DNA of 42,381 nt from the NCBI GenBank assembly GCA_947451105.1, contig CANFXY010000001.1, positions 64,280 through 106,660 on the forward strand, in the 5' to 3' direction. The notes below the pieces were generated by a model. That model did not search any database and was not told where the DNA came from. It saw only the letters and a list, made by a program, of their open reading frames with translations. Shown here in pieces: positions 1-42,381 of the stretch. The first letter of the stretch is position 1; each line of letters opens with the position of its first letter. The translations under genes were made by a program, and so were the position numbers. The DNA is from Bacteroidota bacterium (GTDB lineage Bacteria; Bacteroidota; Bacteroidia; NS11-12g; UBA955).

Positions 1-1419
1 ATAAGTAATGTGACCAAATTTGCTGATATGGGCTGAAATACCTGTGTTTGCACTTCTCACCATTTCACGTCGTGTCTCTATGCATCTTATAGCCCCATAA
101 AGCAAGTGTTGTTTATGGCCCTGCGTTTCTCCCCACCATCCATCATTTGTAATTACCGATAAAGCCTGAGCGCCATCATTAACAAAGTCGTTGGTGTAAT
201 CGCCATATATGGATTCATAACAAATAAGTGGGGCAATTTTTATCCCATTGTTCAATTTGAAATTTATTGCTTTATCGCTGGTGCCCAAACTTCCTGAAGT
301 GCCACCCAAGTTGATGCTTAATTTTTCCAAAAAATCAAAGGGCATTTTCTCGACACCTGCTACCAATTTCGACTTGTGGTAAATTTCTGCAACAGAGTCG
401 TTCTTAATGTTTATTGCTGTGTTATAGCTATCGTACCATTGCGATGAAAATTCATCGAATCGAGCAGTCTTTGAAGGTCTGTCTTTCGAATTGTTCGGAT
501 ACAGCACAAATGATTCAGCTCCAGCAATAATGCATAAATTTGAGTCTTTGCTCAACTTGCGCAGGGGGTTGATTAAACCATAGTTGTTAAAAGATGCTTC
601 GTTGTTAAAACCAACTATTGCGGTCTCCGGGAATAACAACAATTTGGTTTTAGAACTTATAATTGGGAGGGCTGAATCTAGACCGCACTCTAGCTGGATT
701 TCAGGTTCTAGATAGTGACTTCCATCTTGAAACTTTTCTGTGTAAGGATCAATATTGGGCTGGGTCACCACGCATTCAAATGAATTGGAGTTGCCTTTTA
801 TAATGCCGATGTTGTTAAATGCACAAATGGAAGAAACTCCTGCGACTAGAACTGTCAAAGAAATAGGCATCCAAATTCGTTTTACTTTGCCTTTAACTAT
901 GAAATGTAAAATCCAAACATTGACAAAAAGGATTAATAAACTGCCACCCATTTCGCCAGAGTATTCATACCATTGTATATAATTTGGCAAGGCAGCTAAA
1001 CCTTTGCCCAAAGTAAGCCAAGGCCAAGAGGCATTCCAATTAAAATGCAAATATTCCATACCTAAATACAATGGAATAAATAAGAAGTAGGATGTTTTAG
1101 GGAAAAGCTTATTGGCATGAGCAAACAATACAAATGGCACACTCATAAAAAGTGTATTGACAAATAGCATCATCAAACAACCTGTTGGACTTGCATTCCA
1201 AACCCACCAAGTGGTTCCAATATTCCAAATAAGAATACCCAGGCAAGCATACAGCCAAAATTTTAAGTTCTTTTTGTTTTCATCTTTTAATAAATGATGA
1301 ATGTATAAAATTGGAATAAAGCCAATAAATAAAAGGTAGCCAGTAGTTAGGGGAGGCCATGCAAGTATTAAAATGCATGAACTAAGTAAAGATAAAATTA
1401 AAGGAATCTTTTTACGCAT
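1..1419 (-). CDS. lnt: Apolipoprotein N-acyltransferase (3' end beyond window)
   Basis: Transfers the third acyl chain to the N-terminal cysteine of apolipoproteins in the inner membrane, the last step of lipoprotein maturation. The first 473 codons are present and stay open to the left edge, so the C-terminus is missing. The N-terminal part is a series of hydrophobic segments (about residues 5-210), followed by a nitrilase-like domain. The catalytic triad of the family is visible: Glu265 in LLLFPETAI, Lys349 in YHKSKLV and Cys400 in APLICYES. The usual LVPFGE motif after the lysine is replaced by LVAGVEKMP, a variation I associate with Bacteroidota Lnt. The ATG at 1419 overlaps the end of rsmI by 8 bp, so the two are probably translationally coupled. 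Confidence 0.93.
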   Translation of the reverse strand, partial: MRKKIPLILSLLSSCILILAWPPLTTGYLLFIGFIPILYIHHLLKDENKKNLKFWLYACLGILIWNIGTTWWVWNASPTGCLMMLFVNTLFMSVPFVLFAHANKLFPKTSYFLFIPLYLGMEYLHFNWNASWPWLTLGKGLAALPNYIQWYEYSGEMGGSLLILFVNVWILHFIVKGKVKRIWMPISLTVLVAGVSSICAFNNIGIIKGNSNSFECVVTQPNIDPYTEKFQDGSHYLEPEIQLECGLDSALPIISSKTKLLLFPETAIVGFNNEASFNNYGLINPLRKLSKDSNLCIIAGAESFVLYPNNSKDRPSKTARFDEFSSQWYDSYNTAINIKNDSVAEIYHKSKLVAGVEKMPFDFLEKLSINLGGTSGSLGTSDKAINFKLNNGIKIAPLICYESIYGDYTNDFVNDGAQALSVITNDGWWGETQGHKQHLLYGAIRCIETRREMVRSANTGISAHISKFGHITY

Positions 1420-2095
1420 CTTGTTTGCCTTCTAAAACGATAACAAATTCACCCTTAGGTGCTTTTTTAATAAAATGTTGGTTGACTTCTTCAAGCGTAC
1501 CATTGATGGTCTCTTCATAAATTTTGCTAATTTCTCTGCTTACGGAAACTTTTCTTTCATTTCCCATCACCAAGGCCAAGTCTTTTAAAGTGGTTTGCAG
1601 TTTGTATGGCGATTCATAAAATACGATGGTTCTTGTTTCATGCTGTAATAAATCCAAGCGGGTTTTTCTTCCTTTTTTAACCGGAAGGAAACCTTCAAAA
1701 ACAAATTTGTCGCAGGGCAATCCACTTTTTACCAGAGCGGGAACGAAAGCAGTGGCGCCTGGGAGACATTCAACATAAATACCAGCTTTAAGACATTCTC
1801 TAACAATTAAAAAACCAGGGTCACTAATGCCGGGTGTTCCAGCATCTGTAACCAAACACATTTTCTTTCCAGCATTTATTTGGTTGATGACATCTATAAT
1901 TTTGTCGTGTTCATTGTGGGCATGGTAACTTTGCAGAGGTTTGTCAATTTCGTAATGCTTTAATAGTATTCCAGTATTTCTGGTATCTTCTGCCAATATG
2001 ATGTCACATTCTTTAAGGTATTCAAGGGCCCTTAAGGTAATGTCTTTTAAATTTCCAACAGGGGTTGGAACCAGTATAATTCTATTTGATGACAT
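1412..2095 (-). CDS. rsmI: 16S rRNA (cytidine-2'-O)-methyltransferase RsmI
   Basis: Tetrapyrrole-methylase-fold enzyme that 2'-O-methylates C1402 of 16S rRNA using S-adenosylmethionine. The 227 residues carry the family signatures: LVPTPVGNLKDITLRALE near the N-terminus, LAEDTRNT around residue 36, the VTDAGTPGISDPG loop around residue 82 and LPGATAFVPALVKSG around 113. It is slightly shorter than the E. coli enzyme because the C-terminal extension is reduced, as is common in Bacteroidota. It overlaps the upstream membrane-protein gene by 14 bp and lnt by 8 bp, so the three form one transcription unit read leftward. Confidence 0.95.
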   Translation of the reverse strand: MSSNRIILVPTPVGNLKDITLRALEYLKECDIILAEDTRNTGILLKHYEIDKPLQSYHAHNEHDKIIDVINQINAGKKMCLVTDAGTPGISDPGFLIVRECLKAGIYVECLPGATAFVPALVKSGLPCDKFVFEGFLPVKKGRKTRLDLLQHETRTIVFYESPYKLQTTLKDLALVMGNERKVSVSREISKIYEETINGTLEEVNQHFIKKAPKGEFVIVLEGKQDA

Positions 2096-2537
2096 GAACT
2101 TCTTTACTTAGATCGATATTGAACAATCCTTTTAAACCAAATAAGAGTATACTCCAAAAGAGTACGGCAGCAATTTGATAGGTAAGGACTTTGTGTTTGT
2201 TGTGCTCAAAAGCTGCACTGATTATGCAACCAACTGGAATGCTGAAAACCACTGGGCTAAAAAGTGCAATTCCAATCAACCCATAACTGTTCTTTATTTT
2301 GATGAATTTTTTAAGCTTTGGATACTTCATTTTAAAGAAGTGGTATTTAGATAGGTATTTGGAAATATAGGCGCCTAAATAGGTGAAAGCAAAGACACCC
2401 AAAATTCCTCCTGATGCAACAATAAGCATATCCCAATACCAAAGTCGTTGTGATTTGGCCAAAAGAGGCAACACAGCAAAAAGGTATTTTACACCTGAAA
2501 GAATTATCCATAAGCCAATTTCTACTACCTCATTCAT
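2082..2537 (-). CDS. Small four-helix membrane protein, unknown function
   Basis: The 151 residues contain about four hydrophobic segments (roughly 5-26, 36-58, 85-108 and 117-138) separated by a basic loop (residues 60-82, rich in Lys and Tyr). The third segment carries a Pro/Gly-rich stretch, LFSPVVFSIPVGCIISAAF, reminiscent of re-entrant loops in DedA/VTT and small multidrug-export families, but I cannot assign it. It is first in the unit with rsmI and lnt and overlaps rsmI by 14 bp. A -7-like box TAACTTCG at 2546-2553 lies only 8 bp before the ATG, so the transcript would have almost no leader. Confidence 0.8.
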   Translation of the reverse strand: MNEVVEIGLWIILSGVKYLFAVLPLLAKSQRLWYWDMLIVASGGILGVFAFTYLGAYISKYLSKYHFFKMKYPKLKKFIKIKNSYGLIGIALFSPVVFSIPVGCIISAAFEHNKHKVLTYQIAAVLFWSILLFGLKGLFNIDLSKEVHVIK

Positions 2538-2545
2538 ACGCTCTG

Positions 2546-2553
2546 CGAAGTTA
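2546..2553 (-). promoter_or_regulatory. -7 box variant (TAACTTCG) of the rsmI-lnt unit
   Basis: Read on the minus strand the site is TAACTTCG followed by C, a one-base variant of the Bacteroidota TAnnTTTG box. No clear -33 TTG is visible at 19-20 bp. Confidence 0.45.
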
Positions 2554-2608
2554 TTGATAAGTTTTTGAATTCGTTTCTATTGTCTCAAAAAGATAACAGA
2601 ATAATAAA

Positions 2609-2639
2609 AAAGTCCCGACGAAAATATCGCCGGGACTTT
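2609..2639 (-). terminator. Intrinsic terminator of the S46 peptidase gene
   Basis: Inverted repeat AAAGTCCCG / CGGGACTTT with an inner CGA/TCG extension across one mismatch and a 5-nt loop. On the minus strand it is followed by a T run interrupted by A, and it lies about 24 bp past the stop codon at 2663. Confidence 0.85.
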
Positions 2640-2662
2640 AAATAAATTGTCTTTTGTTGTGC

Positions 2663-4879
2663 TTATTCTACCAAGGTCATTTCATCAACGATGTGTTTAG
2701 CACCACCAAGTTTTTCGATCAACCAAAGTACATAACGAATGTCAACGTTGATGGTTCTTTTGTATTTGTCATCGAAGTGGATGTTGCCACTCATTGCTTC
2801 CCAGTTGCCATCAAATGCCAAACCGATAATGTTACCGCTGCCATCCATTACTGGACTTCCGCTGTTACCACCCGTGATGTCATTGTCTGTTAAGAAAGCA
2901 ACAGGCAATTTGCCATTGCTCATTGCATAACGACCGAAGTCTTTAGCTTTGTACAATTCTAACAATTTAGCAGGCAAGTCAAATTCATAGTCGCCAGCCA
3001 CGTATTTTTCAATAACACCATCGATGGTGGTAATGAAATCAAAATGAACAGCATCTTTAGGATCGTATGATTTAACCGTTCCGTAGGTCAAACGTTGGCT
3101 AGAGTTAGCATCTGGATAGAACACTCTGTTTGGATTCATTTCCATTAAACCTTTGATGTATTTTCTTCCTAATGCCAAGGCTGAAGCAGCAAACTCATCA
3201 ACTTTTGGCTTGTAGTTTGTGTTAAAATTATCAATATGAGATTTTAAATAAACATAAGCTGGGTCGCTTAATATTTTCTTATGGTTCGGCGCTTTTAAGA
3301 AAGCTTCGATTTTTTCTTTTGAACCAAACATTGATTTTGCGAAAAGCATTTCAGCATATTTTGCAAAAACTTCATCTGAATTACCGTTTTTAATTTTTGA
3401 AGCAATTTTGGTAAACAATGCAGGCCATTGGGTTGATGGAATGTTTTTGTAGTACATTTTCATCATAGAAGCCATGATTTTTTTATCAGCAATTTTGATG
3501 CGGTCAGTAAAAGGAATTTCAGCAAGTGCTTTAATTAAGTTTTCTGAAGTAGATTTAATTTTTGCTTCTAAATCAGCAATTTCTTTGTCTTTGTCAGCTG
3601 AAGCTTTGGTTTTGTCTGCTTTGATTTTATCAATTTTGTTGTATAAAGCGTCTAACGACATGCCAAAAGAAGCCAATTGCATAATGGTTGGAGCCGTAAT
3701 GCATTCTCTCATGTAGGTGTTTTGCAAAGCGTAAGGCTTGTAAACCGTATAAGTTTGGTCGATGTCATACAACAATGTTTTGTATTCATCTTTGTTTGCA
3801 GCCCAAGCAGCAAATGATTTTTCTTCAGCTGTTTTTTTGTCGTATACTTTGTTGTGCTTTAATTGTTCAGCTTCACCATCAAAAAATTTCCAGTAGTTCG
3901 CAATAGATGCATAATCGCTAGACAACAACAATCTTGTTGCTTCGTCTTGAACCATTTGTTCTTTCCAAGCTTTCAATCGGATGTCTCTAAGGTTAACAAT
4001 GTTTGGGTTTACCAAATCAGTTGCTAGAGCCACACCATGAGAAAACTCATAACGGTTGGTTCTACCAGGGAATCCGATAATCATTGCAAAATCACCTTCT
4101 TTAACACCTTTCAAAGAAACTGGCAAGTAATGCATTGGTTTGTAAGGCGTATTTTCTGCGTTGTAGTCAGCAGGCTTGTTGTCTTTACCTACATAAACAC
4201 GGAACATGCTGAAGTCACCGGTATGTCTTGGCCACATCCAATTGTCTGTTTCGCCACCAAATTTACCTACGTTTTGAGGAGGGGTGCCTACCAAACGGAT
4301 ATCGGTAAATTTTTCCATAACAAAAAGGTAGTAGGCATTTCCTTTGAACATTTCGCGGCAAGTTGCATCGTAATGCGTGCCTTCGGTGGCCTTCTTTTGT
4401 AACTCTTTATAGATTTCTTGTAATTTAGCAAAACGCTCTTTTTCAGAAACACCAGCTATTTTAGCCAATACTTCAGAGGTGATATCATCTACACGCACAA
4501 CTCTAGTGATAGACATTGGTGCTTTTGGTTTGCGCTCTTCAGCACGGGTTTTAGCCCAAAATCCATTGTCCAAAATGTTGTCAGAAGTAGTGCTTAATTC
4601 AGCAATAGCATCATAACCACAGTGGTGGTTGGTTAAAATCAAACCCTCTGAAGAGATAATTTCACCTGTACATCCGCCGTTAAACCAGATACAAGCATCT
4701 TTTAAACTTGAATGGTTAACACTGTAAAGTTGCTCAGGTGTAAGTCTAAGACCTTTAGCCTGCATGTCTTTGTAATTTAGTTTTTCAAGCAAGGAAAGCA
4801 ACCACATGCCCTCATCTGCTTTAGCTGCATTGCTAATAAAAATGAATGCAACGGTAAGTAATGCGTATATTTTTTTCAT
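2663..4879 (-). CDS. S46 family dipeptidyl-peptidase, DPP7 type
   Basis: Periplasmic serine exopeptidase that removes dipeptides from the N-terminus of peptides. A Sec signal peptide ends near residue 21. The chymotrypsin-like catalytic blocks are present: GCTGEIISSEGLILTNHHCGY with the catalytic histidine at 85/86, TDNWMWPRHTGDF (211-223) with the aspartate, and GGNSGSPV with Ser673. Eighteen residues after that serine the protein has Gly691 (FDGNWE). In characterised S46 enzymes Gly here goes with DPP7 (hydrophobic P1), whereas Arg goes with DPP11 (acidic P1), so I infer DPP7-like specificity. Its 738 residues match the family length (about 710-740). A helical, Lys-rich insertion lies at about 390-560. 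Monocistronic with its own terminator. Confidence 0.93.
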   Translation of the reverse strand: MKKIYALLTVAFIFISNAAKADEGMWLLSLLEKLNYKDMQAKGLRLTPEQLYSVNHSSLKDACIWFNGGCTGEIISSEGLILTNHHCGYDAIAELSTTSDNILDNGFWAKTRAEERKPKAPMSITRVVRVDDITSEVLAKIAGVSEKERFAKLQEIYKELQKKATEGTHYDATCREMFKGNAYYLFVMEKFTDIRLVGTPPQNVGKFGGETDNWMWPRHTGDFSMFRVYVGKDNKPADYNAENTPYKPMHYLPVSLKGVKEGDFAMIIGFPGRTNRYEFSHGVALATDLVNPNIVNLRDIRLKAWKEQMVQDEATRLLLSSDYASIANYWKFFDGEAEQLKHNKVYDKKTAEEKSFAAWAANKDEYKTLLYDIDQTYTVYKPYALQNTYMRECITAPTIMQLASFGMSLDALYNKIDKIKADKTKASADKDKEIADLEAKIKSTSENLIKALAEIPFTDRIKIADKKIMASMMKMYYKNIPSTQWPALFTKIASKIKNGNSDEVFAKYAEMLFAKSMFGSKEKIEAFLKAPNHKKILSDPAYVYLKSHIDNFNTNYKPKVDEFAASALALGRKYIKGLMEMNPNRVFYPDANSSQRLTYGTVKSYDPKDAVHFDFITTIDGVIEKYVAGDYEFDLPAKLLELYKAKDFGRYAMSNGKLPVAFLTDNDITGGNSGSPVMDGSGNIIGLAFDGNWEAMSGNIHFDDKYKRTINVDIRYVLWLIEKLGGAKHIVDEMTLVE

Positions 4880-5019
4880 ATTTTTTTAATAAAAAAGTGT
4901 TGCGAATTACCACAATTTAAGGCGCAAATGCAAAAGAGTTTAACCATTTATTTAGGCGTTTTGTCCATTTGGTAAAATTAGCAGCGGCAAATCTTTCTAA
5001 GGGCTTACTTTTAATTTGC

Positions 5020-5027
5020 TATCTTTG
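5020..5027 (+). promoter_or_regulatory. -7 box of rnpB (TATCTTTG)
   Basis: Perfect TAnnTTTG followed by C. The predicted 5' end of RNase P RNA, set by the P1 helix, is 4 nt past the final G, which makes this a useful internal ruler for transcription starts in the window. No good -33 TTG was found at the usual distance. Confidence 0.75.
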
Positions 5028-5030
5028 CAG

Positions 5031-5396
5031 AAAGGTAAATGGTCTGTCGCTATTTGAAAAAGTAGAGGAAAGTCCGGGCAACAAAGAGCACCATACCGTT
5101 TGAAAAGACGGGAAGCAGAAAGAAATGACTGTTTACAGAGAGTGTCGCAGAAAATAACCGCCTGAATTTTAGCAATAAATTAGGGTAAGGGTGAAAATGT
5201 GGGGTAAGAGCCCACGCCGTGTGTCAGTAATGCGCAGGGGGATAAACCTTAAGGGTTGTAAGGCCAAATATACCTGAGCCATAGAGCTGCTCGTTCAAGT
5301 TGGAGTTTACTTCAACGCTCAGGAGGGTAGGCTGCAATAGATCAATGACAGACATCCGCTCCGGTGGATACAAAACTCGGCTTATAGTTTACCTTT
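5031..5396 (+). ncRNA. rnpB: RNase P RNA, bacterial type A
   Basis: Catalytic RNA subunit of RNase P, which matures tRNA 5' ends. The conserved CR-I segment GAGGAAAGTCCGGGC occurs at 5065-5079. The 3' conserved segment runs from ACAGACATCCG (about 5347) to ACTCGGCTTATAG (5375-5387). The ends were placed by the P1 pairing of AAAGGTAAA (5031-5039) with TTTACCTTT (5388-5396). The length of about 366 nt suits a Bacteroidota type A RNA. It has its own promoter and a strong terminator, and it is transcribed toward the M61 peptidase gene. Confidence 0.95.
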
Positions 5397-5400
5397 TTTT

Positions 5401-5434
5401 ATCCCGCTAGTTCTAAAATTAGCGGGATTTTTTT
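5401..5434 (+). terminator. Intrinsic terminator of rnpB
   Basis: ATCCCGCTA (5401-5409) pairs with TAGCGGGAT (5420-5428), followed by a T run to 5434. The tail overlaps the stop codon of the convergent M61 gene. Read on the minus strand the hairpin is flanked by A runs, so it should act only on rnpB. Confidence 0.9.
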
Positions 5435-7196
5435 AATTCTTTTTTAGCCAAGCCAATAACAAAGGATCATCTCCTTTATCAATGCTAATGTATAAATCCA
5501 ATTTAGGATTTTGAATTGGTTTAAGATTTAATTCTCGAATTAAACCATTTCTTGAGATGATAAAGTTCAGTTCATTGCCTTCACCAATAAGTTTTACGAC
5601 TTCTTCTAAACTGGTCTTAACGCGTATACCGTTAACTGCGATAATTTCATCTCCCGCTTGCAAGTCTAGTCCAAAGGCTGGTGACATGCCATCGATTGAT
5701 CTAACCATTATTCTCTCACCCTTTTGCTCGGTATTAATGCCTGTGTAGAAAAGATTGCTTTGAACTTTGTTTTCAATAGAACAAGCAACTTTCTTGAGGA
5801 TGTTTTTGATTTTTTGATTGGTCTCACTGGTGTTGCTTCCCTCTGCCCAAGATCTAAAGTTCAATGGTTTTCCAGCAACAAAATCTATAGCTGCATAAAA
5901 TTCATTGTCGGTAAAGCCTCTTTGTTTTTTCTCGTAATATTCAGAATATAAATATTGCAATAAATGGTCAAGTCCCTTGCTGCCTTTGCTGGCATCTAAT
6001 AACTCAATGTCTAGTAAAGCAGCAATTGCAGCACCTTTAAGATAATAAGAAATATTGGTGTTGATGCTGTTTTCATTCGGCCTATATTCTTTAATCCACG
6101 CATCAAATGAAGCTTCATGCAAACTTTGGATTTCAGCCCCTTTGCGGTTAAGTGTTGAAGAAAAAGTATTGGATAAGGTCCTTAAGTATTCACTTTCTGT
6201 TCTGAATCCTGCGCGGTACATCGCCAATTCATCGTAATAACTTGTTATCCCTTCGGCAACCCAAAGTAAATTGGTGTAATTTTCTTTGCTGTAATCGAAA
6301 GGGCCAAGTGCTTCCGGTCTTATGCGTTTTACATTCCATAAATGGAAGTATTCGTGGGCACATAAACTTAAGAAATTCAAATAACGCTCTTTGTTGCTGT
6401 AAGCAAATCTTTGCATCTGAACCACGTTGCTATTGGCATGCTCCAATCCACCGCCACCCTCTTCCACATGGTGGACAATGAATAAGTATTCTTTACATGG
6501 ATGCTTGCCAACGATTTGGTACATGGTATTGCAGATCTTCTGTAAATCGACTTTGAATTTATCGGTAGGACAATTGTTTTTACCAACCAATGCAACGGTA
6601 TGAGGAACACCCGCAACGTCAAATTTTATAATTTGATGGTTGCCAATCTCAATTGGAGAATCAATTAGTTCGTCGTAGTTGTTGAAAGAGAATAGATTTG
6701 GTTTTGATTGAACCAAGGTGCTTGAAATCTTAGTCCATGTTTCAGGGTAGTTAATGTCTAAAGTACCTCCACCTTGTTTTTCCGTATACAATAAGCAGCT
6801 ACTTAAAAGTAAAAATGCATGGTCGCTGTCTATATAAGAGGTACGAACCGTATTTTCAAAACAATAGACCTTATAAGTAACTTGGATACTTTTATCGCCA
6901 GATTTATTGTCTATGGTCCAAGTGCTTTTATCCAATTTGTTTATGGCAATGCTTTTATCGTTGGCGATTGCACCCACTTGTTCAATGTTGCGCTCAAATT
7001 CTCTGACCATGTAACTGCCAGGTGTCCAAACTGGCATTTTAAGTGTGATTTTATTCTCTTTAAATTCAGAAATTTCTAATTTCACCAAAGCATAATGCGT
7101 ATTAGGATTTTGAATGTCTATGGTATAGTTTATTTTCATTGCTTTTGTTTGAATACTTAACATTAAAAGTAATAAAGTTAGGTTTACTTTTCTCAT
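5433..7196 (-). CDS. M61 family peptidase with PDZ domain
   Basis: Metallo-aminopeptidase of the glycyl-aminopeptidase family, exported behind a signal peptide ending near residue 19. The zinc motif HEYFHLWN is at 281-288 (His281, Glu282, His285) and the third ligand is Glu315 in WVAEGITSYY. The family signature GGGGLEH is at 247-253. Residues about 20-190 form the N-terminal beta-rich domain. A PDZ domain lies at about 480-560 (the stretch GMSPAFGLDLQAGDEIIAVNGI). At 587 residues it has the usual length. Its stop codon falls within the rnpB terminator tail, and I see no terminator for this gene on the minus strand, so its transcript may run antisense into rnpB. Confidence 0.93.
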   Translation of the reverse strand: MRKVNLTLLLLMLSIQTKAMKINYTIDIQNPNTHYALVKLEISEFKENKITLKMPVWTPGSYMVREFERNIEQVGAIANDKSIAINKLDKSTWTIDNKSGDKSIQVTYKVYCFENTVRTSYIDSDHAFLLLSSCLLYTEKQGGGTLDINYPETWTKISSTLVQSKPNLFSFNNYDELIDSPIEIGNHQIIKFDVAGVPHTVALVGKNNCPTDKFKVDLQKICNTMYQIVGKHPCKEYLFIVHHVEEGGGGLEHANSNVVQMQRFAYSNKERYLNFLSLCAHEYFHLWNVKRIRPEALGPFDYSKENYTNLLWVAEGITSYYDELAMYRAGFRTESEYLRTLSNTFSSTLNRKGAEIQSLHEASFDAWIKEYRPNENSINTNISYYLKGAAIAALLDIELLDASKGSKGLDHLLQYLYSEYYEKKQRGFTDNEFYAAIDFVAGKPLNFRSWAEGSNTSETNQKIKNILKKVACSIENKVQSNLFYTGINTEQKGERIMVRSIDGMSPAFGLDLQAGDEIIAVNGIRVKTSLEEVVKLIGEGNELNFIISRNGLIRELNLKPIQNPKLDLYISIDKGDDPLLLAWLKKN

Positions 7197-7482
7197 ACCT
7201 GCAAATAAATAACAAATGAATGTCTTTACAATAAGTAAGCTTAATAATTATTAAATTAAAATTAGTAGCCAGCAACCCCGTTTTTTGGGTTGTTTAATTC
7301 ATCAGATTTTATTTCTGTTTTTATGGTCTTTTTTTTAGAATTGATTTTACCCGAATGAAGGTTTTCTTGATTTTTAAATTGGGATATACAAGGTTTTACA
7401 AAATTATTATTAAGAAATTTAAATTTTATTTAACTGAAATTCAAATGTTTATATGTTTTCGTCGATTTTGTTTTAAAAATAA
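7197..7482. other. Gene-free AT-rich spacer with one small hairpin
   Basis: No credible gene. An inverted repeat CAACCC (7273-7278) / GGGTTG (7287-7292) is followed on the plus strand by TTTAATT and could be a weak terminator remnant. The open frame at 7355-7537 has a biased Phe/Lys/Ile composition, continues through the promoter of the next gene and is judged spurious. Confidence 0.5.
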
Positions 7483-7512
7483 TTGCACAGGTGAGTGGGT
7501 TTTTTATATTTG
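7483..7512 (+). promoter_or_regulatory. Promoter of small-protein cassette 1 (TTG-N19-TATATTTG)
   Basis: A -33 TTG at 7483-7485 and a perfect -7 TATATTTG at 7505-7512, spaced by 19 bp, match the Bacteroidota housekeeping promoter. The start of transcription is expected near 7517, giving a leader of about 83 nt before the ATG at 7600. Confidence 0.85.
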
Positions 7513-7556
7513 TGTATGGGATGTTAAAACAATTTAAGTATTATTACTTATTGAGT
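7505..7556 (+). repeat. Promoter-leader repeat, copy 1
   Basis: This 52-bp block matches 8170-8221 at 45 of 52 positions without gaps. Its last 22 bases (7535-7556) are identical in both copies and include a short stem TAAGTA-TTAT-TACTTA followed by TTGAGT. The identity extends well past the -7 box into the transcribed leader. Confidence 0.9.
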
Positions 7557-7599
7557 TAAAACACTCACAAAAAACCAAGAAAAAAAACAGATTAAAGTC

Positions 7600-7812
7600 A
7601 TGGAAACAAAAAAGTATTACCGCCTTAACGATGCCTCTAATGGTTCTTTATTTACAATGATTAATAATGGACAATATGCTGTAGAGGAAACAATTGAATT
7701 AGAAATCTTCAAACCAAGTCTAATTTCTTATGACCGTGCCCAACAAATTGGAAGGACACTTTTGGTTCTCGCTTTATTATCTGGACTATTTTTCTTCGGA
7801 CTTAGCGCTTAA
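7600..7812 (+). CDS. Small single-pass membrane protein, cassette 1
   Basis: A 70-residue protein that I do not recognise. Residues 1-48 are polar and include an acidic patch (EETIELEIF). Residues about 51-69 (RTLLVLALLSGLFFFGL) form one hydrophobic helix at the extreme C-terminus, so it is probably tail-anchored with the N-terminus in the cytoplasm. Support for a real gene: a complete promoter, a leader shared with the next small gene, a start shortly after an A-rich tract and a strong terminator. There is no signal peptide and no sequence similarity to the second cassette protein. Confidence 0.75.
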   Translation: METKKYYRLNDASNGSLFTMINNGQYAVEETIELEIFKPSLISYDRAQQIGRTLLVLALLSGLFFFGLSA

Positions 7813-7823
7813 AAAATATATTA

Positions 7824-7903
7824 TACACAAATACACAAAAATTACCCTTTCTAAAAACAAACAAAACACACACTTAAGAAACTAACCTACACAAATACAC
7901 CCT
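7824..7903 (+). repeat. A/C-rich 3'-untranslated motif ACACAAATACAC, cassette 1
   Basis: The 12-mer ACACAAATACAC occurs at about 7825 and again near 7890, between the stop codon and the terminator. The same motif occurs around 8513-8530 in the 3' region of the second cassette. The transcribed stretch is notably poor in G. Confidence 0.65.
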
Positions 7904-7908
7904 TAATT

Positions 7909-7942
7909 TAGCCTTGTAGTTCGCTACAAGGCTATTTTTTTT
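7909..7942 (+). terminator. Terminator with TTCG tetraloop, cassette 1
   Basis: A perfect 11-bp stem TAGCCTTGTAG / CTACAAGGCTA (7909-7919, 7924-7934) is closed by the very stable loop TTCG and followed by eight T. Confidence 0.95.
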
Positions 7943-8147
7943 ATGATGTTTTTTTAATTTTAGATTCTATAAAAAATCATGACAAATCATTCAAAAAATG
8001 CCTTGTTGGTTTGAGCGTCTGATGGATGGTTTTTGTGAAATCTTGCTTTTAGATGGGTGATTGCTTTGGTTGCCATCAATTGAAATAAAATAATTCGTTT
8101 GATTTTCAGACTTTTAGATGTTTTTTTATGATTTATTTCAAAATACT
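7943..8147. other. Spacer between the two small-protein cassettes
   Basis: About 200 bp of AT-rich sequence with no credible gene. I see no structure beyond T-rich tracts. Confidence 0.5.
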
Positions 8148-8177
8148 TTGGTATAATAAAGTGCTTTCTTATATTTG
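8148..8177 (+). promoter_or_regulatory. Promoter of small-protein cassette 2 (TTG-N19-TATATTTG)
   Basis: TTG at 8148-8150 and TATATTTG at 8170-8177, spaced by exactly 19 bp as in cassette 1. Expected start near 8182, giving a leader of about 85 nt. Confidence 0.85.
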
Positions 8178-8221
8178 GGTATAGGGTATGAAAACAAACT
8201 AAGTATTATTACTTATTGAGT
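8170..8221 (+). repeat. Promoter-leader repeat, copy 2
   Basis: Second copy of the block at 7505-7556 (45 of 52 identical; the final 22 bases, 8200-8221, are invariant). The sequence diverges completely after the TTGAGT. Confidence 0.9.
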
Positions 8222-8266
8222 CTTTAATCCTAGACTAAACCATTAAAAAACAAGTAATTAAATAAC

Positions 8267-8494
8267 ATGGCCAAATTAAGTGATGCATTAAGTCCGATAG
8301 AGTCAAAAAGCTCTAAAAAGAAATTCTACATTTCAGAAATTATAATGTTAAAATCAATTATTGCTTTATTGGTCTTAACGTTCTTTTTATTGAATGAATT
8401 GCAAGCTTCAAATAAGGAAGTTAAGAAGTTGAAAAGCGATATGGTTTCGCGTACATCAGAAACCAACAACAATAATTTATTGAGCATTAAATAA
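8267..8494 (+). CDS. Small single-pass membrane protein, cassette 2
   Basis: A 75-residue protein that I do not recognise. Residues 1-22 are polar (Ser/Lys-rich, ending SSKKK). A hydrophobic helix at about 27-44 (MLKSIIALLVLTFFLL) is followed by a charged segment (NKEVKKLKSDMVSR) and an Asn-rich tail. The basic residues before the helix predict the C-terminus outside. The promoter, leader and 3' motif are shared with the gene at 7600 while the proteins differ, which suggests co-regulation rather than a recent gene duplication. Confidence 0.75.
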   Translation: MAKLSDALSPIESKSSKKKFYISEIIMLKSIIALLVLTFFLLNELQASNKEVKKLKSDMVSRTSETNNNNLLSIK

Positions 8495-8509
8495 ATTATC
8501 CCAATAAGA

Positions 8510-8534
8510 CACACACAAATACACAAATACACAC
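8510..8534 (+). repeat. A/C-rich 3'-untranslated motif ACACAAATACAC, cassette 2
   Basis: Two overlapping occurrences of the CACAAATACACA unit lie just before the terminator, matching the 3' region of cassette 1. Confidence 0.65.
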
Positions 8535-8543
8535 TCAACGACT

Positions 8544-8578
8544 ATAGCCCGCATGAAACTGCGGGCTATTTTAATTTA
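8544..8578 (+). terminator. Terminator of cassette 2
   Basis: A perfect 10-bp stem ATAGCCCGCA / TGCGGGCTAT with a 6-nt loop, followed by TTTTAATTT. It lies just before the convergent lpxB stop codon. Confidence 0.88.
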
Positions 8579-8585
8579 AGCCCAA

Positions 8586-9689
8586 TTATTCTTGTGTCCG
8601 GCTTACAATTAAACCAGCAGCACGCTCGCTTGCTCCACTATTTCCAACCTTTATTTTCAGCGCAGCATAAGACTGTATCATGTCAAGCCTGTTGGGACCA
8701 AATAATATTTTTCGCAAAGAAGTGTTAATTTTAGATGCGTTGAAATCGTCTTGTATGAGCTCTTCAACAACTGCTTTGTCCATGATCAAGTTAACAAGCG
8801 ATATGTACTTTACCTTTATAACCAGTTTGCCTATGAAATAACTTAATTTACTAAAACGGAAACAAACCACTTGAGGACAATTTAACAAAGCGGTTTCTAA
8901 GGTTGCCGTTCCGCTGCAAACCAAAGCGGCTTGTGCGTTTTTTACCACATCATAGGTTAATCCCTTAATTATTTTAACGGGATACCCTTCGCAATAGCTT
9001 TTGTAAATACCATCTGAAATATGATTTGCCCCAGCAAGAATGAAATCATACTCAGGAAAGTTCTTTATGGTTTCGAGCATAGTGGGTAACACATGCTTTA
9101 ATTCACTCATTCGGCTTCCAGGAAGCAATGCTATAAAGGGTTTTGATATACCATGCTCCGATTTGAAGTTGTCGTTAAAAGCATAATTCTCAATAGAATC
9201 ACACAGGGGATTGCCCACATAGTCAACCTTCATTTTGAACTTGGCATAAAACTCCGTTTCAAAGGGCAAAATCGTATACAAAAAATCAATGTCCCTTTTA
9301 ATTTTGTATGCGCGGTCGGTATTCCATGCCCATACTTTGGGACTGATATAGTAGTGGGTTTTGATCTTGTTTTCTTTTGCAAATTTTGCAATGCGCAAAT
9401 TGAAGCCAGGATAGTCGATTAAAATAAGCGCATCAGGTTTGAAGTCTAGGATATCTTTTTTACACTTTTTTAAAAACTTCTTGATTTTATTCAAGTTTAA
9501 CAAGACATCGCTTAATCCCATAAAAGCAGTTTCACTGTAATGAATTACCATGTTTTCACTTTGAGCTTTCATCAAGTCGCCACCCCAGAAACGAAATTCA
9601 GCATTGGGGTCAGCATTTTTTATTTCTTTCATTAAGTTTGACCCATGCAAATCACCGCTTGCCTCGCCTGCAATTAAGTAGTACTTCAT
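8586..9689 (-). CDS. lpxB: Lipid-A-disaccharide synthase
   Basis: GT19 glycosyltransferase that joins UDP-2,3-diacylglucosamine and lipid X to form the lipid A disaccharide at the inner membrane. The 367 residues start with the family signature IAGEASGDLHG. Further family blocks are LIDYPGFNLRIAKFAK, YYISPKVWAWN, LPGSRMSELKHVLP and CSGTATLETALL. The length is typical. It stands alone here. A -7-like box TAAATTCG at 9695-9702 ends 5 bp before the ATG, so the mRNA is predicted to be essentially leaderless. Confidence 0.96.
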   Translation of the reverse strand: MKYYLIAGEASGDLHGSNLMKEIKNADPNAEFRFWGGDLMKAQSENMVIHYSETAFMGLSDVLLNLNKIKKFLKKCKKDILDFKPDALILIDYPGFNLRIAKFAKENKIKTHYYISPKVWAWNTDRAYKIKRDIDFLYTILPFETEFYAKFKMKVDYVGNPLCDSIENYAFNDNFKSEHGISKPFIALLPGSRMSELKHVLPTMLETIKNFPEYDFILAGANHISDGIYKSYCEGYPVKIIKGLTYDVVKNAQAALVCSGTATLETALLNCPQVVCFRFSKLSYFIGKLVIKVKYISLVNLIMDKAVVEELIQDDFNASKINTSLRKILFGPNRLDMIQSYAALKIKVGNSGASERAAGLIVSRTQE

Positions 9690-9694
9690 TGCTG

Positions 9695-9702
9695 CGAATT
9701 TA
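9695..9702 (-). promoter_or_regulatory. -7 box variant (TAAATTCG) of lpxB
   Basis: Minus-strand TAAATTCG followed by C, immediately upstream of the start codon. Confidence 0.5.
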
Positions 9703-9847
9703 ATTAATGTTATTAGAATTTACCTAGCCAAGATTTTTTCATCTTTTGAACTTGGCTTAAAATCTAAATTTTAATTAGGTCTCATAAATTGATCTAGAAT
9801 TCACAGATTTTGTTTTACTATTCCCTCAATTTTATATTTAAAAACAC

Positions 9848-9855
9848 TAAATTCG
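9848..9855 (+). promoter_or_regulatory. -7 box variant (TAAATTCG) of the thiolase gene
   Basis: The same 8-mer as before lpxB, again followed by C. It lies downstream of a possible alternative start at 9810 and so supports the ATG at 9879. Confidence 0.5.
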
Positions 9856-9878
9856 CGGCACATTTAAACCAATACAAA

Positions 9879-11057
9879 ATGAAAGAAGTATATATCGTTT
9901 CCGCTGTTAGAACTGCAATGGGTAGTTTTATGGGTACATTGTCATCAGTTCCTGCAACCAAATTGGGTGCCGCTGCTATTAAAGGTGCAATGGAAAAGAT
10001 CAATTTAAATCCTGAAGAAGTACAAGAAGTATATTTTGGCAGCGTTCTACAAGCTGGATTAGGTCAAGCGCCTGCGAGACAAGCTGCGAAATTTGCAGGT
10101 TTGCCAAATACAGTACAAGCGACCACAATTAATAAAGTGTGTGCTAGTGGAATGAAATCAATTTCATTGGGTGCTCAACAAATTATGACCGGTGTATCTG
10201 ATGTTGTCGTTGCTGGAGGTATGGAAAACATGAGTTTGGTTCCACATTACATGATGGGAAGCAGAACGGGTTACAAATACGGCAATGTAAACATGGTTGA
10301 TGGTTTGGCAAACGATGGTTTGCAAGACGTATACAACCAACAAATGATGGGCTGGTGCGCTGACCTTTGTGCAAAAGAACATGGATTTTCAAGAGAAGCT
10401 CAAGACGAATTTGCAATCAACTCATACAAAAAAGCGGCTGCTGCGTGGGCCGCAGGAAAATTTGACAACGAAATCGTTCCAGTTGAGATTGTAGATAGAA
10501 AAGGCAATGTCAACGTGTTTAACCACGACGAAGAATACAAAAATGTAAATTTTGATAAAATCGCTGGTTTAAAACCTGCATTTTCAAAAGAAGGAACCGT
10601 TACCGCTGCAAATGCAAGTACTATGAATGATGGTGCTTCTGCAGTAATATTAATGAGCAAAGAGAAAATGGAAGCTTTGGGTTTAACGCCAATTGCTAAA
10701 ATTAAAGGATTTGCAGATGCTGAACACGAACCAGAATGGTTTACCACTGCACCGAGCAAAGCAATGCCTAAAGCTGCCGCTATGGCTGGAGTAAGCATAG
10801 ATGCAATAGATTTCTTTGAATTTAATGAAGCGTTTTCTGTGGTAGGAATGGTAAACAACAAATTGTTAAATATTCCAGCTGAAAAAGTAAATGTTAACGG
10901 TGGTGCAGTAGCCCTTGGCCATCCATTGGGATCAAGTGGTGCTAGAATTATCGTAACACTTATCAATGTGTTGAAGCAAAATAATGGTAAAATTGGCGGT
11001 GCTGCGATCTGCAATGGTGGTGGTGGTGCCAGCGCTTTTGTTTTAGAACTTTGCTAA
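9879..11057 (+). CDS. Acetyl-CoA C-acetyltransferase (thiolase)
   Basis: Thiolase II that condenses or cleaves acetoacetyl-CoA, linking beta-oxidation or ketone metabolism to acetyl-CoA. The 392 residues carry the catalytic residues at nearly the positions known from biosynthetic thiolases: Cys88 in NKVCASGMK, His348 in ALGHPLGSSGAR and Cys378 in AICNGGGGAS. I chose the ATG at 9879 because the protein then begins MKEVYIVSAVRTAMG like the family; an in-frame ATG at 9810 would add 23 unrelated residues and lies upstream of the likely promoter. Confidence 0.94.
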   Translation: MKEVYIVSAVRTAMGSFMGTLSSVPATKLGAAAIKGAMEKINLNPEEVQEVYFGSVLQAGLGQAPARQAAKFAGLPNTVQATTINKVCASGMKSISLGAQQIMTGVSDVVVAGGMENMSLVPHYMMGSRTGYKYGNVNMVDGLANDGLQDVYNQQMMGWCADLCAKEHGFSREAQDEFAINSYKKAAAAWAAGKFDNEIVPVEIVDRKGNVNVFNHDEEYKNVNFDKIAGLKPAFSKEGTVTAANASTMNDGASAVILMSKEKMEALGLTPIAKIKGFADAEHEPEWFTTAPSKAMPKAAAMAGVSIDAIDFFEFNEAFSVVGMVNNKLLNIPAEKVNVNGGAVALGHPLGSSGARIIVTLINVLKQNNGKIGGAAICNGGGGASAFVLELC

Positions 11058-11117
11058 GACCTGCTTTAGTTTAAGCTGCATTAACAATATTAAAGACGCT
11101 TTCTTGTTTAATTAAGT

Positions 11118-11966
11118 ATGAAGAAACAATTGCTAATTATAGGCTTTTTGATTTTTTGTGCTTCACATTCTAACATCTGTGCGCAAGATTCCAATTCGCT
11201 ATTGTTAAAGAAATACAGTGACAGTTTAAGGTTTAATCGATTAGATTCAATTCGATCCAAATACAACGACTCCTTTAAGAACTTACTTAAGGATTTATTC
11301 CTAGATGAGCATCCCTTTGCCGTTTCGCTTGACTCCATAACCAAGACTGTATCTGTATTAAATTCAGAGGACGAGCACATGCGCGTCATCTCTTGGGTAT
11401 ACATCAACGACAGGGAGGAATACGAAAACAACTGTGTGGTTTTGTTTCGCAAAAAAAAGGGTGCGAATGAACAAGTGTTTTGGTTGAAAGACCACATGGA
11501 ACCCAAATCAGATTCTTTGTATGAAGACTACAACGAAGAGTTTTGGCCAGGTGCACTTTATTATCAAATTTACCACTTCACTAAAAAAGGGAAGGACTAT
11601 TATTGTGTTTTAGGCTTAAATGGTAAGAACAGTTTTTGTAACCGCAAGTTAATTGATGTTTTATGGGTGGACAAAACTGGTGAACTCCATATTGGAGCGC
11701 CTGTTTTTTATAGCTCTGAGCGTGATTACACCCCACAATACCGTGTGTTTTTTGATTATGCTGATCAATCAACCATGCTGCTGCGTTTTGAAACTTCAGA
11801 AAAAATTATTACCTATTCAAACTTGGTGCCCTCTAATCCTGAAAAAACTGGGAAAAGAGAATACTACATACCAGATGGAAGAATTGATTTTTATGAGTTA
11901 AAGAAGAAAGGCAAATGGATACGCAATGAAGGTTTGCAAGAATTTGATTTACCCGGTAATATTTAA
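11118..11966 (+). CDS. Exported protein of unknown function
   Basis: A 282-residue protein with a Sec signal peptide ending in ICAQ near residue 23. The mature part is rich in charged and aromatic residues. A predicted beta-rich region covers about residues 80-250, with aromatic-rich strands such as ALYYQIYHF and RVFFDYADQ. I do not recognise a domain. It lies 60 bp after the thiolase and 36 bp before the next gene, with no terminator visible on either side. Confidence 0.8.
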   Translation: MKKQLLIIGFLIFCASHSNICAQDSNSLLLKKYSDSLRFNRLDSIRSKYNDSFKNLLKDLFLDEHPFAVSLDSITKTVSVLNSEDEHMRVISWVYINDREEYENNCVVLFRKKKGANEQVFWLKDHMEPKSDSLYEDYNEEFWPGALYYQIYHFTKKGKDYYCVLGLNGKNSFCNRKLIDVLWVDKTGELHIGAPVFYSSERDYTPQYRVFFDYADQSTMLLRFETSEKIITYSNLVPSNPEKTGKREYYIPDGRIDFYELKKKGKWIRNEGLQEFDLPGNI

Positions 11967-11990
11967 TTGACCATTATAAAGTAAATATCG

Positions 11991-11998
11991 TAAAATTG
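11991..11998 (+). promoter_or_regulatory. Possible -7 box (TAAAATTG) of the DUF4159-receptor unit
   Basis: One mismatch to TAnnTTTG and 4 bp before the ATG at 12003. The same 8-mer precedes the gene that starts at 33446. Confidence 0.3.
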
Positions 11999-12002
11999 TA
12001 GG

Positions 12003-12659
12003 ATGCGTTTAATCGGTTTTATTTGTTTGTTCATTTGGGTTCTGAATTTTTCAGGTACGAATGAATTTAGTTATAAAATCGCCAAAGTAAAATACAAGGG
12101 TGGAGGCGATTGGTATGCCAACAAAACGGCATTGCCCAACTTGGCCAAGTTTTGTAATGCAAACATTAAAACCACCATTAGCCAAGAGGATGCAACAGTA
12201 GAGGTGGGCTCTCCTGAAATTTTCAATTACCCTTGGGTGTATTTAACAGGACATGGAAATGTCGTTTTCACGGATGCAGAAGCCCAAAATCTCAAGAAAT
12301 ATTTAATGGCTGGCGGCTTTTTGCATATAGACGATAATTATGGATTAAAGCCTTTTATTGTACCTCAAATGAAAAAGGTGTTTCCAGAACTGGATTTTAT
12401 TGAACTGCCATTTACCCATCCAATTTACCATCAGACCTATAACTTTAGTAAAGGCTTGCCTAAGATCCACCAGCATGAAGGAAAGCCTGCTCAAGGTTTT
12501 GGCTTGGTGTACCAAGGTCGTTTGGTTTGCTTTTTTACCTATGAATGCGATTTGGGCAACGGATGGGAAGATCAAAGTATTTACAATGATCCAGAAGAAA
12601 AAAGACTTGAAGCCTTAAAAATGGGGGCAAACATTGTAAAATATGCTTTCAACCGTTAA
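12003..12659 (+). CDS. DUF4159 family exported protein
   Basis: A 218-residue protein with an N-terminal hydrophobic segment, probably a signal peptide, followed by a DUF4159 domain. Recognisable blocks are KYKGGGDWYANKTALPNL, PWVYLTGHGNV, LKKYLMAGGFLHIDDNYG and PFTHPIYHQTY. The fold resembles a glutamine-amidotransferase-like flavodoxin domain and its role is unknown. In many Bacteroidota the domain is linked with MoxR/BatA-type loci, but none is visible here. It is first in a unit with the lipid-kinase-like gene, which follows after 12 bp. Confidence 0.85.
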   Translation: MRLIGFICLFIWVLNFSGTNEFSYKIAKVKYKGGGDWYANKTALPNLAKFCNANIKTTISQEDATVEVGSPEIFNYPWVYLTGHGNVVFTDAEAQNLKKYLMAGGFLHIDDNYGLKPFIVPQMKKVFPELDFIELPFTHPIYHQTYNFSKGLPKIHQHEGKPAQGFGLVYQGRLVCFFTYECDLGNGWEDQSIYNDPEEKRLEALKMGANIVKYAFNR

Positions 12660-12671
12660 GACCATTTGTAA

Positions 12672-13547
12672 ATGAAAAGTGTAGTCGTTATTTACAATCC
12701 GTTCTCAGGCAGAAAAAAGACTAAGAATCTTCCGCAAATCGTCAAACAAAATATAGATGAGAACCAATATGAGGTTCATATTTGGCCAACAGAAAAGGCA
12801 GACGATGTCCTATTGCTCGCAGAAAAGGCCATCCGAATGAAAGTCGATATCGTATTGGCTGCAGGCGGTGATGGTACCATTAACCAAATTGCTTCTAGGC
12901 TTGTAAATACCGGAATTGTTTTGGGTATTATTCCTTTAGGTTCGGGAAATGGATTTGCCCGACATTTTAAAATCCCAATGAACACGGTAAATGCCATTAA
13001 ACAATTGCCGAATTATAAAATCAAGGAGGTGGATACCGTTTGGGTCAACAACCATTGCATGGTGAATATTGCAGGTGTTGGTTTTGATGCCCACATCAGC
13101 ACCGCTTTTGCCAATAACACCAAGCGTGGCTTACAGGGTTATGTAAAGACCATTATTCGCCACTTAAATTACAAAAGCCGTTTTTATGAATTGTATAAAA
13201 ATGACCTAAAAGTATGGGAAGGTAAAGCATTCATGATTGGTGTGGCAAACGCTACCCAATGGGGAAATAATGTTGTTTTGCATCCGGGGGCCAAACCAGA
13301 TGATGGCTTATTTAATGTTCTGGTTTTAAAGAAATTTACCCCCATCGATTTCTTGTTAATCTTTAAAAATCTACTCGAAGCGCGTTTGCATACCAATAAG
13401 AATACAGAGGTCTTTACAGGAACGGATTTTATGATCAGGCGATTGGAAGACGGACCGGTGCATGTTGATGGTGAACCCCTGTGGTTGGGTAAAGAAATAA
13501 ATATTAATATTGAACCCTTGAGTTTAAAAATATTTAGTCATGAGTAA
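12672..13547 (+). CDS. Diacylglycerol kinase family lipid kinase (YegS/BmrU-like)
   Basis: Soluble kinase of the DAGK catalytic family, expected to phosphorylate a lipid such as diacylglycerol, or a sphingoid base, with ATP. Of its 291 residues, the nucleotide-binding motif GGDGT is at 65-69 and the companion LGSGNGFAR at 89-97. The N-terminal YNPFSGR and the C-terminal VHVDGEPL block are also typical. The true lipid substrate cannot be read from sequence. It overlaps the following SUI1 gene by 8 bp, so translation is probably coupled. Confidence 0.9.
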   Translation: MKSVVVIYNPFSGRKKTKNLPQIVKQNIDENQYEVHIWPTEKADDVLLLAEKAIRMKVDIVLAAGGDGTINQIASRLVNTGIVLGIIPLGSGNGFARHFKIPMNTVNAIKQLPNYKIKEVDTVWVNNHCMVNIAGVGFDAHISTAFANNTKRGLQGYVKTIIRHLNYKSRFYELYKNDLKVWEGKAFMIGVANATQWGNNVVLHPGAKPDDGLFNVLVLKKFTPIDFLLIFKNLLEARLHTNKNTEVFTGTDFMIRRLEDGPVHVDGEPLWLGKEININIEPLSLKIFSHE

Positions 13548-13878
13548 AAAAGTAAAAAGGCAAGTTGATGGCATGGTGTATAGCACCGACCAAGAATTTA
13601 GTTTTGATGAGGAATCAAACGATGAAATTACTTTAGAACCCAAACTTCAAAAATTAATGATTCGCCTAGAAACCAAACAAAGAGGAGGCAAAAAAGCAAC
13701 GCTTGTTAGGGGTTTTGTAGGAAAGTTAGAAGATCTTGAAAAACTTGCAAAACAAATAAAAAACCATTGCGGAACTGGAGGCTCAATCGTTGAAGGTGAA
13801 ATTTTAATTCAAGGTGACATGGTTCAAAAAGTAAAGTCCTTTTTAGTGGCTGCGGGTTATAAAACCAATAATATTTAA
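13540..13878 (+). CDS. SUI1/eIF1-family translation factor (YciH-like)
   Basis: A 112-residue protein whose C-terminal 75 residues form a SUI1 domain: LETKQRGGKKATLVRGF, then a helix, then the signature CGTGGSIVEGEILIQGD. Eukaryotic and archaeal eIF1 monitors start-codon selection; the bacterial YciH homologues are linked to initiation fidelity and stress. The N-terminal 35 residues are acidic and probably disordered. It sits between the lipid kinase and the flippase gene with an 8-bp overlap and a 13-bp gap respectively. Confidence 0.92.
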   Translation: MSKKVKRQVDGMVYSTDQEFSFDEESNDEITLEPKLQKLMIRLETKQRGGKKATLVRGFVGKLEDLEKLAKQIKNHCGTGGSIVEGEILIQGDMVQKVKSFLVAAGYKTNNI

Positions 13879-13891
13879 TTCTAATTTTACC

Positions 13892-15088
13892 TTGACTTTC
13901 AAGAAAAGTATATTTTTCACCTTTGTTTCTAAGGTTAGTGTTTCCGTTTTAGGTTTGATCATGGTTGTGCTGATTTCAAGAAACTTAGGGGCAGAGGGTA
14001 GAGGTCATTTAAGTTTATTTGTATCAAGCATTGCCTTGGTTCAATTGTTTGCTGATTTTGGTAGTAGCTCAGCAATAATAAATCTATCGTATAAAATAAA
14101 TCAAAGAAAACTTTGGCTTTCTTCCTTGATTTGGATTTCAGGAATATGTTTTTTGAGCTTTGGTGTGTTGCAATCTCTTAGACATGTTCCATATTATATC
14201 GTCATTCCATTTGCTGCTTTTTTGTTTTCTGCGATCAACCTCAACCAAATGTTGTTAATGGGCAATCAGGAGGTCAAAAAACGAAATGTCAGTCTTTTGA
14301 TTCAACCAGCGTCATTGTTAATCTTATTTATAGGATTTTACTTTTATGCCGAATATGGGGTAATGTCATATCCGATAGCCCTCTTTATTGCCTTGCTGAT
14401 TTCTTTTTCTGTTTCCTTAATTTTAGTCTGGAAATTTTTAATCAAAAACGAAGGGCGTTTTACCTTTGAACCCTTGGTATTAAAACAAGGTTTATTGGTT
14501 CAAGGGGCGCAAGCGGTTCAGTTTTTTAATTACAGATTAAACTTCTTCCTCATCGCTTTTTTTATCAATGATGCGGCATTGGGTTTGTACAGCAATGCAA
14601 TCGTTATTTGTGAATCCATCTGGATACTTGGACACAGTATTGGTCAAATCCAACATGTTAAAATTTTGAATACAACCGATGAGAGAGAACAATTGATTTT
14701 AACTACCCGATTGGTTTATGTGAATGTTTTAGGAACTGGGGCCATCTGTGTGGTATTGGCATTTATTCCCAATTCTTTTTGGGTCTTACTTTTTTCAAAG
14801 GACTTTGCTCAAATGAGCGATTTGTTTAAGTATTTGTTTCCTGGAGTCATGGCATTTTCAATTAGCAACATTTACAACCATTATTTTCATGCCAAATCAG
14901 AATTTAAACGGATATTTAAATACAATTCTTTTGGTTTAATTCTTGGGCTTACCTCTGCACTTGTTTTAATGCCACTGTATGGCATTCAAGGCGCATGCAT
15001 GTCTTGGAGTTTTGGTCTTATTATTTCAATGGTTTTCTACCTTTTAGGGTTTAAAAAAATTAGCTTAAATATCTTCGAAAAGAATTAA
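13892..15088 (+). CDS. Polysaccharide flippase-like membrane protein (TTG start)
   Basis: A 398-residue integral membrane protein of the MOP/Wzx type with about 10-12 helices, expected to move lipid-linked saccharides across the inner membrane. The N-terminus (a SKVSVSVLGLIMVVLISRNLGAEG-type first helix and loop, about residues 12-36) is characteristic. There is no ATG or GTG upstream in frame, and the first internal ATG would remove the first helix, so TTG at 13892 is the best start. It is slightly shorter than typical flippases (about 420-480). It is 10 bp from the TonB-dependent receptor gene. Confidence 0.85.
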   Translation: MTFKKSIFFTFVSKVSVSVLGLIMVVLISRNLGAEGRGHLSLFVSSIALVQLFADFGSSSAIINLSYKINQRKLWLSSLIWISGICFLSFGVLQSLRHVPYYIVIPFAAFLFSAINLNQMLLMGNQEVKKRNVSLLIQPASLLILFIGFYFYAEYGVMSYPIALFIALLISFSVSLILVWKFLIKNEGRFTFEPLVLKQGLLVQGAQAVQFFNYRLNFFLIAFFINDAALGLYSNAIVICESIWILGHSIGQIQHVKILNTTDEREQLILTTRLVYVNVLGTGAICVVLAFIPNSFWVLLFSKDFAQMSDLFKYLFPGVMAFSISNIYNHYFHAKSEFKRIFKYNSFGLILGLTSALVLMPLYGIQGACMSWSFGLIISMVFYLLGFKKISLNIFEKN

Positions 15089-15098
15089 GTTTGCATTT

Positions 15099-17399
15099 AT
15101 GTTTTTTCGAAATACGGTATTGTTTTGCCTTTTTAGCTCATTTGTTGCTGTTTATGCGCAAAATGGGGGTATTAAAGGCTATGTGAAGGAATTAAAATCA
15201 GGCAACGAAATTGACAATGCCAACATTCAATTGGCTGGAACTGAGTATGGTTCATATAGCAACCAAGATGGTTATTTTATTATCAATGACGTAAAACCAG
15301 GAAAGTACAAATTAATTGCTGGTTTGAATGGTTATGAAGCGGACACAGTCAATGTTGAAATTTTTCCTTCCAAAGTAATCGTTATAAATTTCTTTTTAGA
15401 ACAAATGATTTTTACGATTAAAGGCGGAAAAGTAGTTGACCAAAAGAAAAGAAAAAAGGAAGACATCGACATTGGTACGACCAAAATAAAACCGTCTCAA
15501 CTTTCTAAAATCCCAACCATTGGCGGTACACCTGATTTGGTTCAATACCTGCAAATTTTACCAGGTGTTGTTTTCAGTGGCGACCAAGGTGGTCAGCTGT
15601 ACATAAGGGGAGGAAGTCCCGTAATGAATAAAGTGATGATTGATGGGATGACCATATACAATCCTTTTCACTCCATCGGTTTGTTCTCGGTATTTGATGT
15701 TGATTTAATGAAATCAGCTGACGTTTACAGTGCAGGTTTTGGTGTGCAATACGGTGGTAGAGTTTCAGCGATAGTGGACGTCAAAACCAGAGATGGCAAT
15801 AGAAACAGACTTGCGGGTAATTTTGCGGTAAGTCCATTTTTAGGCAAATTGTCTTTAGAAGGTCCGTTAAAGAAGTTCGTTCCGGGAAGAGGAAGTAGCA
15901 ACTTTGTCTTGTCTATAAAAAACTCCTACCTAGACAGAAGTTCCAAACTGTTTTACCAATATGCAGATCCTTCAAAACTGCCATACAACTTCAATGATGT
16001 TTATGGTAAAGTGACGTTCAACTCTGCGAATGGCAGCAACATGAAGCTGTTTGGATTTAACTTTAAGGACAATGTTAATTTTCCCGGATCAACCTCGTAC
16101 AAGTGGAATCAAACAGGATTAGGGACACATTTTACATTAATTCCAGAGGGTAATCAATCTAAAATCAACGGTTTTATTACCTACTCAGATTATTCAATTT
16201 CACAAAATGAGATAGACAACAAACCGCGTTCTAGTTCAATTAGTGGACTGAATATGGGTGTGAATATCAACTCTCTCAACCGCAAAGATGAAATCAAATA
16301 CGGATTTGAAATCAATGCCTTCAGTACAGACTTTACTTTGTTTAATTCAAACAATAGAAAAATAAGCCAACAAGAATTTACCACCGAATTGTGTGGTTTT
16401 GGTTTGTATAAATTTGTTAGATACCGTTGGGCTCTAGAGGCTGGTATGCGCATGCAGTATTATGCTTCTTTGGGCAATGCTTCATTAGAACCAAGAATCA
16501 ACGGCAAATACAACATCACTAAAAAACTCACATTTAAAGGTTCTTTGGGTAAGTATTCTCAAAACCTATTATCAGCCTTCAGCGATAGAGATGTTGTGAA
16601 TTTGTTTTATGGTTTCTTGTCTGGTCCCGATGATCTTCAAAAAACGTTTGATGGCAAGCCAGTGAACTCTAGACTTCAAAAAGCATGGCACGCAGTGGCT
16701 GGTTTTGATTACGACATTAGCAAGTATAGTGAAATTGGTCTAGAAGGCTTTTATAAAAATTTCTCACAAATCACGAATATCAACAGAGAAAAATTGTTTG
16801 ATGACGATGGCGATTATTCTGTTCAACCTGAGAGATTAAAGAAAGATTTCATCGTAGAGCGCGGAAACGCTTATGGTGGTGATATTCGCTACAAATTTGA
16901 CAACACTAAAAAAATGTACATATGGGCGGTTTATTCTCTAACCTATGTGAATAGATTCGACGGAATTAATACCTACAGCCCACACTGGGACAGAAGACAC
17001 AACGTCAATTTGGTGATCGATTATGTGTTTGACAAGAAAAACAGATTGTCTGCCAATGCCCGTTGGAACTTTGGTTCTGGTTTTCCATTTACCCAAACCA
17101 AAGGGTTTTATGAGAAGTTTGATTTCCAAGGTGGACCAAGCACCGATTACGTAAATGGTAATGGACAATTGGGTGTATTGTATAGCAACTTCAACCAAGG
17201 AAGATTGCCAGCTTACCACCGTTTGGATGCCTCCATTAAATATAATTTCAAAACCATTAAGAATTATAAGAGTTGGATTGTTTTCTCTGTGACAAATATC
17301 TACAACAGGAAAAACATTTTCTATTTTGACCGTGTAAATTACACCAGGGTCAACCAATTGCCAATTTTACCTTCAATAAGTTACAGCGCAGCTTTTTGA
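15099..17399 (+). CDS. TonB-dependent receptor with carboxypeptidase-regulatory-like domain
   Basis: Outer-membrane receptor of 766 residues. A signal peptide ends at VYAQ (about residue 21). Residues 23-105 form a carboxypeptidase-regulatory-like beta domain (GIKGYVKELKSGNEIDNANI onward). The plug domain follows (LQILPGVVFSGDQGGQLYIRGG, MIDGMTIYNPFHSIGLFSVF), and the barrel occupies about 240-766, ending in an aromatic residue (SYSAAF). No SusD partner is adjacent, so it is not a classic Sus-type glycan system and the substrate is unknown. It is last in the 12003-17399 unit. Confidence 0.92.
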   Translation: MFFRNTVLFCLFSSFVAVYAQNGGIKGYVKELKSGNEIDNANIQLAGTEYGSYSNQDGYFIINDVKPGKYKLIAGLNGYEADTVNVEIFPSKVIVINFFLEQMIFTIKGGKVVDQKKRKKEDIDIGTTKIKPSQLSKIPTIGGTPDLVQYLQILPGVVFSGDQGGQLYIRGGSPVMNKVMIDGMTIYNPFHSIGLFSVFDVDLMKSADVYSAGFGVQYGGRVSAIVDVKTRDGNRNRLAGNFAVSPFLGKLSLEGPLKKFVPGRGSSNFVLSIKNSYLDRSSKLFYQYADPSKLPYNFNDVYGKVTFNSANGSNMKLFGFNFKDNVNFPGSTSYKWNQTGLGTHFTLIPEGNQSKINGFITYSDYSISQNEIDNKPRSSSISGLNMGVNINSLNRKDEIKYGFEINAFSTDFTLFNSNNRKISQQEFTTELCGFGLYKFVRYRWALEAGMRMQYYASLGNASLEPRINGKYNITKKLTFKGSLGKYSQNLLSAFSDRDVVNLFYGFLSGPDDLQKTFDGKPVNSRLQKAWHAVAGFDYDISKYSEIGLEGFYKNFSQITNINREKLFDDDGDYSVQPERLKKDFIVERGNAYGGDIRYKFDNTKKMYIWAVYSLTYVNRFDGINTYSPHWDRRHNVNLVIDYVFDKKNRLSANARWNFGSGFPFTQTKGFYEKFDFQGGPSTDYVNGNGQLGVLYSNFNQGRLPAYHRLDASIKYNFKTIKNYKSWIVFSVTNIYNRKNIFYFDRVNYTRVNQLPILPSISYSAAF

Positions 17400-17445
17400 T
17401 GTCAGTATTTAGTTTTATCATTGCATTTAGCTAGTTAAAACAAAT

Positions 17446-19341
17446 ATGAGCCTAAGAATACACAATTTCGAAGAATACGAAACAGCATATGCGCAAAGTA
17501 TTGCCCAACCGGAGGCGTTTTGGGGTGATATTGCAAGTAATTTTCAGTGGGAAAAACCATGGTCTAAAGTATTGGATTGGAATTTTACGGAACCGAAAGT
17601 GGAATGGTTCATAGATGCTAAGTTAAACATTACGGTCAACTGTTTGGATAGACACATTGAAAACAATGGACACCAAACAGCTTTGATTTGGGAACCTAAC
17701 GAACCCAAAGAAGCGGGTGTAAAATACACTTACATAGAATTGTTAGCAGAGGTTAACAAAATGGCCAATGTGCTTAAAGATCTTGGTGTAAAGAAAGGTG
17801 ATAGAGTTTGTCTTTATATGCCCATGGTACCTGAATTGAGCTTTGCTGTATTGGCATGTGCCAGAATAGGCGCTATTCACAGTGTTGTCTTTGCTGGATT
17901 TAGTGCCAATAGCATTTCAGATAGAATCAATGATTGCCAAGCCGAATATGTTATAACTGCGGATGCAATGTCGAGGGGCGCAAAACAAATACCTGTAAAA
18001 GCAGTGGTTGATGAAGCTTTAGCAGCTGTCTCTTGTGTTAAAAAAGTATTGGTGGTTAACCGTTTGAATTGGCCAGTGCACATGGTAGAGGGCAGAGATG
18101 CTTGGTACCATGAAATTAAAGAAATTGTTAGCGATATCTGTGAACCAGAAATGATGGATGCCCAAGATCCATTGTTTATATTGTATACCAGTGGAAGTAC
18201 GGGCAAGCCAAAAGGTGTTGTGCATGCTTGCGGTGGATACATGGTGTATGCAGGCTATACGTTTGCCAATGTTTTTCAATACGAGACCAATGACGTTTTT
18301 TGGTGTACTGCCGATATAGGTTGGGTAACTGGCCACACATACATTTTGTACGGACCATTGTTAAATTCAGCAACATCTCTCATGTTTGAAGGCATTCCTA
18401 CTTACCCTGATCCAGGAAGATTTTGGTCTATTATTGACAAACACGCCGTAAATATATTTTACACGGCACCGACGGCTATTCGCAGTTTAATGGCCGCAGG
18501 CATAGACCACGTTTTGGCCTATGGATTATACAGTTTGAAAACCCTCGGAAGTGTTGGTGAACCTATAAATGAAGAAGCTTGGCAGTGGTACCATACCCAC
18601 GTTGGTAAAGGCAAATGTCCGGTGATCGATACTTGGTGGCAAACTGAAACAGGTGGGGTGATGATTTCTGCTTTGGCAGGCATTTCTCCTTTGAAACCAG
18701 CGCATGCGGGATTTCCATTGCCAGGTATACAAACAGTATTGTTAAATGCGGACGGTACTGAAATTGAAGGCAACGATGTTGAAGGATATTTGGCTATTAA
18801 ATTCCCTTGGCCTGGTATGTTGCGCACCACTTGGGGTGACCATGAACGTTGCAGAACAAATTATTTTGATACCTATAAAGGATATTATTTTACCGGTGAT
18901 GGCGCTAAGCGCACCAGTGATGGTCAATACAGAATTGTTGGAAGGGTAGACGATGTAATAAATGTGAGCGGTCACCGTTTTGGAACGGCCGAAATTGAGA
19001 ATGCAATCAACCAAAACAAACAAGTTGTTGAAAGTGCTGTTGTTGGCTATCCCCATGACATCAAAGGACAGGGCATCTATGCATTCGTTATCCCTGCTCA
19101 AATGCCCGAGGATGAGAATATTTTAAAGGATGAAATTATAGAAACCATTGTTGAACAAATTGGCCGAATTGCCAAGCCAGATAAAATTCAAATCGTTTCA
19201 GGTTTGCCTAAAACCCGCTCCGGAAAAATCATGCGAAGAATTTTGAGGAAAATTGCAGAAGGAGAAACTGAGAATTTAGGTGATACCAGTACTTTGTTGG
19301 ATCCTTTAATCGTTGACGAAATTAAAAACGGGGCGCTGTAA
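17446..19341 (+). CDS. acs: Acetyl-CoA synthetase
   Basis: AMP-forming acetate--CoA ligase, activating acetate through acetyl-adenylate. The 631 residues contain the adenylate-forming signature YTSGSTGKPKGVVH (about 245-258), DTWWQTETGG (about 395) and the C-terminal GLPKTRSGKIMRR, in which Lys594 is the residue regulated by acetylation in characterised enzymes. The length is slightly below the usual 645-655. It follows the receptor gene by 46 bp with no terminator seen between them. Confidence 0.96.
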   Translation: MSLRIHNFEEYETAYAQSIAQPEAFWGDIASNFQWEKPWSKVLDWNFTEPKVEWFIDAKLNITVNCLDRHIENNGHQTALIWEPNEPKEAGVKYTYIELLAEVNKMANVLKDLGVKKGDRVCLYMPMVPELSFAVLACARIGAIHSVVFAGFSANSISDRINDCQAEYVITADAMSRGAKQIPVKAVVDEALAAVSCVKKVLVVNRLNWPVHMVEGRDAWYHEIKEIVSDICEPEMMDAQDPLFILYTSGSTGKPKGVVHACGGYMVYAGYTFANVFQYETNDVFWCTADIGWVTGHTYILYGPLLNSATSLMFEGIPTYPDPGRFWSIIDKHAVNIFYTAPTAIRSLMAAGIDHVLAYGLYSLKTLGSVGEPINEEAWQWYHTHVGKGKCPVIDTWWQTETGGVMISALAGISPLKPAHAGFPLPGIQTVLLNADGTEIEGNDVEGYLAIKFPWPGMLRTTWGDHERCRTNYFDTYKGYYFTGDGAKRTSDGQYRIVGRVDDVINVSGHRFGTAEIENAINQNKQVVESAVVGYPHDIKGQGIYAFVIPAQMPEDENILKDEIIETIVEQIGRIAKPDKIQIVSGLPKTRSGKIMRRILRKIAEGETENLGDTSTLLDPLIVDEIKNGAL

Positions 19342-19415
19342 TTAACATTGTACAGAATAGATTTTACCGTCTATAAAAAAAGCAGGCGTTGCTTTATGAA
19401 TTGCTGAATATTCAT

Positions 19416-19423
19416 TAGTTTCG
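19416..19423 (+). promoter_or_regulatory. -7 box variant (TAGTTTCG) of the B12/G-protein gene
   Basis: TAnnTTCG followed by C, 14 bp before the ATG at 19438. Confidence 0.45.
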
Positions 19424-19437
19424 CAGAAGATTTAACC

Positions 19438-20859
19438 ATGCAAGAGAACATTTACCAACCAGAAAATAAAGTTAGGATAGTAACCGCTGCTTCATTATTT
19501 GACGGACATGATGCCGCCATCAATGTGATGCGAAGAATCATTCAAGCAACAGGTTGTGAGGTTATTCATCTAGGGCATGATAGAAGTGCAGAAGAGGTTG
19601 TAGACACCGCCATTCAAGAGGATGCAAATGCCATTGCAATGACCAGCTACCAAGGTGGTCACAATGAGTACTTTAAATACATGTACGATTTGCTTAAAGA
19701 AAAAGGAGCAGGTCACATTAAAATTTTTGGCGGTGGAGGTGGTACCATATTGCCTGAGGAGATTAAAGATCTTGAAAATTATGGTATTTGTAAATTGTAC
19801 CATCCTGACGACGGAAGATCTATGGGTTTGCAAGGTATGATCAATGACCTGGTTAAACAATCAGATTTCCCTACCGGTAAAGATTTGAATTTCGACATCG
19901 AAGGAATTAAAGCGAAGAATCCTGCCCTCATTGCGCAAACCATTTCTTGTGCGGAGAATTATCCAGAGAACTTTACCCAATACCGCGAAACACTTAAGGC
20001 GCTTGCAGCCTCTCAGAATTCATGCCCCGTACTGGGTATAACCGGTACAGGAGGAGCTGGTAAAAGCAGTTTGGTTGACGAATTTGTAAGAAGATTTTTA
20101 TTTGATTTACAAGATAAGAACATTGCCATTGTTTCAGTTGACCCAAGTAAGCGAAAAACAGGCGGCGCCCTATTAGGCGATAGAATACGCATGAACAGCA
20201 TAAAGAATTCAAGAGTTTACATGCGTTCATTGGCTACCCGTCAAAGCAATTTGGCACTCAGCAAACACGTTGATGATGCCATTTTGATTTTGAAAGCTGC
20301 TGGTTACGATTTAATTATTTTGGAAACCAGTGGAATAGGGCAAAGCGACACTGAAATTACCGAGCACAGCGATGTGGCTTTGTATGTAATGACTCCAGAA
20401 TACGGTGCAGCTACGCAATTGGAAAAAATTGATATGTTGGATTTTGCAGATGTTATTGCAGTAAATAAATTTGACAAGAAAGGTGCTGCTGATGCCGTGC
20501 GTGATGTTAAGAAGCAATTCCAAAGAAACCACAAACGTTTTGAGGAAGATCCTGAAACCATGCCAGTTTATGGAACCATTGCTTCTCAATTTAACGATCC
20601 TGGTATGAATACGCTTTACCGCAGTATGCTTGATTTGATAGACAGTAAAACGGGTTCTAATTTTAAATCTAGTTTCCATGCCAGCGATGAAATGAGCGAA
20701 AAGATTTTCATCATTCCACCTTCTAGGAACAGATACTTAAGCGAAATCAGTGAAACCATCAGAAAATACAATAAATGGGCAGACGACCAATCTGATATTG
20801 CCCAAAAAATGTATCAATTGGATGGCACCAAGTCTATTTTGAACTCATCAAATAGCTAA
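19438..20859 (+). CDS. IcmF-like protein with B12-binding and G-protein domains only
   Basis: Matches the N-terminal part of fused isobutyryl-CoA mutase (IcmF). Residues 10-140 are the cobalamin-binding domain: [14 protein letters not shown] with the Co-coordinating histidine at 24, [13 protein letters not shown] and FGGGGGTI. Residues about 195-420 are the MeaB/MeaI-like GTPase: P-loop [12 protein letters not shown] at 200-211, [29 protein letters not shown] and NKFD at 343-346. The chain ends at 473 in the linker ([22 protein letters not shown]), whereas IcmF proteins are about 1090 residues with a C-terminal mutase domain. All motifs are intact and the next gene is unrelated, so this looks like a split subunit needing a separate mutase chain, though a truncated remnant is possible. 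Confidence 0.88.
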
Positions 20860-20917
20860 GCCCCTATAAATATTTGGGCAAGCAATAAAAATAAACTTAT
20901 TTTGTTTTTCTTCTTTT

Positions 20918-22492
20918 ATGAAAAACTTAATATGGTCTTTCCTTGCTATGGCTTCATTCTTTGCAAGCGACCTAAAAGCGCAAACCATTCGTTACAAACA
21001 AACCGAATTGGAAAAAACCTATTTGTCAACGTATCTGGGTAGCGATGATAAATACCATTATTATAAATATGGTTTGTTTAGCAGCAATTATACCCAATTT
21101 GAAATTGCTAACTTAGCAAACCATAAAACAATAGAGGTTCAATTGGGGAATAAAACAGATGGTCTGCCTGAAATCTATTTCTTAAATAAAAAAATATACT
21201 TACTTAGAAAGGATACTAAGAAAGAAAAAGACAGTAAAATAACTGAAACCACAATGGAAATATTTAAAATTAATCCGATAAATGGTGAGGTTGAAAAGTC
21301 CGTTAAATATGCCAATAAAGATACAATCGGTTATTTTAAATTTTTTGTAGACACGGTTCAAAATAGAATTTTCATGAAAAAGGTTGCATTTGGAATGTTC
21401 CATAAAAAATTAGATTCTACATACGCCGTGTATAATTTAGACCTAGAGCCATCCAATGAAACTGAAACCCGATCCGGAAAAAGGAAACCGGAAAATGAGG
21501 CGTTTTCAATTTGTAAACTGTTTAATCTTAGTTACAGTTTTGATATTAGTTTCTCTAGAGAGTTTTTAAATGAACGAGCAGAATCCCATAGCGATTCATT
21601 CAGCACCAACAATTACAAGTTCTCATTCGAAAGACGCAACGATAAAGACATTTATTTCTTTACTTCTGTGATTCAAAATATAGTGATCACTTCAAAAAAT
21701 AAAAACAACAAAGTTCAGAGCGTTGATTTTGCAATTGACATAGACAAGAACATCATCGATATCAATTACAGAGAGGACAAGAATGGCAATCTTTTTGTTT
21801 TTGGAAAATACATTCAAAAAGGCAAAGGCAGCAGCAGCTATGGGCTATTCTCATGCATTTTTGATGCAAAACTAGATGAAGTTGTAGCTGTTAAATACTT
21901 TGACTTAATCAATATTCCAAACATTGAGAATAACACGGTACCCAATCAGAAATATGTTGGTTTTATATTCAATGACCTGTTTGATGCCGATTATGAATTC
22001 TATTTCGATGAGCAAAATGCTTTTATTTTTACCTATCAAAAACAATACAACAATGTTCAAGACCATGTATACCTTTTAAAGGTAGAAGCCAATGGCGAAA
22101 TAATTGTCAATGTTGTATACAACCAGATTAAAAAGGATAAAAATACAGACTATTCAGAAAAACACATGGCGCTTAGGGTTGGTAACAATATTCATATTTT
22201 GTTTTACGAGAATATAGACAATATTGGCAAGGAAGTGAACAGCATCGATATGCTTGAAACGACTATGGGTAAGAAAAACTGCGTCTTAGCCTATACCACT
22301 TACAAATTATTGGACGATGATTTCACCAAAAAAATATTGATAGCTGATTTAAAAACGCTAGGCAATATGCCCAATTTGAAAGAACCTGTTATTTACTACA
22401 ATCCTGAGTCTAACCAATACACCGCTATTGTTAAGGGTTTTTCTAAAAAACGCAATCTTGCAAGTTTGTTTGAATTCATCTATGTCGATTAG
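20918..22492 (+). CDS. Exported protein of unknown function
   Basis: A 524-residue protein with a signal peptide ending at LKAQ near residue 22. The mature chain is rich in Lys, Asn, Tyr and Phe and alternates short beta-type strands with polar turns along its length, compatible with a beta-propeller-like or all-beta exported protein. I recognise no family motif, and there is no lipobox and no obvious C-terminal sorting domain. It lies between the B12/G-protein gene and the cystathionine beta-synthase gene. Confidence 0.8.
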   Translation: MKNLIWSFLAMASFFASDLKAQTIRYKQTELEKTYLSTYLGSDDKYHYYKYGLFSSNYTQFEIANLANHKTIEVQLGNKTDGLPEIYFLNKKIYLLRKDTKKEKDSKITETTMEIFKINPINGEVEKSVKYANKDTIGYFKFFVDTVQNRIFMKKVAFGMFHKKLDSTYAVYNLDLEPSNETETRSGKRKPENEAFSICKLFNLSYSFDISFSREFLNERAESHSDSFSTNNYKFSFERRNDKDIYFFTSVIQNIVITSKNKNNKVQSVDFAIDIDKNIIDINYREDKNGNLFVFGKYIQKGKGSSSYGLFSCIFDAKLDEVVAVKYFDLINIPNIENNTVPNQKYVGFIFNDLFDADYEFYFDEQNAFIFTYQKQYNNVQDHVYLLKVEANGEIIVNVVYNQIKKDKNTDYSEKHMALRVGNNIHILFYENIDNIGKEVNSIDMLETTMGKKNCVLAYTTYKLLDDDFTKKILIADLKTLGNMPNLKEPVIYYNPESNQYTAIVKGFSKKRNLASLFEFIYVD

Positions 22493-22541
22493 GTTTAAAA
22501 TAAACTCTAAAAATTTCCTTAAGTCCTCAAGTTTAAAAGTT

Positions 22542-22549
22542 TAACTTTG
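22542..22549 (+). promoter_or_regulatory. -7 box of the cystathionine beta-synthase gene (TAACTTTG)
   Basis: Perfect TAnnTTTG followed by C, ending 4 bp before the ATG. Using the rnpB spacing, transcription would start at or next to the A of the ATG. Confidence 0.65.
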
Positions 22550-22553
22550 CGCA

Positions 22554-23921
22554 ATGTCTTTTAGTAAGAATATTTTAGAAACCATTGGCAATACGCCCAT
22601 GGTACAATTGAACTCAATCGTAGCAGAATTGCCTTGTCAGGTATTGGCGAAAGTTGAAAGCACCAATCCGGGAAACAGCATCAAAGACCGCATGGCCATT
22701 CGCATGATTGAAGATGCCGAGAAGTCGGGTGCGCTTAAGCCAGGAGGAACCATTATTGAAGGTACCAGCGGAAACACCGGTATGGGTTTGGCCATCGCCG
22801 CCGTTGTTAAAGGGTATAAATGTATTTTTACCACCACAGACAAACAAAGCAAAGAAAAGGTAGATGCCCTAAAAGCTTTTGGCGCTGAAGTGATTGTTTG
22901 TCCTACCGATGTTGAACCGGAAGATCCACGTTCATATTATTCAGTGTCTTCACGCTTGGTGAGTGAAATCCCCAACAGTTGGAAGCCAAACCAATATGAC
23001 AATTTAAGCAATTGGGCAGCACATTATGAAAGTACAGGTCCTGAAATTTGGGAACAAACAGAAGGAAAAATAACCCACTTAGTTGTAGGTGTTGGTACAG
23101 GTGGAACCATAACAGGAACAGGAAAATATTTAAAAGAAAAGAATCCAAATATTAAGGTCCTTGGTATAGATACCTACGGCTCAGTTTTTAAGAAATACAA
23201 GGAAACTGGGATATTCGATAAGAATGAAATTTATCCCTACATCACAGAGGGCATTGGGGAAGACTTTTTACCTGCCAATGTTGATTTTAGTGTGATTGAC
23301 CATTTTGAAAAAGTAACCGATAAAGACGCTGCAATTTATACAAGTTTGTTGCCAAGAACAGAAGGGATATTTGCTGGAAACAGCGCTGGTTCTGCAATCG
23401 CTGGAATCTTGCAAATGAAAGCGATGTTCAAACCGGGTGATGTGGTAGTGGTAATATTCCACGACCATGGTACACGTTATCTTGGTAAAATGTACAACGA
23501 AGAATGGATGCGCGACAGAGGTTTTATTGAAACCAAAAAAGCGGCAACAGCGATTGACTTAATTCAAAAGCACAAGAACTTAAAGTTGTTGACGGTATTG
23601 GGTTCTCAAAAAGTGACGGAAGCGTATCAAATGATGAAAAAATTTGATATTTCTCAATTGCCTGTGGTGAATGAAAAATCTGAATTTATCGGCTCCCTAA
23701 ACGATGTCGATTTGTTTGAATCGCTGATAGAAAACCCTGCCTTAATGCAAGCGAACATTGATTCTGTGATGCAAGCGCCTTTTCCTAGCGTTAGACCAGA
23801 TACCAGCATTGAACAAGTGTCTAAATTAATTAACAAACAAAACCAAGCTGTTGTAATGACCGACATGGGCGGCAACACACACATCATCACCAAATACGAT
23901 GTGATTGATTCTGTTGGATAA
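22554..23921 (+). CDS. Cystathionine beta-synthase (PLP enzyme with CBS-domain pair)
   Basis: Fold-type II PLP enzyme that condenses serine (or an activated serine) with homocysteine or a related thiol. Of its 455 residues, 1-325 form the catalytic domain: the PLP lysine is Lys44 in NPGNSIKDRMA, the phosphate loop is EGTSGNTGMG at 69-78 and GVGTGGTITGTGKYL is near 180. Residues about 335-455 are two CBS domains, probably a regulatory nucleotide- or AdoMet-binding module. There is no N-terminal heme domain of the animal type. Cysteine synthase activity cannot be excluded, but the CBS pair favours this call. A shared terminator lies downstream. Confidence 0.9.
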   Translation: MSFSKNILETIGNTPMVQLNSIVAELPCQVLAKVESTNPGNSIKDRMAIRMIEDAEKSGALKPGGTIIEGTSGNTGMGLAIAAVVKGYKCIFTTTDKQSKEKVDALKAFGAEVIVCPTDVEPEDPRSYYSVSSRLVSEIPNSWKPNQYDNLSNWAAHYESTGPEIWEQTEGKITHLVVGVGTGGTITGTGKYLKEKNPNIKVLGIDTYGSVFKKYKETGIFDKNEIYPYITEGIGEDFLPANVDFSVIDHFEKVTDKDAAIYTSLLPRTEGIFAGNSAGSAIAGILQMKAMFKPGDVVVVIFHDHGTRYLGKMYNEEWMRDRGFIETKKAATAIDLIQKHKNLKLLTVLGSQKVTEAYQMMKKFDISQLPVVNEKSEFIGSLNDVDLFESLIENPALMQANIDSVMQAPFPSVRPDTSIEQVSKLINKQNQAVVMTDMGGNTHIITKYDVIDSVG

Positions 23922-23943
23922 TTTTCAAAACATTAACCCATAA

Positions 23944-23978
23944 AAAAAGAGAAATCAATTCTGTTGATTCCTCTTTTT
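23944..23978. terminator. Bidirectional terminator between convergent genes
   Basis: AAAAAGAG-A-AATCAA pairs with TTGATT-C-CTCTTTTT around a 5-nt loop. Both strands end in a T run, so it serves the gene ending at 23921 and the one ending at 23994. Confidence 0.85.
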
Positions 23979-23993
23979 ATTTTATCGTTAGAA

Positions 23994-24518
23994 TTAATCT
24001 CTGAAGAGAACTTCTTCGCTGATTTTTCGGTAGTATATGATAGATCCACCTTTGGTGACCATCACTAAAAAGCCACGGTCAATACTTATTTTGTATTCCA
24101 TAGGAACCTCAAACATGGTTACAGATTGCCATTGTCTAAATACGAAAAATGGACTGTAGAGCATATTGCCACTGATAGAATATTTTCCTTGATAACCTCT
24201 TTCTCTTCTCGAGTAGGTTGAATCTTTTGCATAACCACAACCCAACATTTTTTTATCAAAGCTGAAAAATTGAAGGTTGTAAAACCAATAGTCTGTGAAT
24301 TTTCCACTGTTAGAGCGGTACATAAAAACCTTGTCTGGGTATTTGTTGCTCAACATCTGACTAAATAAGCTGTCACGTCTGTACATAACAATGATGTTGG
24401 TGTCCTGACTGCACATGGCGGCTATTGCCCAAGTGCCTTTTAGGTTTTCAAGCTTTACTTGCGCTTGCAAAAAGCTGCAAGATAAAAAGGCAGTTAGTAT
24501 AAGGAATTTAAACTTCAT
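23994..24518 (-). CDS. Small exported protein, possibly lipocalin-like
   Basis: A 174-residue protein with a signal peptide ending at LQAQ near residue 20. The mature part begins VKLENLKGTWAIAAM, the short G-x-W opening found in lipocalin-like domains, and continues as alternating strands (YWFYNLQFFSF, YKISIDRGFLVMVTKGGSIIYY). The lipocalin assignment is structural guesswork. It lies 9 bp downstream of the deoxyhypusine-synthase-family gene and is probably cotranscribed with it. Confidence 0.75.
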   Translation of the reverse strand: MKFKFLILTAFLSCSFLQAQVKLENLKGTWAIAAMCSQDTNIIVMYRRDSLFSQMLSNKYPDKVFMYRSNSGKFTDYWFYNLQFFSFDKKMLGCGYAKDSTYSRRERGYQGKYSISGNMLYSPFFVFRQWQSVTMFEVPMEYKISIDRGFLVMVTKGGSIIYYRKISEEVLFRD

Positions 24519-24527
24519 GGCATTGAA

Positions 24528-25502
24528 TTACCAACCTAAAATCCAGGCAAACATTAAAGGCGCAACAATGGTTGCATCGCTTTCTACAATGAATTTTGGT
24601 GTTGTGATATCTAATTTACCCCAGGTGATTTTCTCGTTTGGAACAGCTCCAGAGTAAGAACCATAACTGGTTGTTGAATCTGAAATTTGACAGAAATAAC
24701 TCCAGAAAGGCACATCATGCCATTCCAAATCTTGATACATCATTGGAACCACACAAATAGGGAAGTCGCCAGCAATACCACCACCAATTTGGAAGAAGCC
24801 AACGCCTTTGCCGCCACTGTTTGCTCTATACCATTCGGTTAACCAAACCATATATTCGATACCACTTTTCATGGTTGAGGCTTTCAATTCACTTTTAATT
24901 ACATAGCTAGCAAAAATGTTACCCATGGTAGAATCTTCCCATCCCGGAACAACAATTGGAATATTCTTTTCAGCCGCAGCAAGCATCCAGCTGTTTTTTG
25001 GATCAATTTCATAATATTGCTCAAGAACACCGCTCAACAACATTTTGTACATGAATTCATGTGGGAAGTAACGCTCGCCTTTGTTGTCTGCGTCTTTCCA
25101 AATTTCATGGATGTGCTTTTGTAATCTTCTGAAAGCTTCTTCTTCAGGAATACACGTATCGGTTACGCGGTTGTAATGGTTTTCTAACAAATCCCATTCT
25201 TCTTGTGGGCTCAATTCTCTGTAGTTAGGAACACGTTTGTAATGGCTATGTGCCACAAGGTTCATGATGTCTTCTTCTAAATTTGCACCAGTACAACTGA
25301 TAATGGCAACTTTATCTTGTCTGATCATTTCAGCTAATGATATGCCTAATTCAGCTGTGCTCATGGCACCAGCTAAAGTTACCATCATTTTTCCACCTTC
25401 ATTTAAATGGGTTTCATAACCTTTAGCAGCATCCATAAGGGCTGCAGCATTAAAATGTCTGTAATGGTGTTCAATAAATTGTGATACGGGTCCTTTATTC
25501 AT
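24528..25502 (-). CDS. Deoxyhypusine synthase family protein
   Basis: A 324-residue NAD-dependent, spermidine-using family member. Eukaryotic and archaeal enzymes modify a lysine of eIF5A; bacteria lack eIF5A, and bacterial homologues studied so far make homospermidine or have unknown partners. Family blocks: VTLAGAMSTAELG (41-53), ISCTGANLEEDI (68-79), VPGWEDSTMGN (185-195), GFFQIGGGIAGDFP (235-248) and the C-terminal block with WGKLD at 294-298. Lys296 aligns with the catalytic lysine of the human enzyme (in its WGKI motif), so the enzyme should be active. A -7 box lies at 25520-25527. Confidence 0.9.
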   Translation of the reverse strand: MNKGPVSQFIEHHYRHFNAAALMDAAKGYETHLNEGGKMMVTLAGAMSTAELGISLAEMIRQDKVAIISCTGANLEEDIMNLVAHSHYKRVPNYRELSPQEEWDLLENHYNRVTDTCIPEEEAFRRLQKHIHEIWKDADNKGERYFPHEFMYKMLLSGVLEQYYEIDPKNSWMLAAAEKNIPIVVPGWEDSTMGNIFASYVIKSELKASTMKSGIEYMVWLTEWYRANSGGKGVGFFQIGGGIAGDFPICVVPMMYQDLEWHDVPFWSYFCQISDSTTSYGSYSGAVPNEKITWGKLDITTPKFIVESDATIVAPLMFAWILGW

Positions 25503-25519
25503 GACTATAATTATTGGCG

Positions 25520-25527
25520 CAAAAATA
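25520..25527 (-). promoter_or_regulatory. -7 box (TATTTTTG) of the deoxyhypusine-synthase-family gene
   Basis: A perfect TAnnTTTG on the minus strand followed by C, 17 bp before the ATG. Confidence 0.55.
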
Positions 25528-25580
25528 GGTCTATTAAATCGAAATGTATAAAAATTTGTCTGCGATATTTTCGCATAAAA

Positions 25581-25614
25581 AAAGGTCCATTTCCTATATT
25601 AGAAATGGACCTTT
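25581..25614 (-). terminator. Terminator of the TylF-like methyltransferase gene
   Basis: A perfect 13-bp inverted repeat AAAGGTCCATTTC / GAAATGGACCTTT with an 8-nt loop. On the minus strand it is followed by more T. It lies 21 bp beyond the stop codon at 25636. Confidence 0.92.
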
Positions 25615-25635
25615 AAGAAAATCTTTTATTAAGAA

Positions 25636-26376
25636 TTACTTAACCACAACCATTGCAATTTGGTAGTAATTGTTGACGGCCCCGATAAGTTTGAATTTCC
25701 TGTAATAGCTTTCTTCGAAAATTTTCAATGCGTAATATTCACTGTTTGGAACATTGAATTCATCGAACAATATGATGTCGCCTTCTTTGAAGAAAGGGGA
25801 TAGGGTGCACAAGCCAAATAGGGTAGAAGAGAATAAATCAGCATCAAAGTGAATGATTTTTCTTTTGCCATTGTCCAAATTATTTTCTTTTAGGAAAGTT
25901 GGCAAAGTATCTTGAAACAAACCTTTGATAAACGTTGCACGCTCATCATTGATATCAGGAATACCTACGGCATTCATACTGCCTTTTTTGAAATTCAAAC
26001 CCCAAGCTTCTGGTAAGCCTTCGAAGGTGTCAAAACCATAAAACTTACTGTTCGGGTTGCTGTTGTTGTTCAACCACCATTTAAAAGATTGTCCTTTGTA
26101 TACACCCAACTCAATATAATCTACTTCCAAATTCGACAATTCCATTTTTTTAGAAATGTCTTCATATAAATTATACCTTCTGTTGTGGTCTCTTTTCCAA
26201 GTAAAGAAATCATTCATGATGGTTTTGTCTTTTTGCTCATTCACCCATTTGCTAATGTTTAATGTATTTGCAATTAACATTAATGGTTTTACTAAGAAAG
26301 AAAGATAAACACCTGGCCTCAACCAATAGATAATGCCCTTAAGGCTTACTTGAATTATTTTAAGAAATGACTTCAT
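25636..26376 (-). CDS. TylF/MycF-like SAM-dependent methyltransferase
   Basis: A 246-residue class I methyltransferase resembling macrocin O-methyltransferase TylF, a family acting on sugar hydroxyls. Motif I-like YIELGVYKGQSFKWW is near residue 85, the acidic second strand is FYGFDTFEGLPEAW (about 112-125) and the metal-binding-type block is IIHFDADLFSST followed by GDIILFDEF. The N-terminal 35 residues are hydrophobic and basic and may associate with the membrane. Given the nearby glycosyltransferase and flippase, methylation of a surface glycan is plausible but unproven. A perfect -7 box lies at 26391-26398. Confidence 0.85.
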   Translation of the reverse strand: MKSFLKIIQVSLKGIIYWLRPGVYLSFLVKPLMLIANTLNISKWVNEQKDKTIMNDFFTWKRDHNRRYNLYEDISKKMELSNLEVDYIELGVYKGQSFKWWLNNNSNPNSKFYGFDTFEGLPEAWGLNFKKGSMNAVGIPDINDERATFIKGLFQDTLPTFLKENNLDNGKRKIIHFDADLFSSTLFGLCTLSPFFKEGDIILFDEFNVPNSEYYALKIFEESYYRKFKLIGAVNNYYQIAMVVVK

Positions 26377-26390
26377 TTTTTATAGGATTG

Positions 26391-26398
26391 CAAAACTA
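26391..26398 (-). promoter_or_regulatory. -7 box (TAGTTTTG) of the TylF-like gene
   Basis: A minus-strand TAnnTTTG followed by C, 14 bp before the ATG at 26376. Confidence 0.5.
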
Positions 26399-26419
26399 AT
26401 GATTTAGATTCTAAAATCA

Positions 26420-27175
26420 TTAACTGCTCATTACACTTCCGCAATTAATATCAACGACTTGACCGGTGATGGCTTTCTGGCTTAATAAATAATAGACCAA
26501 ATCAGCTATCTCTTCTGGTTCTGCCATTCTTCCCAAAGGAACACTTTTCATCGCCAACTTGAAAAATTCTTCTGTGCTTATGCCAAGTCCATTGGCAATT
26601 CCCTCCATACCTTCTTTAGACATGGTGGTGTTAACCCAACCTGGACTGATGGCATTTACCAAAATGTTTTCTTCGGCTAACTCGATTGCCCAACTGCGCA
26701 TTAATCCTAACAAGCCAGCCTTAGAGGCACAATAGGCCGTATAATTCTTAACCCCTAAACGCGCCAAAACGCTTGACGTTAGTAGGATATGTTTTTTTTC
26801 TCCTCTGCTGCTTTTAAGTTGAGGTAAAAATGAATTAACAAAATAATAGGTTCCCGATAAGTTGGTGTCTAAAATCTCATTCCAACGGTCATCCTCGCCG
26901 TAATGGTTTTCACCACCTACACCTGCATTGGCAATAATGCCATCGATGTGTGCACCATTTAATATGGTAGACACTTCTTCGCAATTGGCCTTTAATCGAA
27001 TGTCAGTGGTAACTACTAAATGGTTTCCAGGTGCCAATAATTTATGTGTCTCTTCAAGCTTTTCAGGGTTCCTCCCCATTAAAATAAGGCCAGCACCTTC
27101 TTTTGCGAGTTTTATTGCAATTGCTCGTCCAATGCCACTGCCAGCGCCGCTAATGATGTATCGATTGTTTTTCAT
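26420..27175 (-). CDS. Short-chain dehydrogenase/reductase
   Basis: A classical SDR of 251 residues using NAD(P)H. The cofactor motif GAGSGIGRAIA is at 9-19, NAG lies in IIANAGVGG, the catalytic serine is in LLTSSVLAR, and the YxxxK pair is in YTAYCASKAG. The PGWVNT motif follows. The basic residue after the second strand (GRNPEK) fits NADP preference. The substrate is unknown. I take the ATG at 27175; a TTG two codons upstream is in frame but adds nothing. The gene is divergent from the GNAT-like gene at 27281 with about 105 bp between them. Confidence 0.9.
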   Translation of the reverse strand: MKNNRYIISGAGSGIGRAIAIKLAKEGAGLILMGRNPEKLEETHKLLAPGNHLVVTTDIRLKANCEEVSTILNGAHIDGIIANAGVGGENHYGEDDRWNEILDTNLSGTYYFVNSFLPQLKSSRGEKKHILLTSSVLARLGVKNYTAYCASKAGLLGLMRSWAIELAEENILVNAISPGWVNTTMSKEGMEGIANGLGISTEEFFKLAMKSVPLGRMAEPEEIADLVYYLLSQKAITGQVVDINCGSVMSS

Positions 27176-27280
27176 AATCAAATAATGCGTGCAATATAAA
27201 AGATAATTTGATTCTTCGCCGTTTTGAATTTAAATATTCTTTAAAATTTATTAAATTGACTGTGTGCAGTTTAAATAAGA

Positions 27281-28414
27281 ATGGATATTTTTGCAGGTGT
27301 GAAATATCAACTAATTAGTATTGACGAAAAGGCTGCAGCGAAGGAATTTATCGATTTCCCAAAAAGACTCTATAAAGGAGACGCCAATTATATTATGCCA
27401 TTGGATGTCGATATTGAACAGGTTTTTGACCCTGCTTTCAACAAAGCATTTGAAAATGGTGCTTGCAAAAGATGGTTGTTAAAAGACAATGGAAACACAA
27501 TCGGAAGAATTGCGGCATTTTATACTAAAATTGACACAACGGGTGTACTAACAGGTGCCTGCGGTTTCTTTGAATGTATCGACGATTTCGATGCGGCCTC
27601 ACAATTGTTTGATGTGGCTAAATTGTGGTTGCTTGAAAACAAATGTGAATACATGGATGGTCCTGTTAATTTTGGAGACAGGGATAGTTTTTGGGGACTA
27701 ATGGTTGAAGGTTTTGCCAGTCCTAGCTACAGAGAAAATTACAATTTCCCTTACTACCAAAGTTTATTTGAAAAATACGGCTTTACGCCAGAAATTGGAC
27801 AAACAACCTCGCTGATCGAAAAGGCGTCATTTAATTTTGAACGTTTCAGTAAGTTGGCAACTAGGGTAATGAACAACCCAGCCTATACATTCGATTATAT
27901 CCACAAAGACAATTTAGAGAAATACGCAAAAGACTTCATTGAGATTTATAACCAAGCTTGGGCCTTTCATGAAAATTTTGTGCCGATGACCATGGATAAA
28001 ATCATGGTAAGAATGAAACAAATGAAACCAATCTTAATTGAAGAGCTTAACATTTTCGCCTACCACGATGGCAAGCCAGTTGGGTTTTATATCAATGTGT
28101 TGGATGTGAATCAAATTTTCAAACACGTGAATGGCAAGATGAACCTTTTGGGCAAACTTAAGTTTTTATACTACAAAAGATTTGTAAAAAGAGTTAGAGG
28201 TATTGTCTTTGGTGTTGTTCCAACCCACCACAATTTAGGTGTTGAAGTGGCAATGATTATGCATTTCAGAGCCGCTTTGATCAAAGACCGCTACATCCAA
28301 AATGAATTGGCTTGGGTGGGCGATTTTAACCCTAAAATGTTAAGTATGTTTGAATCAATGGGTGCTAAGCCCATAAAAAAACACATCACTTACAGGTATA
28401 ATTTTACTAAATAA
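27281..28414 (+). CDS. GNAT-like acyltransferase family protein
   Basis: A 377-residue soluble protein of the large, poorly characterised YghO-like family with an acyl-CoA N-acyltransferase (GNAT) fold in the C-terminal half. Recognisable stretches are FPKRLYKGDANYIMPL (27-42), the central GPVNFGDRDSFWG and the C-terminal RGIVFGVVPTHHNLGVEV, where GNAT motif A would lie, followed by ELAWVGDFNPKMLSMFESMG. The acceptor is unknown. The stop codon is followed after 2 bp by the glycosyltransferase start, so the two genes form a unit, which points to an envelope or lipid role. Confidence 0.78.
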   Translation: MDIFAGVKYQLISIDEKAAAKEFIDFPKRLYKGDANYIMPLDVDIEQVFDPAFNKAFENGACKRWLLKDNGNTIGRIAAFYTKIDTTGVLTGACGFFECIDDFDAASQLFDVAKLWLLENKCEYMDGPVNFGDRDSFWGLMVEGFASPSYRENYNFPYYQSLFEKYGFTPEIGQTTSLIEKASFNFERFSKLATRVMNNPAYTFDYIHKDNLEKYAKDFIEIYNQAWAFHENFVPMTMDKIMVRMKQMKPILIEELNIFAYHDGKPVGFYINVLDVNQIFKHVNGKMNLLGKLKFLYYKRFVKRVRGIVFGVVPTHHNLGVEVAMIMHFRAALIKDRYIQNELAWVGDFNPKMLSMFESMGAKPIKKHITYRYNFTK

Positions 28415-28416
28415 AT

Positions 28417-29604
28417 TTGAAAATACTTTTTATCGCCAACCGTTTTCCATATCCTCCTTTTAGGGGCGATAAATTAAAGATTTACAATCTATGTAAACGT
28501 TTGGCTGAGAAAAATGAAATTCACCTAATTACATTTACTGAGCACAAATCGGATTTGCAATATTTGGATAAATTGAGCCCCATTTTCAAACGAATGGAAA
28601 TCGTTCATTTACCAAAGCTGCAAAGTCTATTTAATTCCGCTGTTGGACTCTTTCAAAAGTTTCCACTACAGGTTCAATATTTTAAATCGAATGAATTTTC
28701 TTCCCGTTTGAAACAATTGCTGTCGGAAGAAAAATACGATGCCATACACGTTCAGCACATTCGTATGGCCCAATATGCTATTCCATATAAGCAGTATTTT
28801 AGAATATTGGACTTGCCTGATGCCTTTTCACTTTATTGGCAAAGACGCAAAGAAGTGCCAAGAAGTATTTTGTCTAAAATGCTGGATAATATTGAATCTA
28901 AAAGGGTTATCAAATATGAGGAATACGTCCTTAATGAGTTCAACTTAAATTTAGTTTGTTCCCAAGAGGATCAAGCGTTTTTAATTAAAAACCATCAGGT
29001 TTCTAATATTGAATTGTTGCCCAATGGCGTGGATACCCAACAATTTAAACCAGGTAAACACGATTATTCTCACAATGAAACCTTGCTGTTTACTGGCAAT
29101 ATGGATTATGATCCAAACGTAGATGCAGTAATTTATTTTGTTGATGAAATTCTTCCCACGATAGTTAAAGCCTTCCCTAATGTGAAGTTTGTAATTGCAG
29201 GACAAAGGCCAATCGAAAAAGTAAAGGCATTGGACAATGGTAAAAATGTTTTTGTTACAGGGTTTATTCCTGATTTATCTGATACCTATAACAGCGCAAG
29301 CGTGGTCGTAGCGCCATTGCGCTTTGGTGCAGGTACTCAAAACAAAGTTTTAGAGGCCATGTCTATGGGCATTCCCGTTGTTTGCTCAAATATTGGGTTC
29401 AAAGGATTAGGCATTCAGGATGGGGAAGGTGCTTTCATGAGGCTAGGTGCAAATGAATTTGCCGATCAGGTAATAAAACTCCTTTCTGATGAAGAGTTGA
29501 GGAAAACCACAGGGAATAAGGGCGTAGAAGTGATTGAAAAATCGTTTACTTGGGAAACCATTTCCGAAAAACTTGCCGCCTTCTTAGGCAGAGGAACTAA
29601 ATAG
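28417..29604 (+). CDS. GT4 family glycosyltransferase (TTG start)
   Basis: A 395-residue GT-B glycosyltransferase. The N-terminus KILFIANRFPYPPFRGDKLK resembles the TIGR03087-type sugar transferases. The donor-binding half contains LLPNGVDTQQFKP, LLFTGNMDYDPNVDAV and the EX7E-region block APLRFGAGTQNKVLEAMSMG. TTG at 28417 is used because the family N-terminus begins directly there and no ATG is near. It is 2 bp from the GNAT-like gene, and its 3' end overlaps the convergent MFS gene by 8 bp. Confidence 0.9.
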   Translation: MKILFIANRFPYPPFRGDKLKIYNLCKRLAEKNEIHLITFTEHKSDLQYLDKLSPIFKRMEIVHLPKLQSLFNSAVGLFQKFPLQVQYFKSNEFSSRLKQLLSEEKYDAIHVQHIRMAQYAIPYKQYFRILDLPDAFSLYWQRRKEVPRSILSKMLDNIESKRVIKYEEYVLNEFNLNLVCSQEDQAFLIKNHQVSNIELLPNGVDTQQFKPGKHDYSHNETLLFTGNMDYDPNVDAVIYFVDEILPTIVKAFPNVKFVIAGQRPIEKVKALDNGKNVFVTGFIPDLSDTYNSASVVVAPLRFGAGTQNKVLEAMSMGIPVVCSNIGFKGLGIQDGEGAFMRLGANEFADQVIKLLSDEELRKTTGNKGVEVIEKSFTWETISEKLAAFLGRGTK

Positions 29605-30826
29605 CTTGGTTCTTCTTTTTGCTGTATACCACTCTAACCCAAATAAATGCCAGTAATATTAATAAGGCGCCTAAGTACATAGGTGCGCCAGGTAATTCAT
29701 AAATCGCATTTTCACCACTGAAGTTTGCAAATAGATTGTTCATAATCAATGGGCCTATGATGGCTGTGATACTCATTATACTGGTCATGCCCCCTGATAA
29801 TTCGCCTTGTTCATTGGGTGGTACAGAACTGCTCATTTCACTCTGCAAGGCCGGTCCTGCTATTCCACCTAAACAATAAATGCTCGTGAAAGCAAACATC
29901 ATCCACGATTGGTTGGCCATGGCAAACAAAAGCATGCCTATGCAATATAAAAAGAAGCCCAGTTGTATGGATTTTTGGTTTCCTAATTTAGGTACAATAA
30001 CACGGATTAATCCACCTTGCACAATAGAGACCATTAAACCGACCATGCCCAATGAAAGTCCAATCATTTTTTCGTCCCAATGAAATTTATACTTCGTGTA
30101 ATAAGGCCAATTGGATTGCACGGCATGTGAAGCTAAGTATAACAAAAACAAAGGAACCATTAATTGAAGTACCTGTTTGTATTTCTTTAATTGGATGAGG
30201 GTTCCAATAGGATTTGCACGGCGCCAATCGAATTTTCTTCTGTTTTCTTTGGATAAACTTTCAGGCAATAAAAAATAACAAAGGCCAGCGTTTAGTAATG
30301 AGAATATTGCGGCAACATAAAATGGTGCGCGCAGGCTGATTTGGGCAGCCAATCCGCCAATAACCGGTCCAAGGATAAAACCCAAACCAAAGGCAACACC
30401 AATTAAACCGAAGTTTTGGGCTCTTTTTTCAGGCGTACTGATATCTGCAATGTATGAACTTGCTGTGGTAAAGCTCGCACCACAGATACCTGCAATGACT
30501 CTGCCGATTAACAAGACCGGAATGCTCCAAGCAAAAGCATGGAAAATGTAGTCAAGTCCCAAACCAAACAAAGAAATTAGAATAATTGGTCTGCGTCCAA
30601 ATTGGTCGCTTAAATTGCCCATTATGGGTGCAAAGAGAAATTGAGGAAACGCAAATGCAAATACCATCCATGCGCCAACACTTGAGGCTTCTGAAATGGT
30701 ATACCCACCAAGCTGTGAGAGTAGATTGGGTATAATTGGAATAATAATTCCTATGCCAATGACATCAATCAACAAGGTGATAAATATTAATGTTAAAGCA
30801 TAGTTGCCGGTTTTTGTGTGGGTCAT
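29597..30826 (-). CDS. MFS transporter of the TetA-like drug-efflux type
   Basis: A 409-residue protein with 12 hydrophobic segments. The major facilitator motif between helices 2 and 3 is GNLSDQFGRRPIIL. N-terminal LLIDVIGIGIIIPIIP and the antiporter-type GLGFILGPVIGG in helix 5 place it with TCR/Tet proton-drug antiporters. Most chromosomal Bacteroidota members are not proven tetracycline pumps, so resistance should not be assumed. Its stop codon overlaps the end of the convergent glycosyltransferase gene. A -7-like TAAATTCG lies at 30839-30846. Confidence 0.9.
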   Translation of the reverse strand: MTHTKTGNYALTLIFITLLIDVIGIGIIIPIIPNLLSQLGGYTISEASSVGAWMVFAFAFPQFLFAPIMGNLSDQFGRRPIILISLFGLGLDYIFHAFAWSIPVLLIGRVIAGICGASFTTASSYIADISTPEKRAQNFGLIGVAFGLGFILGPVIGGLAAQISLRAPFYVAAIFSLLNAGLCYFLLPESLSKENRRKFDWRRANPIGTLIQLKKYKQVLQLMVPLFLLYLASHAVQSNWPYYTKYKFHWDEKMIGLSLGMVGLMVSIVQGGLIRVIVPKLGNQKSIQLGFFLYCIGMLLFAMANQSWMMFAFTSIYCLGGIAGPALQSEMSSSVPPNEQGELSGGMTSIMSITAIIGPLIMNNLFANFSGENAIYELPGAPMYLGALLILLAFIWVRVVYSKKKNQAI

Positions 30827-30838
30827 AAACTTAAAATG

Positions 30839-30846
30839 CGAATTTA
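30839..30846 (-). promoter_or_regulatory. -7 box variant (TAAATTCG) of the MFS gene
   Basis: The same 8-mer, followed by C, as before lpxB and the thiolase gene; 12 bp before the ATG. Confidence 0.45.
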
Positions 30847-30968
30847 TACTTCGTTAATTATATTTCTAAATATTATATTTAAAATTTGCTGGATTTCCAA
30901 TTATTTAATAAATAATTAAATGAATAAGATTGCTTTAATTTAATTCAAAAATTTTTAAAATTAAATTG

Positions 30969-30976
30969 TATTTTTG
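30969..30976 (+). promoter_or_regulatory. -7 box (TATTTTTG) of the E2 gene
   Basis: A perfect TAnnTTTG followed by C, 16 bp before the ATG at 30993. It overlaps an alternative TTG start, which argues against that start. Confidence 0.6.
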
Positions 30977-30992
30977 CCCCCTAAATAAGAAT

Positions 30993-32336
30993 ATGGCGCA
31001 GTTTGAATTAATCATGCCTAAAATGGGCGAAAGTATAGCAGAAGCTACCATTACCAAATGGTTGAAGAACGAAGGTGATACCATTAAATTAGACGAAGCA
31101 ATTGTAGAAATTGCGACCGATAAGGTTGATTCTGAAGTTCCTTCTACAGGAGAAGGCGTGTTAATTAAAAAACTTTGGAACGAAGGTGATGTCGTGCCAG
31201 TTGGCGCAGCAATCGCATTAATTGGTTCTGATGCATCTGCTGTTGCGAGCAGTTCAGCTCCAGCTCCAGTTGCCAAAGCTGAAGTTAAAGTTGAAACAGT
31301 GGTTCAAGCAGCAGCAGTGGCTCAACAATCTGTTGAAGCTGCCAGCAATATGGTTTCATTGGCAAATTCTATTGAAGGTAGATTTTATTCTCCTCTGGTT
31401 TTAAATATAGCAAAAACAGAAGGTATTGGAATGGCTGAGCTAGACCGCATTCCTGGTTCTGGCAAAGACAACCGTGTTACCAAAGCCGATATTTTGAAAT
31501 ATGTTGAAGGTGGAAGATCTGCTCAAAACACAGTTGCGGCAGTGAGTGCACCTGCACCAGTTGCAGCAGCGCCGGTTAGCAAGCCAGCAGAATCTAAGCC
31601 AACAGCCTCTAAAGTTACCATGATGCCTGGTGATGAGATTATCGAAATGGACCGCATGCGTAAAATCATTGCAGACCATATGGTAATGAGCAAATCAACC
31701 AGTCCACATGTAACCTCTTTTGTTGAAGCGGATGTGACCAATTTGGTTCAATGGAGAGATAAGATCAAAGGCAAGTTCGAGAAAAAAGAAGGTGAAAAAA
31801 TTACGTTCACGCCTATTTTTATTGAAGCCGTTGTGAAAGCTATTAAAGATTTCCCAATGATTAACATTTCGTTGGATGGAACTAACATCGTAAAACGCAA
31901 AAACATCAATATAGGAATGGCTGCAGCTTTGCCTTCAGGAAACTTAATTGTTCCTGTAATTAAAAATGCAGACACCAAAAATCTCCTTGGTTTGGTTAAA
32001 GATGTTAACGATTTAGCAAGAAGAGCAAGAGAAAACAAATTAACGCCAGATGAAATATCTGGTGGTACTTATACCATTACCAACGTTGGTACTTTTGGAA
32101 ACGTAATGGGAACACCTATTATCAACCAACCACAAGTTGCTATTTTGGCTGTTGGTGCAATCCGCAAAAAACCAGCTGTTTTAGAAACTGAATATGGTGA
32201 TGTTATTGCAATCAGACACATGATGTTCCTAAGCCATAGTTACGACCATAGGGTAGTAGATGGTGCTTTGGGTGGTGCTTTCGTAAGAAGGGTAGCCGAT
32301 TACCTAGAGCAATGGGACGTGAACAGAGAGATTTAA
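30993..32336 (+). CDS. 2-oxo acid dehydrogenase E2 (dihydrolipoamide acyltransferase)
   Basis: Core acyltransferase of a 2-oxoacid dehydrogenase complex, 447 residues. The lipoyl domain covers 1-76 with the lipoylated Lys44 in ATDKVDSEVPS. An Ala/Val-rich linker follows, then the E1/E3-binding domain (about 130-165, LVLNIAKTEGIGMAELDRIPGSG), a second flexible linker, and the catalytic domain with DHRVVDG (His419, Asp423). The first linker and the substrate pocket do not let me choose between branched-chain, pyruvate and 2-oxoglutarate complexes; the EIATDKVDSEVPS type is frequent in branched-chain complexes. The E1 and E3 genes are not adjacent. The ATG at 30993 gives the family N-terminus. 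Confidence 0.93.
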   Translation: MAQFELIMPKMGESIAEATITKWLKNEGDTIKLDEAIVEIATDKVDSEVPSTGEGVLIKKLWNEGDVVPVGAAIALIGSDASAVASSSAPAPVAKAEVKVETVVQAAAVAQQSVEAASNMVSLANSIEGRFYSPLVLNIAKTEGIGMAELDRIPGSGKDNRVTKADILKYVEGGRSAQNTVAAVSAPAPVAAAPVSKPAESKPTASKVTMMPGDEIIEMDRMRKIIADHMVMSKSTSPHVTSFVEADVTNLVQWRDKIKGKFEKKEGEKITFTPIFIEAVVKAIKDFPMINISLDGTNIVKRKNINIGMAAALPSGNLIVPVIKNADTKNLLGLVKDVNDLARRARENKLTPDEISGGTYTITNVGTFGNVMGTPIINQPQVAILAVGAIRKKPAVLETEYGDVIAIRHMMFLSHSYDHRVVDGALGGAFVRRVADYLEQWDVNREI

Positions 32337-33446
32337 TTACTCGTTAATTAGCTGGAAGCCGATTCCTATTCTGAAAATATTAAGTACATTTTCTTGATCT
32401 TTTATAGCTGGAATCCATTTGCCACTGGTTAACCTTATTACTTTTTCAGCTTCATATTTGAATGCTAGGTCACCTTCAGTGTTGCTCCCTAAATCAAGTA
32501 TAGTGCCCTCACGACTGATGGTGAAGATTACAATGACGTTTAAATCGATGTCTTCTTCTTTTTTTGATTCAGGAAAAATTAAATTGTTATCTATGAAATC
32601 ATAAAATGCAGAATCACCACCTATGAATTTTGCATTGACCATATTTACAGTATCAACCTTTAAATCAGCTTTATTTGTTTTTAGTTCATTCTTTAAAAAT
32701 GCGCCTGCTGTAATTGGTGAAAAAGTGGAATCTATCTTATTGTCTTTATAGTATACACATTTATCAATAGAGGACCTGCCATCAATTACCTTGTAATAAT
32801 AGATACTAGAGGTGTCCATGTTTTTTTTCAAAACAATTGATTTTAACAAATGGCCATCAGAATAGTATGAATAGTTTTTGAATTCATTTTGACAAACTTG
32901 TCTAACATAGCCAATCTGACAATTTCCATAATAGTATTCTTTGCTTTGAGTTATTTTTCCATTTTCGTCAAATTGCAATTCAACACCATGGATTTTACCC
33001 TTAATAAAATATCGACTATGCTTCAGTCTTCCATTTTCAAAATACTCTTTTTCTTCTCCGTCCTTAAAATTTTTGAAATAATTACTTTCTGAAATTAGAT
33101 TTCCAAGGTCATTGTATTTTCTTTCAATTCCGTATTTATGTCCAGCATATAATTCGCCCTCTTTAATGATTTTGCCATTTCCATTGTATTCTATTTCTCT
33201 TCCGCGGATGTTTTGAATGGCATCCATTCGTTTGGGTTTAAATTTTTTAGAATAATATCTGCGGTATTTTATTTTACCCTCACAGGTGTAAAAATCTAAT
33301 CTAATTCCTGAATCAGAAGAAAAAACGAACGCGTAATTGCAATGTGTTTTTCCAGCATATTGGTAGTTTTCGTCAAAGTACAATTTCTTTTGGCCGAAAA
33401 TGTTCGAGCAAGCTGCCAAAGTCATAAATAGTATTAGTTTTTTCAC
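32337..33446 (-). CDS. YwqK-type repeat protein with TonB-C-like domain (GTG start)
   Basis: A 369-residue exported protein. Residues about 60-215 contain several YwqK/MORN-like repeats of the form G-x-x-x-E-Y-F-E-N-G-R-L-K. Residues about 275-367 resemble the C-terminal domain of TonB (FIDNNLIFPESKKEEDIDLNVIVIFTI... then KYEAEKVIRLTSGKWIPAI). There is no membrane anchor of the usual TonB type. Instead the N-terminus is a signal peptide with a possible lipobox (LAAC, Cys13) or a cleavage site after IFGQ. The start is GTG. It ends directly against the E2 gene (stops abut, convergent). Confidence 0.8.
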   Translation of the reverse strand: MKKLILFMTLAACSNIFGQKKLYFDENYQYAGKTHCNYAFVFSSDSGIRLDFYTCEGKIKYRRYYSKKFKPKRMDAIQNIRGREIEYNGNGKIIKEGELYAGHKYGIERKYNDLGNLISESNYFKNFKDGEEKEYFENGRLKHSRYFIKGKIHGVELQFDENGKITQSKEYYYGNCQIGYVRQVCQNEFKNYSYYSDGHLLKSIVLKKNMDTSSIYYYKVIDGRSSIDKCVYYKDNKIDSTFSPITAGAFLKNELKTNKADLKVDTVNMVNAKFIGGDSAFYDFIDNNLIFPESKKEEDIDLNVIVIFTISREGTILDLGSNTEGDLAFKYEAEKVIRLTSGKWIPAIKDQENVLNIFRIGIGFQLINE

Positions 33447-33532
33447 GGTGCAATTTTAAAATTTTATTTTCAATAATAGAATATGAAAACCAGCATATAT
33501 TTTTTTGTATTTCAAAAAATTGACATAGATCA

Positions 33533-33563
33533 TTGATTTTCATTTCTAAAATGATTAATTTTG
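33533..33563 (+). promoter_or_regulatory. Promoter of the cytochrome-YceI operon (TTG-N20-TAATTTTG)
   Basis: TTG at 33533-33535 and TAATTTTG at 33556-33563, spaced by 20 bp, match the Bacteroidota consensus. The expected leader is about 6 nt. Confidence 0.8.
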
Positions 33564-33573
33564 AACTTTATAT

Positions 33574-34257
33574 ATGTTAAAACGAATATTTGTATTTCTA
33601 TTGATCGTAGCTTCCTCTGCTGCTTTCATTGGTTGCGAACACCAACCCAAAGTTAAACTTGGAACTGGTAATAACAATACACCAATTGATTCGACTAAGA
33701 ATGGAACCAACTGCAGCCCTGATACTGTCTATTTTGTCAATGAAATATTGCCAATGATAACCTCAAATTGTGCTCAAGCAGGTTGCCATGACAACATTAC
33801 CCAAGCAGAAGGCGTTATTTTGGATTCTTACAACAACATCATGAGGGAAGTTCGCTCAGGCAATGCCAATTTTAGCAGTTTGTACAGAGAAATTGCGAAT
33901 GGCAATATGCCGCCAGCTGGCTCAATGACCCAAGAACAAATGGATAAAATCAAAAAATGGATTAATCAAGGTGCAAAAAACAACTACTGCAACTCTGGTT
34001 GCGATACAACTTTGTTTACTTTTTCTGGTCCTATTACCAAAATAATTAATACCAATTGTATTGCTTGTCATCAATCAGGTACTGTCTTATTAAATTCATA
34101 CGCATCTGTTAAAGCCTTGGTAGACAATGGCCGTTTCTCAGGTGCGATAAAACACCAATCTGGTTTCCAACCCATGCCAAGCCCATATATTACCTTATCG
34201 GATTGCGACATGAAGAAAATTGCAAAATGGATTAATGCGGGAGCTCAAAACAATTAA
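33574..34257 (+). CDS. Di-heme c-type cytochrome lipoprotein
   Basis: A 227-residue protein with a lipoprotein signal (FIGC, Cys21). Two cytochrome-like domains follow. The first has the unusual heme motif CAQAGCH (C66, C71, H72; four residues between the cysteines) and a likely axial Met112 in NMPPAG. The second has a canonical CIACH (C162, C165, H166) and Met201 in QPMPSP. Each domain ends in the repeated pattern KKxWIxxGAxNN. It is probably an electron carrier anchored in the periplasm or at the surface. First gene of a five-gene unit, 7 bp before the next cytochrome gene. Confidence 0.85.
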   Translation: MLKRIFVFLLIVASSAAFIGCEHQPKVKLGTGNNNTPIDSTKNGTNCSPDTVYFVNEILPMITSNCAQAGCHDNITQAEGVILDSYNNIMREVRSGNANFSSLYREIANGNMPPAGSMTQEQMDKIKKWINQGAKNNYCNSGCDTTLFTFSGPITKIINTNCIACHQSGTVLLNSYASVKALVDNGRFSGAIKHQSGFQPMPSPYITLSDCDMKKIAKWINAGAQNN

Positions 34258-34264
34258 TTCAAAT

Positions 34265-34636
34265 ATGAAAGGGTTCCTAATTTTTTCAATTCTTGTACTC
34301 GGAATTTCTTTGAATTCTTGTTACTACGATAGGGCTGATAAATTGTATCCAAGCACAACTTGTGATACGGCCAAAATGAATTTTACCAACAACATTAAGC
34401 CAATTTTAACAAACAATTGTTTAAACCAAGGTTGTCACACCACAGCCAATCCAAATGCATCTATTGTCTTGGATGCCTACTCAGGAACACAAGCGACAAT
34501 TGCTGGAGATAAATTAATAAACGCATTGAAATATCTTGCCGGTGGAAGTAAAAACATGCCACCTGCTGGAAAAATATCCGATTGTGATATTTCTAAAGTT
34601 GAGGCCTGGATTAAGCGTGGAGCACCTGAAAATTAA
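34265..34636 (+). CDS. Mono-heme c-type cytochrome lipoprotein
   Basis: A 123-residue paralogue of the first domain of the preceding protein. The lipobox is LNSC with Cys19, the heme motif CLNQGCH (C52, C57, H58) again has four residues between the cysteines, and Met98 lies in KNMPPAGK. It ends EAWIKRGAPEN like its neighbour. The ATG at 34265 is chosen because it starts a proper signal peptide; an in-frame upstream ATG at 34220 lies within the previous gene. Confidence 0.85.
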   Translation: MKGFLIFSILVLGISLNSCYYDRADKLYPSTTCDTAKMNFTNNIKPILTNNCLNQGCHTTANPNASIVLDAYSGTQATIAGDKLINALKYLAGGSKNMPPAGKISDCDISKVEAWIKRGAPEN

Positions 34637-34651
34637 TAAAATTAAATTTAT

Positions 34652-35071
34652 ATGAAAAAAATTATCATCTGGTTATTAGCCATAGGCTTAATATCCGGAA
34701 TAGCTGTTTACTTTTTTGTGTTCTATTATGGCGCAAAACATGAAGACCCTCTAAAATCAGAACAAATGGTGTCTGTTGATGCCAAAGATTTATTCTCTCA
34801 ATATGAATTGAATGAAGTTAGTGCCAATAAATTATACTTAGGAAAAGTAATAAAGGTAAGCGGCGATATCTCAGATATTCAATTGGATAAAAACCGCTAC
34901 ACCATAAGCTATGCGACAAACGGCGTTATGGGTACTGTCCTGTGTGAGATGGATACCCTCGAAAATCCTAAGGTCAAATCACTCATCATTGGCAGTAAAG
35001 TTGTAATTGCAGGTTTTTGTAATGGCATTAACATGGATGTGTATTTAGACCGTTGCAAATTGGCAGAATAA
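34652..35071 (+). CDS. OB-fold (tRNA_anti-like) membrane-anchored protein
   Basis: A 139-residue protein with one N-terminal helix (about 4-26) and then a small all-beta domain. Residues 48-139 (SANKLYLGKVIKVSGDISDI... VVIAGFCNGINMDVYLDRCKL) match the tRNA_anti-like OB-fold family common in Bacteroidota. The ligand is unknown; despite the family name there is no reason to think it binds tRNA in the periplasm. Third gene of the cytochrome-YceI unit, 15 bp after its neighbour. Confidence 0.8.
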   Translation: MKKIIIWLLAIGLISGIAVYFFVFYYGAKHEDPLKSEQMVSVDAKDLFSQYELNEVSANKLYLGKVIKVSGDISDIQLDKNRYTISYATNGVMGTVLCEMDTLENPKVKSLIIGSKVVIAGFCNGINMDVYLDRCKLAE

Positions 35072-35103
35072 TTGTAATACGTAAATAATAATCAGATCAT
35101 AAT

Positions 35104-35649
35104 ATGAAAAACTTTGTTTTAATCGCCGCCCTTTTATTGGGTTCATTTGCTGCAAATGCCCAACTATATTTCACAAAAACTGGAACCATCAAATTTGATT
35201 CCCATACCTCACTTGAAGATATTAAGGCTGAAAATAGAAAAGTTGTCAGCATGCTTAACAGCACAACAGGTGCATTGGAGTTTTCTCTGCTCATGAAAGG
35301 CTTTGATTTCACCAACCAGTTGATGGAAGATCACTTTAACGAAAGCTATGCGGAAAGCGACAAATACCCTAAGGCAAGTTTCAAAGGAACTGTTGCCGAT
35401 ATCAGTAAAGTTGATTTCACCAAAGACGGTACTTATAAAGTAAATTATTCGGGTAAATTAACCATTAAAAATGTGACCAAAGATGTTACAGGAACGGCTA
35501 CCATCGTAATTAAAGGGGGTAAAGTAACAGCAACGTCTGCTTTGAAAGTTAAACCAAAAGACTACAACATTGTAATACCAGCAACTGCTGGAGCTAAAAT
35601 AGCAGAAGAAATTACCGTTGACATTATAATGGACTACACCAAAAAATGA
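35104..35649 (+). CDS. YceI family periplasmic protein
   Basis: A 181-residue protein with a signal peptide ending at ANAQ (residue 20). The YceI beta-barrel, which binds polyisoprenoids or amphiphiles in characterised members, spans 22-180: KTGTIKFDSHTSLEDI, FSLLMKGFDFTNQLMEDHFNE, YPKASFKG and the C-terminal repeat of strands. It sits between the OB-fold gene and the barrel gene and overlaps the latter by 4 bp (ATGA), indicating translational coupling. Confidence 0.92.
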   Translation: MKNFVLIAALLLGSFAANAQLYFTKTGTIKFDSHTSLEDIKAENRKVVSMLNSTTGALEFSLLMKGFDFTNQLMEDHFNESYAESDKYPKASFKGTVADISKVDFTKDGTYKVNYSGKLTIKNVTKDVTGTATIVIKGGKVTATSALKVKPKDYNIVIPATAGAKIAEEITVDIIMDYTKK

Positions 35650-36593
35650 GAAAGATTTTATTTGCAATTTTAAGTTTGTCTTTTGGTAATATTTATGCCC
35701 AAATTGACACATCTAAAAAAATAGAAACAGTTCCTACCGTTATCTCTGATACACCAGGTTTTGTTGCCGATACCAGCAGTATGTTGGATGGACTAATGGA
35801 CATTGATTTAGGTCCTGATTTTGAAACCAACGTGTTTAAAGGTACCAGGGTAATTAATTCCCAAAGTACTGAAATGATAGGAAAGCAAAATTTGGATTTT
35901 AGAATTTGCCACCGTTTTGGTGAAGTAAATCAAGGCGGATACCAATTGTGGGGACTAGACCAAGCCTTCCAAAGAATGAGTTTCACCTATGGTATTTCAG
36001 ATTTATTAAACGTGGAAATTGGCAGGAGCAATGTTGGGAAAATATACGATGGAAGCATTAAATGGAAAATCATGCGACAAGCAAAAGGCGATAAGAAAAG
36101 ACCTGTTAGCATTGCCTTGTATTCAAATATTGCTTTGCAAACAGAAAAGAATACCAATGCTCAAATTGATCCGTACTACTACACCCACAGATTGTATTAT
36201 GCCCATCAATTGTTGGTTTCTAAGAAAGTGAATAAAAATTTCTCTTTCCAAATCATGCCAACATTGGTGCACAGAAATTTAATTGATTCCCAAAAATTCA
36301 AAAACGATGTATTCAGTATTGGCTTTGGCGGTAGAAATAAAATTACCAGAAAAACAGCCTTAACCTATGAATACTTTTATGTGTTCCCAAATCAAATAAA
36401 ATCTACCTACCACAATTCTCTGTCTATTGGTTTTGATATTGAAACCGGTGGCCACGTTTTTCAATTGCATTTTACCAATTCAAGATTCATGAATGAAAAA
36501 GGTTTTGTTGCCGAAAATACTGGCGATTGGTTGAAAGGTGGAGTTCACTTTGGATTTAATATTTCAAGAGTATTCTACATCGGAAGAGGTTAA
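35646..36593 (+). CDS. DUF5777 family outer-membrane beta-barrel protein
   Basis: A 315-residue protein with a signal peptide ending at IYAQ (about residue 19). The family pattern is visible: FETNVFKGTRVINSQSTEM, DFRICHRFGEVNQGG, LWGLDQAFQRMSFTYGISD and a C-terminal run of amphipathic strands. It probably forms a small outer-membrane barrel. Its position last in the unit with cytochromes and YceI is a recurring arrangement in Bacteroidota, suggesting that the barrel and the cytochromes work together at the outer membrane. This is inference. Confidence 0.85.
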   Translation: MRKILFAILSLSFGNIYAQIDTSKKIETVPTVISDTPGFVADTSSMLDGLMDIDLGPDFETNVFKGTRVINSQSTEMIGKQNLDFRICHRFGEVNQGGYQLWGLDQAFQRMSFTYGISDLLNVEIGRSNVGKIYDGSIKWKIMRQAKGDKKRPVSIALYSNIALQTEKNTNAQIDPYYYTHRLYYAHQLLVSKKVNKNFSFQIMPTLVHRNLIDSQKFKNDVFSIGFGGRNKITRKTALTYEYFYVFPNQIKSTYHNSLSIGFDIETGGHVFQLHFTNSRFMNEKGFVAENTGDWLKGGVHFGFNISRVFYIGRG

Positions 36594-36615
36594 TTAAACG
36601 CTTCAAAAATATCTT

Positions 36616-36645
36616 AAGGCTGAATGGAAACATTCTGCCTTTTTT
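36616..36645 (+). terminator. Terminator of the cytochrome-YceI operon
   Basis: AAGGC-T-GAATG / CATTC-T-GCCTT around a GAAA tetraloop, followed by a T run. Confidence 0.9.
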
Positions 36646-36718
36646 GTTGTATGTGTTCTAAAAAATACAATTATTTTGACCTGTTTACAACTCAAAAATA
36701 ATCAAGTGCTATCTGTTG

Positions 36719-36726
36719 TATCTTTG
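36719..36726 (+). promoter_or_regulatory. -7 box (TATCTTTG) of the OmpA-like lipoprotein gene
   Basis: The same 8-mer as before rnpB. It precedes the ATG at 36749 by 22 bp and overlaps the upstream TTG alternative at 36728. Confidence 0.65.
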
Positions 36727-36748
36727 ATTGGTTATAAATAAATCGAAA

Positions 36749-37744
36749 ATGAAACATTCTTTTAAAATATTTGCAGCCGCATGCTTAATTGTGGCTTGCG
36801 TTCCGCAAAGGAAGTTAGATGAGCTTCAGGCAAAATATGATGTTTGTCAAAAGTCAAATTCAGAATGCAGCACGCAACTATCCACAGCCAATAGCAGTTT
36901 ACTTAATTGCAATGACAACAATGCGGTACTAAAAACAAGAATGCTTGGCTTACAAGCAGACTCATTAGAATGCTTCACCGCGCTTGAAAGAACAAAGAAG
37001 TTGTATGAGCAATCAGAGGAAACAGCGCAAAAAATAATTGAAAACAACCGTTACGAAAATGGCCGTTTAACCACCGACTTAAATGCAAAAAATGAAGCAT
37101 TGAAAAACAAAGAAAGGGAGTTAAATGAAAAGGAAGCTTCTTTGATGATGTCTCAAAATAAAAACCGCGACTTATCTGCTAGCTTAGCTGCTGCTCAAAG
37201 CGATTTGAAAATCAGAGAAAAAAGAGTGGCGGAATTGGAAGCCATTTTAAAAGCAAAAGACAGTGCAGTGTTAGCACTCAAGGCAAGCATTCAAAAAGCT
37301 TTATTGGGTTTCCAAAACCAAGGCTTGACTGTTGAGGTGCGCAATGGTAAAGTATATGTAAGTATGGAAGAAAAGTTGTTGTTTAAATCTGGTAGCATAG
37401 CTGTTGACCCTAAAGGTGAACAAGCACTATTGGCGTTGGCTAAAGCGTTAAATTTAAACAATGATGTAAGTATATTGGTTGAAGGCCACACAGACAATGT
37501 GCCCATGAAATCACCAACCATTAAAGATAATCTTGATCTAAGTGTATTGCGCGCTACTTCTATCGCACGTATCTTAACCACCGTTGGTGCTGTTGATCCA
37601 AGACGTGTTACCTCTGCTGGTCGCGGCGAAGCATTCCCCATAGATCCAGCCAATACCCCTGAGGCTAGGGCGAAAAATAGAAGAACTGAAATTATTTTGA
37701 CCCCTAAATTGGACGAATTGTTGTCTATCTTAAGCTCTCAATAA
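36749..37744 (+). CDS. OmpA-like peptidoglycan-binding lipoprotein
   Basis: A 331-residue lipoprotein (lipobox IVAC, Cys17). Residues about 20-195 are a long heptad-rich, Lys/Glu/Ala-rich coiled coil. Residues about 200-325 are an OmpA C-terminal domain with the peptidoglycan-binding signature LVEGHTDNVPM and RATSIARIL ... RRVTSAGRGE ... NRRTEIILTP. It should tether the outer membrane to the cell wall. I use the ATG at 36749, which gives a proper lipoprotein signal; a TTG at 36728 would add 7 residues and lies directly on the promoter. Confidence 0.92.
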   Translation: MKHSFKIFAAACLIVACVPQRKLDELQAKYDVCQKSNSECSTQLSTANSSLLNCNDNNAVLKTRMLGLQADSLECFTALERTKKLYEQSEETAQKIIENNRYENGRLTTDLNAKNEALKNKERELNEKEASLMMSQNKNRDLSASLAAAQSDLKIREKRVAELEAILKAKDSAVLALKASIQKALLGFQNQGLTVEVRNGKVYVSMEEKLLFKSGSIAVDPKGEQALLALAKALNLNNDVSILVEGHTDNVPMKSPTIKDNLDLSVLRATSIARILTTVGAVDPRRVTSAGRGEAFPIDPANTPEARAKNRRTEIILTPKLDELLSILSSQ

Positions 37745-37761
37745 TCAATAAAATATAAATT

Positions 37762-37799
37762 AAAGGCAGGTTTTATCGAAAGGTAACTCCTGCTTTTTT
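37762..37799 (+). terminator. Probable terminator of the OmpA-like gene
   Basis: AAAGGCAGG (37762-37770) pairs with CCTGCTTT (37789 on) with one bulged base, followed by a T run; the loop is long (18 nt). It ends 7 bp before the rlmH start. Confidence 0.7.
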
Positions 37800-37805
37800 A
37801 TTCGT

Positions 37806-38273
37806 ATGCTGCAGATAAGTATAGTTAGTATTGGTAAAACCAATGAGGCCTATGTTAAAGATGGGCTTGATAAATACGTTAAACTGTTGGGTAAGTATGC
37901 CAAGTTGGATTGGAAAGAATTGCCCGATGTGAAGAATGGCAACAAGCTTCCGCCCAATAAACTCAAAGAAGCCGAAGCCGAATTGCTTTTAACCCATATT
38001 CCAGATAAATCGTTTGTGTTTTTTTTGGATGAAACGGGCAAGACTTTTAATTCCATAAAATTTGCTGAGCATTTTCAAAAAAAGAGCACTGAATATTCGA
38101 AAATTGTTTTTGTTATTGGAGGTTCATATGGACTTGACGAAAGCATTAAACAAAAAGGGGAGGCCATTTCATTGTCTGCAATGACCTTTAACCACCAAAT
38201 GGTCCGTGTAATATTGGCTGAGCAACTATTCCGTTGTTTTACCATTATTCATGGTACGGGTTACCACCATTGA
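37806..38273 (+). CDS. rlmH: 23S rRNA (pseudouridine1915-N3)-methyltransferase RlmH
   Basis: SPOUT-class methyltransferase acting on pseudouridine 1915 in helix 69 of 23S rRNA on assembled 70S ribosomes. The 155 residues match the family exactly in length. Family blocks are LDETGKTFNSIKFAEH, the SAM knot FVIGGSYGLDESI, the LSAMTFNHQMVRVILAEQLFR helix region and the C-terminal GYHH. It converges on the GldM-like gene with 4 bp between the stop codons. Confidence 0.96.
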   Translation: MLQISIVSIGKTNEAYVKDGLDKYVKLLGKYAKLDWKELPDVKNGNKLPPNKLKEAEAELLLTHIPDKSFVFFLDETGKTFNSIKFAEHFQKKSTEYSKIVFVIGGSYGLDESIKQKGEAISLSAMTFNHQMVRVILAEQLFRCFTIIHGTGYHH

Positions 38274-38277
38274 TAAA

Positions 38278-39618
38278 TCAGCGTTTAACAGGATAGCCGT
38301 TTCTAAAAACAATTCTTTTTTCAACTTTTCCTTCTTTATTGTAGGAAACGGCAGTTCCATCTAATACGATTAGATAAAATTGCTCGGTCTCTTGATTTGA
38401 AAATGATTGCTCAGTCTTGAACAAATGTTGCTTATAGCGCAAGCTGTCATCGATGAGCACGTAATCAAATGATTGTTTCAATTTGCCAGTGTGATGGTAG
38501 ATCTTCCATTGGCCTTTGGGGTAATAATTGCCTTCAATGTTGATTCTGTATTCTGCAAAATCTGAATCTTTATTGGGATTTACAGATGCAGGGTAGTGTT
38601 TTTCATAATTGAATGTTTCATGTGGTTTTTTAAAGGCAATTTCACCTGTTTGAAAAGCTTTCCCGTTTTTATAATACGAAGTGAATTGGAATATTTGGTT
38701 TGGCAAACAATCTATGCGGTATTCCAATTGAGAGTCTGAATAAATTTCTGTGTACAACAACTTTCCATAATGAAAACTGTCTTTTTGTTTAAGGAAAAAA
38801 CTGTTCAAATGATAACTAAACTCTTCGGTCTTCCATACCCCATGCCTTGATGCTGCATTAGGAAAACTGTCTTCTTGGTTGGCTGTTTCAGGATACAAAA
38901 AGGGAAAAATTTGGTCATTATTAAATACCATGCCTTCAATTTTGAAAAGTCCTTCGCTTTTTTGAGCAACATTAAATGTAATTGGTTTTTGTTCAAAAGT
39001 TGAATGGCCATTGGATATCTTGATGCGGTCAATTACAATAATATCACCTACCATAGAATGTTTGATCATATTGCGAACGGTTTCATTGATTTGCGATCCA
39101 TTGCAAGTTACGAGTTCAAAAAAGCCCCTCTTTGGTATGTGAAGAAATTGATATTGAACGATTTTATAGTTTAAAATATCTTGGATGATTGCATCATTCT
39201 GATAAACTAATTCCTTTTGATTGAGAATTTCTTCTTTGGTGTAAAATCCATTGTTAATAAGACTTCCAAACTTTACTTCACCTTTAGGAACAAATCTAAT
39301 TTTATAAGACTTGCTGGATACCAACTTAGTTTTATCCTTTGATTGAACGGAAACATTAATCAAACAACTACTGCTGTCTTTTTGCGGTAATACTTTCGCA
39401 ATGTATCTGCCATCCGCTATCTTTTGAATGTAATTTCCCTTTCCAGTAATACTGACAATTAAGTCTTGGCTTTTAATGCCTTCAACAGCAATTGAAATGG
39501 GGTTGTCCAATCCAACATACAATACCTGGTGAAAGTCCAATGAAACGACCGCATTTTGCGCGCTCAAAGACTTGCTTAAAGTAAAAAGCAGGAGATAAAA
39601 TAAGAATCTTAACTTCAT
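38278..39618 (-). CDS. GldM C-terminal-domain-like exported protein
   Basis: A 446-residue protein with a signal peptide ending at LSAQ (about residue 21). Residues about 22-235 resemble the two C-terminal periplasmic domains of the type IX secretion protein GldM: VLYVGLDNPISIAVEG, then YKIRFVPKGEVKFGSLINNGF, then MVGDIIVIDRIKI. The N-terminal membrane helix and helical bundle of GldM are absent. The remaining 210 residues include YwqK-like repeats (KGQWKIYHHTGKL, GTAVSYNKEGKVEKR). The ATG at 39618 is preferred because the upstream in-frame ATG at 39639 would put the -7 box inside the gene. Confidence 0.78.
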   Translation of the reverse strand: MKLRFLFYLLLFTLSKSLSAQNAVVSLDFHQVLYVGLDNPISIAVEGIKSQDLIVSITGKGNYIQKIADGRYIAKVLPQKDSSSCLINVSVQSKDKTKLVSSKSYKIRFVPKGEVKFGSLINNGFYTKEEILNQKELVYQNDAIIQDILNYKIVQYQFLHIPKRGFFELVTCNGSQINETVRNMIKHSMVGDIIVIDRIKISNGHSTFEQKPITFNVAQKSEGLFKIEGMVFNNDQIFPFLYPETANQEDSFPNAASRHGVWKTEEFSYHLNSFFLKQKDSFHYGKLLYTEIYSDSQLEYRIDCLPNQIFQFTSYYKNGKAFQTGEIAFKKPHETFNYEKHYPASVNPNKDSDFAEYRINIEGNYYPKGQWKIYHHTGKLKQSFDYVLIDDSLRYKQHLFKTEQSFSNQETEQFYLIVLDGTAVSYNKEGKVEKRIVFRNGYPVKR

Positions 39619-39623
39619 TGTTT

Positions 39624-39631
39624 CAAAGTTA
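39624..39631 (-). promoter_or_regulatory. -7 box (TAACTTTG) of the GldM-like gene
   Basis: Perfect minus-strand TAnnTTTG, 5 bp before the chosen ATG; predicts an almost leaderless mRNA. Confidence 0.6.
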
Positions 39632-39654
39632 CAAAACAATGAGAAATTAAACGA

Positions 39655-42297
39655 CTATTTACCAAAGGATTCGGCCATTGTTTTTGCAGTTTCTAAAACC
39701 TGATTCATGCCACTGCTGTCTTTTCCACCAGCACTGGCGAAGAAAGGCTGTCCACCACCGCCTCCTTGAATTAATTTAGCAAGATCACGGACAATATTTC
39801 CGCAATTGATTTTATAGTCGCTTACCGATGAATCTGATGCAAACACAGTTACCATCGGTTTGTCTTCATTTACCGAAGCAAATACGCCGAACAATGGCGC
39901 GTGCTCACTGCGCAATTGGAAGCATATGTTCTTCAAATGCTCAGCTGATACGCCATCAACGCGCTCAAATATTAAGTTTAATCCGCTACCAGAGGTTTGA
40001 ATCTTTTCAATAAGGCTCTTTTTAACTTCATTGGCTTTATCCGATTCAAATTTTTCTACCTTTTTAAGCAATTCAGAACGTTCAGATTGTAATTTTTGAA
40101 CCGCCATACTCAAATCTTTAGGCTCACCCAACATAAGATTCAAATTCTTCATTTGGGTTTCAATTGCTTTGTAATAATTATCCGCCGCTACATTGGTAAT
40201 GGCCTCAATTCTTCTTACACCTGCAGCCACAGAACTTTCAGATGTTAATTTAAAACGTCTAATCAACCCTGTGTTTTTAGCATGGGTACCACCGCATAAT
40301 TCCACAGAATATTTTGGATCGAAAGTAATCACACGAACCAGGTCGCCATACTTTTCGCCAAACAAGGCGGTCGCTCCATATTCTTCCACAGCTTGTTTAA
40401 TCGGTATCATGCGTTTTTCGTCAAGCGCTATGTTTTCTGAAATTTTCTCGTTCACAATTTCTTCAACCTTGGCAATTTCTTCATCGGTCATTTTAGAGAA
40501 ATGGCTAAAGTCAAAACGCAAATAGTCTGGTGTTACCAAACTGCCTTTTTGTGCCACGTGGCTGCCCAATACTGTTTTTAAAGCAGCGTGTAATAAGTGG
40601 GTGGCGCTGTGGTTGTAGGCTGTTAAGTTTCTATTGTTTGCATTAACCTTTACTTCAAACGATTGCACATTGTCTTTTGGCAATTGCTTTACGTAGTGAA
40701 TGATTAAATCGTTTTCTTTTTGGGTGTCAATAATTTCAATAGTCTCTCCATTAACGACGCCTTTCATTAACCCGGTATCTCCAACTTGTCCACCACTTTC
40801 AGCATAAAAAGGGGTGATGTTGAACACCAATTGGAATTGTTCTTTGTCTTTAACCTTAACCGTGCGGTATCTTGCAATTTTAACACTAGCCTCGGTGAAG
40901 TCGTAACCAATGAATTCTTCATTGTCGTCGTCGCTCAAATAATTCCAATCGCCTGTTTCTTTTACTGCATCTTTTCTACTGCGCTCCTTTTGCTCTTGTA
41001 ACAAGGCCTCAAACCCAGCAATATCAACGACAGCATTGTTCTCTGAGGCAATCAAGTTGGTTAAGTCGATTGGGAATCCAAAAGTATCGTACAATTCAAA
41101 TGCCGTTTTGCCATCCACAGTTTTAATGCCATTGGCAAAATGGGCGTTTATTTTATCCAATCCATTAGATAGAGTTCTTAAAAAGGTATTGCCTTCTTCT
41201 TGAATCACTTTGGCAATAAAGTCTTTTTGTGACTCCAATTCTGGAAACACAGAACCAAATTCGCGCGATAAAACTGGAAGCAAACGGTACATAAAAGGTT
41301 CACGCATACCCAAGTAACTGTATCCATAGCGCAAAGCCCTTCTTAAAATACGTCTAATAACATAACCAGCGCCACCATTTGATGGCAATTGACCATCGGC
41401 TATGCAAAATGCAACAGCTCTTATGTGGTCGGCAATAACTCTAAAAGCAATGTCTTTTTTCTCATCGGTTCCAGTGTAAGTGAATCCTGTTATGGTCTCT
41501 AATTCTTTTATGATTGGTTGGAAAACATCGGTGTCATAGTTTGATTTTTTGTTTTGCAACACGCGCACCAAACGCTCAAATCCCATACCGGTATCAACAT
41601 GCTGTGCAGGTAGTTTTTCCAAGCTGCCATCTGCCTTTCGGTTGAATTCCATGAACACATTGTTCCAAATTTCTATCACTTCTGGGTGGTCTTTGTTCAC
41701 CAATTCAGCACCTGAAACCGCCTTTCTTTCCTCATCGCTGCGCATATCCACGTGGATTTCACTGCATGGGCCGCAAGGACCGGTGTCACCCATTTCCCAA
41801 AAATTGTCTTTCTTGTTGCCTTTTAAAATTCTATCTGATTGGCAAAGTTTTGACCATAAATCATAGGCTTCTTGGTCGAAGGCCAAACCTTCTTTTGAAT
41901 CGCCTTCAAAAACGGTGACGTATAAACGGTCTTTGTCAATCTTGTAAATTTCAGTTAACAATTCCCAACTCCAAGCTATGGCTTCCTTCTTGAAATAGTC
42001 ACCAAAACTCCAATTGCCCAACATTTCAAACATGGTGTGGTGGTAGTGGTCGACCCCAACTTCCTCTAAATCGTTGTGCTTTCCACTGACACGCAAACAT
42101 TTTTGGGTGTCAGCTGCTCTATTGTATGGGGCTTTTTTATTGCCTAGAAAATAGTCTTTGAACTGATTCATCCCCGCATTGGTAAACATCAATGTAGGGT
42201 CGTTTTTTACCACAATCGGCGCTGATGGAACGATGGTATGTTGCTTATTCTGAAAGAATTCTAAAAAAGTAAGTCTTATTTCTCTGGAAGAGTGCAT
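39655..42297 (-). CDS. alaS: Alanine--tRNA ligase
   Basis: Class II synthetase charging tRNA-Ala, 880 residues, the usual length. In order: the aminoacylation domain (MHSSREIRLTFLEFFQ..., FTNAGMNQFKDYFLG, HHTMFEMLGNWSFGDYFK), the editing domain with its metal-binding motifs HSATHLLHAAL and CGGTHAKNTG, and the C-terminal DHHA1 domain with GGGGGQPFFASAGGKD. I take the ATG at 42297 because MHSSREIR is the family start; the open frame extends 20 codons further upstream but contains the probable promoter. The GldM-like gene lies downstream with 36 bp between. Confidence 0.97.
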   Translation of the reverse strand: MHSSREIRLTFLEFFQNKQHTIVPSAPIVVKNDPTLMFTNAGMNQFKDYFLGNKKAPYNRAADTQKCLRVSGKHNDLEEVGVDHYHHTMFEMLGNWSFGDYFKKEAIAWSWELLTEIYKIDKDRLYVTVFEGDSKEGLAFDQEAYDLWSKLCQSDRILKGNKKDNFWEMGDTGPCGPCSEIHVDMRSDEERKAVSGAELVNKDHPEVIEIWNNVFMEFNRKADGSLEKLPAQHVDTGMGFERLVRVLQNKKSNYDTDVFQPIIKELETITGFTYTGTDEKKDIAFRVIADHIRAVAFCIADGQLPSNGGAGYVIRRILRRALRYGYSYLGMREPFMYRLLPVLSREFGSVFPELESQKDFIAKVIQEEGNTFLRTLSNGLDKINAHFANGIKTVDGKTAFELYDTFGFPIDLTNLIASENNAVVDIAGFEALLQEQKERSRKDAVKETGDWNYLSDDDNEEFIGYDFTEASVKIARYRTVKVKDKEQFQLVFNITPFYAESGGQVGDTGLMKGVVNGETIEIIDTQKENDLIIHYVKQLPKDNVQSFEVKVNANNRNLTAYNHSATHLLHAALKTVLGSHVAQKGSLVTPDYLRFDFSHFSKMTDEEIAKVEEIVNEKISENIALDEKRMIPIKQAVEEYGATALFGEKYGDLVRVITFDPKYSVELCGGTHAKNTGLIRRFKLTSESSVAAGVRRIEAITNVAADNYYKAIETQMKNLNLMLGEPKDLSMAVQKLQSERSELLKKVEKFESDKANEVKKSLIEKIQTSGSGLNLIFERVDGVSAEHLKNICFQLRSEHAPLFGVFASVNEDKPMVTVFASDSSVSDYKINCGNIVRDLAKLIQGGGGGQPFFASAGGKDSSGMNQVLETAKTMAESFGK

Positions 42298-42346
42298 ATT
42301 AAATTGAAATATTCTATTATTTTTGACCGTTTGAAAATTGAAAGCG

Positions 42347-42354
42347 CGAAAATA
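42347..42354 (-). promoter_or_regulatory. -7 box variant (TATTTTCG) of alaS
   Basis: Minus-strand TAnnTTCG followed by C, giving a leader of about 45 nt to the ATG at 42297. Confidence 0.4.
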
Positions 42355-42381
42355 CAAAAAGCATTAGAGTAATACGCATGG

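Follow-up and report, generated by a model that had tools for sequence, protein, structure and literature searches.

A recurrent 33-bp leader element and the surface-protein and tiny-protein genes that it precedes in an uncultured genus of Bacteroidota

To our knowledge, the choice of the T9SS cargo that is displayed in Bacteroidota is little understood beyond PorXY-SigP. The PorX/PorY-SigP system of Porphyromonas gingivalis resembles the one considered here in being one regulatory circuit for T9SS-related genes. The PorX motif CG(A/C)AAAAA-N5-T(T/A)TCTTTGC, situated 97-75 nt 5' of the start codon of sigP, and the SigP motif C(T)AAA(G/C/T)A(T)A(C)T(A/G)A are given in the available sections of two reports (PMC8265659, PMC4800418). 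The targets of PorX and SigP described in those sections include secretion components, whereas the targets here are mainly cargo and tiny proteins (PMC8265659, PMC4800418). In a comparison by eye, both motifs, in the form given there, are unlike the sequence TRAGTA-N4-TACTYA with which the present analysis is concerned.

The heptamers recognised by NarL are found in various orientations and at various spacings. The element described here is unlike the NarL/FixJ arrays in that it is nearly always organised as 10-7-10 bp, with alternating half-sites, downstream of a promoter box. Its half-site TACTYA(T) fits the NarL/FixJ heptamer TACYYMT in the form quoted in the accessible part of the source (PMC4886647). 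Intergenic repeats of another heptamer, TAACTGA, with a proposed regulatory role, have been reported in Beggiatoaceae, Cyanobacteria and some Bacteroidetes, and resemble the present element in being short repeated heptamers 5' of start codons (PMC4679880, available portion). The TAACTGA repeats of that portion are direct, lie near the start codon and have no evident common gene function (PMC4679880), whereas the element here consists of inverted pairs near the promoter with a surface-protein theme. A description of such an element was not found among the matches listed from the open-licence literature of PubMed Central, and may exist elsewhere.

The window, which is the whole stretch of 42,381 nucleotides that was analysed (G000:C1:64280-106660), is part of a 2.76-Mb draft genome in 196 contigs, referred to as G000. 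Gene A (7600-7812, + strand) is an ORF of 70 aa with a C-terminal hydrophobic helix that ends the protein in GLSA, and gene B (8267-8494, + strand) is an ORF of 75 aa with one hydrophobic helix, MLKSIIALLVLTFFLLNELQAS, and a variable tail. A sequence-only reading had described twin promoters before the two genes, and both are present on the + strand as TTG, a 19-base spacer and TATATTTG, at 7483-7512 for gene A (TTG 7483-7485, -7 box 7505-7512) and at 8148-8177 for gene B (TTG 8148-8150, -7 box 8170-8177). The likeness of the two leaders has also been confirmed, with 45 of 52 bases identical between 7505-7556 and 8170-8221, including all of the final 22. If the -7 box is set at -12 to -5, where it is placed for Flavobacterium psychrophilum in the accessible part of PMC9723704, the leaders would be about 83 nt (A) and 85 nt (B) long, in agreement with the same reading. 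The two proteins are indeed dissimilar, since BLASTP aligns just 11 residues of the hydrophobic helix (E 0.35).

Orthologues of gene A have been identified in G010, G008, G019 and G005, and those of gene B in six other genomes. Protein B is also encoded in six loci of a genome collection, comprising Bacteroidia, Bacteroidota or Bacteroidetes MAGs and one Chitinophaga pinensis, in a search that reaches close relatives only. The helix of B is nearly invariant among the orthologues and the tail ranges from about 3 to about 30 residues. Comparison of proteins A, B and C (the last described below) with Pfam and NCBIfam gave nothing at the cut-off. Genes A and B are in tandem in G000 and G010 and divergent in G008, G019 and G005 (L008, L023, L011, L090, L094); in G016, 255 nt separate the B element from an M61 peptidase gene, with no A in between. 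The window also encodes an RNase P RNA of class A (5031-5400, + strand; Rfam).

The 3' flanks of both genes carry CA-rich ACACAAATACACA stretches on the + strand, TACACAAATACACAAA at 7824-7839 with a second stretch at 7889-7903 for gene A and ACACACACAAATACACAAATACACAC at 8509-8534 for gene B. These precede putative terminators recognised from the sequence, namely a terminator-like hairpin and T run after gene A (7909-7942, + strand) and a terminator-like hairpin after gene B (8544-8572, + strand). Exact matches to ACACACAAATACACAAA occur in 7 of 17 genus genomes, one each, shortly after gene B; at 2 mismatches the reversed control pattern also matches in most genomes. A similar CA-rich stretch lies directly 5' of the ATG of a 49-aa ORF of G000:C111 and of one cargo gene of G019. 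The complementary TTTGTGTATTTGTGTAAA, on the other strand, adjoins hairpins at the apparent 3' ends of cargo genes (L084-L086, L089 and L091, with several sites in G000, G008 and G019).

The conserved unit of the leaders, as defined by reading 44 places on both strands and then aligning them, is 33 bp long and has the form TRAGTA-N4-TACTYA-N-TRAGTA-N4-(W)ACTYA, with four half-sites in alternating orientation. The element of gene A, TAAGTA ttat TACTTA t TGAGTT aaaa CACTCA (7535-7567, + strand), begins after 22 nt from the end of the -7 box and scores 36.2 bits with a weight matrix and E 6.6e-7 with the core-only model R2; that of gene B, TAAGTA ttat TACTTA t TGAGTC ttta ATCCTA (8200-8232, + strand), scores 33.5 bits and E 1.1e-5. 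The models match both strands at one and the same place, reflecting the dyad symmetry. A gapless alignment (A6) includes 55 of 61 elements, five irregular ones and G007:C99 being excluded, and the fixed dyad spacing fits 56 of the 61. Among the irregular elements, G018:C21:6900 and G005:C194 have 10 and 12 nt between the dyads instead of 1, which is roughly one extra turn of DNA, G000:C111 and G010:C84 have 2 nt, and G000:C49:6993 has one nt fewer in its dyad spacing. The elements thus show the degenerate half-sites of dyad symmetry and fixed spacing before many genes that are looked for in an inverted-repeat operator of the dimer type.

The sequence-only reading had proposed a regulon with further members, and had held that a core confined to these two leaders in all relatives would speak against it. 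In the own genome the 21-base core is indeed found at only two places even when up to three mismatches are allowed, whereas the degenerate form is widespread. A DNA search of the same genome has identified a third and weaker place, before a 74-aa ORF, C. Across the 17 genus genomes a promoter-proximal pattern matches at 17 places, 9 of them forward and 8 reverse, against none for the reversed control pattern; these places correspond to 12 leaders of A, B or C, one of a further tiny gene, X, and four chance-like places. The sequence-only model R1, built from 15 leaders (alignment A5) and including the -7 box, was run at E<=0.1 on 69 genomes of the family, among them 16 of the genus with G012 left aside; it gave 5-16 strand-matches in 13 of the 16, 1-2 in G004, G011 and G015, and 0-3 in the 53 genomes of other genera. 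R2, which is likewise sequence-only, gave 5-23 strand-matches at E<=0.05 in each of 13 of the 17 genus genomes, one borderline match each in G004 (E 0.044) and G011 (E 0.014), and none in G012 and G015; yet G011 and G015 are 99% complete. At E<=0.01 a search of 108 genomes of the order revealed matches in 21, namely the 13 and 8 of 91 outside the genus, the latter with one or two matches each (best E 2.6e-4 to 0.0075), slightly above the chance expectation. The proposed regulon, other tiny proteins included, is supported by this recurrence in 13 of the 17 genomes of the genus.

Within G000 itself, R2 locates 9 distinct places at E<=0.005. When 402,233 bases, fetched around matches and hence not a random sample, were scanned with the weight matrix, 78 places reached at least 16 bits and 77 at least 19 bits. 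At the 16-bit threshold the 42-kb window contains the A and B elements only, and 40 dinucleotide shuffles of it (1,695,240 bases) contain none. The 77 scored places are a lower bound for the proposed regulon; R2 matches below 16 bits stand outside them (e.g. G014:C241, G019:C31, G018:C13:42714, G007:C208:401 and irregular elements), and the C leader of G016 falls outside the coordinates of the scan. The element is real, clade-specific and presumably regulatory, and it is tied to the cell surface.

Its position relative to the promoter box is narrowly distributed. An exact TAnnTTTG lies within 40 nt upstream on the chosen strand at 57 of the 77 scored places, with 12 nt (3 places), 13 (5), 20 (5), 21 (20) or 22 nt (24) between box end and element, a count that is biased upward and leans to 20-22 nt through the box-dependent choice of strand and the box-containing discovery model R1. 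The strand had been chosen by ORF length and then by box presence (places without an ORF of at least 60 aa on one strand only). The chance of an exact TAnnTTTG in a random 48-base window is 2.75%. In 19 of the 57 a TTG starts 22 bases before the box, which corresponds to a spacer of 19, and in 7 it starts 23 bases before. In 8 of the remaining 20 places a box that deviates at one base is visible by eye at 21-22 nt. On the numbering of the F. psychrophilum report cited above, in which the box spans -12 to -5, these spacings put the start of the element at about +9/+10 or at +17 to +19, and the element should therefore be transcribed.

The genes behind the 77 places were classified by regular expressions, with 14 leftovers assigned by eye. 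The earlier description of a set of tiny membrane proteins holds for a part of them and is too narrow for the whole: 29 places precede ORFs of up to 82 aa, and the other 48 precede mostly surface or secreted proteins and a few others. The tiny-protein places comprise A (5), B (7), C-type ORFs of 74-82 aa (3), X of 36 aa (5), D of 40 aa, one of them shorter (4), and a 29-30-aa protein (5); the start codon of X is about 275-317 nt downstream of the element. Secreted or adhesin-like proteins, most of them recognised by sequence motif alone, account for 25 places, PorG-like outer-membrane proteins for 8, a 170-186-aa signal-peptide protein for 7 and a 7TM-PAS sensor kinase for 4. Histone-like Lys/Ala-rich proteins of 106 and 103 aa (L144 and L174, in G007 and G014) and an 89-95-aa protein are found at 2 places each. 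A seventh tiny ORF, 49 aa long, follows the irregular element in G000:C111 and G010:C84, and the irregular element of G018:C21:6900 has no clear gene nearby.

Ten of the downstream proteins were tested for sorting domains, two of the sequences, L154 and L160, ending before the C-termini of their proteins. Five have the TIGR04183 sorting domain of NCBIfam above the cut-off and three have Pfam PF18962; the C-terminal Por_Secre_tail domain that marks type A cargo of T9SS is accordingly present in five of the ten. One PorG-like protein of 296 aa matches the PorG model NF052316 with E 3e-20, below the cut-off of the model, and DUF6089 above the cut-off.

Judged by dN/dS, the six tiny-protein families are under purifying selection and behave as genes. 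The ratio for gene A is 0.10 (G000-G010) and 0.11 in the two closest pairs and 0.35-0.48 in five distant pairs, with three further pairs saturated; for gene B it is 0.07-0.13 in 3 of 21 pairs, the other 18 being saturated. The values for gene C are 0.10, 0.19 and 0.38, those for X are at most 0.15, that for D is 0.08 in one pair with two further pairs saturated, and those for the 30-aa family are 0.08-0.40 in six pairs with four further pairs saturated. C shares an extended signal-peptide-like start (QTKEGFIKSM..FAF) with cargo proteins of 210 and 550 aa, and appears from its sequence more likely to be a secreted peptide than a membrane protein. The region 3' of gene C (L002:1889-2230) contains a 47-nt unit (AAAAGATATAAAGTG..CATAATGCGTTTGTTGATTTTCAA) three times, at spacings of 143 and 152 bp and each time beside a hairpin-like stretch, with 66% likeness in the third copy; by eye a similar arrangement is seen in G010 and G016, and Tandem Repeats Finder reported no repeat in the region.

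From this arrangement of sites we infer that the shared leader block is probably a DNA operator of 33 bp that lies at the transcript start and is recognised by a putative dimeric regulator. Such an operator would lie just downstream of ordinary Bacteroidota promoters with the TAnnTTTG box and would be made up of two inverted-repeat dyads (TRAGTA-N4-TACTYA). Their centres are 17 bp apart, so that a single sequence-specific regulator should bind as two dimers or as a tetramer. Once bound, this protein would impede escape from the promoter or early elongation and thereby repress, and on a presumed signal this repression may switch T9SS-type surface and secreted proteins, PorG-like proteins, the sensor kinase and at least six tiny-protein families, A and B included, together. 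Among the observations that count against an operator, the two spacings between box and element differ by 8-9 nt and not by 10-11, and the deviation in dyad spacing is just one nt in three of the five irregular elements.

The main rival, which we regard as rather unlikely, is that the element acts as RNA, either as a leader structure or as the site of an RNA-binding protein that sets translation or stability of the mRNA. At every place with a visible box, the element does lie within the transcript as predicted. The TAAGTA-TTAT-TACTTA stem suggested for the A and B leaders, in contrast, is not maintained, two of its six pairs being disrupted, one in 7 and the other in 8 of the 15 leaders. When partner half-sites were permuted across the 56 regular elements, the five irregular ones of the 61 being excluded, no excess of paired cells was observed for half-sites 1/2 (243 against 250.5 permuted), 3/4 (234 against 246.1) or 2/3 (255 against 261.4). 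Half-sites 1/4 pair slightly above the permuted level (256 against 248.1; p 0.054 with G-U, 0.029 with Watson-Crick pairs only), an excess that fades with one representative per group (mean p 0.19 and 0.14, respectively). In 53 distinct elements the hairpins 1/2 and 3/4 are paired at 70.9% against 73.8% in shuffles, 500 of 500 shuffles reaching the observed value, and the nested arrangement 1/4+2/3 is paired at 76.7% against 76.1% (154 of 500 shuffles), no better than chance. Covariation thus lends no support to the leader RNA structure that had been envisaged, apart from the slight excess for the one helix.

Two further points bear on recognition as RNA. The alike elements of G000:C111 and G010:C84 differ as TAGGTA..TACCTA and TAAGTA..TACTTA, a compensatory-looking change in the outer half-sites that counts against recognition as DNA. 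The leader 3' of the element, on the other side, differs by eye between gene families, and Rfam at the gathering score matches RNase P alone in the window and L002, with two sub-threshold matches in a permissive search of 7480-8580 (scores of 35.1 and 21.3, where the gathering scores are 99 and 51, respectively). The lack of an excess of hairpin or nested pairing, together with two irregular spacings that are longer by about one turn of DNA, favours double-stranded DNA as the recognised form without proving it. Two other features of the leaders were considered and rejected. A helix TATAGG/CCTA of 4 pairs has 88.3% of its cells paired and two pairs changed on both sides, and when it is scored jointly with the TAAGTA stem, the combination does not exceed shuffles on most measures, one measure giving 42 of 500; a conserved upstream ORF is, by eye, not retained among orthologues.

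It is decidedly unlikely that the block is an extended promoter, in the sense of an initially transcribed region or an alternative sigma-factor element read together with TATATTTG and involving no separate regulator. The tight spacing to the -7 box and the GNGTATA that is conserved right after the box in many members agree with this explanation. They are set against the occurrence of two different spacings, of which the longer puts the end of the element about 55 nt past the box, and against the ordinary TAnnTTTG nature of the box in a 42-kb window that has the element at just two places.

A site-specific recombination site or mobile-element end that has spread among surface genes is highly improbable: its dyad structure, its location before surface-protein genes and the orientation of A relative to its neighbours, which varies between genomes, would suit it, whereas the bases between half-sites vary by copy, which recombining sites should not tolerate, neither terminal repeats nor a recombinase came to notice by the way, and B adjoins lpxB or an M61 gene in several relatives, as seen by eye. 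Recent local duplication as the sole source of the likeness of the A and B leaders, which lie 665 bp apart with an identical 22-base core in the window and likewise in G010, is hardly credible and is refuted as the full explanation by unrelated genes elsewhere that carry the element and by the A and B orthologues of G008, G019 and G005, which retain it despite synonymous sites saturated or nearly so relative to the window genes, so that its conservation is deeper than such a duplication, as had been expected. Local gene conversion may be behind the extra likeness of A and B in G000 and G010.

Returning to the operator and its putative regulator, GerE proteins were profiled because the half-site fits the NarL heptamer in the quoted form (PMC4886647). 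The set was made up of 30 loci minus L230 plus 40 more, with 71 ORFs among the matches listed; some matches, many of them from G014, were left out. None of the clusters of LuxR-type (GerE) proteins fits the pattern of 13 genomes with and 4 without the element among the 71 ORFs examined from 69 loci, in a coarse clustering that joins at 42% identity and in which a fitting subfamily could hide inside the largest cluster. A widespread response regulator of 250 aa is also encoded in two genomes lacking the element, G011 and G015, with 57% identity and a recognition helix that is similar by eye. The 7TM-PAS kinase was considered as the DNA-binding regulator and rejected, since by eye no DNA-binding domain is seen in the kinase or in the receiver-only protein that follows it.

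A more far-reaching proposal, which is quite unlikely and is drawn from the gene content behind the element, is that of an undescribed genus-wide surface switch in the leader, which would co-control T9SS cargo and at least six families of peptides of 29-82 residues (A, B, C and others). These resemble signal-peptide or membrane-helix stubs of the cargo and might modulate secretion or the membrane sensor kinase of the regulon. A single recognisable DNA signal that links cargo, PorG-like proteins, a sensor kinase and several tiny proteins makes the regulon of this uncultured genus open to testing, and it places the otherwise orphan tiny proteins in a functional setting.
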